A stretch of DNA of 41,548 nucleotides. It comes from Thermoplasmata archaeon (lineage in GTDB: Archaea > Thermoplasmatota > E2 > UBA202 > JdFR-43). The stretch spans positions 1-41,548 of the forward strand of contig JAGGZK010000062.1 in NCBI GenBank assembly GCA_021162065.1. Direction: 5' to 3'. This document shows positions 1 to 41,548 of the stretch, in pieces (the first letter of the stretch is position 1; each line of letters starts with the position of its first letter). The notes below the pieces were generated by a model. It saw only the letters and a list, made by a program, of their open reading frames with translations. It was not told the DNA's origin and searched no databases. The position numbers were made by a program, and so were the translations under genes.

Positions 1-2
1 CC

Positions 3-236
3 AACTTCGGAAGCTGGCTGGGATGGTATGCCCATGATTTGAATGGATTGCTGCTATGCTACACCCTTGCCATACCCTTCATGCTCTGGCATATTGTTTC
101 TACAATGCTTCTGCTGCCCGTAATGGCGATACCTCTCGAAGGATTGCAGGAACATGGACATGAAATTATAAGCAAAAAAGCTGTGGTATCTCCTCTAATG
201 GCACTGATGACGGTGAGCATAATCTCTCTCCTCTAA
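3..236 (+). CDS. 3' end of a membrane protein gene (5' part outside window)
   Basis: The reading frame is open from the left edge of the window and ends with TAA at 234-236, leaving the last 77 residues. They contain a long hydrophobic stretch (CYTLAIPFMLWHIVSTMLLL) and a second short hydrophobic segment at the very end, so this is the tail of an integral membrane protein. An internal ATG at 39 exists, but the frame continues upstream of it, so a start there is unlikely. I do not recognise the family. A pyrimidine-rich tract follows the stop codon. Confidence 0.6.
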   Translation, partial: NFGSWLGWYAHDLNGLLLCYTLAIPFMLWHIVSTMLLLPVMAIPLEGLQEHGHEIISKKAVVSPLMALMTVSIISLL

Positions 237-264
237 CCTTCTTATTTTCTTCCTTATTTCTTAC
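234..264 (+). terminator. Possible pyrimidine-rich archaeal terminator
   Basis: Right after the stop codon at 236 the + strand is almost pure pyrimidine with several T runs. T-rich tracts are the usual intrinsic termination signal in archaea. No hairpin is obvious. The promoter of trpS follows at about 309-320. Confidence 0.35.
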
Positions 265-342
265 AAAAGGGCAGTTATAGAAAACGATGGATACAGGAGC
301 ATATCAACAAATTTAATTAATCCCTTTCTGTTATCCTGAAGG

Positions 343-1635
343 ATGATCATAGACCCGTGGAGCAGCCAGAATTATGATTATGATAAGTTATTCGACAATT
401 TTGGAATCTCCAGATTCGAGGAGCACTTGTGGAAGGATTTTCCTTCCCCGCCCTTCTTCTTCAAGAGGGGCATCGTCTTTGGCCATCGTGGATTTGATGC
501 CATAAAATACAGCATAAAGAACAGCAGTCCATGGGCTTTGCTCACCGGTTTAATGCCCTCAGGCAAGATGCATTTCGGCCATAAAATAGTGATTGATCAG
601 GCAATATACTATCAGAAACTGGGAGCGGATATAAACATAGCAGTGGCAGACATGGAGGCATATGCCACCAGAGGCTATTCTCTGAAGGAGGCGAGAAAGA
701 TAGCCATTGAAGAATACATCCTGAACTACATAGCCCTCGGATTAAAACCGTGCCGGATATATTTTCAATCGGAGAACCATCATGTCAAGGACATCGCATA
801 TCTCCTCTCAAAGAAATCCAATCTCTCGCAGGTAAATGCCATCTATGGCTTCTCTGGCTCCACCAACATGGCCCATGTGTTTGCTCCATTTATTCAGACA
901 GGAGACATACTTCATGTTCAGCTTGAGGAATATGGTGGCCTGCGCCCCACTCTCGTGCCTGTGGGGGTTGATCAGGATCCTCACATAAGGTTCTGCCGCG
1001 ATCTCGCTTCCGCCAACCGCCTTTACAGCATAATACCGCAGAATGGCAAAATAGGAATTTTTGTGAAGATTGATGAAAACATAAAGGAACTGCTGGATGA
1101 GGCAGAGGAAGTCATAAAGGAAGAAGGAGAGGTGGTGGAGAGAAAGGATGGCTACAAGGCGATATATGCAAAAGTGAATGATCTATATGCTCTGGACAGG
1201 AAACTGGCAGAGGTGGAGAGGAAACATGATGCCTATAGTTTTCTCCTTCCGTCCTCCACATATCATCGCTTCATCTCCGGCCTGGATGGCAACAAAATGT
1301 CCAGCAGCAGGCCCCAGTATGCCCTCTTCCTCACCGATGAAAAGGAACAGATAAAGAAGAAGGTGATGGCGGCGAAGACGGGTGGCAGGATTTCCGCGGA
1401 GGAGCAGAGGAAATATGGGGGAGAGCCTGAAAAATGCATGATATACGAGCTCTTCACCTACGGGATTGTAAAGAATGATGAGGAGTTGAAGGAGATATAT
1501 GAGGATTGCAGGAGCGGAAAGATGCTGTGTGGGCACTGCAAGAAGAAAGCATATGAACTCATAACAGAATTCCTGGATGAATTGAGGGAAAAAAGGGAGC
1601 AGGCAAGGGATGTGATTAACGAATATCTTCCCTGA
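343..1635 (+). CDS. trpS: Tryptophanyl-tRNA synthetase, archaeal type
   Basis: Charges tRNA-Trp with tryptophan in the cytosol. It is a class Ic synthetase of 430 residues, a normal length for archaeal and eukaryotic-type TrpRS. The HIGH-type signature is HFGH at residues 77-80, after GLMPSGKM. The second signature is KMSSS at 318-322, the form expected for class Ic enzymes. The C-terminal part has a CxxC (CGHC) followed by a charged helix. An AT-rich TATA-like element (AATTTAATTAAT, 309-320) lies about 28 bp before the ATG, and a short GGA-type element touches the start. The last 20 bases overlap the 3' end of the convergent Hsp20 gene. Confidence 0.96.
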   Translation: MIIDPWSSQNYDYDKLFDNFGISRFEEHLWKDFPSPPFFFKRGIVFGHRGFDAIKYSIKNSSPWALLTGLMPSGKMHFGHKIVIDQAIYYQKLGADINIAVADMEAYATRGYSLKEARKIAIEEYILNYIALGLKPCRIYFQSENHHVKDIAYLLSKKSNLSQVNAIYGFSGSTNMAHVFAPFIQTGDILHVQLEEYGGLRPTLVPVGVDQDPHIRFCRDLASANRLYSIIPQNGKIGIFVKIDENIKELLDEAEEVIKEEGEVVERKDGYKAIYAKVNDLYALDRKLAEVERKHDAYSFLLPSSTYHRFISGLDGNKMSSSRPQYALFLTDEKEQIKKKVMAAKTGGRISAEEQRKYGGEPEKCMIYELFTYGIVKNDEELKEIYEDCRSGKMLCGHCKKKAYELITEFLDELREKREQARDVINEYLP

Positions 1636-2032
1636 CCTTCTCCAGTTCTATGTCCAGTATGCCATTACGGAAGGTCTTCTTTATTTTCCTCTTCACCTTT
1701 GTGGGGAGAACCACCTCCCTTATCTCATCCCCCATCTTTATCTCAAGCATGTTTCTCCTCAACTTAACCTTTATATCATCCTCCTCGAGTTCCGGCACCT
1801 GGATGGTGATGTAAATCCTTTCATCATCCTCAAAAATATCCTCGTCCTCCTCATAACCTTCCTCAAAATCCTCCTCCTCTCTTTCCATATTTATGGAGAA
1901 CCCGCCGAGAAACGGCTGCATGTTGAAGGCCGTTTTGAATGCATCCTCTATGATTCTTTCCATTTCTCTTACAATGCGCTCAAATTCTTCTGCTTCTTTT
2001 TTCTTTCTCTTTTTATCTTCGTCAAATACCAT
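1616..2032 (-). CDS. Small heat-shock protein, Hsp20 / alpha-crystallin family
   Basis: An ATP-independent holdase chaperone of 138 residues that would bind unfolding proteins in the cytosol. A charged N-terminal arm and a strongly acidic linker (about residues 50-72) precede the alpha-crystallin domain, which ends in the hallmark NGILDIELEK (family form: NGVLxIxxxK). The protein stops a few residues later and lacks the usual C-terminal IxI motif used to assemble oligomers, so its assembly may differ from classical Hsp20. A TATA-like element (ATATTTTAATAC, about 2056-2068) precedes the start. The 3' end overlaps trpS by 20 bp in convergent orientation. Confidence 0.9.
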   Translation of the reverse strand: MVFDEDKKRKKKEAEEFERIVREMERIIEDAFKTAFNMQPFLGGFSINMEREEEDFEEGYEEDEDIFEDDERIYITIQVPELEEDDIKVKLRRNMLEIKMGDEIREVVLPTKVKRKIKKTFRNGILDIELEKVREDIR

Positions 2033-2068
2033 TTCCCAAAAAATAGGAAGGATGTATTAAAATATTTT

Positions 2069-2099
2069 GGAAAAGAAAAGGGAAAAGGAAAAGGGGTGT
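2069..2099 (-). terminator. T-rich terminator after the large surface-protein gene
   Basis: On the minus strand a run of alternating T tracts and C (CCCCTTTTCC type) begins a few bases after the stop codon at 2106. This is a typical archaeal T-rich terminator. It lies just upstream of the TATA element of the hsp20 gene, so termination and initiation signals are packed together. Confidence 0.45.
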
Positions 2100-2105
2100 T
2101 TTGGT

Positions 2106-5100
2106 TTACTTTCTTCTTCTTGCTATGAGAGCCACAAGAGCTATGGCTATGGCAATGCCTATAAAGCCAAATCCTGGGCTCTCTGCTCCCTTCTTAACTT
2201 CCACGGTCTTGGTGGCGCTGTAATAGCCGTCCTTCTGGGCGGTCACGGTTATTGTTCCCTCATCTGTTGGCTTGTATTTTATCTCTCCGTTGGCGTTGGT
2301 TGTTCCTATCGTAACACCATCCACCTTCACAGTTGCGCCCTCCACCGGCTTTCCGCCCTTGGTGGTTATGAGTATTGTCACCTCATTGTCTTTCTCTATC
2401 TCAGAGGACATCACTATCTTCAGGCCAACCCATATGGTTATCTCGCCTGCCTCCTCGCCGCCCACCAGTACCTTTATTGTTCCTGTCTGGAGAGGCACTA
2501 TTCCGAATATCAGTTTGCCGTTCTCATCCGTCTTTCCTACGGGCACAGGATCTGCTCTTGTGGGAGTTATTATCTCCACATCCAGGCCAGCAACTCCCTC
2601 GCCGGTGAGAGGATGCTTCACCTGTATTGTTATCAGATTCTCCTCTGCAAGGAATGCCACCTTCTCGGCCGGCTCAATTATCTCTATCTCCGGTGTCGTT
2701 ATCTCCAGGCTTCCATCGGCATCAACAGCAACGCTTCCCTCTGTCTCTGACATGAACTTGAATGTAACTGTTCCAGTTGCTATGGCCGTAACGTTCTCAA
2801 TGCTTCCTGTTCCGTTTACTATTTTCACCTCTATGCTCTCATTCTCCACATAGGTCTCATAGCTCGCCACTTCCTTTATTCCGTTGATGTAAAGTGTTCC
2901 GTTAACATCCTCACCATTCCATGTTACAGTGAAGGTGAGTGTCATGTTGGTATCGACACCCTTCACCAGCAGACTGGGTGTTACGGTCACCTCAACCTTG
3001 CTCACCTCGAAGGATGGCTCGCTATTCATGTTGTCATGCTTTCTGTCCTGGGTTGTGACATATATGTAGTATGTGCCGGGTTCTGTTTCCACAATATCAA
3101 AGGTATCATTTGCCTTGTCTCCAGTATGGATGGGAGTGAGTGTGTCAACATCGAGATCACCATCATGGAGTTTCTGAAGTTCTGTAGCATTTAATACATA
3201 AAATTCAAAGTTGTCCGCATAGGATTCATTTCCTCTTGTTATATTCACCGTGCATGTTGTCTTCTCACCAGCCATTATGTTTGCCGGAGAGAATGCAACA
3301 TTCAGATCATGGGCGGGCTGTGAGCGTATCTTTGCATATCCATAGAAGGTTTCTCCTCCAGGCGTCTGGAAGACTGCCACCACCATTATGTTTCTGGCAG
3401 CATAATCGGAAGAGATATGGAAGTTGTACACACCTCCCTGTCCCTTGCCTGCTGAGCCGTCTCCGGTAATTGAGCCATTGATCACCTGGCCATCCAGAGC
3501 ATACATTGTTGTGGCATCCTCGTAGTACAGGGTCACCTGAGCGTTGGCTATTATGTTTCCGTAATTATCTGTTACATTAACTGTTATATCCGTGGGTGTA
3601 TCCACTATTATGGTTGCAGGCGTTGCTGTAACAATTCCTCCCTTATTCACTGTAATCGTTTCCCCTGCCACGGCCTCTTTGTCGGGCCATGTGACATTCA
3701 CATAAATCTTTCCGTTTCCATCTGCCGGGAAGACGGTGATGTTCCATATGCCGTCCTTCCAGTACTCATATGCCTCCTTTGGTGGTGTGTAGAGAACATC
3801 TCCCTCCACCTTTATTCTCTCCGTCACGTTCTCCATGTTGTCTCCTATATTGAGATTGCTCTTGTTTCCATAGGTTGTCATATTTCCGCCGAATATCTGT
3901 ATCTGTATCACCTGGCTGTTGTTATCGGGATCAAGAACATTTATCTCCGATGAGGAGAGGAGTTTTGTGTTCACTTCTGGGGCGGCCTGCACCGTATAAT
4001 CTGTCTCGCCCACATATTCCCAGTTTCCGTCTCCTGTGACATCAACCTTCACCTTCATTGTATAGTCGCCTGCATCCCACATGGTGGAGGTAAGATTGAG
4101 GACTTTGCCATCGACGGTAAACATCACCTTTGCCTGGTTGTCCTCTCCCGTGGTATTTACCCATGCATAGAGTTCGCCATCCTTATATATGGATATATTG
4201 TAATCATTGCCCGGGAGAAGCTGTGCTCCATCCTCAGGATATGTTATTTCAAAGGAGATGTACCCAATGTCGAAGCCTCCAACGGCATTGTTGTTGAGGA
4301 GCGTTATATTCGGCTCCACCACATTTACAACCATCACATCATAGCCAAAGGCATTGGGATAGGTTTCATCCCCTATATAAGCGGAGATGTTGTACTCTCC
4401 AGCCCCCTTCTCTCCTATGTTCACATCAAGGAAATGGAATGAGCCATCGGTGCCGGGTGTTGTTGTTGTGAATGAGCCATCCGGATATGTGAGTTTGACA
4501 GTTGCCTGGGTGGCTGCTGCTCCGTTCAGCATTACTGTTCCATCTATGTTCACATATGTTCCTGGCTGCCCGAACTTCACATAATCCGCCTCATTGGGTG
4601 TGGCGTTTACATCAAGGGAAAGAGGAGACACGTCAATGGCTGCAGCATTTGTTGTATCTGCATCCACCTCATCAACAACCCACCACTTTCCGCTCACATC
4701 CAGCAGCACGCTGGACCATCTTATGTATCCGCCCGTCTGTGGGCCCTTTCTCGGTGTATCCTCTCTGGGTGCATAGAGAGCAACGTTGCCCACACCACCC
4801 GTCACCTCTATTGTAACAGTATCATTCCAGTCGGCGGATGTGGGTGTAACACTCAAGCCAGAGGAGGTATTTGCTATGGCAACAGTGAAGTTCTTCATGG
4901 CCTCCTCGGCACCCCACACATCCTTTGAGTAAAATTCCACCAGATGCTTGCCCGGCTCACTTATCACAAATGGATCTGTGTAGGTGTTCCATGCACCACC
5001 ATCTATTCTGTACTTGGTGTCCATCACTCCTATATCATCTGTGGCGGTGAGTGTAACGGTTACGTTTGTCACATACCAGCCCCAGGGCATTTCCTCCTCA

Positions 5101-5615
5101 GCTATGTCATATGTTGTCACTGGAGGAACCATCGCATCGTTGGGCATGCCGGGTGTGCCGCCATCCGGCCCCTCAACCCATTCATCGGCCTCATTAAGCT
5201 CGAGAGAATGATTTGCAGCTGCCTCATCTGAATATGTTACATTTATTACTTCCAATGCGGCTGTGTCATACACGAGGATTGTATCTCCGTCATTATTCAG
5301 TACTGCACCACTGCCATTCACAACCATGTACTCATATGGCCCTATGGTGCCATCCAGAGTGGCAAATGTGTTTCCATCGTCATCCTTCACTGTCCATCCT
5401 GTGACATTCACCTCTTGGTCTCCCATATTATAGAGTTCTATCCATTCGTTTCCTGTCGTCGGGTTGTACATTATCTCCGTCAACACGATGGACGTTCCAT
5501 TGACTGTGCCCGCCTTTACAGTATCATTCTGTGGTAATACAGCGAAAGCGCTCGCTACTATTACAGCCGCTATCAATACACTTCCTAACCTCTTAACTAA
5601 CTTTTTTCCATACAT
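2106..5615 (-). CDS. Large secreted surface protein with lamin-tail domain and PGF-CTERM-like anchor
   Basis: A 1169-residue exported protein, probably part of the cell surface or S-layer. A signal peptide covers about residues 1-36. A lamin-tail (LTD) domain lies at about 40-135 (ILTEIMYNP-like start, NEWIELYN). An Ig-like segment of the OmpL47 type follows (YRIDGGAWNTYTDPF, about 200-240). A long series of beta-sandwich segments rich in N-x-S/T sequons comes next, then a carboxypeptidase-regulatory-like repeat (GGKPVEGATVKVDG) near the end. The last 23 residues are PGFGF, one hydrophobic helix and RRRK, which matches the PGF-CTERM layout used by archaeosortase for trimming and lipid anchoring. 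A GGGGGAT ribosome site precedes the ATG. The function is inferred only from this architecture. Confidence 0.88.
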   Translation of the reverse strand: MYGKKLVKRLGSVLIAAVIVASAFAVLPQNDTVKAGTVNGTSIVLTEIMYNPTTGNEWIELYNMGDQEVNVTGWTVKDDDGNTFATLDGTIGPYEYMVVNGSGAVLNNDGDTILVYDTAALEVINVTYSDEAAANHSLELNEADEWVEGPDGGTPGMPNDAMVPPVTTYDIAEEEMPWGWYVTNVTVTLTATDDIGVMDTKYRIDGGAWNTYTDPFVISEPGKHLVEFYSKDVWGAEEAMKNFTVAIANTSSGLSVTPTSADWNDTVTIEVTGGVGNVALYAPREDTPRKGPQTGGYIRWSSVLLDVSGKWWVVDEVDADTTNAAAIDVSPLSLDVNATPNEADYVKFGQPGTYVNIDGTVMLNGAAATQATVKLTYPDGSFTTTTPGTDGSFHFLDVNIGEKGAGEYNISAYIGDETYPNAFGYDVMVVNVVEPNITLLNNNAVGGFDIGYISFEITYPEDGAQLLPGNDYNISIYKDGELYAWVNTTGEDNQAKVMFTVDGKVLNLTSTMWDAGDYTMKVKVDVTGDGNWEYVGETDYTVQAAPEVNTKLLSSSEINVLDPDNNSQVIQIQIFGGNMTTYGNKSNLNIGDNMENVTERIKVEGDVLYTPPKEAYEYWKDGIWNITVFPADGNGKIYVNVTWPDKEAVAGETITVNKGGIVTATPATIIVDTPTDITVNVTDNYGNIIANAQVTLYYEDATTMYALDGQVINGSITGDGSAGKGQGGVYNFHISSDYAARNIMVVAVFQTPGGETFYGYAKIRSQPAHDLNVAFSPANIMAGEKTTCTVNITRGNESYADNFEFYVLNATELQKLHDGDLDVDTLTPIHTGDKANDTFDIVETEPGTYYIYVTTQDRKHDNMNSEPSFEVSKVEVTVTPSLLVKGVDTNMTLTFTVTWNGEDVNGTLYINGIKEVASYETYVENESIEVKIVNGTGSIENVTAIATGTVTFKFMSETEGSVAVDADGSLEITTPEIEIIEPAEKVAFLAEENLITIQVKHPLTGEGVAGLDVEIITPTRADPVPVGKTDENGKLIFGIVPLQTGTIKVLVGGEEAGEITIWVGLKIVMSSEIEKDNEVTILITTKGGKPVEGATVKVDGVTIGTTNANGEIKYKPTDEGTITVTAQKDGYYSATKTVEVKKGAESPGFGFIGIAIAIALVALIARRRK

Positions 5616-5715
5616 TTTATATCCCCCTTTAATTTTGCCATCTAAAATGCTTACCCTTTTTTAACCTTTTCTTTTTTATCGGCTTCATATTGGGACAAGT
5701 TAAGTATTCCCTTCT

Positions 5716-5728
5716 TTTTTATAAACAT
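5716..5728 (-). promoter_or_regulatory. TATA box of the large surface-protein gene
   Basis: The minus strand reads TTTATAAAAAA here, about 100 bp before the start codon at 5615. A start of transcription about 25 bp further on would leave an untranslated leader of roughly 75 nt. Most other genes in this window appear nearly leaderless, so this mRNA would be an exception, in line with its clear ribosome-binding site. Confidence 0.45.
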
Positions 5729-5762
5729 TTTGATTTTTTCAGGGAAATTTTAAGAGAAGGAG

Positions 5763-6053
5763 CTATGCAGGATACTTTTTGGCATTCTTTTTGATTTTTT
5801 TCATGATCGCGTCTTCCACATGCTTTCCCATATAGTTCATAAAAAGAATGGCATATATCATGATATCCGCCACCTCATCTGCCACCTCCTCTTTATTCTT
5901 TACTTCATCAAAACTCGGATTCTCCCACTGGAAATGCTCCAGGAGTTCCGCCGCCTCTATCGCCATGGAGATGGCAAGATTCTTCGGGGTGTGGTATTTC
6001 CTCCAGTTTCTTTCCTCCGTGAATTTTTCAAGGAGTTCTATTATTTTCTCCAT
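5763..6053 (-). CDS. MazG-like nucleotide pyrophosphohydrolase
   Basis: A 96-residue all-alpha NTP pyrophosphohydrolase of the short MazG-like type, thought to hydrolyse non-canonical nucleoside triphosphates (house-cleaning). The metal-binding acidic pairs are visible as EAAELLEHFQW and, downstream, EEVADEVADIMIY (ExxE and ExxD pattern). Length fits a single-domain member. It is the last gene of the leftward run hypC-hypA-hypD-wHTH, 33 bp behind the wHTH gene, so it may share that transcript although nothing links it to hydrogenase chemistry. Confidence 0.88.
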   Translation of the reverse strand: MEKIIELLEKFTEERNWRKYHTPKNLAISMAIEAAELLEHFQWENPSFDEVKNKEEVADEVADIMIYAILFMNYMGKHVEDAIMKKIKKNAKKYPA

Positions 6054-6086
6054 ACAATATGATATGTATTTTATTTAATAAATCTC

Positions 6087-6407
6087 TCATGCATACATGA
6101 TGTCGTCTTTCCTCTCCTCTTCCTCCTCCGCCCCCTCCCCAGCCTTCATTTTTTTCCTCTTGATAAACTTATACTGCCTCCTTCTCCCCACAAACACGAA
6201 ATCGAATCTCAGAAGGCGGATGAATATTTTATCAGGAAGGCGCTCCATAACAATTACGCCCCTCGATTGAAGTTTGAGAAGTTCCATCTTTGTCTTTTTC
6301 TCCGATACCCCAATTTTCCTGCTCAACTCTTTAAGGGTTATGGGGTAATCCTTCTGGAGTATCTTGATGATTCTCTCCTCCATTGTCCCCTTAACCACTT
6401 CAATCAT
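6087..6407 (-). CDS. Winged-helix transcriptional regulator-like protein
   Basis: A 106-residue protein. Residues about 10-60 form a winged helix-turn-helix (ITLKELSRKIGVSEKKTKMELLKLQSRGVI). They are followed by a basic region and a highly acidic tail (GAEEEEERKDD). It probably binds DNA, but the target is unknown. It starts 3 bp after the hypD stop codon (TGA-TAA-ATG), so it is almost certainly translated from the hyp transcript. That position suggests, without proving, a role in controlling hydrogenase maturation. Confidence 0.72.
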   Translation of the reverse strand: MIEVVKGTMEERIIKILQKDYPITLKELSRKIGVSEKKTKMELLKLQSRGVIVMERLPDKIFIRLLRFDFVFVGRRRQYKFIKRKKMKAGEGAEEEEERKDDIMYA

Positions 6408-6410
6408 TTA

Positions 6411-7478
6411 TCACATAACGTCCTTTCTGTATTTATATTCAATGTTGCATGCCCCCTCATAGGAAACCATGCAGGGGCCAACTGGAGAGGAAGGAATGCA
6501 GGTCTTTCCAAATAAGGGGCATTCAGAGGGGTGCATCAGTCCTCGAAGCACCTCTCCGCATTTACATCCCGGTGGTTCAGGGATATTCTCTATCCCTCCT
6601 ATAATATCCTCATACACCCTTTCCGCATCATATTCGGCAAACTCCTCCCTTATCCTCATTTTCGAGTCAGGTATGACGGGAAAACCCCTCCATTTTATGG
6701 GCGCCGGCTCGAAAACTTTCTCTATCGCCTCCATCGCCTTTCTATTTCCCTCCTCCTTCACCACCCTGATATACTCATTCTCCACCTCATGCCTTCCCTC
6801 CTTAACCTGTCTTGCAATCATGTACACCGCCATGAGTACATCCAGTGGTTCAAATCCTGCCACCACCTGAGGAATGCCATACTTCTCCGATAGCGGCCTA
6901 TACGGCTTTAATCCTATGATGGTCGAGACATGCCCCGGACATATTATTCCATCAAGCTTGATCTCCCCCATGCCGAGCAGGGCGTCCATGGCAGGAGGAA
7001 CATATCTGTGGCAGCTCAGAACCATGAAATTTTCGGGGCGACGGAGCAGGGTTATGGCCGTCGAGGGGGCGGTGGTTTCAAACCCCACACCTATGAATAT
7101 CACTTCCCCATGCTTTGCCATCTTCACCGCATCCTCTATGCCATATACTATCCTAACATCTCCACCCTCTGCCTTCGCCTTCTGGAGGCTCTCGCCGGCG
7201 GCCGGCACCCTCACCATGTCCCCGAAGGTTGCGATTGTATGGCCATTCTTTGCCAGTGTAACCGCCTTCAGAATTTCTGAAGGAGTTGTAACGCACACAG
7301 GGCAGCCGGGCCCCTCTATCACCTCTATGCCATATTCTTTCAGCATCTCGTCTATACCATACTTCACTATCGTATCCTGATGTGTGCCGCATACATGCAT
7401 TATCTTTAATGGAATGTTGATTTTCCGTATCTTTTCCAGTATCTTTTCCGCCATTCCCTTATCTCTCAACTGCATCAT
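6411..7478 (-). CDS. hypD: Hydrogenase maturation factor HypD
   Basis: HypD is the 4Fe-4S scaffold on which, with HypC, the Fe(CN)2CO unit of [NiFe] hydrogenases is built. The chosen start gives 355 residues. CGTH lies at 30-33 and GPGCPVC at 56-62. The C-terminal cluster-binding cysteines are in GCKCGEVLRG, SECPLFGKTC and GPCMVSYEGAC. The frame also has an ATG at 7499, but that would overlap hypA by 41 bases. The ATG at 7478 follows a GGAGATC element and gives the family-like LRDKGMAEKILEKI start. The gene overlaps the end of hypA and is followed after 3 bp by a wHTH gene. Confidence 0.95.
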   Translation of the reverse strand: MMQLRDKGMAEKILEKIRKINIPLKIMHVCGTHQDTIVKYGIDEMLKEYGIEVIEGPGCPVCVTTPSEILKAVTLAKNGHTIATFGDMVRVPAAGESLQKAKAEGGDVRIVYGIEDAVKMAKHGEVIFIGVGFETTAPSTAITLLRRPENFMVLSCHRYVPPAMDALLGMGEIKLDGIICPGHVSTIIGLKPYRPLSEKYGIPQVVAGFEPLDVLMAVYMIARQVKEGRHEVENEYIRVVKEEGNRKAMEAIEKVFEPAPIKWRGFPVIPDSKMRIREEFAEYDAERVYEDIIGGIENIPEPPGCKCGEVLRGLMHPSECPLFGKTCIPSSPVGPCMVSYEGACNIEYKYRKDVM

Positions 7479-7851
7479 TTTCGATCTCCATCTCCACATT
7501 CTTTATGGTGCATTCCCGCCCTCTTACAATATCCACCTCTCCACCGCATTGAGGGCATCTCAGCAGGGGAAAGGAGAGATGAAACTCCTCCTTCATGCCG
7601 TATTTAACACCTCCTTCATATCCGCACGTCCTGCATCTCACCCTCGCCCTTATTTTTTCTATTGAAATCTCCGCCTCCTCCATTATAGTTCCCTCCTTCA
7701 GAATGTCGAAAGCAAACTTCATCTGCTCCTCCCCGAGAAATGTGAGTTCCCCTATCTCAATCTCCACCTTTGTTATCTCCACCGCATTATATTTTTTCGC
7801 CTCCTCCAGTATTGCATTCACAATACCCTGCATGGTGGAGAATTCATGCAT
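7459..7851 (-). CDS. hypA: Hydrogenase nickel incorporation protein HypA
   Basis: A nickel metallochaperone that works with HypB to load nickel into [NiFe] hydrogenase. It has 130 residues. It begins MHE, with the nickel-ligand His2. The zinc site is formed by C73-x2-C76 and C99-x2-C102 (CRTCGYEG, CPQCGG), the standard HypA arrangement. Its ATG lies inside the end of hypC (8-base overlap, ATGCATGA) and its end overlaps the hypD start, so the three genes are translationally coupled. Confidence 0.95.
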   Translation of the reverse strand: MHEFSTMQGIVNAILEEAKKYNAVEITKVEIEIGELTFLGEEQMKFAFDILKEGTIMEEAEISIEKIRARVRCRTCGYEGGVKYGMKEEFHLSFPLLRCPQCGGEVDIVRGRECTIKNVEMEIENDAVER

Positions 7852-8059
7852 TTTCCATTAACTCCTCAAAAATTTTCAGCGTTTCCTTTGCCTCCCTTTC
7901 GTCAAGCACCTGGATGGCGAAGCCAGCATGAACTATAACATACTCCCCTTCCTTAACATCCACCAGGGATATATCCACCTCTCTCCTTATACCTCCATAA
8001 TCCACAACTGCTTTATCTCCCTCTATCCTCTCAACCCTTCCGGGAATGGCAAGGCACAT
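7844..8059 (-). CDS. hypC: Hydrogenase assembly chaperone HypC
   Basis: A 71-residue HypC/HupF family chaperone. It begins MCLAIPG, and Cys2 is the residue that contacts HypD and the hydrogenase large-subunit precursor. It carries the Fe(CN)2CO intermediate between HypD and the apo-enzyme. It is the first gene of the leftward run hypC-hypA-hypD-wHTH-MazG. A TATA box (minus-strand ATTTATATG at about 8080-8087) sits about 25 bp before the ATG and no SD is present, so the mRNA should be leaderless. Confidence 0.95.
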   Translation of the reverse strand: MCLAIPGRVERIEGDKAVVDYGGIRREVDISLVDVKEGEYVIVHAGFAIQVLDEREAKETLKIFEELMENA

Positions 8060-8090
8060 TAAAGGCCATATGGGGGCACATATAAATGTT
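8060..8090 (-). promoter_or_regulatory. Promoter of the hyp gene run
   Basis: The minus strand has a TATA box ATTTATATG at about 8080-8087. The expected transcription start, about 25 bp downstream, falls on or next to the hypC ATG at 8059. This predicts a leaderless hypC-hypA-hypD transcript. Confidence 0.5.
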
Positions 8091-8121
8091 TTGTGCAGTG
8101 GGCCATGGAATTTAAAGAGAT

Positions 8122-9126
8122 TTACTCCATCAATTCCCCATACATCTCAACAAGTTTATCTATTGTCTTCGATATGTCCTGGCTCATGGCAGTTTTCCTC
8201 GCCTCCTCCCCCAGTTTTTTTCTCAATCCATCATCTTCCGCAATAATCCTTATGGCATTCACAAACTCCTCCACATTCCTGCCCTTCATGCAGTTCTCGC
8301 CATGGACAAACCATTCCTCATATATCTCTATATCCCGCATTACCAGCGGCCTCCCGCAGGCGGCGGCCTCCATGAGGACGTTGCCATAGCTCTCTGCATA
8401 TGTGGGGAAAAAGAAGATGTCGCCGCCGTTATAGGCGAGGGGCATCTGATGGAATGGAAGGAAGGGTATGTGGAGCATGTTGGAAGGCATTTTTATGTCA
8501 ACGTTTTCCAGCCCCCTCTCCGTGGAACCAATCCAGATGAATTTCATGTCATCGCATCTTCCTGCCACCTCAACGAAATCGTGGATGCCCTTTCTGGGGA
8601 TCATGAGGCCAACGGAAAAAACCACCATCTCGTCACCAATTCCGTACATTTCCCTGAACTCTCTTCTCTTCTCATCAGATATGTTGAAAAAGGAGCAGTC
8701 AACGCCATTGGGTATAAGGTATAGTTTGCTTTTTATTTCGTTTCTTTCCATCCATTTAAGAACATATGGGGTGGCGCATACAACCGCATCCGCCAGATTG
8801 TAAAAAAATCTGGAATACACGTGGAAGAAGGGATATATGGCATTGCCAAACTTGAATCCTCCTTTCACCAGTTCTGGAAGATGGCGGGCATGAATCACCA
8901 CCTTTGCCCCCTCCTTTCTGGCTTTCCTCACGAGAGGAAGATATGTGGGAAGGGGATTATGGATATGATATATGTCATATTTACCCGCCGAATCTATTCC
9001 CACCTCTATACCCCGCTCCCTCAGTTTTTCCGCAAGAAGAGGTACTTGAGTTCCCATCCCTCCCGCGTTTTTGAAATTGATGAATTTGCTGATTTTATTC
9101 AGGCCCGTAAGCATGCATACCTTCAT
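8122..9126 (-). CDS. Glycosyltransferase, GT4 family (GT-B fold)
   Basis: A cytosolic or membrane-associated retaining glycosyltransferase of 334 residues that would add a sugar from an activated donor to a lipid-linked glycan. The glycine-rich acceptor loop is GGMGTQVPLLAEKL near the N-terminus. PNGVD marks the start of the second Rossmann domain, and the donor-binding E-x7-E motif is in FPTYAESYGNVLMEAAACG. The start codon lies one base after the stop of the upstream GT2 gene (TAG-G-ATG), so the two form an operon. The sugar and acceptor cannot be read from sequence. Confidence 0.88.
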   Translation of the reverse strand: MKVCMLTGLNKISKFINFKNAGGMGTQVPLLAEKLRERGIEVGIDSAGKYDIYHIHNPLPTYLPLVRKARKEGAKVVIHARHLPELVKGGFKFGNAIYPFFHVYSRFFYNLADAVVCATPYVLKWMERNEIKSKLYLIPNGVDCSFFNISDEKRREFREMYGIGDEMVVFSVGLMIPRKGIHDFVEVAGRCDDMKFIWIGSTERGLENVDIKMPSNMLHIPFLPFHQMPLAYNGGDIFFFPTYAESYGNVLMEAAACGRPLVMRDIEIYEEWFVHGENCMKGRNVEEFVNAIRIIAEDDGLRKKLGEEARKTAMSQDISKTIDKLVEMYGELME

Positions 9127-9127
9127 C

Positions 9128-10051
9128 CTATCCCAGTTTCTCCCTTATTACATACAGTTTTTTATCAGGGGCGGAATAGTAGTTTCTTATCATTATCTCC
9201 GCCAGAAAACCCGTCATGAAGAGCTGGAAACCCATTATCATAAGAAGGATGGCAAGCCAGAGAAGAGGGCGATTTGATAGCATCTCGCCATAAAAATATT
9301 TCAGAATGAGGAGATAAATGCCCATCAGGAAGCCCAGGAGAAACATTATGCTTCCCACTCCTCCAAAAAAGTGAAGGGGGCGGGTGGAGTAGCCAGCCCA
9401 GAACTTGAAATTTATTAAATCAAAGAAGCCGCGAAAGAGACGGGTGAAACCATATTTGCTTCTTCCATGCTTTCTGGGATAGTGCTTCACCTTCACCTCT
9501 CCAACTCTGTAACCTTTCCATGCAAGCACCGCAGGAATGTAACGGTGCATCTCGCCATACAGTTCAAGATTTCTGATGCACTCCGCCCTGTAGGCCTTCA
9601 GCCCGCAGTTGAAATCGTGGATATCCAGGCCAGTAAGCCATCTCGAGAGTTTATTTGATATGAGAGAAGGAAGTTTCTTTGAAAAAAAAGGGTCCTTTCT
9701 ATCATGCCTCCACCCGCTTACTGCATCATATTCCTCCAACTTCTTCAGCATTTCTGGGATGTCACTGGGGTCATTCTGCAAATCGCCATCCATGGTGATT
9801 ATGGCGTCTCCCCTCGCCTCCTCAAATCCTGCCATGAGGGCAGCCGTCTTACCAAAATTTCTGGCAAACCTTATGCATTTTACCCTGGCGTCCTTCTCAT
9901 GAATTTTTTTTATTTCTTCATAACCCCCGTCATCGCTTCCATCGTCCACAAATATTATCTCATCCTCCTTTCCAATGACATCACAAAGTTTCTCATAAAC
10001 CAGAGGAATGTTGTCTTTCTCGTTGTACACCGGCACTATGACAGATATCAT
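9128..10051 (-). CDS. Polyprenyl-phosphate glycosyltransferase, GT2 family with C-terminal membrane anchor
   Basis: Probably transfers a sugar from a nucleotide donor to dolichyl phosphate at the membrane. The GT-A domain opens with ISVIVPVYNEKDNIP and has VDDGSDDG and the metal-binding MDGDLQNDP. Two hydrophobic helices near the C-terminus (about residues 230-255 and 265-295) anchor it. I prefer the ATG at 10051 over the in-frame ATG at 10060, because the TATA box (TTTAAATATG, 10071-10080) lies about 25 bp upstream of 10051 and the protein then begins MISVIVPVYNE as in relatives. It forms an operon with the GT4 gene. Confidence 0.9.
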   Translation of the reverse strand: MISVIVPVYNEKDNIPLVYEKLCDVIGKEDEIIFVDDGSDDGGYEEIKKIHEKDARVKCIRFARNFGKTAALMAGFEEARGDAIITMDGDLQNDPSDIPEMLKKLEEYDAVSGWRHDRKDPFFSKKLPSLISNKLSRWLTGLDIHDFNCGLKAYRAECIRNLELYGEMHRYIPAVLAWKGYRVGEVKVKHYPRKHGRSKYGFTRLFRGFFDLINFKFWAGYSTRPLHFFGGVGSIMFLLGFLMGIYLLILKYFYGEMLSNRPLLWLAILLMIMGFQLFMTGFLAEIMIRNYYSAPDKKLYVIREKLG

Positions 10052-10089
10052 TAAACTCATATAACCCCAGCATATTTAAAGAATTAGTT
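10052..10089. promoter_or_regulatory. Compact divergent promoter region between GT2 and phosphatase genes
   Basis: Only 38 bp separate the two divergent start codons. The leftward TATA element is TTTAAATATG (complement of 10071-10080), about 25 bp from the ATG at 10051. The rightward one is CATATAAC (10058-10065), about 25 bp from the ATG at 10090. Each TATA box lies close to the other gene's start codon, so the two transcription complexes could hardly form together and both mRNAs would be leaderless. Confidence 0.55.
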
Positions 10090-10887
10090 ATGCCCTCCCT
10101 GCCCTCATCGGTGCTCAGGAAAGTAAAGGAAATCATGTGGAAGGAGCCGCCTCTTATTTCTCTCCGGGGAAAAATAATGGTGGTCGGCGATACTCATGGA
10201 GATGTTGTGATTTCAAAAGAGGTGGTGAGGAGATTTTTTGATAAAAATCTGGATTTCCTAATTTTTCTCGGCGATTACGTGGATAGAGAGCCAGAAGGCG
10301 TGGATGAATTTGCCAACATAAACTTCCTCCTTGAAATGAAGATGGCACATCCTGATAAAATTTTTCTGCTCCAGGGGAATCATGAGGCATATCATACCAT
10401 ACCCTTCCACAGCAATTTTGTTCAGGCAGCAGGAGAGAAATATAAGGAATATGAATCCGTATTCAGAGAGATGCCCCTTGCTGCAATGGCCAATAATGTT
10501 TTTCTCTCCCATGCGGGATTTCCTCTGGGAGAATATGAGATAAATAAAAAGAATATGAGGGCAATAGAGGATATCACATGGAATGATCTGGATTTATCCC
10601 ATGTTTATAGAGGAGTGGGAAAAAAATTTGGAGAGGAGGATATAAAAAAATTTCTGGAGAGAATGGATGCGGTTGCCATGATAAGGGGGCATGATTATCA
10701 CTTCAATGGCATTGTAGCCTATGAAAAATGTCTCACCATTTTCACCTCCCGGCTGTATGCCAATGAGGGAAATAAAGGAATACTGGTGGCTGAAATAAAT
10801 GGAAATGTTGAAGGCATCGATGACATAATGCTGAATGATTTTTCAGGAGGCGAATGGAGGGAATACAGGCCCAGATATCTGCGATAG
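10090..10887 (+). CDS. PPP-family serine/threonine protein phosphatase-like metallophosphoesterase
   Basis: A 265-residue cytosolic two-metal phosphoesterase. All catalytic blocks are present in order: GDTHGD (33-38), GDYVDR (61-66), GNHE (96-99), then SHAGFP and RGHDYH. This is the PPP signature set, so protein phosphatase activity is the best guess. It is transcribed divergently from the glycosyltransferase operon by a predicted leaderless mRNA. Its stop codon lies 3 bp from the convergent small membrane ORF. Confidence 0.88.
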   Translation: MPSLPSSVLRKVKEIMWKEPPLISLRGKIMVVGDTHGDVVISKEVVRRFFDKNLDFLIFLGDYVDREPEGVDEFANINFLLEMKMAHPDKIFLLQGNHEAYHTIPFHSNFVQAAGEKYKEYESVFREMPLAAMANNVFLSHAGFPLGEYEINKKNMRAIEDITWNDLDLSHVYRGVGKKFGEEDIKKFLERMDAVAMIRGHDYHFNGIVAYEKCLTIFTSRLYANEGNKGILVAEINGNVEGIDDIMLNDFSGGEWREYRPRYLR

Positions 10888-10890
10888 CAG

Positions 10891-10983
10891 CTATGTATGA
10901 TAGAATATCACCACAAACCCGGAGAGTATCATGACCAGCACTATGAGGATGGCAACCAGCCTCATCATCCATTCTCTTTTCAT
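10891..10983 (-). CDS. 30-residue single-pass membrane protein coupled to valS
   Basis: The start codon overlaps the valS stop codon as ATGA (10980-10983). The frame reads MKREWMMRLVAILIVLVMIL and then SGFVVIFYHT before TAG. The layout is a short positively charged N-terminus, one hydrophobic helix of about 20 residues and a short tail, as in a small integral membrane protein. The four-base overlap gives translational coupling to valS, and the ORF fills the gap to the convergent phosphatase gene. I know no family for it. It is too short to be found by usual length cut-offs. Confidence 0.55.
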   Translation of the reverse strand: MKREWMMRLVAILIVLVMILSGFVVIFYHT

Positions 10984-13598
10984 TTTTCCACTCTGATGAA
11001 AATGTTTCCTGCTTTTAATAGGTTTTCATCCGTTTCTTCCTCTATTCTTACGAACTCCTTATCTATGACAATCTCATCGCCATCGAGAATGAAAGAGTAG
11101 TGACCCTTCTCCTCCATCTCCGCCGCCACCTTCTCTCCATTCTTTTTTATTTCTTCTATTATGCCCTTGCTTTTTTCCCTGAAATGCGGCCCTATCTTGC
11201 TGTAATCGGGCAGGGCTATCCTTTTCCTGCTTATTTTTTCATCTGAAAACACCAGTTCCTTTATTTTGAGTGTACCCTTTATTATGTCCTCCCCACTCAC
11301 CCTGCCATATATTATGACACGGGATATTTCCTCATTGAGAGGCATCCCCTGCTTGCCCTTCCATTCCCTTATCCTCGCCACCACTTCCTTTATAACCTCT
11401 CCTTCCCTTTCCGCCTCTTCATCCACAAGCACAGGGGTGGGCCAGGAAGAAACGTGGATGCTCTTCTCTCCTTCAAAATTTTTGTAGATGGTGTGATATA
11501 TCTCTTCTGTTATGAACGGCAGGAAGGGTGCAAACATCTTTGCCATTCCAAGACCTATGGCATATAGAGTATATAGGGCACCCTCATCCTTTTTGTCATA
11601 GATGCGATGCTTCACCATCTCAATGTAATGATCTGCAAATTCATGCCACAGAAAATATTCTATCTCCTTCATGGCATCCGAGAAATTGTAGTTTTCCATA
11701 TGCGCCGACACCCTCTCCACCAAGGAGGAATATTTGCTCAATATCCATCTGTCCATAAGATGGAGATTGCCTTTTTCTGGCTTCTCATTCAGCACCTTCC
11801 CTATGAAATTTTCCACATTCCAGAGTTTGTTCATCAACCTTGTGCCTCTCACCAGATCCTTGAATCTGAAAGGATTGTCCTCTCCGAGCTTGCAGGTGGC
11901 GGCGTAGTAACGAAGGGCATCGCTTCCATACTCCTCTATTATCTCCAGCGGGTCCACCACATTTCCCAGGGAAGTGTGCATGGGCTTGCCATCAGGCGCT
12001 AAAATGAAGCCATCTATCATCAGCTCCTCAAAGGGTTTTTCATCGGTGAGGAGAAAACATCTGAGGATTGTATAGAAGGCCCATGTTCTTATTATGTCGT
12101 GGGCCTGTGGCCTCAAACTCATGGGATATAGTTTTTTGAATAACTCCTCGTCCCTCTCCCAGAAGGTGTTGTAGAGGGGCGTAATGGACGAATCCATCCA
12201 GGTATCAAAGACGTCCTCGCTGCCCTTTAACTCACCCCCGCATTTGGGGCATTTCTCCACCGGCGGGCTATCTACGGTAGGATCCACATAGCACTGCTCC
12301 TCTTCAGCAAGCACCACCTCACCACATTCCTTACATTCCCATACAGGGATGGGGGTAGCAAAATATCTCTGGCGTGAAATGACCCAGTCCCATCGGAGAG
12401 AATTCACCCATTCCTCCAGCCTTTTGAACATGTAATCAGGGAACCATTTCATCTCCTTTGCAACTTTCAGAATTTCTTTCTTGAAGGGCAGTATCTTCAA
12501 AAACCACTGCTCAGCCTGTATGAACTCCGTGGGGGTCTTGCAGCGCCAGCATACGCCCACGCTCTGCTGAAGAGTTTCCTGCTTTACGAGATATTTCTCC
12601 TTTTCCAGATCCTCAATGATGGCCTTCCTTGCATCCTCCACCTTCATTCCCTGATATTTTCCAGCAATCTCATTCATGGTGCCATCTTCGTTTATACATA
12701 TCTCTAAAGGCAAGTCGTATTTCATGGCCCATTCCAGGTCTTCCTTATCTCCGATGGTGCATATCATCACCACGCCCGTGCCAAACTCGGGATCGACATT
12801 TTCATCCTCAACAATGCGAACCTTTTTGCCGTACAGGGGCACCACCACCTCCTTCCCTGCTAGATAGGGAGCCCTTTCATTATCGGGGTGAATGGCCACA
12901 ATCTGACATGTGGAGAGCATTTCTGGGCGGGTGGTGGCTATTTCTATATATGCCCCCCTCTCATCCCTTTTTATCCCCTTGCCCTCCATATCCTCTGCCA
13001 GATAGAATTTTATGGTGTTGAGTTTTGTGCCCCTCTCAACATGCTCTATCTCCGCATCCGCCATGGCAGTCATACATCGGGGACACCAGTTGACGGGAAA
13101 TTCGCCCTTATAGATGTAACCCTTCTTATACAACCTTATGAAGGAAATCTGGGTAAGACGGCGATAATAATGGGCGTCGGTTCTGTAGAATATGCTTTCA
13201 TCCATGGATTCGCCGAGAACCATGAACTGGTGTATCATTTCGTCTATGTTCTCATCTGCAAATTTCTCACATCTTTTTATGAATTCATGCCTGTCTATGT
13301 CCTTCCTTGTTATTCCATACTTCCTTTCCACCCTCTCCTCAATGGGGATTCCATTGACGTCGAAACACAGAGGGAAAAGAACATTGAATCCCCTCATTCT
13401 CTTATATCGGGCGGCAAAATCTATGTGGGTGTAATGAACAGCATGCCCTATATGCAGCGCTCCTGAGGCATATCTTGGAGGATTATCTATGGAGTAGACA
13501 GGTTGCCTTCCCGGCTCGAATCTATAAATTTGCATCTCCTTCCATTTCTTCTGCCATTTCTTTTCGGTTTCAATAGCATTATATGCACTCATTTTCAT
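10980..13598 (-). CDS. valS: Valyl-tRNA synthetase, archaeal type
   Basis: A class Ia synthetase of about 872 residues that joins valine to tRNA-Val and edits threonine. The HIGH box is ALHIGHAVHY. ValRS-type blocks include NWCPRC, ATTRPEML, EQWFLKI, WDWVISRQRYFATPIPVW, DTWMDSS and LRPQAHDIIRTWAFYTI. Two zinc-type CxxC pairs lie in the insert (CKECG and CPKCG). Length and the LRPQAHDIIRTWAFYT block favour ValRS over IleRS. The KMSKS loop is altered: GKPMHTSLGN at 11970-11987. The frame extends to a TTG at 13607, but the ATG at 13598 lies about 22-25 bp after a TATA box (ATTTATAAG, about 13616-13624) and is the likely leaderless start. Confidence 0.92.
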   Translation of the reverse strand: MKMSAYNAIETEKKWQKKWKEMQIYRFEPGRQPVYSIDNPPRYASGALHIGHAVHYTHIDFAARYKRMRGFNVLFPLCFDVNGIPIEERVERKYGITRKDIDRHEFIKRCEKFADENIDEMIHQFMVLGESMDESIFYRTDAHYYRRLTQISFIRLYKKGYIYKGEFPVNWCPRCMTAMADAEIEHVERGTKLNTIKFYLAEDMEGKGIKRDERGAYIEIATTRPEMLSTCQIVAIHPDNERAPYLAGKEVVVPLYGKKVRIVEDENVDPEFGTGVVMICTIGDKEDLEWAMKYDLPLEICINEDGTMNEIAGKYQGMKVEDARKAIIEDLEKEKYLVKQETLQQSVGVCWRCKTPTEFIQAEQWFLKILPFKKEILKVAKEMKWFPDYMFKRLEEWVNSLRWDWVISRQRYFATPIPVWECKECGEVVLAEEEQCYVDPTVDSPPVEKCPKCGGELKGSEDVFDTWMDSSITPLYNTFWERDEELFKKLYPMSLRPQAHDIIRTWAFYTILRCFLLTDEKPFEELMIDGFILAPDGKPMHTSLGNVVDPLEIIEEYGSDALRYYAATCKLGEDNPFRFKDLVRGTRLMNKLWNVENFIGKVLNEKPEKGNLHLMDRWILSKYSSLVERVSAHMENYNFSDAMKEIEYFLWHEFADHYIEMVKHRIYDKKDEGALYTLYAIGLGMAKMFAPFLPFITEEIYHTIYKNFEGEKSIHVSSWPTPVLVDEEAEREGEVIKEVVARIREWKGKQGMPLNEEISRVIIYGRVSGEDIIKGTLKIKELVFSDEKISRKRIALPDYSKIGPHFREKSKGIIEEIKKNGEKVAAEMEEKGHYSFILDGDEIVIDKEFVRIEEETDENLLKAGNIFIRVEK

Positions 13599-13712
13599 CT
13601 GAAGCAAATTTATGCTTATAAATTTGTTGGAATGCTTTCCCTATTCATTTTAAAGACGCCCCACCAAAAAACATAAATACAGAGGTCAGATTGTTAGCAA
13701 AACGATGATAAT

Positions 13713-14120
13713 ATGAGCAAGCCAATAGGTGTCAGGATAGATTCAAGACAGGAGGAGACCTGGAATAAATTTAAGAATTTTGTGGGAGAGAAATATGGGA
13801 AGAAGCACACAGTGCTGGGAAATGAACTGGTGAAGGCACTGGAGCTCTATCTCGATTTATATGAAAGGGTGAGTGATGAAAGGAAGGAGCCTGAAACCCA
13901 TCTTCTTAAAGAGAAGGCAGGTGACCTGGAGGTGCTTCCCCTGAGGGAAATCTCCTATGATTTGCTCAACACCATAATTGCATGCCGCGGGTATCTGGAG
14001 CAACTGGACGATGAGTTAAAAGATTCGCCCAACCCTGTCAGGGAAAAAATAGAGAATCTCCGTCAGGGCCTGTTCAAAGCGCAGAAATTGCTCCAGGAGA
14101 GGATTGAGGAAATTAGATGA
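13713..14120 (+). CDS. Ribbon-helix-helix-like protein with helical C-terminus
   Basis: A 135-residue protein. The N-terminus (IGVRIDSRQEETWNKFKNFV, then KYGKKHTVLGNELVKALELYL) has the strand-helix-helix layout of RHH DNA-binding proteins, with the KYGK...VLGNEL..AL..YL pattern seen in archaeal RHH domains. The rest is helical and charged and may be a coiled coil. Its end overlaps the next gene as ATGA, so it is coupled to the ATP-NAD-kinase-like protein. A TATA element (CATAAATAC, about 13671-13680) gives a short leader. DNA binding is inferred; the family name is unknown to me. Confidence 0.72.
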   Translation: MSKPIGVRIDSRQEETWNKFKNFVGEKYGKKHTVLGNELVKALELYLDLYERVSDERKEPETHLLKEKAGDLEVLPLREISYDLLNTIIACRGYLEQLDDELKDSPNPVREKIENLRQGLFKAQKLLQERIEEIR

Positions 14121-15178
14121 AGAGGGTGGGATTTATTTTAAATCCCATTGCAGGCATGGGCGGCAAGGTGGCACTGATGGGCACGGATAGAATGGAGGGG
14201 GAGGCGATAAGAAGGGGAGCGAAGCCGGTTTCTCCAGCAAGAGCGGAAGAATTTTTGCGCTCTCTCAAAATCGAGCGGGATTTTTACACATGTGGGGGAA
14301 CAATGGGAGAAAATGTATTCTCACGAGCGGGAAAAAAGGCAAGGATAATTTATACACCTCCAAAAAAAACAACGGCTGATGACACCAAAAGAGCGGCTGA
14401 GATTATGAAGGAGAAGGTGGACCTAATAGTCTTTGCAGGAGGCGACGGCACCGCCGCCGATATTCTGGATGCGGTGGGCAATGATGTGCCAATCCTTGGC
14501 GTGCCTGCGGGAGTCAAGATGTATTCCTCTGTATTCGCCCTCAACCCCAGAGATGCAGCAGAGATAGTTGATTCTCTGGAGGAGCTTCAGATGGAAGAGA
14601 GGGAAGTAATGGACATAGATGAGGAGGCGTTCAGGCAGGGAGAATTAAAAATAAAGTTGAAGGGATATGCCCTCACCCCCATACATGAAAAAATTCAGGG
14701 AGGAAAGGAGGTATATGCCGTGGGAAGCAAAGAGGGGATTGTGGAATGGTTCATGGAGAATATGGATGAAAAAGGAACATATATAATAGGAGGAGGGAGC
14801 ACCACCTGGAGCATTAAGGAAGCGTTGGGCATAAATGGCACATTTTTGGGAGTGGATATTGTGAAGGGAGGGAAATTGATATGCAGAGATGCCACAGAGA
14901 AGGATATATTGAAACATATGGATAAAAATGCATACATAGTGGTCAGCCCCTTAGGTGGGCAGGGATTCATATTTGGGAGAGGGAGCCAGCAGATAAGTAG
15001 CGAGGTTCTCAGGAGAATAAAAAGAGATAACATACTTGTGGTGGGAACCAGAGAAAAGTTGGCCAGACTTGACTCTCTGAGAGTTGATACGGGCGACAGA
15101 GAGGTAGATGAAATGTTGAAGGGGTACATACAGGTTATAACAGGATATGGAGAAAAAAAATTAATCAGAATTGAATAG
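14117..15178 (+). CDS. ATP-NAD kinase-like protein (COG3199 type)
   Basis: A 353-residue member of the NAD kinase/diacylglycerol kinase superfamily. It starts KRVGFILNPIAGMGGKVAL and carries the phosphate-binding GGDGTAADIL with the glycine-rich VPAGVKMYSS behind it. A second, family-specific half has GGGSTTWSIKEAL and SPLGGQGFIFGRG. Members of COG3199 are annotated as predicted ATP-NAD kinases, but the exact substrate is not established from sequence. The ATG overlaps the upstream RHH-like gene by four bases (ATGA). Confidence 0.82.
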   Translation: MKRVGFILNPIAGMGGKVALMGTDRMEGEAIRRGAKPVSPARAEEFLRSLKIERDFYTCGGTMGENVFSRAGKKARIIYTPPKKTTADDTKRAAEIMKEKVDLIVFAGGDGTAADILDAVGNDVPILGVPAGVKMYSSVFALNPRDAAEIVDSLEELQMEEREVMDIDEEAFRQGELKIKLKGYALTPIHEKIQGGKEVYAVGSKEGIVEWFMENMDEKGTYIIGGGSTTWSIKEALGINGTFLGVDIVKGGKLICRDATEKDILKHMDKNAYIVVSPLGGQGFIFGRGSQQISSEVLRRIKRDNILVVGTREKLARLDSLRVDTGDREVDEMLKGYIQVITGYGEKKLIRIE

Positions 15179-15260
15179 AAAATATTCACACAGGTAAAAC
15201 CCTTCTTTTCCTGAAAGAAGATTTAACAAATTATTTATATTCTCATAATTTGGGGGAATA

Positions 15261-16340
15261 ATGAAATTGTCCATAGTCGTCCCCACCTACAATGAAAGAG
15301 AAAATCTTCCATTGCTTGTTAAGAGATTAAAGGATTCTCTCGAAGGAGTAGAGTTTGAAATGATAGTGGTGGACGATGATAGCCCGGATGAAACATGGAA
15401 GCTGGCTGAGGAGTTAAGAAAGGATTATCCATTCATAAGAGTCATAAGAAGGATAGATGAAAAGGATTTATCCACCGCAGTTCTCAGGGGATTTGAAGAA
15501 AGTCATGCCGAGATAGTGGCAGTTATGGATGCAGATTTACAGCATCCTCCAGAAAAATTGAGGGACATGCTGAATAGAATGGAAAATGCTGATGTGGTTG
15601 TGGGAAGCAGATATGTGGACGGAGGAGAAATAGAGGAATGGGGGATTTTGAGGAAATTCTATTCAAAATTTGCCACACTTCTCGCCCACATATTTGTGCC
15701 CAGAAGCAGGGTGGTGAAGGATCCTATGTCAGGATTCTTCATGCTCCGGAGAGATGTTATCGAAGATGTGGAACTGAACCCCATGGGGTACAAAATCCTG
15801 CTGGAAATACTGGCAAAGGGAAAATACAGGAGGGTGGAGGAGGAGGCGATAAAATTCAGGAGAAGGGAAAAGGGAGAGAGTTCTCTGAATATGGGTGTTC
15901 AACTAAAATATATCAGACACCTCATAAAACTTGCATGGGAAACTGGAGAGATATACAGGATGATGAAATTTGCCGCCATAGGACTTACAGGCGTATTTGT
16001 AAATCTCGGAATACTCTGGCTGCTCACGGAAAAGGTTGGCATTTACTATCTTATTTCCGCAGTTTTTTCCATAGAGGCATCCATAATATCCAACTATTTT
16101 CTCAACGACATATGGACATTCCGAGATAGAAAGGAGAAGGGAATAAAAAGGTGGATGGGTCGCCTGGCAAAATTCAATGTGGTCAGCCTTCCTTCTTTTC
16201 CCATGCAGCTGGTGGTTATGGGGATTCTGAAGGAAATTTTTGGCGTGTATTACATCCTGGCAGCGGTGGTAGGCATCCTTGTGGTATTTGTGTGGAACTT
16301 TGTCGCCAACAGTTTATGGACATGGAAAGGGAGCAACTAA
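15261..16340 (+). CDS. Dolichol-phosphate mannose synthase-like GT2 fused to GtrA domain
   Basis: A 359-residue enzyme expected to make dolichyl-phosphate mannose (or another hexose) on the cytoplasmic face of the membrane. The GT-A domain (1-230) has VVPTYNERENLP, VVDDDSPDETW and the metal site MDADLQHPPEKL. From about residue 235 a GtrA-like domain with four hydrophobic helices follows (KFAAIGLTGVFVNLGILWLL to VWNFVANSLWTW). This fusion is the known layout of archaeal DPM synthases. A TATA box (TTTATAT, about 15233-15239) lies about 25 bp upstream. The 3' end meets the convergent GT-C gene with a 4-base overlap. Confidence 0.92.
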   Translation: MKLSIVVPTYNERENLPLLVKRLKDSLEGVEFEMIVVDDDSPDETWKLAEELRKDYPFIRVIRRIDEKDLSTAVLRGFEESHAEIVAVMDADLQHPPEKLRDMLNRMENADVVVGSRYVDGGEIEEWGILRKFYSKFATLLAHIFVPRSRVVKDPMSGFFMLRRDVIEDVELNPMGYKILLEILAKGKYRRVEEEAIKFRRREKGESSLNMGVQLKYIRHLIKLAWETGEIYRMMKFAAIGLTGVFVNLGILWLLTEKVGIYYLISAVFSIEASIISNYFLNDIWTFRDRKEKGIKRWMGRLAKFNVVSLPSFPMQLVVMGILKEIFGVYYILAAVVGILVVFVWNFVANSLWTWKGSN

Positions 16341-17695
16341 ATCTTCACATATATATCATAAACATCTGTGGAGAATTCCGGAATTAGACCATTGAAGAGA
16401 ATCTGACCCCTTCCCTCAATTCTTTTATAGTGCTGCCAGTGTGAACTGTTATCGAGATATTCCTTTAAGCCCTTAATCTCTGAGAGATGATAATAGAGAA
16501 CTATCACCCTGGTTTCGTTCTTTTCAAGCCAGTATATTATATCGCCCAGCGTTGTTTCCGGATAATGATATTTTGCAAGGTTGGTGAGATTGGGAGGGGC
16601 TGCGCGATTCGCCAGAACGTTAACAATTGGGTTACCGGAGATGACATACTCATTTTTATCCGTTATATTCTCCACTTCCCCTGCCACATCATATGAAATA
16701 TCATGGGGTGCTGTAAACACAAAAAACATCGCCAGAAAGATGTTGAATATGACAAAAATGGAGAGCAGCGTCTTCCTTTTCTCATATTTTTCTCTGATGG
16801 CAAGGGAGGAAAGAATGGCTAAGGGCGGAGAGATGTAGACAAAATGATGCTGGGAAGTGCGACCCTGAATCATCAATGGCACCAGGATGAGGAGAATCCA
16901 TGCAACAAGGAATAAAATTCTTTCGTTCTTCATATCCCATTTTTTTAGAGATGCAAGATAGATGAATGAGGAGGCAATGAAAAGAAGAATGCTTGCCTTG
17001 CTGTAGAAATCGAAACCTCTATGCCCCTGCCTTAAAATGATTCCTTCCACCAGCTGGGGAATTGTGAAGAGGGTAAGGAGTAAGAGAAGAGGTATTAGAA
17101 GAAAAACGGATACCACCACAATATCCCTCCATTTTCTTTTTATGATGAAAAAGTAGATAAAGACAAATGCCACCATGAATACAGGTATAATTTTCGAGAG
17201 GATGGAAAGAGACATTAAAAGAGACGATGGAATAAGATGAAAAAGGGAAGAGGTATCAAGATACCTCATGAAGAAATAGAAGGAGATTGTAAGGAGGGAG
17301 GCTGAGAAGAGGTCCAGGGAGGCAAGACGAGATTCGCGGAAAAGGGTGAAATCGAGAGAGATTATGAGAAGGGAGAGAATGGCAATATCCATGCCAAATC
17401 TCCTTGCCATCAGAAACAGAAACAGGGCGGATATCAGAAAAAGAGCGATGGAAAGATATCTGCAGGCCATCACATCCCCATGAAAAAGGGAGAAAACCAG
17501 TATGGCTAAGGGTGCCTGGTCGCCGTTCAAATCGTCATAGTAGTTATAACCCTCGGCCACCATCTTTGACTGAAGCAAATGTATGCCCTCGTCTATGCCA
17601 TTGGTGGAGAAGGGATTTTCGACATTATACAGCCTGAGGGAGGTTATTAAAAGAATAATAGCAGCCGCAACCAATATCCTATTTTTTGAGAGCAT
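16337..17695 (-). CDS. GT-C type membrane glycosyltransferase (PMT/ArnT-like)
   Basis: A 452-residue polytopic membrane protein with roughly 10-12 hydrophobic helices. The first loop after helix 1 carries acidic residues (NGIDEGIHLL, then YDDLNGDQAP), and FRESRLASLDL follows, as in PMT_2/GT39-GT83 transferases that take the sugar from a polyprenyl phosphate. The frame extends to a TTG at 17710, but a perfect GGAGGTG sits 6 bp before the ATG at 17695, so I chose that start. It overlaps the end of the upstream flippase-like gene by 17 bp. Likely role: adding a sugar to the external surface glycan. Confidence 0.82.
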   Translation of the reverse strand: MLSKNRILVAAAIILLITSLRLYNVENPFSTNGIDEGIHLLQSKMVAEGYNYYDDLNGDQAPLAILVFSLFHGDVMACRYLSIALFLISALFLFLMARRFGMDIAILSLLIISLDFTLFRESRLASLDLFSASLLTISFYFFMRYLDTSSLFHLIPSSLLMSLSILSKIIPVFMVAFVFIYFFIIKRKWRDIVVVSVFLLIPLLLLLTLFTIPQLVEGIILRQGHRGFDFYSKASILLFIASSFIYLASLKKWDMKNERILFLVAWILLILVPLMIQGRTSQHHFVYISPPLAILSSLAIREKYEKRKTLLSIFVIFNIFLAMFFVFTAPHDISYDVAGEVENITDKNEYVISGNPIVNVLANRAAPPNLTNLAKYHYPETTLGDIIYWLEKNETRVIVLYYHLSEIKGLKEYLDNSSHWQHYKRIEGRGQILFNGLIPEFSTDVYDIYVKI

Positions 17696-18593
17696 ATACC
17701 ACACCTCCAATCATGCTCGTAAGCACCTTAACAATCTGGTCCAGAAAACCCAGGGAGAAGGATGCCGCAGAGGTGGCGCCCGCCGCCGGGAAAAGCATGG
17801 AGTAGCTTCCCTCCCTCACCCCAAATCCCTGGATGGAGACAGGGAGAGCAACCAGTATCTGGGAAACAGGGATGAATATGAGGAAGTAAAAAAAGTCCAC
17901 ATCCATGTTGATGGAAAGGGCGAGAATATAGTTGTTTATTACAAGCATAAGATGATAGATGAGGGAAAGGGCCACCACATGAAGCCATATCCTTCCGCCC
18001 CTGTAATTTTTAAATGCCGATATTACGCCAACAAAGAAGTCACGGGGCTTTCGCCATCGGGAGAAGATAAGGGAAAAGGTCTTCTCCAGAATGGTTGTTC
18101 TGAGAGCAAGGAAAAGAAGGAGGAGGAAGGAGAGGATGATGAGGAGTGCCATCAGCATTATATCTGGGGGAAGAAGAGAATGGTAAAATAATATGGCGAT
18201 GGAGGCGATAATGACGACTGCAACAAGGCCTGCTACCCTGTCCATTATCACCGATGAAAAGGAATTGATGGTATTGGTGGTTTTTCCCAATTTATATGCC
18301 TTTATCACATCCCCGCCAAAGGAGGATGGCATCACCGTGTTAAAAAAGGAACCCATATAATATAGAGAGAGGGCCTCTCTATATCCCAAATTTATCTCCT
18401 TTTCCTTGAGAATAATCTGCCATCTTCGGGCACTGATAAAAACCCCTGCATTCTCCATGAGTAAAGCAAGCAGGAAGAGAGGAAGGGCGGCATTTTTTAT
18501 TTCCTCCAGTATTCTCTCCACACCGATGAAATAGAGGAAGGTGAGAAGAAGCGATATGCTTACTGCCACCCTTATAACTGCAGCCCCTTTCAC
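17679..18593 (-). CDS. Flippase-like membrane protein (UPF0104 / LPG-synthase TM family)
   Basis: A 304-residue protein with about 8 hydrophobic helices. Family features include SARRWQIIL after the second helix, YYMGSFFNTVMPSSFGGDVIKAYKL, the central VIMDRVAGL, and PVSIQGFGVREGSY near the C-terminus. Archaeal members are commonly found next to glycosyltransferases and are thought to move or modify lipid-linked intermediates. It starts with GTG. AT-rich sequence about 25 bp upstream (about 18612-18624) would serve as TATA. The downstream GT-C gene is translationally coupled. Confidence 0.85.
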   Translation of the reverse strand: MKGAAVIRVAVSISLLLTFLYFIGVERILEEIKNAALPLFLLALLMENAGVFISARRWQIILKEKEINLGYREALSLYYMGSFFNTVMPSSFGGDVIKAYKLGKTTNTINSFSSVIMDRVAGLVAVVIIASIAILFYHSLLPPDIMLMALLIILSFLLLLFLALRTTILEKTFSLIFSRWRKPRDFFVGVISAFKNYRGGRIWLHVVALSLIYHLMLVINNYILALSINMDVDFFYFLIFIPVSQILVALPVSIQGFGVREGSYSMLFPAAGATSAASFSLGFLDQIVKVLTSMIGGVVYALKK

Positions 18594-18660
18594 ATTTCGT
18601 TATCACTTCATCAAATAATAATTTTGGGAAATAATTTAATCCCTCTCGCGTTTCTTCAGC

Positions 18661-19788
18661 ATGAAAAAACTGGTGATGCTTGCCGTAATCACCCTTTCAT
18701 TGCTCATATCTCTGGATGTTTTTTTTATAGATAAGAAAGTAAATACAGACCCATCAACGGACCATACGGATAACAGGCTATATATAGAACGGGCAAAAAC
18801 CATCCTGAATGGTGGACTGCTTTATAGAGATGTTGTCACCAAGACGCCGCCCCTCATTAACTATCTGCTGGTGCCACCCGTGCTTTTTGGCGCCTCCCCC
18901 CTCGCATTCGAAATATATTTCTCATTTTTTATAGTTCTCACTGTCGCAGCCACATATTACTTCCTTTCATCCATGGACAAAAAACTTGCCCGCCTGGCGG
19001 CCATGGCATTCCTTTTTCTCCCCACCACTCTTGCCACGCCCACCCTATGCAGACAGGATGAGAGCATAGTTGTGTTTTTTTTCATCCTTCCCCTTCTAAT
19101 GCTCTACAGAGGGAAGGGAAAAATATGGTATTCCTTTCTTTCCACCATAGGTGTATGGATAAAAATGCATTCCGTGTTTCTACTGCCTCCGTTTTTAATT
19201 AAGGAGAGAAAAGATATTGTAAGGCATATTGGTGTGATAACGTTTCTCTCATTAATTATTGCTCTTCCCTTTCTTATACTGGCATTCGACGGATTCACCT
19301 GGTTTCTCAAATTTTATCTTCTCGGAAAAGGAGAGGAACTTCAGGGCATAAGTTTGTGGCGCCTTCTCGATGCCATAAATTTAACCATTCCCTCCCTTGT
19401 TCTGATATCTTTAATGGGTGTCGCCATTCTTGCAATCTACATAAAATTCCATCACATGCCATTGTGGAAACTGGTTCTTCTCACCCTCATAATCTATTTC
19501 CTCCTTTATCCCAAAATCCATTATGAGTACTTTCTCATGTTTTTTGCCCTTTCCATACCATATATGATTGAGAAAAAAAGGCACATCATGCTTCTTTATT
19601 CCATGTCCATCCTCTCCAGCGCGGTATTGCTCATAGAGCAGAGGTACCTCGACTGGGGAGTAATGACGGAAGGAAAATGGTTTTTTGTCCCCCTCGCCAT
19701 ATTGGCCATGATCGCGGTGGATATGGTGCTTATATATCTTTTCCATCATATCCTTAAGGAGAAGTTCTGGCTTGATGAGGAAATATGA
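18661..19788 (+). CDS. GT-C-like polytopic membrane protein, probable glycosyltransferase
   Basis: A 375-residue membrane protein with about 9-10 hydrophobic helices. The first external loop contains the acidic TDHTDNRLYIERAKTIL stretch and then YRDVVTKTPPLINYL, resembling the first loop of GT-C glycosyltransferases of the GT39/GT87 kind. CRQDESIVVFFF in a later loop is also like that group. It is divergent from the flippase/GT-C pair and part of the same surface-glycan region. The TATA-like AATTTAAT (about 18632-18640) lies about 25 bp before the ATG. The exact family is uncertain. Confidence 0.66.
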   Translation: MKKLVMLAVITLSLLISLDVFFIDKKVNTDPSTDHTDNRLYIERAKTILNGGLLYRDVVTKTPPLINYLLVPPVLFGASPLAFEIYFSFFIVLTVAATYYFLSSMDKKLARLAAMAFLFLPTTLATPTLCRQDESIVVFFFILPLLMLYRGKGKIWYSFLSTIGVWIKMHSVFLLPPFLIKERKDIVRHIGVITFLSLIIALPFLILAFDGFTWFLKFYLLGKGEELQGISLWRLLDAINLTIPSLVLISLMGVAILAIYIKFHHMPLWKLVLLTLIIYFLLYPKIHYEYFLMFFALSIPYMIEKKRHIMLLYSMSILSSAVLLIEQRYLDWGVMTEGKWFFVPLAILAMIAVDMVLIYLFHHILKEKFWLDEEI

Positions 19789-19832
19789 ACATATGGTGAG
19801 AAATTTTTTATTCAACAATTCCTTTAGGTTTG

Positions 19833-21083
19833 ATGAGAGGATTCCAAATCATGCTTTCAATCACCATAATAATCGCCTCATTTTCCTTTCCTTATGGCTC
19901 AAAAGCAGCCGATTTTGATGGATTTCATGACGCCATAAGAGAGTGGTGGAATGTTGATGCATTTATAAGAGGAGAGGGAAACTACAGCATAACCGCATCC
20001 TTTGAATATGAAAAGGAGACACCTGCCGCCAACCTTTTTCTTACCTTTTTTAACTGGGACACCAATGAGACCCATGACCTTGGCTCTTATGGAGACAATA
20101 TTTCCGCCATCCACTGCGAGGGTAAAAATTGCATAAGAGTTTTCTATGGCAATTCATGGCTTGAAGGAGCATATCCCCACTACACGTTCCATTTTGATAG
20201 AAAAAATTTTACCATACACCTCAACCTCACCGCCATCTCACCCCCTCAATTTGTGGCGGAGGATGAAGGAGGGGTACTCCCCATGGGATTGGGATATTAC
20301 AAATACCTCTTCATTCCAAAATGCAGCATTGAAGGATGGATTGTGCATGGAGGGAAGAGAGAAACCATTAATGGCACGGGATACTACGAGCATGTATGGG
20401 GGAACTGGAGCTATCACCACCCCATGAGGGGTGCAACCATAAAACCATACATAAATCTTACAAAATGGTGGATGAGGAACAGCAATGTCTCCTTAAATGG
20501 CCTTATCATCTCCTCCAACAATCCCTTTGGCTATGACTGGGCATGGATCTCCTTTGATAATGGATGGACCCTATTTTATGGCGCCATTCCCTTCTGGGTG
20601 GACGGCATCCCCTTTTCCATATTCTACCTCTATGATGGAGAGAAGATAAGGGAATTCGGGAGGATTAGTTATGAATATCTGGATGGAGTCTTTTATCATG
20701 GCACCTACATTCCAACTAAGATAAAGGTACATGGCAAGGGAGATATGGACATATTCTTCGAGATGAAGATGGGCCATCAACCCCATATATACCAAGACAG
20801 TCTCTCATCATTTTTTTGGAGAGAACTTATTTTATATGAATCTCCGGGTGTCGTATCCGGTTTTTATATTGGAAAAGATGGTGGCAAAAAAAACCTGACA
20901 GGAAGATGTGAAATGGAGATGGAGAGGCAGGTGAGTATTTTTGGTTACAATCTTGCCGGAGTGGTGAAAATAGAGAGAGGGTTCGAGTTTATTTTTCTTT
21001 CAACCCTGCTCAACCTTTCCCTAAAAATTCGCCTAACCTTTTTCCCCCTCTCGATAGATTTTTCTTTTTCTCATATAGGATAG
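19833..21083 (+). CDS. Secreted lipocalin-like protein of the CrtC/AttH type
   Basis: A 416-residue exported protein with a signal peptide at about residues 1-26 (hydrophobic IMLSITIIIASFSF, then SKAA). The hallmark of the CrtC/AttH/Svf1 lipocalin-like superfamily is present: GTGYYEHVWGNW, followed by GYDWAWISFDNGWTLFYGA. In bacteria CrtC hydrates carotenoids; here the role is unknown and no carotenoid gene is nearby. Many N-x-S/T sequons suggest glycosylation. The frame opens with a TTG at 19830, but the ATG at 19833 lies about 25 bp after a TATA-like TTTTTTATTC. The last 51 bases overlap the convergent DedA-like gene. Confidence 0.75.
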   Translation: MRGFQIMLSITIIIASFSFPYGSKAADFDGFHDAIREWWNVDAFIRGEGNYSITASFEYEKETPAANLFLTFFNWDTNETHDLGSYGDNISAIHCEGKNCIRVFYGNSWLEGAYPHYTFHFDRKNFTIHLNLTAISPPQFVAEDEGGVLPMGLGYYKYLFIPKCSIEGWIVHGGKRETINGTGYYEHVWGNWSYHHPMRGATIKPYINLTKWWMRNSNVSLNGLIISSNNPFGYDWAWISFDNGWTLFYGAIPFWVDGIPFSIFYLYDGEKIREFGRISYEYLDGVFYHGTYIPTKIKVHGKGDMDIFFEMKMGHQPHIYQDSLSSFFWRELILYESPGVVSGFYIGKDGGKKNLTGRCEMEMERQVSIFGYNLAGVVKIERGFEFIFLSTLLNLSLKIRLTFFPLSIDFSFSHIG

Positions 21084-21617
21084 AATAAATCCCGTGGCTA
21101 TGGTTATTAGTATGAGGAGGAAGGTGGCCCTCTGCGCCACCCCCTTTTCAAACATGGAATAGAAAAAGGCGGATAAAGCAATGAGGATGGAAAACTTTAC
21201 CACCCCCCCAATCACCACATAGATGATGGATTTCCTATAATCCCAGTTATTCACGGCAATAAATGCACCGGTGTAGGGAAGTACAGGTGCTATTCTGTTG
21301 ATGAGAAGCATTCTCTCATCCTGGAGTATCATCATGGAAGAGTATTTACTCATTATTTTCTGGATAAATTCTGGCATTCCGAACTTTTTCACGGCAAAAT
21401 AGAGCATGGTGTTGCCAAAAAAAATGGAAAAGGCGGCAAGCATTACCAGCGCCACCCCCCAGGCTATGGAGGGATGGGTGGAATATATAACTAGAAGAAA
21501 AAGTTCGGGGAGAGCCGGAAAAAGCATGGCATCTATAACGAATATGATGAATAATGCGGCCATCATTCCTGCATCACCAAAGCCATTGAAGAAGGCTATT
21601 ATTTCATCCCCGAGCAT
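21033..21617 (-). CDS. DedA/VTT-like small membrane protein
   Basis: A membrane protein of about 194 residues with 4-5 hydrophobic segments. INRIAPVLPYTGAFIAVNNWDYRKSIIYVVIGGVVKF resembles the RxxPxxR/GxxxMxxxxF region of DedA/SNARE-associated (VTT) proteins, a superfamily that includes lipid scramblases. The similarity is weaker than for classical DedA. The frame also contains an ATG at 21692 that would add 25 residues. I chose 21617 because an A/T-rich TATA-like element (about 21640-21648) lies about 25 bp upstream and the protein then begins shortly before its first helix. Confidence 0.6.
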   Translation of the reverse strand: MLGDEIIAFFNGFGDAGMMAALFIIFVIDAMLFPALPELFLLVIYSTHPSIAWGVALVMLAAFSIFFGNTMLYFAVKKFGMPEFIQKIMSKYSSMMILQDERMLLINRIAPVLPYTGAFIAVNNWDYRKSIIYVVIGGVVKFSILIALSAFFYSMFEKGVAQRATFLLILITIATGFILSYMRKRKIYREGEKG

Positions 21618-21849
21618 TGTCTCAACATCACACCCTTCTTTTTTTATTTTTCGAAATATGTGAAAGGAAGGAAGAACAGAGATATTTTGCATTTCTACCT
21701 TAAAAAGGTGTGATGATTGAGTGTTTTATACCTTAATGCCTTGCTCTGTTTTCTGGCAATAAATTTCATCTTCCTGGGCATCAACATCCCATAATTGGAT
21801 GTGAAATCCAAAACATATAAACTTTTATATCCCTTCGCAATTTTTCTCC

Positions 21850-22104
21850 ATGGAAAAATACTGGCAGAGATGGTTGTTTTATCTTGATGTGCTTGTCCTT
21901 GTAATTTTCGCCGTCGCCACAGTTTACATGGCAAAGGATGCCTTCTGGGCGGGATATTACAGGGCCTTCGGCTCCTCCCACATAAATGAGTATGGAAATG
22001 CCCTCTGGCATCTTGCAAGAGATGTGGCCTTTCAGGTGGCAGCCATTGGATGGATAATCTATCGTCTCTTCCGTTGCCAGTTCCTTCTGCTCAGAAAGCC
22101 ATAA
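21850..22104 (+). CDS. Small two-helix membrane protein of unknown function
   Basis: An 84-residue protein with two hydrophobic segments (YLDVLVLVIFAVATVYMA and VAFQVAAIGWIIYRLF). The loop between them is rich in aromatic residues and histidine (AFWAGYYRAFGSSHINEYG). A TATA box (TTTATAT, about 21824-21830) lies about 22-25 bp before the ATG, so a leaderless transcript is likely and supports a real gene. It lies directly upstream of the SRP RNA promoter. I recognise no family. Confidence 0.62.
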   Translation: MEKYWQRWLFYLDVLVLVIFAVATVYMAKDAFWAGYYRAFGSSHINEYGNALWHLARDVAFQVAAIGWIIYRLFRCQFLLLRKP

Positions 22105-22113
22105 ATTTATTAA
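22103..22113 (+). promoter_or_regulatory. TATA box of the SRP RNA gene
   Basis: The sequence AAATTTATTAA is centred about 25 bp before 22133, the base that starts the terminal helix of the SRP RNA. No comparable A/T-rich element occurs between here and the DP1 start codon at 22464, so this promoter may also serve the DP1 gene. Confidence 0.55.
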
Positions 22114-22132
22114 CGCTGCCCACTTTTGGAAT

Positions 22133-22462
22133 TTGGCCAATGGTGCGGACTAGGCCGGGGGGTTAGGCGTCCCCTGCAACCGGAAATCGTCTCAGCCGGG
22201 GCTGAAGCCACCGGGGCGGCGCCCTCAGCGGGTGGCGATCCGATGCCGGACGATGAAGTTTCGTCCTCTGGGACCTGGGGTGAAGGGATGGCTGGCCGGA
22301 GGGTCAGCACACCCTTCTTTATCCCGGTCAAGGAGTTAGGCCCGGAAGGGAGCGGCTCAACCGGGAACTACAGGTGCTCAGAGGGGCGCGGAGCTGAGAA
22401 GGGTGTCGGGCAAATCGTCATCTGCTGGCGGCGTCCACCCGGGGCGTGTCCGTGCCGGCCAA
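22133..22462 (+). ncRNA. Signal recognition particle RNA (7S RNA)
   Basis: RNA scaffold of the archaeal SRP, which binds SRP19 and SRP54 and targets exported proteins. The 5' domain begins GGCCGGGGGGTTAGGCGTCC, a typical archaeal SRP RNA start. The S domain contains helix 8 with AGTTAGGCCCGGAAGGGAGC (22334-22353) and its GGAA tetraloop at 22344-22347. The two ends pair: 22142-22150 with 22448-22456, extended by 22133-22138 with 22457-22462 (TTGGCC with GGCCAA), which fixes both ends of the gene. The G+C content is far above the surrounding genes. A TATA box is present at 22103-22113. The DP1 start codon follows after one base. Confidence 0.93.
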
Positions 22463-22463
22463 A

Positions 22464-23915
22464 ATGGATACGAGAGCCAGGGTGGTGGACTTCTTTCAGA
22501 AAAGAGGATTGTTGATTCAGCCGGAAGCAGTGGACTTCATTGCATCTCTGGGAGGGGTGGAAATCTGCAAGGAGGTTTTGAGGGAGCTGGGAGAGAGGCC
22601 TTTCATAATAACCGTAGAGATGGTGAGGAAAATTTTTGAGAAAAGAACGCCGCCTCCGCCGCCTGCCCCGAGAGTGATAAAATTTGAGGAGGGGAGCAAA
22701 AAGGAAGAGGGAAAGGGTGGTTTGAGAGTCATAAGAGATGTTACCGGCAATAGTACATGCGAGGGAAAGATAGATGACTTTGTGAATCTCTTCAGAGATA
22801 GATTTGACAGAGTGAGTGCCCTTCTCAGAAAAAGGCAGGAAATGAGATATGCGATGCCCATAAAGAGGGCAAAAAGAATGGATGGAGATGTTTCCACCAT
22901 AGGGATGGTAAGGGATGTCTCTCCATCAAAAAATGGCCTTTTCATTGATATAGAGGACTACGATGATTCCATAAAGGTCTACGTGCCCAAAAACGTTGAT
23001 CCAATGGTATTAAACGACGAGGTGATAGGAGTGGTGGGACGGCGGAGAGGAGACGTGCTCTTTGCCACAAGCATTGTGAGACCTGAGATTTCACTGGAGA
23101 GAAAGAGAAACTTTGCATCTGAGGAATTCTATGTCGTTTTCCTGTCTGATTTGCATGTTGGAAGCAAAAACTTTCTTGAGGAGGAATGGAATGGATTCAT
23201 AAAATGGATAGGAGGGAAAAACGGGAATGAAAGGCAGAAAGAGGTGGCAAAAAAAGTTAGATATATCGTCATATCTGGCGACGATATAGATGGAGTGGGA
23301 ATATATCCGGGACAGGAGGATGACCTCTCCATAGAGGATGTTTATCAGCAGTATGAGGTTCTTGCAGAAAAGTTGAAGGACATTCCTGAAGAAATAGGAA
23401 TAATCATGCAGCCGGGCAACCATGATGCAGTAAGGCCAGCTCTCCCCCAACCATCTTTTGAAAGAGAAATAAAGGATATTTTTTCATCTCTCAACATTTC
23501 CTTTGTGGGAAACCCCTGCTATATGGAACTGGATGGAGTGGTTGTTCTCTCCTACCACGGCCAGTCCATACAGGACTTCGCCACATACCTCCCCGGAATG
23601 AACCAAAATCAGCCAGCCGAGATAATGAAGGAGATGCTGAGGCGCCGACATATGGCGCCCATATACGGCGGCGTCTCCTCCCTTGCACCTGAAAAGCAGG
23701 ATTATATGGTTATAGATGTTATCCCTGATGTATTTGTCACCGGTCATGTGCATGTTACCGCTGTGGAGACATATAGAAATGTTCTTCTCATAAATGCCTC
23801 CGCATGGCAATCCCAGACGGAATATCAGAAAATGATGAATTTTATGCCTGACCCTGCGAAGGCAGTAATAGTCAACTTTGGGAATCTTATTCCCTCAGCC
23901 ATTCACTTCGCATAA
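22464..23915 (+). CDS. polB: DNA polymerase D small subunit (DP1), 3'-5' exonuclease
   Basis: The proofreading subunit of the euryarchaeal replicative polymerase PolD, 483 residues from this start. An N-terminal helical domain (about 1-65) and a proline/glycine-rich linker precede an OB fold (STIGMVRDVSPSKNG...IKVYVPK). The calcineurin-like nuclease domain has SDLHVGS, SGDDIDGVG, QPGNHDAVR, SYHGQSI and TGHVHVTA, all metal-binding blocks. The frame could begin with a GTG at 22446, but that lies inside the SRP RNA terminal helix. The ATG at 22464 is one base past the end of that RNA, and no TATA box precedes it. The stop codon lies inside one copy of a 54-bp repeat. Confidence 0.95.
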   Translation: MDTRARVVDFFQKRGLLIQPEAVDFIASLGGVEICKEVLRELGERPFIITVEMVRKIFEKRTPPPPPAPRVIKFEEGSKKEEGKGGLRVIRDVTGNSTCEGKIDDFVNLFRDRFDRVSALLRKRQEMRYAMPIKRAKRMDGDVSTIGMVRDVSPSKNGLFIDIEDYDDSIKVYVPKNVDPMVLNDEVIGVVGRRRGDVLFATSIVRPEISLERKRNFASEEFYVVFLSDLHVGSKNFLEEEWNGFIKWIGGKNGNERQKEVAKKVRYIVISGDDIDGVGIYPGQEDDLSIEDVYQQYEVLAEKLKDIPEEIGIIMQPGNHDAVRPALPQPSFEREIKDIFSSLNISFVGNPCYMELDGVVVLSYHGQSIQDFATYLPGMNQNQPAEIMKEMLRRRHMAPIYGGVSSLAPEKQDYMVIDVIPDVFVTGHVHVTAVETYRNVLLINASAWQSQTEYQKMMNFMPDPAKAVIVNFGNLIPSAIHFA

Positions 23916-23964
23916 CCCACCCCCCTTCATTTCCACTGGAAAGTTTATATGGGTGGCGGACTTT
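23911..23964 (+). repeat. Left copy of a 54-bp inverted promoter repeat
   Basis: This stretch matches the reverse complement of 28488-28541 at 53 of 54 positions; the first 47 are identical and the single difference is at 23958 (G versus A). It holds a TATA box (TTTATAT, 23944-23950). Just upstream is a 13-bp dyad TTTCCACTGGAAA (23930-23942), nested almost concentrically in CCACCC (23917-23922) and GGGTGG (23951-23956). It also includes the DP1 stop codon. It promotes the radical SAM gene, whose ATG lies about 29 bp after the start of the TATA box. Confidence 0.9.
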
Positions 23965-23972
23965 AACTTTCA

Positions 23973-25619
23973 ATGATTACTTTGCTGGATGGTTTTGTGG
24001 ACGAGCCATCCTGCCTTGGCGTCCCACCATACATATCGCCATATGTGAGATATATCGCGGGTGCGATTATAGATGCGGGAGAGAAATATGAGTATATCAC
24101 CATCGAGGAGTGGAGAAGAGGTAGAAGAATAAAAGGTGATGTCCTGCTGATCTCCGCAGGGGCAATAGTGCCTGGAAGATATTTGAGGGGTATGCCCATT
24201 TCCTTTAAAGAATTTATAGAAATATGTAAGGGTTTCAGAGGAATCAAAATTCTTACAGGAAGCGCCGCCAGATATGGTTTTGGAGGGGGAGGAGGAAATG
24301 AACCGGTGGATGGAAGCAAATATGTTGACTATGCACCAAAAAAGGATGGGGATGCCTTCATTTATGACTTTTTGCATGGAGAGATAAATGATAGAAGGAG
24401 AAATATGGAAGAATGGAGAAGATGGAGCATTTATGGTGCGGAGGTGGTGAAGCGTCATCCGGATTTTCCTCAACCCCTTATAGCAGAGATAGAAACATAT
24501 CGTGGCTGCATCAGATGGTTTACAGGAGGGTGCTCCTTCTGTATGGAGCCAGCATTCGGGAAACCTGTTTTCAGAGACGAAAAGGATATAGTTGCTGAGG
24601 TGAGGGAGCTAATGAGGTACGGAGTTACAAATTTTCGCCTCGGTGGCCAATCATGCTTTTTCTCATATAAGGCATCGGGTATTGGGAAAAAAGAAAGGCC
24701 CAGGCCAAATGAGAATGCAATTTATCGCATTCTGAAGGGCATTCATGATTTGAAACCTGCCGTGTTCCACATAGACAACGCAAATCCTGCCGTAATTGCT
24801 GAATGGCCTGATATAAGCAGAAGAATAGCAGAAAGAATAGCAGAATACTGCACACCAGGAAATATTGCCGCCTTCGGAATGGAAAGTGCTGATGAAAAGG
24901 TCATAGAAAGAAATAATCTAAATACCTCCCCTGAAGAAGTGATGGAAGCCATAAAAATAATCAATGAGGCAGGAAGAGAAAGAGGAGAAAATGGCATGCC
25001 AAAATTTCTGCCGGGTTTGAATATTTTATATGGCCTGGCAGGAGAAAGTAAGGAAACATACTCAAAAAATTACCGATTTTTAAAAAAGATTGTTGAGCAA
25101 GGGTATTTGCTGAGGAGAATAAATGTGAGGCAGGTAGTTAGTATAAAAGGAGGGAAGACAAAAATTTTGAGACATCTTTTTATCAAGTTTAAAAGAACCA
25201 TAAATGAAGAAATAAATTTACCTCTCCTGAAAAAAATGCTTCCATATGGAACCGTTCTCAAAAATGTTTACATGGAAATTCATAAAGGAACTCAAACCTT
25301 TGGAAGGCAGATAGGGACATATCCCATTCTTGTGGGTATCCCCTATAAAACGGAGATCAACAGATTTGTAGATGTGAAAATTTTTTCCCATTCTTATAAA
25401 AGTGTCACAGGATTGGAATGTCCCCTTAACTTGAATAGAGCATCAATGAAGGCCCTGCAAAGCATTCCAGGAATTGGAGAGAAAAGGGCGGTTAGTATAA
25501 TAAGAGGCAGACCCTACAATACCTTTGAGGAGATTAAAGCAGATATTGGGGATGAAAATGTTATCAAAGAATTAAAGAACTGGGTAACTTTGAGTGATGG
25601 CGTAGAGAGCGAATCTTAA
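23973..25619 (+). CDS. Radical SAM enzyme with C-terminal helix-hairpin-helix (COG1031 type)
   Basis: A 548-residue enzyme. The likely 4Fe-4S site is C179-x7-C187-x2-C190 (CIRWFTGGCSFC), an unusual spacing that replaces the usual Cx3Cx2C and is typical of the COG1031 group. Further radical-SAM features are the glycine-rich NFRLGGQSC, the ESADEKVIERNN region and GLNILYGLAGES. Residues about 490-525 (LNLNRASMKALQSIPGIGEK) form a helix-hairpin-helix that could contact nucleic acid. The reaction is not known. Transcription should start at the TATA box of the 54-bp repeat, giving a leaderless mRNA. Confidence 0.86.
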   Translation: MITLLDGFVDEPSCLGVPPYISPYVRYIAGAIIDAGEKYEYITIEEWRRGRRIKGDVLLISAGAIVPGRYLRGMPISFKEFIEICKGFRGIKILTGSAARYGFGGGGGNEPVDGSKYVDYAPKKDGDAFIYDFLHGEINDRRRNMEEWRRWSIYGAEVVKRHPDFPQPLIAEIETYRGCIRWFTGGCSFCMEPAFGKPVFRDEKDIVAEVRELMRYGVTNFRLGGQSCFFSYKASGIGKKERPRPNENAIYRILKGIHDLKPAVFHIDNANPAVIAEWPDISRRIAERIAEYCTPGNIAAFGMESADEKVIERNNLNTSPEEVMEAIKIINEAGRERGENGMPKFLPGLNILYGLAGESKETYSKNYRFLKKIVEQGYLLRRINVRQVVSIKGGKTKILRHLFIKFKRTINEEINLPLLKKMLPYGTVLKNVYMEIHKGTQTFGRQIGTYPILVGIPYKTEINRFVDVKIFSHSYKSVTGLECPLNLNRASMKALQSIPGIGEKRAVSIIRGRPYNTFEEIKADIGDENVIKELKNWVTLSDGVESES

Positions 25620-26281
25620 AGATTCAATAAATCAGATAGATGTATTATCTCTATTTTTATCCCATCCTTTTCCAGTATTTTTTTAATTCCATTTACGTGT
25701 CCCTCCCCCATCACTGCCACAATTTTTTCCTCAAATCCCATAATATTTCTGAGATGATGAGCCATATGCTCATTCCTTTCATCAATCAAAATTTTTTTGA
25801 ACTCTGGAAAATTTTTTTCCATTCCATCCATATACAAATCTGGATTGCTTTCGAAATGTTGCACTTCTTTTTCAACATCTTCTTTTGAAAGAAATATCGA
25901 TAGAAAAGCGGATGCAAAGATCTGTATCTTCCTTTTAAAGGAGAGTGATTTCCATAGTTTTCTTATTACTTTATTTGCATTCATATCTATAAAATATATT
26001 TTTGCTCCCGTTGCCGCTGCCGCCTCCATCGCTGCCAGCATCTCATCTCCACTCTCCACTCCAAATTTACTGGAGATTCTCTCCTGCAGTCTGCCAAGCA
26101 TATAGTAGAGGAAATTATTTTTGATTTTTTTTCTTTCCTCCTTTTCAAGAAGGGCCCTTGCTCGTAAATAGTCCAACTCAACAGCCACCGCATCGGGTCT
26201 TTTATCTTCGATAATCTTCCTTACTTTCTCGGCTATGTTGAACACGTGCCCCACACCAACAATGGTTAATTCAACAGCCAT
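25616..26281 (-). CDS. TraB-family protein
   Basis: A 221-residue member of the TraB/GumN superfamily, named after the enterococcal pheromone-shutdown protein; some relatives are predicted metalloproteases. The conserved start is ELTIVGVGHV, then AVELDYLRARAL. The second conserved block is MGEGHVNGIKKIL near the C-terminus, with DERNEHMAHHL before it. The usual C-terminal membrane helices of longer archaeal TraB proteins are absent. Its ATG overlaps the end of hypB by 16 bases, so it is translated from the hypB transcript. The 3' end overlaps the radical SAM gene by 4 bases. Confidence 0.83.
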   Translation of the reverse strand: MAVELTIVGVGHVFNIAEKVRKIIEDKRPDAVAVELDYLRARALLEKEERKKIKNNFLYYMLGRLQERISSKFGVESGDEMLAAMEAAAATGAKIYFIDMNANKVIRKLWKSLSFKRKIQIFASAFLSIFLSKEDVEKEVQHFESNPDLYMDGMEKNFPEFKKILIDERNEHMAHHLRNIMGFEEKIVAVMGEGHVNGIKKILEKDGIKIEIIHLSDLLNL

Positions 26282-26907
26282 TCTGCTAACTCTTCTATTC
26301 CCTCTCCATTGCGAGCATTTGTAAGAAACACCTTCTTTGGTGCTATTCTCTCTATATCCTTCATAATTCTATCCATATCTATTTCCATATAAGGTATCAG
26401 ATCTATTTTATTTATGACTATAAAATCAGATATCTGAAAAATTAGAGGGTGCTTTCTCACCATATCATCTCCCTCTGTTACAGACACTACCACACCTCTT
26501 TTATGGGTCCCCAATTCAAAATCAGCAGGACAAACAAGATTTCCTATATTTTCCACAAATAAGATATCGATTTCATCTATATTCAAATCTTCAAGAGCAT
26601 GCTCCACCAGATGGGCATCCAGATGACATTCCTTTCCTGTGTTTATGTTGACGACGTCCACACCATACTTTTTAATTCTTTTATAATCATCGTCTCCGGT
26701 GACATCCCCCACAATAACTCCTATTCTTTTCTCATTTTTCATCAATTCAATCAATTTCTCTATAATGAGGGTTTTTCCGGAGCCAATGGAACCCATAAAA
26801 TCTATGGCCATTATTCCTCTTTCATCCAGCATTTTTCTAATATTTTCGGCAATTTTCCTGTTTGCCTGATAAATATCCTTTCCCATCTCAACCTCTATTT
26901 TATGCAT
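26266..26907 (-). CDS. hypB: Hydrogenase nickel incorporation GTPase HypB
   Basis: A SIMIBI-class GTPase of 213 residues that with HypA delivers nickel to [NiFe] hydrogenase. It has the Walker A GSIGSGKT (39-46), the metal-binding region GKECHLDAHLV, ENIGNLVCPADFELG and the guanine-specificity motif NKIDL. It lacks the N-terminal CxxCGC motif and the His-rich tract of some bacterial HypB proteins. It lies 18 kb away from hypC-hypA-hypD, paired with TraB. A TATA-like TTTTTAATAAAG (about 26922-26935) precedes the ATG by about 20 bp. Confidence 0.95.
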   Translation of the reverse strand: MHKIEVEMGKDIYQANRKIAENIRKMLDERGIMAIDFMGSIGSGKTLIIEKLIELMKNEKRIGVIVGDVTGDDDYKRIKKYGVDVVNINTGKECHLDAHLVEHALEDLNIDEIDILFVENIGNLVCPADFELGTHKRGVVVSVTEGDDMVRKHPLIFQISDFIVINKIDLIPYMEIDMDRIMKDIERIAPKKVFLTNARNGEGIEELAEWLLN

Positions 26908-27021
26908 ACCTCAAAAAACCCTTCTTTATTAAAAACTTTCCCGCTAATCAATTGAAAGGATATGCGTCCCATCTCATAAAAATTCCTCCCCAAGGGTACA
27001 GGAAGCGGCAAAGGTTTTGTC

Positions 27022-27240
27022 TTATTCTTTCTCCTTTTCCACAAATAATCTGAGGGCATCTATAAGGCCATGAGCATAGTTTATGCACCCAAAGGCGGTG
27101 TAATAATCTCCTTTGGAAAGATAATACTTTGCATCATTATAATATCTGATTGCCATGTCCTTCACCTTTTCATTTCTCACTTTTACATAATTCAACTCAA
27201 ACAACTCTATATCTTTTTTTATTCTCTCCTCAATCTTCAT
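27022..27240 (-). CDS. DUF357 family protein
   Basis: A 72-residue helical protein. The block LSKGDYYTAFGCINYAHGLIDALR is the signature of DUF357, a small archaeal family without a known function. The gene starts inside the end of hflX (11-base overlap), so the two are translationally coupled. Downstream lies 114 bp of apparently non-coding DNA before hypB. Confidence 0.87.
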   Translation of the reverse strand: MKIEERIKKDIELFELNYVKVRNEKVKDMAIRYYNDAKYYLSKGDYYTAFGCINYAHGLIDALRLFVEKEKE

Positions 27241-28480
27241 AAAAGATCACCTCTCCGCCTGCTTTTTCACATCTTCCCACTATCTTATCTCTTATCCTCT
27301 CGTTTACTCTCAACTCTACTATAACAGCATCTGAGAAGGATATATTCTCCACCACCATTTCCTCACTGAGCCAGCTGAGTAGTCCATTAAAATTCTGCAA
27401 AGGAAGTTTTAGAATCATTTTATGTGTCCTTGGTAAAATTTCATGTACTTTTTTCACCAATATCTCAATATTTTCCCCGGTTACCGCAGAAAGGGGGACA
27501 CATGGTAAATTAAAGGTTTCCTCGATATACCTTTTCTTTCTATTCACCTCTTCTCTTCCCATCATGTCCATTTTATTAAGTGCTATTATTATGTCGTTTC
27601 CATTATTTCTAAGAGAAAATATCTCCCTTAGCGAATTCTCCGTTTTCTCTTTCAGCTCTTCCAAACTCTCGCTTCCATCCACTACTAGAATTACCACATC
27701 TGCAAGTGTTATTTCTTCAAGTGTGGAGTGAAAAGCATCTATCAACCAGTGGGGCAAATCCCGTATAAATCCTACGGTATCGGTGACAAGCAAGGGGATA
27801 TCGCTTTTAATCTTTAATCTGCTGGTCTTTGTGGAAAGTGTGGAGAAGAGTCTCCCTTCCACCAGAACTTTTTCACCGGTAAGAGTGTTTAAAAGCGAGC
27901 TTTTTCCTGCATTGGTATATCCCGCAAGCGAAATAAGATAGAATCCTTTGGCCTTTCTTTCCCGCCGCCTTATAGCCCTCTCCTCTTCTATCTTCTTTAA
28001 TTCTTCTCTTATTCTTTTCATCTGTCTTTTTATCATCTCATAATAATCATCCACCACATATTCTCCACCTGCAAGAAATCCGGGGCGCTCCCCTTCCTTA
28101 ACTCTGTGGAATAATTCTCTCACAAAAGGTCTTTCATATCTTAATCTCGCCAATTGTACCTGAAGCATTGCCTCCTTCCTGCTGGCCCTTTTCGCAAAGA
28201 TTTCAAGAATCACTCTTATACGGTCATATACCTTTTTTCCAAGATATTTTTCAAGATTAAACCATTGGGATGGCCTCAGGGCATCATTAACAAAAATGGC
28301 ATCCACATTGTTTTCCATAACAAATTCTTTAACCTCCTCTATTTTTCCTTCTCCAAGATAAAGAGGTGTTGTGCCTTTTCGAATCTGGATGAATTCCTTT
28401 TCTATTTCATATCCCAAGGTTTCCACCAGCTGATGAAATTCCTTTGTATCCTGTTTGGCAGAGAGTATTATTCCATTCAC
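27230..28480 (-). CDS. hflX: Ribosome-associated GTPase HflX
   Basis: A translational GTPase that binds the large ribosomal subunit and splits stalled or hibernating ribosomes in the systems studied. It has 416 residues from this start. The N-terminal domain has LYLGEGKIEEVKEFV and NDALRPSQWFNLEKYLG. A helical linker follows with RIREELKKIEEERAIRR. The G domain carries GYTNAGKSSLLNTL (187-200), DTVGFIRDLPHWLIDAF and NKMD. The frame stays open to 28615, but the extra 45 residues are unlike HflX and would run through the promoter repeat. The GTG at 28480 lies about 28 bp after the start of the TATA box, matching the radical SAM gene spacing, and gives the normal N-terminus. Confidence 0.93.
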   Translation of the reverse strand: MNGIILSAKQDTKEFHQLVETLGYEIEKEFIQIRKGTTPLYLGEGKIEEVKEFVMENNVDAIFVNDALRPSQWFNLEKYLGKKVYDRIRVILEIFAKRASRKEAMLQVQLARLRYERPFVRELFHRVKEGERPGFLAGGEYVVDDYYEMIKRQMKRIREELKKIEEERAIRRRERKAKGFYLISLAGYTNAGKSSLLNTLTGEKVLVEGRLFSTLSTKTSRLKIKSDIPLLVTDTVGFIRDLPHWLIDAFHSTLEEITLADVVILVVDGSESLEELKEKTENSLREIFSLRNNGNDIIIALNKMDMMGREEVNRKKRYIEETFNLPCVPLSAVTGENIEILVKKVHEILPRTHKMILKLPLQNFNGLLSWLSEEMVVENISFSDAVIVELRVNERIRDKIVGRCEKAGGEVIFYED

Positions 28481-28487
28481 AATCTTA

Positions 28488-28541
28488 AAAGTCTGCCACC
28501 CATATAAACTTTCCAGTGGAAATGAAGGGGGGTGGGTTATG
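28488..28541 (-). repeat. Right copy of the 54-bp inverted promoter repeat
   Basis: This is the partner of 23911-23964, in opposite orientation, with 53 of 54 bases identical. It places the same TATA box, the same 13-bp dyad (28510-28522) and the same outer CCACCC/GGGTGG arms in front of hflX. Similarity ends abruptly on the outer side, and on the inner side just after the promoter. The two copies point inward and enclose about 4.5 kb with five genes. Confidence 0.9.
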
Positions 28542-28679
28542 GGTGGTTTATGTATAAATCTCCCATTATGTGTTTGGAAAAGGGGCCAATATAAGACAAT
28601 CGAGCCAGATGGCAAACATTTCTTTCATGTTATGGAGCAATAAACAATTTAATATATCTAAAAATAATACAAATTTGCA

Positions 28680-28802
28680 GGGCCCGTAGCTTAGCCAGGT
28701 TGGAGCGCTCGGCTGATAGGAGCCCTTTGATTTGGGGTAAAGCCCTTTTTCAAAGGGCTTGTGGAAACCGAGAGGTCCGGAGTTCAAATCTCCGCGGGCC
28801 CA
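28680..28802 (+). tRNA. tRNA-Ile (GAU) with a 48-nt intron
   Basis: All arms fold. The acceptor pairs 28680-28686 with 28795-28801, with A28802 as discriminator; no CCA is encoded. The D stem is GCTT/GAGC. The anticodon stem is CTCGG (28708-28712) with CCGAG (28768-28772). The T arm is CGGAG-TTCAAAT-CTCCG. The anticodon GAT is at 28715-28717. An intron at 28719-28766 lies between positions 37 and 38, the canonical archaeal site. Its ends can form a helix (AGCCCTTTGA with TCAAAGGGCT), consistent with a bulge-helix-bulge for the splicing endonuclease. An A/T-rich TATA element lies about 28 bp upstream. Confidence 0.96.
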
Positions 28803-28925
28803 TTTATTTTAAAACATCCTCGCCTGAATTTATTGTCTATCTTCTGAGAAAGAATGCTATTCTGTATAGATAGGGAAATAAAATTTTCATCATCTTTTGC
28901 ATTTTTTTAAAATTATGCGAAAAGC

Positions 28926-30683
28926 ATGTATATATGCAAATATTACCCCTCCATGGAAATAGTTGATCCTGGCCATGAATTCTATAAAGAATTTCTTAAA
29001 CCATATTATGTTATAACTTCCGATGGCCAGTATCTTTTTGCTTCAAAACAGAAAGGAAGAAGGCCGGATAGAGTTTTCTATATGGTTCCTGATGATTACT
29101 CCTTGGGTAGAAATCAGAAATATTTTGATGTGGATGTGGGTAAGAAAATTTACAGGATTGTGGAGGAATATGCAAAAAATATGGACCGCATAATTCAGCA
29201 TGGTGTCCAGGGGGAGAATGGTTACAAGGTGGGATTGGAAATAATAACCAGCATAGAAAATCCCCATTCCGCCTATATTGCATGGATGGGAAAACTCATG
29301 ATTTTCCCTCCCGAGGATATAAAAATTTCCTGTAAAAACTATATAATTCCCGAAGGGCTGCCTGAGAAATATGTGGAAAGGATAAAGGACTTCTGGCCCC
29401 AGTTCAATGAAAACGAGCCACTCACCCTTTTTGATTTTACGGAGATGGAGGATGATGTGAGAAAGGTGATAAATCTTGGAATAGATTATTTTGGTGGCGC
29501 ATTCAAGAAACCAAATTTGACAATGGTGTGGCATAAGGCGGAGAGTGAGGGACTGATTTCATACCATGCGGGATGCAGCGATGGAAGAATTTTAAAGGGG
29601 TTGAGCGGCACAGGGAAAACGACGCTTACAGTGGGAGAGGATATAGAGCAGGACGATGCCCTTGTCGGCATTCCCCTGTATGAAGATGAAAAAATCAATG
29701 CCATAAAAATAATCGGGCTGGAGGCGGCGAGTTTTGCAAAGTCGGAGGGAATTGATGAAAGTAGTCCTGAATGGAAGGGGCTCATGAAATCCAGAGAGGG
29801 AGCCATTGTCCTTGCCATGAACATAGATTGCGAGGGTGTAAGATATGTAAAGAAGGTGATAAAGGGCTATGAGGTGGTTGTGCCAGAGGTAGATGGAAAC
29901 GTAGGTCCTTTAAAGTGCAAATCTTACGAAAGCAGTGGCACAACAAACGGAAGATTCATATTCAAATTCAGTGACCTCAACGAGAGATGGGGAAGGGAAA
30001 AATACCTCAGGTTTGAAGGCTTGAGTTTCCGAAGATTTGACATCTTGGAACCGCTGATAAGAATTACAGATCCCAGAATGGCGGTGGCGCTGGACTCTGC
30101 ATGTGAGAGTGTTATCACCTCTGCTGTGGAGGGAAGGGTTGCAGGTGAAAGGGTGCGCGTGTATGCAGCCACCGATTTTATGGCGAGGGAGCAGGCGGAG
30201 CAGGCGTATTTGAAGTTTATGGTTTACAGAGGGATGGGATTGGAGGAGGATGGCAAACTCGTGTTTTTTGTTATAAATACAGGATATGTTGGGGAGCATG
30301 ATATAGATGGCTTTTCCACAGGCAAGGGAGAAAAAATAAGGGTGGAGGACTCCAAAAAACTTCTTCACCTGCTGGAGGATAATAAAATAAAGAGATGGAT
30401 TAAGCATCCTGCCTTTGGATATCTGATTCCTGATCCAGAGGAAATGGAAACCCAGCATGGAATGAAAAATTTTGCGGAGAGATTCAATTTACTCAACTAT
30501 TACTCTCCACAGGAAATTGTTGAATTCATAAAAAGGGATATAAGGGAGAGAACGCAATATCTGGCGAATCTTTTTAAAGGCCAGAGAAGAGAAAAGGAAA
30601 TGGAAGAAATTATAAATGTGTGGAAAAACTGCCATATACCTTCTCCACAGGAAATAAAGGGGTTCTACCAGACCCATTATTGA
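28926..30683 (+). CDS. Divergent ATP-dependent phosphoenolpyruvate carboxykinase family protein
   Basis: The family interconverts oxaloacetate plus ATP with phosphoenolpyruvate plus CO2 plus ADP at the start of gluconeogenesis. The 585-residue protein has the kinase loop GLSGTGKTTL, preceded by YFGGAFKKPN and SYHAGC, which align with GGEMKKG and MHCSAN of bacterial ATP-PEPCK. They supply the metal-binding Lys and His. EQDDALVG corresponds to the second nucleotide motif and SSGTTNGR to the catalytic Arg region. Other parts are very divergent, so a different substrate is possible. A second ATG at 28953 follows a TATATATG element by about 22 bp and could be the true start. Confidence 0.8.
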   Translation: MYICKYYPSMEIVDPGHEFYKEFLKPYYVITSDGQYLFASKQKGRRPDRVFYMVPDDYSLGRNQKYFDVDVGKKIYRIVEEYAKNMDRIIQHGVQGENGYKVGLEIITSIENPHSAYIAWMGKLMIFPPEDIKISCKNYIIPEGLPEKYVERIKDFWPQFNENEPLTLFDFTEMEDDVRKVINLGIDYFGGAFKKPNLTMVWHKAESEGLISYHAGCSDGRILKGLSGTGKTTLTVGEDIEQDDALVGIPLYEDEKINAIKIIGLEAASFAKSEGIDESSPEWKGLMKSREGAIVLAMNIDCEGVRYVKKVIKGYEVVVPEVDGNVGPLKCKSYESSGTTNGRFIFKFSDLNERWGREKYLRFEGLSFRRFDILEPLIRITDPRMAVALDSACESVITSAVEGRVAGERVRVYAATDFMAREQAEQAYLKFMVYRGMGLEEDGKLVFFVINTGYVGEHDIDGFSTGKGEKIRVEDSKKLLHLLEDNKIKRWIKHPAFGYLIPDPEEMETQHGMKNFAERFNLLNYYSPQEIVEFIKRDIRERTQYLANLFKGQRREKEMEEIINVWKNCHIPSPQEIKGFYQTHY

Positions 30684-30701
30684 TGCTCCAAAGATAAAAT
30701 A

Positions 30702-30774
30702 TGGGCTCGGGGAGATTCGAACTCCCGACCTTTGCCTCGTAAGGGCAACGTCATAACCCCTAGACCACGAGCCC
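30702..30774 (-). tRNA. tRNA-Val (UAC)
   Basis: A complete 73-nt cloverleaf on the minus strand. The acceptor GGGCTCG (30774-30768) pairs with CGAGCCC, and the discriminator is A (complement of 30702). The anticodon stem is TTGCC/GGCAA and the loop CTTACGA gives anticodon TAC. The T arm GGGAG-TTCGAAT-CTCCC is standard. There is no intron and no encoded CCA. A TATA-like CTTTTAAAAAATC lies about 30 bp upstream, centred near 30807. Confidence 0.96.
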
Positions 30775-30880
30775 CTATATGAAGGAAAGTCAATGATTTT
30801 TTAAAAGTATCGTCATATGGAAAAGAATCGTGCTGTTTTGCTAATGTGGTGTGTATTTAAAGCAGGTTTAAATTAGGATT

Positions 30881-31267
30881 GTGATTGTTACGGCGGCAGT
30901 GATTGTAAGAGACGGCAGGGTATTAATAGCAAAAAGAAAGGAGGGGAAATGGGAATTTCCTGGAGGAGGGCTGGAGGATAATGAAACTCTGGAAGAATGT
31001 CTGAAAAGAGAGCTTATGGAAGAGATGGGGGTGGATGTGGAAAGACTGGAAAAATTTATGTGTGTGGAAAAGGGCGGCATAAAACTACATGTTTTTATTG
31101 CCCGCTACAATGGAAATATTATAAAAAAGGAGCATGAGGCCATCAAATGGGTTGATTTTGAGGAAATAAAAAACTATGAGTTTATGGATGCGGATAGAGA
31201 GGTGGTGGAAGAGCTGCGGAAAAGATGGAATGATGTGGTCGATCTTAAGCAAAGGAAGGGGAGGTGA
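30881..31267 (+). CDS. Nudix hydrolase (MutT-like)
   Basis: A 128-residue hydrolase of nucleoside diphosphate-linked compounds, probably a nucleotide-pool cleaner. The Nudix box is complete: G29-x5-E35-x7-R43-E44-x2-E47-E48-x-G50. The N-terminal TAAVIVRDGRVLIAKRKEGKWEFPGG is typical of MutT-like enzymes. The start is GTG at 30881. The TATA element GTATTTAAAG (about 30852-30861) lies 25 bp upstream and no SD is seen, which supports a leaderless GTG start. Confidence 0.9.
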   Translation: MIVTAAVIVRDGRVLIAKRKEGKWEFPGGGLEDNETLEECLKRELMEEMGVDVERLEKFMCVEKGGIKLHVFIARYNGNIIKKEHEAIKWVDFEEIKNYEFMDADREVVEELRKRWNDVVDLKQRKGR

Positions 31268-31273
31268 TGGCTG

Positions 31274-32053
31274 CTACAGCTCCACCCCTATGCACTCATC
31301 TACTGGAAATGCAAGGAAATACTTGTAATACCATGGATTTGGTGGATTCACGCCTATTTCAGGAAGCCAGTGAGATATGGAAATAATAATCAGGGCATTT
31401 CCTTCCTCCAAATCGTACGAATTCTCCCAGCTTGTTTCAATGGTGGTACTTCCCTGTCCCCCCACAAAGATGAAATTATCTTTATAATCTAGAAGAGAGT
31501 TGTTGTAATGCTTTCCTTTGGAATCTATCCATCTGGAATCCTTCTCCACCACATAGAGGCGTAGACGGCCGAGATACGCACTTCCATGATTGTCTATGGT
31601 GAGGGTGATGTCTATATTCCCATTATTCCATGCTGCCTCCAAAGTCATATCGATGTCATGAACATTTCTGGCTGCCGCTTCCTCTATGGCTTTCTCATAG
31701 GCAGATTTTCCAGTCATTCCCCATTCCACAACATAATGGCCGCCGTCCACATAGAGCATGGGAACATACATATTCTTTAACTGCCTTCCTCTCACCTGCG
31801 CCGCCTCGCTTTCATCATACACAAGCACGACGTAGTAGAAAGGTGAGGGTGGAGATGACGCTATTTCCTTCAATGCTTCCGCGGCGGAGGGGCAGTAGGG
31901 GCATGTTGTCAGGGAGCCGAGCTCAAGGAGGACTGTGTGGCTGCCAGAATCGGCGGTGCTTGCCACATGAACAGAATTTTCTCCAGATGTTGCCATCTGC
32001 GAGAAGGACAGAAATGCCATTATGGCCAGTAAAACAGCGATTTTTTGATTCAT
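31274..32053 (-). CDS. Secreted thioredoxin-fold protein with CPYC motif
   Basis: A 259-residue exported protein with a signal peptide (MNQKIAVLLAIMAFLSFS). The thioredoxin-like domain opens VLLELGSLTTCPYCPSAAEAL, with the redox pair C51-C54. The cis-proline loop appears to be NMYVPMLYVDG. The second half (from about residue 150) is a beta-rich domain. It may keep disulfides of secreted proteins in the right state. The frame extends upstream to 32125, but the ATG at 32053 starts the signal peptide and follows a TATA box (about 32072-32083) by about 25 bp. Confidence 0.8.
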   Translation of the reverse strand: MNQKIAVLLAIMAFLSFSQMATSGENSVHVASTADSGSHTVLLELGSLTTCPYCPSAAEALKEIASSPPSPFYYVVLVYDESEAAQVRGRQLKNMYVPMLYVDGGHYVVEWGMTGKSAYEKAIEEAAARNVHDIDMTLEAAWNNGNIDITLTIDNHGSAYLGRLRLYVVEKDSRWIDSKGKHYNNSLLDYKDNFIFVGGQGSTTIETSWENSYDLEEGNALIIISISHWLPEIGVNPPNPWYYKYFLAFPVDECIGVEL

Positions 32054-32146
32054 ATAGAAAATGGAAAAGGAAGTATAAAAAAATTTTCGGTATGGGTAAA
32101 AATTTGATTTGAAATGTGATATCAAGCTCTGATGGGTTTATTCGTG

Positions 32147-32170
32147 ATATCTCTCTTTGTATAGAGATAT
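32147..32170. other. Perfect 8-bp inverted repeat downstream of the HD-domain gene
   Basis: ATATCTCT (32147-32154) and AGAGATAT (32163-32170) flank an 8-base loop. It lies 10 bp past the stop codon of the leftward HD gene and about 95 bp before the start of the thioredoxin-like gene. It could be an RNA 3'-end hairpin or a protein-binding dyad. It is not followed by a T run. Confidence 0.35.
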
Positions 32171-32180
32171 AATTATGCTC

Positions 32181-33347
32181 TCAAGATGTTATCGTCTTTT
32201 TAACTGGTTCATAGAACTCTTCAAAAAGTCGTCCAAAATCGACCTCACAGTCTTCAATCTTATAATCCTTATACTTATTATGTAATTCCTGGAGGCCATT
32301 TTCTAAATCTTCTGATTTAATTCCGTGTTGTAAAGAAAGAGATGCCTCCACAAATGCGGATAATTTATCACATATTTCGATCAAATCTTTGTGAGGGGGT
32401 TTATAATTTTCTTTACTATCTATGTAATTTACAATTTCTTGATGCCATGAAGATGGTAGCAATGGCAATAATTTTTCTTCTATTTGATTTTTCTCAATTT
32501 TTTTTATTATCTTTTTCAAATATCCATCACCAACCTCATTTTTTATAGGAGAAATAATGTCTCTGGTTAATATTTCGGGTAAATCATGAAATAAAGCACC
32601 AAAAAAATTTTTACGAATTTGTTCTTCCTCAATATCTTTTACTCCTAATGAAGCAAAATATGTCATAATAGCTACCACTAACAAATGACCCAATACCGAG
32701 GTTCTAGGTATCCTAGGGGTATGCGACCATCGCTGTTGAAATCTTAATTGTCCACACAGATCTATAAATCCAAATGTCCTTTTACCTAATAGTATCTGTT
32801 GTACACCGATTAAATCATAGTGATCTTCAATTGCATTTTCGATTTCTTCTTTAGTTTTATCTATTCCATATATATACGGGCTGGTGTTATAAATAATTCT
32901 GAATTCCCAGTTTGTAGCTAAATAATGAGCTGCCCTCAAAATTTTTCTTTCTGGGGTAAATGAATCTTGTTTCTTAAAATATTCTCGAAACTTTTCAAAG
33001 AATTTCCCTCCATTAATTTCTTGGATATCCGGAATATCGTTTTTTATTCTTTCTATTACCCATTCATTTATTTTTTCTCTATGTTCCTTCATAATTTTAT
33101 GAAAAATAGGGGGTTTAATATCGGTAATTGTTACTCTGTAAAGAAATTCAAATATATCTCCCTCTATTATCTGCATCCAATTTATGGAGTTTCCTCTTTC
33201 TTCTTCAAATTTTGCTATAATATAAGCTATTATCATTTTATGTGCTTGTTTGTCCAACTCTGTTAGTTCTACAGGGCGAATATGGTCATTCCATCTCTGC
33301 ATGCATGCTGCGGCGTATACTTTTTCAATAATCTCTTTAGATAGCAT
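32181..33347 (-). CDS. HD-domain phosphohydrolase-like protein, A+T-rich
   Basis: A 388-residue protein. The metal-binding HD signature is H (SVLGHLLVVAIM), HD (FFGALFHDLPEILTRD) and D (IEICDKLSAFVEASL), as in YfbR-like HD hydrolases (COG1896), which act on nucleotides. It is about twice the length of YfbR, with an N-terminal half of about 190 residues that I do not recognise. The coding sequence is visibly richer in A+T, with many AAT, ATA and AAA codons, than its neighbours, and it lies next to a 318-bp A+T-rich spacer and tRNA-Gly. This suggests acquisition by transfer. The substrate is unknown. Confidence 0.8.
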   Translation of the reverse strand: MLSKEIIEKVYAAACMQRWNDHIRPVELTELDKQAHKMIIAYIIAKFEEERGNSINWMQIIEGDIFEFLYRVTITDIKPPIFHKIMKEHREKINEWVIERIKNDIPDIQEINGGKFFEKFREYFKKQDSFTPERKILRAAHYLATNWEFRIIYNTSPYIYGIDKTKEEIENAIEDHYDLIGVQQILLGKRTFGFIDLCGQLRFQQRWSHTPRIPRTSVLGHLLVVAIMTYFASLGVKDIEEEQIRKNFFGALFHDLPEILTRDIISPIKNEVGDGYLKKIIKKIEKNQIEEKLLPLLPSSWHQEIVNYIDSKENYKPPHKDLIEICDKLSAFVEASLSLQHGIKSEDLENGLQELHNKYKDYKIEDCEVDFGRLFEEFYEPVKKTITS

Positions 33348-33665
33348 ACACGTTAATACGGAACCTATTTATTAATTTAATTATATATTTATTAAGTTTA
33401 GTGCTGACATTTTGGCTTCTATACAATCTTAGGTTGATGTTTGATCTCTTTTTTAAACTCACAGAAATATGCAAGCAAAATTTTTATTTTGCACAGATTA
33501 TATTTATTTTAGGTTATGATTTAGTTTAATATTCTCTCATGCCTCCACACATATTATTTGCCGATGCCATCGATGATTCTTATCCATATATGTGCCAAGA
33601 TTTGAAAATGGCTTTAATAGTCTTAAAAAGCAGAGGAATATGAATAAGATCATCGATTAAATCTA
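33348..33665. other. A+T-rich intergenic stretch between HD gene and tRNA-Gly
   Basis: About 318 bp without a convincing gene. The left part holds the promoter of the HD gene (A/T-rich element near 33368-33380). A 34-codon frame, 33539-33643 on the + strand (MPPHILFADAIDDSYPYMCQ, then 14 more residues), has a TATA-like TATTTATTTTA about 30 bp upstream. It may be a small gene or a remnant, but nothing confirms it. The base composition continues that of the HD gene. Confidence 0.4.
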
Positions 33666-33738
33666 TGCGGGTGCCGGGATTTGAACCCGGGGCTAAGCCG
33701 TGGCAGGGCTTTGTGTTACCAAACTACACCACACCCGC
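33666..33738 (-). tRNA. tRNA-Gly (GCC)
   Basis: A complete 73-nt cloverleaf on the minus strand. The acceptor GCGGGTG (33738-33732) pairs with CACCCGC, and the discriminator is A (complement of 33666). The anticodon stem is AAGCC/GGCTT and the loop CTGCCAC gives anticodon GCC. The T arm is CCGGG-TTCAAAT-CCCGG. There is no intron and no encoded CCA. An AAATATTTG element about 27 bp upstream (near 33767) can serve as TATA box. Confidence 0.96.
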
Positions 33739-33841
33739 TCAACAGGTATATGCTTTTTGAAATCAAATATTTTGTGGTTTGAGGTATTGAGGTAAGGATG
33801 GGGCTGGTGGGATATCCTGCTCTTAATCAGTATCATTTCCC

Positions 33842-33882
33842 TCCCTTCAATCATTCATGGGTGTAGCAAACTCATGAAGGGA
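33842..33882. other. Two mutually exclusive hairpin arms upstream of gcvH
   Basis: TCCCTTCA (33842-33849) can pair with TGAAGGGA (33875-33882). Alternatively TTCATG (33854-33859) can pair with CATGAA (33873-33878). Both stems use the same 3' arm, so only one can form. The segment lies upstream of the likely gcvH transcription start, so it is either an operator region or part of an unknown transcript. Confidence 0.3.
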
Positions 33883-33922
33883 ATTACAAAAAAGTTAAAT
33901 TTCCCTTGCCATTTCCTAATGC

Positions 33923-34300
33923 ATGGAAATAAGAGACAACCTTCTGTACACGGAAAATCATGAATGGGTTATGGTGAACAATGGGGTGGCAAGAGTGGGG
34001 ATAACGGATCATGCACAGGAGGAGCTAACTGACGTTGTCTTTGTGGAATTGCCGGAGGAAGGTAAAGAATTTAAAAAAGGAGACGTGATGGCAACACTGG
34101 AATCTGTGAAATCCGTGGCAGATGTTTACGCTCCCATCACAGGAAAGGTTGTTAAAACCAATGAGAAACTCAATGACGAGCCGGGCCTAATAAACTCCTC
34201 GCCCTATGACGATGGATGGCTTGTGGAGATGAGTATTGAAAATGAGGAGGAATTGGAGAAACTCCTTTCACCAGAGGAATATGGAAAACTGATTGAGTAA
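33923..34300 (+). CDS. gcvH: Glycine cleavage system H protein (lipoyl carrier)
   Basis: A 125-residue lipoylated carrier protein. In the glycine cleavage system it shuttles the aminomethyl group; stand-alone H-like proteins can also take part in lipoate assembly. The lipoyl-lysine is K63 in TLESVKSVADVY. The N-terminal YTENHEWV and the C-terminal SSPYDDGWLVEM are standard. No other gcv gene is in the window. The TATA-like GTTAAATTT (33893-33901) lies about 25 bp before the ATG. Another ATG at 33919 is in a different frame. Confidence 0.95.
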   Translation: MEIRDNLLYTENHEWVMVNNGVARVGITDHAQEELTDVVFVELPEEGKEFKKGDVMATLESVKSVADVYAPITGKVVKTNEKLNDEPGLINSSPYDDGWLVEMSIENEEELEKLLSPEEYGKLIE

Positions 34301-34339
34301 AGGTTTATAAAATGAAAAAAGATTAGGAGAGGGAGAAAA

Positions 34340-36346
34340 ATGAGCCGAGAAAATTTCCAGTCTCTGATACCGCCTGAAAAAAGCGTTCCCGAGTTAACCC
34401 TGAAAGCAGTTCTTGTGGGGGTTATTCTGGCAATTGTTATGGGTTCAGCCAATGCATACCTTGGCCTCTATGCGGGAATGACCGTATCTGCCGCCATTCC
34501 TGGAGCCATCATGGCCCTTGCCCTTTTAAAACCCTTTAAACCGAGTGTGCTGGAGGTAACGCTTGGAATGATGGGTGCAGCATCTGGAGAGGCACTGGCT
34601 GCGGGCGTGATATTCACCATCCCTGCTCTCGTGGTGATAGGCGCATGGGAGCAGATTCATTATATGGAGACAACACTAATAGCCCTCATTGGAGGCATAC
34701 TGGGTGTGTTATGGATGGTCCTTCTCAGAAGGGCCCTTATCGTAAAGACAGACTTACCATTTCCGGAAGGCATAGCGGTGGCTGCCGTCATAAACACTGC
34801 TGTGGGAACTGAGGAGGAAGAGGAGGAGGGCGGCGGCGGAAGCCTCTGGATGCTGGTAGGCGCTGCCCTTGCGGGAATAGTCAAGTTTTCCCAGGTTTCC
34901 CTGAACGTCTTCAGAGGAAAAATCGAGTATGTTATAAATGCTGGGAAGTACGGTATCCTTGGGAAAAGCACAGAAGGCTATTTCTATGGGGGCACAGCCG
35001 CCTCGCCGGCCCTGCTGGGTGTGGGTTACATAATAGGGCCGAGGATAGCCGCCTATGTGTTTGCCGGCGGTCTGCTCGGATGGATAATCATAACTCCTCT
35101 CATTCTCGTTTCCACCGGATTGCCATCCGGTTCCTCACCCCTTGATGGATTTATGATAGTATGGGGTGATTATGTCCGCTATCTTGGCGTGGGCGCAATG
35201 GTGGTTGGCGGGCTGTACACCATCTGGAAGTTGAGGGACAATCTTATCCAGGGAGTTAAGGAGGCAGTTATAGGCTTAAGAGGCGGCTCTGCAGAGACAA
35301 AGAAGAGAACGGACAGGGATCTGGACATGAAGAAGGTTTTCCTTGCCATCGGTTTCATGGTAATTCCGGTATTCCTGCTCTATGCCTGGATGAGCCAGAT
35401 GTATGCCATAAGTTTGTTCATGGCCATATTTCTTGTTCTCCTCGCCTTCGTTGCTTCCGCCATCGCGGGCTACATGGCAGGATTGCTCGGCTCCTCCAAC
35501 AACCCCATTTCTGGTGTTACAGTTGCCGTGCTGCTGTTTGTGAGCATAATAATGCTTGCCTTCGGCGTTACAGGGACATCTGGGATGGAGATAGTCATAG
35601 CCATGGCGGCCGTGGTGTGTTGTGGAGCAGCCATTTCTGGAGATGTTTTGCAATCCATGGCTGCGGGCCAGATGCTTGGCGCAACACCCTGGAAGCAGCA
35701 GGTGGCTGAGATTATTGGAGTAAGCGCAGCAGCCCCCATACTGGCGATAGTTGTTCAGGCGCTGGACAAGGCGTACAAAATAGGAAGTTATGATCTGCCC
35801 GCACCGCAGGCATTCCTCATGGGAGGGATAGTCAAGGGGGTTATAGGCGGAGATATGGTATGGCCCTTCGTGATTGCTGGAGCATTTCTTGCCCTTGTGC
35901 TTATACTCATGGACATTCCGGTTCTCCCTGTGGCCATAGGGATATATCTTCCCTTCACATTGAGCGTTCCCATCCTTATTGGAGGCATTGTTAGGGTTGT
36001 TGTGGACAGAAGATTGAAGAGGCTCTCTGCTGCTGTCGGTGACGAGGAAAATAATGAAGAGGAGCAGTTAAGTGACTGGGAAATGGCGATAAAGAAAACA
36101 GGAATAAAGCCGAAGGAAAGGGCACATAGAGTGGGACTGCTTTTCTCCGCCGGACTCATAGCAGGAGAGGCGTTGATGGGCGTGGTTGGTGCTTTCCTGA
36201 TCATAGGGCACATCAATCTAAAACTACTCGAAGATGCACCGGCATGGCCCGGCATGCTCATATGGGGCTATATTGCCTTCCTTCTCGGATATGCTGTTAT
36301 TAGGGAATACAGAAAGGCAGCGTATGAAAAGGAAATGGAATCTTGA
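34340..36346 (+). CDS. OPT family oligopeptide transporter
   Basis: A 668-residue membrane transporter with about 14-16 hydrophobic helices. The N-terminal PELTLKAVLVGVILAIVMGSANAYLGLYAGMTVSAAIPGAIMA is characteristic of the OPT family, as are TDLPFPEGIAVAAV, GSSNNPISGVTV and ATPWKQQVAEIIG. OPT proteins import small peptides or metal-ligand complexes by proton symport. A TATA box (TTTATAAA, about 34305-34312) and a GGAGAGGGAG ribosome site precede the ATG. The next gene, a PqqD-like ORF, starts inside its 3' end. Confidence 0.93.
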   Translation: MSRENFQSLIPPEKSVPELTLKAVLVGVILAIVMGSANAYLGLYAGMTVSAAIPGAIMALALLKPFKPSVLEVTLGMMGAASGEALAAGVIFTIPALVVIGAWEQIHYMETTLIALIGGILGVLWMVLLRRALIVKTDLPFPEGIAVAAVINTAVGTEEEEEEGGGGSLWMLVGAALAGIVKFSQVSLNVFRGKIEYVINAGKYGILGKSTEGYFYGGTAASPALLGVGYIIGPRIAAYVFAGGLLGWIIITPLILVSTGLPSGSSPLDGFMIVWGDYVRYLGVGAMVVGGLYTIWKLRDNLIQGVKEAVIGLRGGSAETKKRTDRDLDMKKVFLAIGFMVIPVFLLYAWMSQMYAISLFMAIFLVLLAFVASAIAGYMAGLLGSSNNPISGVTVAVLLFVSIIMLAFGVTGTSGMEIVIAMAAVVCCGAAISGDVLQSMAAGQMLGATPWKQQVAEIIGVSAAAPILAIVVQALDKAYKIGSYDLPAPQAFLMGGIVKGVIGGDMVWPFVIAGAFLALVLILMDIPVLPVAIGIYLPFTLSVPILIGGIVRVVVDRRLKRLSAAVGDEENNEEEQLSDWEMAIKKTGIKPKERAHRVGLLFSAGLIAGEALMGVVGAFLIIGHINLKLLEDAPAWPGMLIWGYIAFLLGYAVIREYRKAAYEKEMES

Positions 36347-36653
36347 TGTCTCTCTGAAACCCCTAAGGAATGTTGAGTGGGGGGAGGAAGACGGCAAAGT
36401 TGTTCTTAAGGTGGAGAAATTCAAAAGCAGAGCGGGCAGGTGGTTCTGCAAGGTGATGAAGAGGCCAGAGCATTTCTACATAAATCTGGATGAGGTGGGC
36501 AGCTTCATATGGAAGAGGTGTGATGGGGAGCACACTCTGGAGGACATATTAGAGGAACTTGAGGAAAAGTATGGCGGAGAGATGATGAGGGAGCGACTGG
36601 GCGTCTTCATATATATACTGCAAAAATATGGCTATGTTTCTCTGGAAAAATGA
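36324..36653 (+). CDS. PqqD-like protein (RRE-type peptide-binding domain)
   Basis: A 109-residue protein. The C-terminal 70 residues (HFYINLDEVGSFIWKRCDGEHTLEDILEELEEKYG) match the PqqD family winged-helix fold, which in RiPP pathways binds a precursor peptide. The frame extends to 36234, but the ATG at 36324 removes an implausible cysteine/serine-rich leader and leaves a 23-base overlap with the OPT transporter gene. No radical SAM peptide-modifying partner or precursor gene is next to it. A function with the transporter is only suggested. The 3' end overlaps the convergent PKD gene by 22 bases. Confidence 0.82.
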   Translation: MKRKWNLDVSLKPLRNVEWGEEDGKVVLKVEKFKSRAGRWFCKVMKRPEHFYINLDEVGSFIWKRCDGEHTLEDILEELEEKYGGEMMRERLGVFIYILQKYGYVSLEK

Positions 36654-37909
36654 AGATAAAGGATGTGAAGCAGATAATCGGAAAATAAATTTGTGAAGGA
36701 AAATCGATGCGGGGTTGTGAAACTTAACCATGTTTTTACCATCAACGGCTCACTCCATTTACTTTCCAGCTCATATTCATTCCTCGCCTTCACCCTCACC
36801 TCATATTTGCCTCTTTTCTTCCATGCATGGCTCATGGTTATCTCTTCTCCAGAAGGATAAAAGGCACTCCATTCGTCCACCACCATATCTCCATCCCAGT
36901 CCCATCCATAAGAAATCATGCTTCCATTGGAATCTGTGGTGACCGTCGAATACTCATATTCTTTCCCTTTCCTTATTCTGATGGCCCCCGATGGTTTTGA
37001 GGGTTTTTCTGGGGCGCCAGGTGGGGAATAATCCGTGCTTGTAAGTTCCACCTTTGCATCAATATCTCCAGCATAATCGGACTGGGAATAATTCAGTTTT
37101 ATGAAGTTGGCGAGACTCTCGGCGAAATATATGGGTAAAATGTCCTCCACACTTATAAGAAATGCATGGTATGTGCCTGCCCTCACCTTAACATCTCTTT
37201 CCCCTTCGCATTTCATATAGGCCACGGGCATATCTATTTCTAAAGGAAGCATATCCTTTACCATATCTATTATCTCCTGCAAAAAGTCTCTATACTCTGG
37301 AGGTAGAAAGTTGGAGAGAGCATCGAGCAAACTTTCTATGAAGTTGAATAGGTCCTCACTCACATTAAAAAGCATGGTGCTGGCGGATGTATTCCATTCC
37401 TTTCCTGTGGCGAGGGGAAAATCCAGTATTTTCCATCCTGGAACAAATTCTATGCTGATACCTGCCTTAAAAGGGAGAGGCAGCGGGGCTAAGGATATTA
37501 CTATCACTCCACTTACATTCAGCATGAACTTCTCAATTTCCAGATTATTTTCAGAAATCCTCAGCATACCCTCAATTTTTCCCATGTTGAAGTTGATGGT
37601 GGTTTCCAGTGATATGCTTTCAATTTTTACATAGGCATCGAGATGAATATCTCCTGTAAGGGTGAGAATGTAATCTTCATCTCTTATTTCATCTACCTGA
37701 AGTGTTAAATCGTTTATGGATGCGCTTGCTCTTATGGTGCCATCGCTCTCTTCTATGCTGTAATTTCCTCCCCCATCATATACCCATTTATCTCCCACAT
37801 TCCATTTTGGAATATTCTTCAATGAGTCCTTTCCCTGGATGGGGTGCGGGAAAACACCAAGTAGCAGAATAATGCCCAGCAGGATTGAGATGATTTTCCG
37901 CCTCCACAT
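36632..37909 (-). CDS. Secreted protein with C-terminal PKD-like domain
   Basis: A 425-residue exported protein with a signal peptide (IISILLGIILLLGVFPHPIQG). The first 300 residues form a beta-rich domain of unknown family starting NIPKWNVGDKWVYDGGGNY, a pattern seen in several archaeal surface proteins. Residues about 305-395 form a PKD/Ig-like domain (GWDWDGDMVVDEWSAFYPSG, then HAWKKRGKYEVRVKA). The last 30 residues are hydrophobic and aromatic and lack a clear PGF-CTERM motif. A GGAGG site lies 7 bp before the ATG and a TATA element (TTTTTAAATAC) lies near 37943-37950. Confidence 0.78.
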   Translation of the reverse strand: MWRRKIISILLGIILLLGVFPHPIQGKDSLKNIPKWNVGDKWVYDGGGNYSIEESDGTIRASASINDLTLQVDEIRDEDYILTLTGDIHLDAYVKIESISLETTINFNMGKIEGMLRISENNLEIEKFMLNVSGVIVISLAPLPLPFKAGISIEFVPGWKILDFPLATGKEWNTSASTMLFNVSEDLFNFIESLLDALSNFLPPEYRDFLQEIIDMVKDMLPLEIDMPVAYMKCEGERDVKVRAGTYHAFLISVEDILPIYFAESLANFIKLNYSQSDYAGDIDAKVELTSTDYSPPGAPEKPSKPSGAIRIRKGKEYEYSTVTTDSNGSMISYGWDWDGDMVVDEWSAFYPSGEEITMSHAWKKRGKYEVRVKARNEYELESKWSEPLMVKTWLSFTTPHRFSFTNLFSDYLLHILYLHFSRET

Positions 37910-38062
37910 TTTGCCTCCACATCTAAATCACCATTACAAGTATTTAAAAATTATGTCATATGATCTTGACAATGAAACAAAATAGATTCTTTACTCCATA
38001 ACAAACTATAACAGCACTGGAGATTTTGAAGGAAAGCGTTTTCAAAACCATAAGCCGGCCAG

Positions 38063-38135
38063 CGGGCCCGGTGGGATTCGAACCCACGGTCTGCAGCTCC
38101 GAAGGCTGCCGCCTTGTCCGCTAGGCTACGGGCCC
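38063..38135 (-). tRNA. tRNA-Arg (UCG)
   Basis: A complete 73-nt cloverleaf on the minus strand. The acceptor GGGCCCG (38135-38129) pairs with CGGGCCC, and the discriminator is G (complement of 38063). The D stem is GCCT/AGGC. The anticodon stem is GCAGC/GCTGC and the loop CTTCGGA gives anticodon TCG. The T arm is GTGGG-TTCGAAT-CCCAC. There is no intron. Its first ten bases are also the last codons and the TAG stop of the response-regulator gene. No TATA box stands at the normal distance before it. Confidence 0.96.
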
Positions 38136-38554
38136 TCCTCTTTCTTTTTATCGGTTGCGGTAAGAATGGACTCCATCATCTTCCTGAAATCTCCTGGTAA
38201 TATGGTTCTTTCGATGACATCCTTGGCGCCTGCCTCAAGGAGTTTGTTGGCCCATGCGGTGGCGAACCATGCGGTGTAGCCGTAGATGTTGGCCTCCGGA
38301 TCTATGGAGAGAATCTGCCTTGTGGCCTCCACGCCATCTATCTTTCCCACACCCCACTGGGTGAGATTTAAATCCATTATGACAAGATCCGGCTTCGTTC
38401 CCTTTTCCATAAGCTTCCTGTATTTTTCCACTCCTTCCTCACCTGTGGATGCTTCATATACAATGACCGGGACATTTATTTTATACAGATTCCTCTTTAT
38501 CAAATCTCTCATGGTATCTTCATCATCTATTACCAGAACCACCTTTTTATTCAT
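38126..38554 (-). CDS. CheY-like response regulator receiver protein
   Basis: A 142-residue single-domain receiver that would be switched by a histidine kinase. The acidic pocket is D10-D11, the phospho-acceptor is D61 (LVIMDLNLT), and the conserved Thr is T94 (YGYTAW). The invariant Lys of the family is replaced: the expected KPF region reads R116-T-I (VIERTILPG). There is no output domain. A TATA-like GTTTAAAC (about 38577-38584) lies about 25 bp before the ATG. The stop codon TAG lies within tRNA-Arg, so mRNA and tRNA share bases. Confidence 0.85.
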   Translation of the reverse strand: MNKKVVLVIDDEDTMRDLIKRNLYKINVPVIVYEASTGEEGVEKYRKLMEKGTKPDLVIMDLNLTQWGVGKIDGVEATRQILSIDPEANIYGYTAWFATAWANKLLEAGAKDVIERTILPGDFRKMMESILTATDKKKEEGP

Positions 38555-38619
38555 CTATTCTGAATTTACTATCCATGTTTAAACTTTGTTAATTGAAAAG
38601 AAAGTTCGAAAAAAGAACA

Positions 38620-38784
38620 TCATTCCGCCAGTATGTTTGCCGAGCCATTTATATGGGCCTCATAGCAGTTGGAACACAGATAGGCAGATATTTCTTCCAC
38701 AAAATGGGCATGTTCATGGCATATCTCCTGGTAGCAGTGATGGCATATCTCCTCGCCGTTTCTGCCACAGATGTAGCAACCCAT
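38620..38784 (-). CDS. 54-residue B-box-like zinc-finger protein
   Basis: This short frame reads MGCYICGRNGEEICHHCYQE and then ICHEHAHFVE, with CSNC further on, ending TGA at 38620. The ligand pattern is C3-x2-C6-x7-C14-x2-C17-x4-C22-x2-H25-x-H27, then C37-x2-C40-x3-H44. This is the spacing of a B-box-type zinc finger, with enough ligands for two or three zinc ions. A TATA-like GTTAAATAAT (about 38802-38811) lies 23-25 bp upstream. Such zinc modules usually bind proteins or nucleic acid; the partner is unknown. The overlapping hydrophobic + strand frame is best seen as its shadow. Confidence 0.75.
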   Translation of the reverse strand: MGCYICGRNGEEICHHCYQEICHEHAHFVEEISAYLCSNCYEAHINGSANILAE

Positions 38785-38815
38785 GGAATTATAATATCAT
38801 GGATTATTTAACTTT
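38785..38815. promoter_or_regulatory. Compact divergent promoter between zinc-finger and Trm-G10 genes
   Basis: Only 31 bp separate the two start codons. The leftward TATA element GTTAAATAAT (about 38802-38811) serves the ATG at 38784. The rightward AATTATAATATC (about 38786-38797) lies about 25 bp before the ATG at 38816. Each promoter lies in the position where the other gene's RNA would start, as at 10052-10089. Confidence 0.55.
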
Positions 38816-39754
38816 ATGCGGGTTGTATTTGAACTCTCCCGAGAACATCCAACGTTGCCCACCGCAGAAGCAAGAGCATGCCTTGCCATCTATCATGGAG
38901 AGTATGAAGAAATTTACCACAACGGCATCTATGTGGCTGAGGTCAATGAAGAGGTGATAGAAAAAATATGTTCCAGAGTGGCAATGTCCTTCAGCATTAA
39001 TGAATATGTGGGAGAGGGTATGAAAGCGGTAAAGCATCTCCGCATAAAGGGCACTTTCAGAGTGGAGGGGGGGAGGTTGCATCAAAGGAAGAAACTGGGA
39101 GAGATGATAGTTAAAGAATATGGGGTGAGGGTGAACATGAAAAACCCGGAAAATGTTGTAAGGATGCTTCAGAAAGGCAGAGAGATAATCCTCGGAAGGG
39201 AGATTTGCCCCATAGACAGGAGCCAGTTTGAGGAAAGGAGGGCAAATAAATGGCCCTTTTCTTTACCCACGGCAATGCATCCTCGTATTGCAAGGGCGCT
39301 CGTAAATCTCTCGGGCATAAAAGAAGGCCAGATTCTTTTGGACCCCTTCTGTGGCGCAGGCGGAATACTCATAGAAGCCGGACTCATGGGATGTAATGTT
39401 AGAGGGATAGAGATTAAGGAGAACGTTGCCGATGGGTGTGAGCGAAACTTAAAATATTACGGCATCTCCGATTATGACATAATGAGGGGAGATATGAGGG
39501 ATTTTGATTTTTCCCATGTGGATGCCATAGTCACAGATTTTCCCTATGGAAGGGCTTCGCACCTATCCGATGAGATGGAGAAGTTATACAGGGAAGCGAT
39601 AAAGAAGATGGCGGATTGGACATCTAAGGCAGTTATTGGCATGCCCTCTCTCAAATTTCTTCCCATGGTGGAAAAGTATTTTGATGTAAAGCAAATTCAT
39701 CCTGCCAGAGTGCATAAGAGTCTAACCCGCTTTTTTTACGTTCTTGGGTCCTGA
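38816..39754 (+). CDS. tRNA (guanine-10-N2) methyltransferase, Trm-G10 / Trm11 type
   Basis: Methylates G10 of tRNAs using S-adenosylmethionine. The 312-residue protein has an N-terminal THUMP-containing region (about 1-140) and a Rossmann methyltransferase domain with LLDPFCGAGGILIEAGLMG as SAM-binding motif I and TDFPYGRAS as the catalytic N/D-P-P-Y-like motif, here with F for the first P. Length and order fit archaeal Trm-G10. The start is predicted to be leaderless. The 3' end overlaps the convergent glycosylase gene by 33 bases. Confidence 0.88.
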   Translation: MRVVFELSREHPTLPTAEARACLAIYHGEYEEIYHNGIYVAEVNEEVIEKICSRVAMSFSINEYVGEGMKAVKHLRIKGTFRVEGGRLHQRKKLGEMIVKEYGVRVNMKNPENVVRMLQKGREIILGREICPIDRSQFEERRANKWPFSLPTAMHPRIARALVNLSGIKEGQILLDPFCGAGGILIEAGLMGCNVRGIEIKENVADGCERNLKYYGISDYDIMRGDMRDFDFSHVDAIVTDFPYGRASHLSDEMEKLYREAIKKMADWTSKAVIGMPSLKFLPMVEKYFDVKQIHPARVHKSLTRFFYVLGS

Positions 39755-40303
39755 AACAAATTTATTTCCCTTTATGTAAAACCTCAGCGGGATATCAACA
39801 TCACGCGTGACCCCTATCCTGTAACTCCTCGCAACCTCAAACCCTTTTCTTCCTTCCTCAATGTATATCTCTCCTTTCTGATAAATCTTGATTTTGTTGT
39901 GGGTGCGATCTATCCCGAAGGCCTGGGTGAATTTTCCCGGGCCTGAGGTTAGATTTCTTATATTATCCGTTCCTCTCCTTCTTTTCATGACTTCTATTCC
40001 CTGCAGCGGCTCCACAGCCCTTATAAGCACGCCCGACTGCTCCCCCTTCCTCATTGTGGTGATGTTGAAAAGCCAATTCCCGTGAACCATGTATATGAAA
40101 GCCCTGCCCGCCTCTCCTCCCATTATCTCTCCTATGCTTTTGCTCCTTGCCCTTGATGCGGGGTCACTGAGCCCGTAGTATGCCTCTGTCTCCACTATCA
40201 TTCCCTTGAGTATTTCAGCATCTTCCTTCACAATAATACAGCCCAGCAGTTCCTCCGCTACTAATGCGGCATCTCTGTTGTAGAACCTTTTAGGAAGAAC
40301 CAT
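39722..40303 (-). CDS. 3-methyladenine DNA glycosylase, AAG/MPG family
   Basis: A base-excision repair enzyme that removes alkylated and deaminated purines. The 193-residue protein has the family blocks VAEELLGCIIV, GMIVETEAYYG with the catalytic Glu, FIYMVHGNWLFNITT, GVLIRAVEPLQG and LTSGPGKFTQAFGI. Length is normal. Its ATG lies within the last bases of the C25 peptidase gene (14-base overlap), so it is read from the same transcript although the functions are unrelated. Confidence 0.93.
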   Translation of the reverse strand: MVLPKRFYNRDAALVAEELLGCIIVKEDAEILKGMIVETEAYYGLSDPASRARSKSIGEIMGGEAGRAFIYMVHGNWLFNITTMRKGEQSGVLIRAVEPLQGIEVMKRRRGTDNIRNLTSGPGKFTQAFGIDRTHNKIKIYQKGEIYIEEGRKGFEVARSYRIGVTRDVDIPLRFYIKGNKFVSGPKNVKKAG

Positions 40304-41548
40304 ATCCGCCTATTTTAAGCGTTGGGTCTCCCAGCAAAACCCATTCCTCAACGGTCTTGCAGTCTATGCTGTCCTTCATGACATCGTGGGTGGCTATGTA
40401 GTCATTTATTGTCTGTGCATGTATTTGCCCGAGTATGTCGGTGCCGTTGGCATAGTTTTTGAAGAAGTTCACATTCATAAAGCCAGAATAATGCTGTACG
40501 CAATCGGGAATGCTGTCATTGTCATAATCTCCTATGGCAAAGTAATCCAGTCCGGTGTAGCCAAGGGTGGCAATGCTTCCCCCTTTCTCAAGTCTGACAA
40601 GCCACCATCCCCATGACTCGGGGCTCGTCTCTCCCCTGTATATATACTGATACCATCTCGCCCCCTCCCATATTCTGAGAATGTTGAAAACACTCACATT
40701 AAACTGGCAGTTGTGGCATCCGCCGACGATGCACACAGGATACATGCCATCGTTCTTCAAATTCTTCATATCCCCCACTCCAAGCCCATCTATCCATGTA
40801 TTCTCATCATGTGGCGGGTGCGTTGCCCAGTTCATGGGGTTGCCGTGGCCATCGAAGAAGAGAAAACCACATCCCTCATTGACAGCATTTATCACATCCT
40901 CCGGCCCCGTTAAAGTGCCAAGGGATGTCCATAGTTTTGTTGCCTCAAAGTCAGGCAGATATGAGATGGCAACTTTATTTTCCTCCTCCCCTTCATAATA
41001 GGGGTCGCTCTCCGCAGGGTAGCTATCTCCTCCCACACATACAAGCTTTTTGAACCAGTTGCCACTGTTGGAATTCTCATATTCTATGATTTTATTCACC
41101 ATGATTTTGACTTCCATTTTATTTCTGCAAGCCAATCTGCCGATATAAACATCGGGGTGCAAGTCGAGTGTATCCTTTCCCGTCATGGTCCAGTCGGCAA
41201 ACTTGCCGTTGCCGTTGCTGTCCCAATCTTCAAAGACAATGTTGCCGTTCTCATATTTATACACGTCTGCGAAATATAAATCGCTGAGAAAACTGGCCTC
41301 CCAGTTGGACTGGTCATCCAAGTGGGTATAGCGAACAGGCATCAACCATCTCTCCTTGAAGACGCCTCCCTGTCTGCCGCCAACCAGCATGACATATTTT
41401 ATTCCCCAGTTCTCTATGGCGTCCTTAATGAAATACTTTATCTTCTCCGCATCATCCCTTCCCTGCGTTGTGAAATACTTTCCGCTGTATATTTCATTCA
41501 ATCCAACAATTATTGTTTTTATGCCATGACTCTCTTTATGCTCCTTCA
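40290..41548 (-). CDS. Gingipain-type (C25) cysteine peptidase, 3' part (5' end outside window)
   Basis: The frame is open to the right edge, so the TTG at 41501 is not the start; the visible 418 residues are the C-terminal part. The fold begins with IKTIIVGLNEIYSGKYF and GRDDAEKIKYFIKDAI. The catalytic His lies in FFDGHGNPMNW (codon 40845-40847) and the catalytic Cys in VGGCHNCQF (codon 40716-40718). GSIATLGYTGL and EWVLLGDPTLK close the domain. Such peptidases are usually secreted and degrade proteins outside the cell. The protein ends directly after the catalytic domain, with no visible anchor. The glycosylase gene overlaps its 3' end. Confidence 0.88.
   Translation of the reverse strand, partial: KEHKESHGIKTIIVGLNEIYSGKYFTTQGRDDAEKIKYFIKDAIENWGIKYVMLVGGRQGGVFKERWLMPVRYTHLDDQSNWEASFLSDLYFADVYKYENGNIVFEDWDSNGNGKFADWTMTGKDTLDLHPDVYIGRLACRNKMEVKIMVNKIIEYENSNSGNWFKKLVCVGGDSYPAESDPYYEGEEENKVAISYLPDFEATKLWTSLGTLTGPEDVINAVNEGCGFLFFDGHGNPMNWATHPPHDENTWIDGLGVGDMKNLKNDGMYPVCIVGGCHNCQFNVSVFNILRIWEGARWYQYIYRGETSPESWGWWLVRLEKGGSIATLGYTGLDYFAIGDYDNDSIPDCVQHYSGFMNVNFFKNYANGTDILGQIHAQTINDYIATHDVMKDSIDCKTVEEWVLLGDPTLKIGGYGSS

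What the first reader, a model, noticed from the sequence alone, without database searches (positions are those of the whole stretch)
23911..28541. 54-bp inverted promoter repeat enclosing a five-gene, 4.5-kb segment
Positions 23911-23964 and the reverse complement of 28488-28541 agree at 53 of 54 bases, with 47 in a row identical. Both copies point inward and drive the outermost genes, a radical SAM enzyme and HflX, with the same TATA-to-start distance. Between them lie TraB, hypB and DUF357. Such near-identity in non-coding DNA needs a recent cause: inversion through staggered breaks that duplicated the end, gene conversion, selection for co-regulation, or an invertible segment whose flipping would swap which gene sits next to DP1.
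Basis: partly seen in the sequence, partly recalled or inferred. Interest (0 to 1): 0.82.

Follow-up and report, generated by a model that had tools for sequence, protein, structure and literature searches.

The report
Archaeal replication-origin segment that flips
The two near-identical 54-base repeats are paired binding sites for the archaeal protein that starts chromosome copying, each fused to a gene promoter, and across related archaea the five-gene segment between them has repeatedly turned around while the two repeats keep being copied onto each other.

Summary
In detail: 53/54 identity, the only two copies in this 1.38-Mb genome. The unit is not a plain promoter repeat. It is an Origin Recognition Box (ORB, the Orc1/Cdc6 site) abutting a TATA box: TTCCAGTGGAAATGAAGGGG plus G-string, matching the published Methanomassiliicoccales ORB. 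All 17 genomes of the family carry it (14 show both copies, G-strings outward). The enclosed cassette (rSAM-TraB-HypB-DUF357-HflX) is found in both orientations with breakpoints at the ORBs: DP1 abuts rSAM in 8 genomes and HflX in 11. This needs at least 8 changes on the tree, the maximum possible. One metagenome-assembled genome holds contigs for both DP1-rSAM and flank2-rSAM junctions, suggesting coexistence in one population. The two copies evolve in concert, sometimes as far as the start codons; in G010 the far copy even carries the 3' end of DP1. Best explanation: a split chromosomal origin whose inverted ORBs recombine, crossover giving inversion and non-crossover giving homogenisation. 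Methanomassiliicoccales show the same with cdc6 as the cassette, flipped in 3 genomes. Origin activity, flipping rate and mechanism remain untested.

The parts
23911..23964 (+). Left copy of the 54-bp unit: ORB (read on the - strand: dyad TTCCAGTGGAAA at about 23931-23942, then TGAAGGGGGG outward toward DP1) fused to BRE/TATA (AGTTTATAT, about 23942-23950) on the + strand
28488..28541 (-). Right copy of the 54-bp unit: ORB on the + strand (dyad 28511-28522, TGAAGGGG from 28523 outward) fused to TATA (28502-28508) on the - strand
23973..25619 (+). Radical SAM protein with C-terminal HhH, leaderless-type start; one outer gene of the cassette
   Evidence: PF04055, PF12836; synteny
25616..26281 (-). 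TraB/PrgY-family gene, cassette interior
   Evidence: PF01963
26266..26907 (-). HypB-like (CobW/HypB/UreG) GTPase, cassette interior
   Evidence: PF02492
27022..27240 (-). DUF357 gene, cassette interior
   Evidence: PF04010
27230..28480 (-). HflX GTPase (likely GTG start at 28480), the other outer gene of the cassette
   Evidence: TIGR03156
22446..23915 (+). DP1, DNA polymerase D small subunit; fixed outer flank; its stop codon is the outer edge of the left ORB unit
23965..28487 (.). Invertible cassette between the inverted ORBs; found in both orientations relative to DP1 in relatives

Best explanation
The two 54-bp units are inverted origin recognition boxes of a (probably the only) Orc1/Cdc6-dependent chromosomal replication origin, each fused to a TATA promoter that faces inward and drives the outermost gene of a five-gene cassette. 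The two ORBs, kept similar by selection for initiator binding, recombine with each other, by RadA-type homologous recombination or by template switching at forks starting there. Non-crossover events copy one unit onto the other (gene conversion); crossover or equivalent events invert the 4.5-kb cassette. Because ORB and promoter both lie inside the repeat, every flip leaves two intact ORBs and two intact promoters, so flips are nearly neutral and have accumulated to saturation. Shown by sequence: ORB identity, uniqueness, polarity, both orientations, concerted evolution. Inferred: origin activity, Orc1/Cdc6 binding, the recombination pathway and near-neutrality.
For: (1) ORB identity: published archaeal consensus CTTCCAGTGGAAACGAAAGGGGT and M. 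luminyensis ORB GTTCCAGTGGAAATAA-AGGGGT (PMC4153887); window TTCCAGTGGAAATGAAGGGGGG, relatives TTCCAGTGGAAATAAAGGGG. (2) The pattern TTCCANTGGAAAYRADGGGG hits all 17 family genomes, only at this locus, and the reversed control gives 0 hits in 293 genomes. (3) Own Orc1/Cdc6 is the orthologue type crystallised with origin DNA (2qby_A E 3e-117, 2v1u E 2e-111). (4) ORBs of the same polarity flank cdc6 in Methanomassiliicoccales, flank HflX beside cdc6 in G182, G295 and G253, and an ORB lies by cdc6 and DP1 in class outgroup G023. (5) Orientation: DP1|rSAM in 8 and DP1|HflX in 11 genomes, with flanks fixed; 8 changes on the tree against a shuffled mean of 6.4. (6) G021: contig C54 has DP1-ORB-rSAM and contig C8 has flank2-ORB-rSAM, with a 92-bp identical end. 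(7) Concerted evolution: bases 8-14 inward of the dyad are 0.88 identical within genomes versus 0.51 across (p = 2e-4); outward 12-18, 0.77 versus 0.52. (8) G010 flank2 carries ATCCTTCACCTAA from the DP1 3' end, absent from the orthologous flank2 of G012 and G003.
Against: GC skew on the 201-kb contig of G008 does not turn clearly at the ORBs. In this family the initiator gene is not beside the ORBs (cdc6 on another contig), unlike most archaeal origins. 4.5 kb between ORBs is far for a classical origin, and no obvious unwinding element was found. The G021 evidence is assembly-based, with no reads. In G021 the identical repeat is only about 26 bp, short for ordinary homologous recombination.
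Confidence: 0.8

Rival explanations
1. The repeats are a shared transcriptional operator and promoter (a small two-member regulon), kept alike by selection for co-regulation of rSAM and HflX; the inversions are incidental and there is no origin here.
For: A TATA box sits at the same distance from both starts; AGTTTATAT or AATTTATAT adjoins the dyad in every family copy examined.
Against: The motif is the ORB including the G-string, which lies upstream of the promoter and is conserved in lineages lacking the TATA. Identity within a genome extends over bases that differ completely between genomes. No other promoters in the genome carry it.
Confidence: 0.08
2. A programmed phase-variation switch: a site-specific recombinase inverts the cassette to change expression or orientation of the origin-proximal genes.
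For: Inverted repeats, both orientations, mixed junctions in one MAG.
Against: No recombinase in the cassette or among the window ORFs scanned; the two tyrosine recombinases in the genome lie elsewhere. Promoters are inside the repeats, so flipping does not switch them. The unit matches ORB, not a known recombination site. In Methanomassiliicoccales the same architecture flips only rarely (3 of roughly 35 resolved).
Confidence: 0.08
3. Independent rearrangements or misassemblies: orientation differences come from assemblers joining contigs wrongly through a 30-55 bp repeat.
For: All f1/f2 genomes examined are draft assemblies and the repeats are identical over tens of bases.
Against: Repeats are shorter than usual read lengths. 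Both orientations appear in assemblies from independent projects, including a 201-kb contig. A flip of cdc6 also occurs in G140, a single-contig chromosome. Errors alone would not give concerted evolution.
Confidence: 0.05

Closest known systems
Archaeal oriC1-type origin with inverted ORBs (haloarchaeal oriC1, PMC3936714, PMC4010727; Methanomassiliicoccales, PMC4153887)
   Same: ORB dyad plus G-string; two inverted ORBs; neighbourhood of a GTP-binding protein gene and a DNA polymerase gene, with cdc6 paired to a signal-peptidase-like gene, as in the haloarchaeal oriC1 map
   Different: cdc6 is not adjacent in this family; ORBs stand about 4.5 kb apart around a non-replication cassette; each ORB is fused to a TATA promoter; the cassette flips
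cdc6 flanked by ORBs in Methanomassiliicoccales (e.g. ISO4-H5, PMC5011839; M. alvus, PMC4153887)
   Same: Same ORB sequence and outward G-string polarity; segment between ORBs also found inverted in G140, G296 and G318
   Different: The cassette is cdc6 (1.3-1.8 kb) and flips are rare
Inverted-repeat-bounded invertible DNA (phase-variation cassettes)
   Same: Inverted repeats at both ends, both orientations found
   Different: No adjacent recombinase; promoters inside the repeats, so flipping does not toggle expression; repeats are origin elements
Origin-dependent inverted-repeat amplification (ODIRA model in yeast, PMC4689423, PMC10766183)
   Same: Inverted repeats next to an origin rearrange, proposed by template switching at forks
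   Different: ODIRA gives inverted triplication; here simple inversion and conversion, mechanism unproven

Membership tests
Archaeal origin recognition box (ORB) | Dyad TTCCAnTGGAAA followed by a G-string a few bases on | tested here: met
   published consensus
Archaeal origin recognition box (ORB) | Present as inverted pair(s) | tested here: met
Archaeal origin recognition box (ORB) | Cognate Orc1/Cdc6 initiator in the genome | tested here: met
Archaeal replication origin | Initiator gene adjacent to the ORBs | tested here: not met
   cdc6 on another contig in every f1/f2 genome where it was found, no ORB near it; met in outgroups
Archaeal replication origin | AT-rich unwinding region between ORBs | tested here: inconclusive
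   cassette 1-6 points lower in GC than flanks, no distinct element identified
Archaeal replication origin | GC-skew turn at the site | tested here: inconclusive
Archaeal replication origin | Replication starts there; initiator binds | not testable with these tools
   needs marker-frequency analysis or ChIP
Recombinase-driven invertible element | Dedicated site-specific recombinase beside the element | tested here: not met
Recombinase-driven invertible element | Both orientations in one population | tested here: inconclusive
   G021 assembly junctions only

The most novel reading that the evidence does not exclude
The chromosomal origin itself is a continually flipping element: in living populations the ORB-bounded cassette inverts as a by-product of initiation (forks leaving the two inverted ORBs switch templates or recombine), so both orientations coexist and the ORB pair is a built-in recombination hotspot; in addition the ORB-promoter fusion couples rSAM and HflX transcription to Orc1/Cdc6 occupancy.
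Probability: 0.35. Interest if true: 0.88.

Novelty: new variant of a known kind. Interest (0 to 1): 0.76.

Why it matters
In the literature searched I found no report of a replication origin whose paired initiator boxes act as recombination ends, flipping the DNA between them and homogenising each other. It gives a natural record of recombination at archaeal origins, shows an origin parted from its initiator gene, and offers a clean test of whether initiation itself causes inversion, a question studied mainly in yeast amplification. The pattern recurs with cdc6 itself as the flipping cassette in Methanomassiliicoccales, which include cultured strains, so it can be tested in the laboratory.

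Tried and rejected
GC skew as an origin test: raw and third-position, strand-corrected skew on the 201-kb G008 contig and smaller contigs were not decisive. Regulon idea: no third copy in the genome. ORB near cdc6 in this family: none; the best matches have 3-4 mismatches. Site-specific recombinase: none among the window ORFs scanned. A search for the haloarchaeal HflX/oriC1 link in papers gave nothing, so the identity of the 'GTP-binding protein' there with HflX is my inference. Literature searches for ORB-mediated inversion found no precedent. GTDB names of the families were not resolved; named relatives are Thermoplasmata MAGs.

Full report
OBSERVATION. The repeat is real: 53/54 identical, 47 in a row, E = 6e-21, and these are the only two copies in the genome that holds the window (G000, 1.38 Mb, 96% complete, window = contig C42). 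The genes are as described. Both TATA boxes stand 25-26 nt from the likely start codons, typical of leaderless archaeal transcripts (general knowledge).

WHAT IT IS. Read outward, each unit is TTCCAGTGGAAATGAAGGGGGGTGGG. This is an origin recognition box. Published examples are the archaeal consensus CTTCCAGTGGAAACGAAAGGGGT and Methanomassiliicoccales boxes such as GTTCCAGTGGAAATAA-AGGGGT (PMC4153887). In haloarchaea, oriC1 is an AT-rich region between two inverted ORBs whose G-strings are essential (PMC3936714). The strict pattern TTCCANTGGAAAYRADGGGG hits all 17 genomes of the family only at this locus, and the reversed control pattern hits nothing in 293 genomes. Fourteen genomes show both copies; G014's extra hit is a contig overlap of 152 bp, and G001, G013 and G015 show one copy on a short contig. 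G-strings point outward, and in this family a TATA box abuts the dyad on the inner side.

ORIGIN CONTEXT. The genome has one clear Orc1/Cdc6 (461 bits to TIGR02928), of the type solved with origin DNA in Sulfolobus and Aeropyrum (2qby_A, 2v1u; that these were solved with DNA is from general knowledge). In G182, G295 and G253, HflX sits between ORBs next to cdc6. In this family and its sister family cdc6 is on another contig wherever it was found, paired with a signal-peptidase-like gene in 18 of 19 genomes and without an ORB nearby (TIGR02228 match below its cut-off). The published haloarchaeal oriC1 map lists GTP-binding protein, cdc6, signal peptidase and DNA polymerase (PMC4010727). My inference is that the old block split: the ORBs stayed with HflX and DP1, and cdc6 left with the peptidase gene. 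GC skew neither confirms nor denies the origin.

INVERSION. Mapping genes in 27 loci of related genomes shows the cassette interior conserved: rSAM converges on TraB-HypB-DUF357-HflX (G006 lacks TraB and HypB; genus g8 has a distant HypB). Its orientation relative to DP1 is not conserved. DP1 abuts rSAM in G000, G001, G003, G007, G009, G014, G016 and G021; HflX in G002, G004, G005, G006, G008, G010, G011, G012, G019, G020 and, inferred from the other flank, G017. Breakpoints are the ORBs. Flanks stay put: a NUDIX gene lies upstream of DP1 in opposite orientation where both are on the contig (except in the window genome, where it has moved), and the gene homologous to 19830-21083, where it is the neighbour, always points away from the other ORB. 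On a tree of DP1, rSAM, HflX and DUF357 the orientation needs 8 changes, the maximum for 8 versus 11; shuffled labels give 6.4 on average. The likelihood of a two-state model keeps rising to a plateau at fast rates, so only a lower limit on the flip rate can be set. Sister pairs G012/G014, G002/G009 and G001/G008 differ.

COEXISTENCE. In G021, contig C54 reads DP1-ORB-rSAM...HflX and begins at the edge of the HflX-side ORB; contig C8 runs from the other flank through an ORB into rSAM, ending in 92 bp identical to C54. In a single-orientation population C8 should run into HflX. This is what an assembly graph gives when both orientations are present, though a chimeric contig or two binned strains cannot be excluded.

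CONCERTED EVOLUTION. Pairing each rSAM-side unit with the HflX-side unit of its own genome or of another: bases 8-14 inward of the dyad 0.88 versus 0.51, bases 14-24 0.73 versus 0.46, outward 12-18 0.77 versus 0.52, each p = 2e-4 (the limit of 5000 permutations); identity fades further out. Relatedness of genomes would raise, not lower, the permuted values. In G007, G010, G011 and G016 the copies agree up to the start codons. In G010 the far copy carries ATCCTTCACCTAA, the 3' end of DP1, where orthologous flanks of G012 and G003 have other bases. That is a conversion or crossover footprint. In the window the far copy likewise carries CATAA, which is the DP1 stop region in the near copy.

GENERALITY. 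In f25, cdc6 is the segment between inverted ORBs and points the same way relative to its neighbours in the resolved genomes except G140, G296 and G318. G140 is a single-contig chromosome; its length and its start at Cdc6-1 fit strain ISO4-H5 (identity from memory of the length; PMC5011839 states that the sequence starts at Cdc6-1 and has two ORBs downstream).

MECHANISM. Shown: ORB identity, pairing, both orientations, homogenisation. Inferred: initiator binding, origin firing, and recombination between the ORBs as the common cause. Because promoter and ORB are both within the repeat, a flip preserves both, which would explain why it is tolerated. ORBs abutting TATA suggest that Orc1/Cdc6 occupancy may also restrain rSAM and HflX transcription; an Orc1-family protein acting as a transcription regulator is known (Orc1-2, abstract of PMC9738581), but this was not tested here.

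NOVELTY. ORBs and inverted ORB pairs are known; an ORB-bounded cassette that repeatedly inverts with concerted evolution of the boxes was not found in the papers searched. I therefore call it a new variant of a known kind.

Noticed in passing
L046 (G000:C1) 1522-3597: The genome's main orc1/cdc6 gene is far from the ORBs, converging with a signal-peptidase-like gene; the same pair occurs in 18 of 19 f1/f2 genomes.
   Followed up: yes
28680-28802: A tRNA gene that ARAGORN calls tRNA-Glu (28720-28802) looks like an intron-containing tRNA starting at 28680 with anticodon GAT (Ile).
   Followed up: no
L053, L062, L066, L067 (genus g8): The HypB gene in the cassette is only 32-36% identical to the one in the window, against 72-83% in most other family genomes, suggesting replacement within the cassette.
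   Followed up: no
L052 (G006): The cassette lacks TraB and HypB and is only 3.5 kb, yet keeps both ORBs and outer genes.
   Followed up: no
G001:C30, C21, C23: Three extra Cdc6 homologues (38-40% identity) besides the main one, perhaps from plasmids or integrated elements.
   Followed up: no
L047 (G000:C66) 3697-4530: A second, weaker Orc1/Cdc6 homologue (137 bits, below the cut-off) with no full ORB nearby.
   Followed up: partly
18661-22018 and 30881-31267: In the window genome the 19830 and 21033 genes lie on the DP1 side and NUDIX on the other side, unlike relatives: a further larger rearrangement around the origin.
   Followed up: partly
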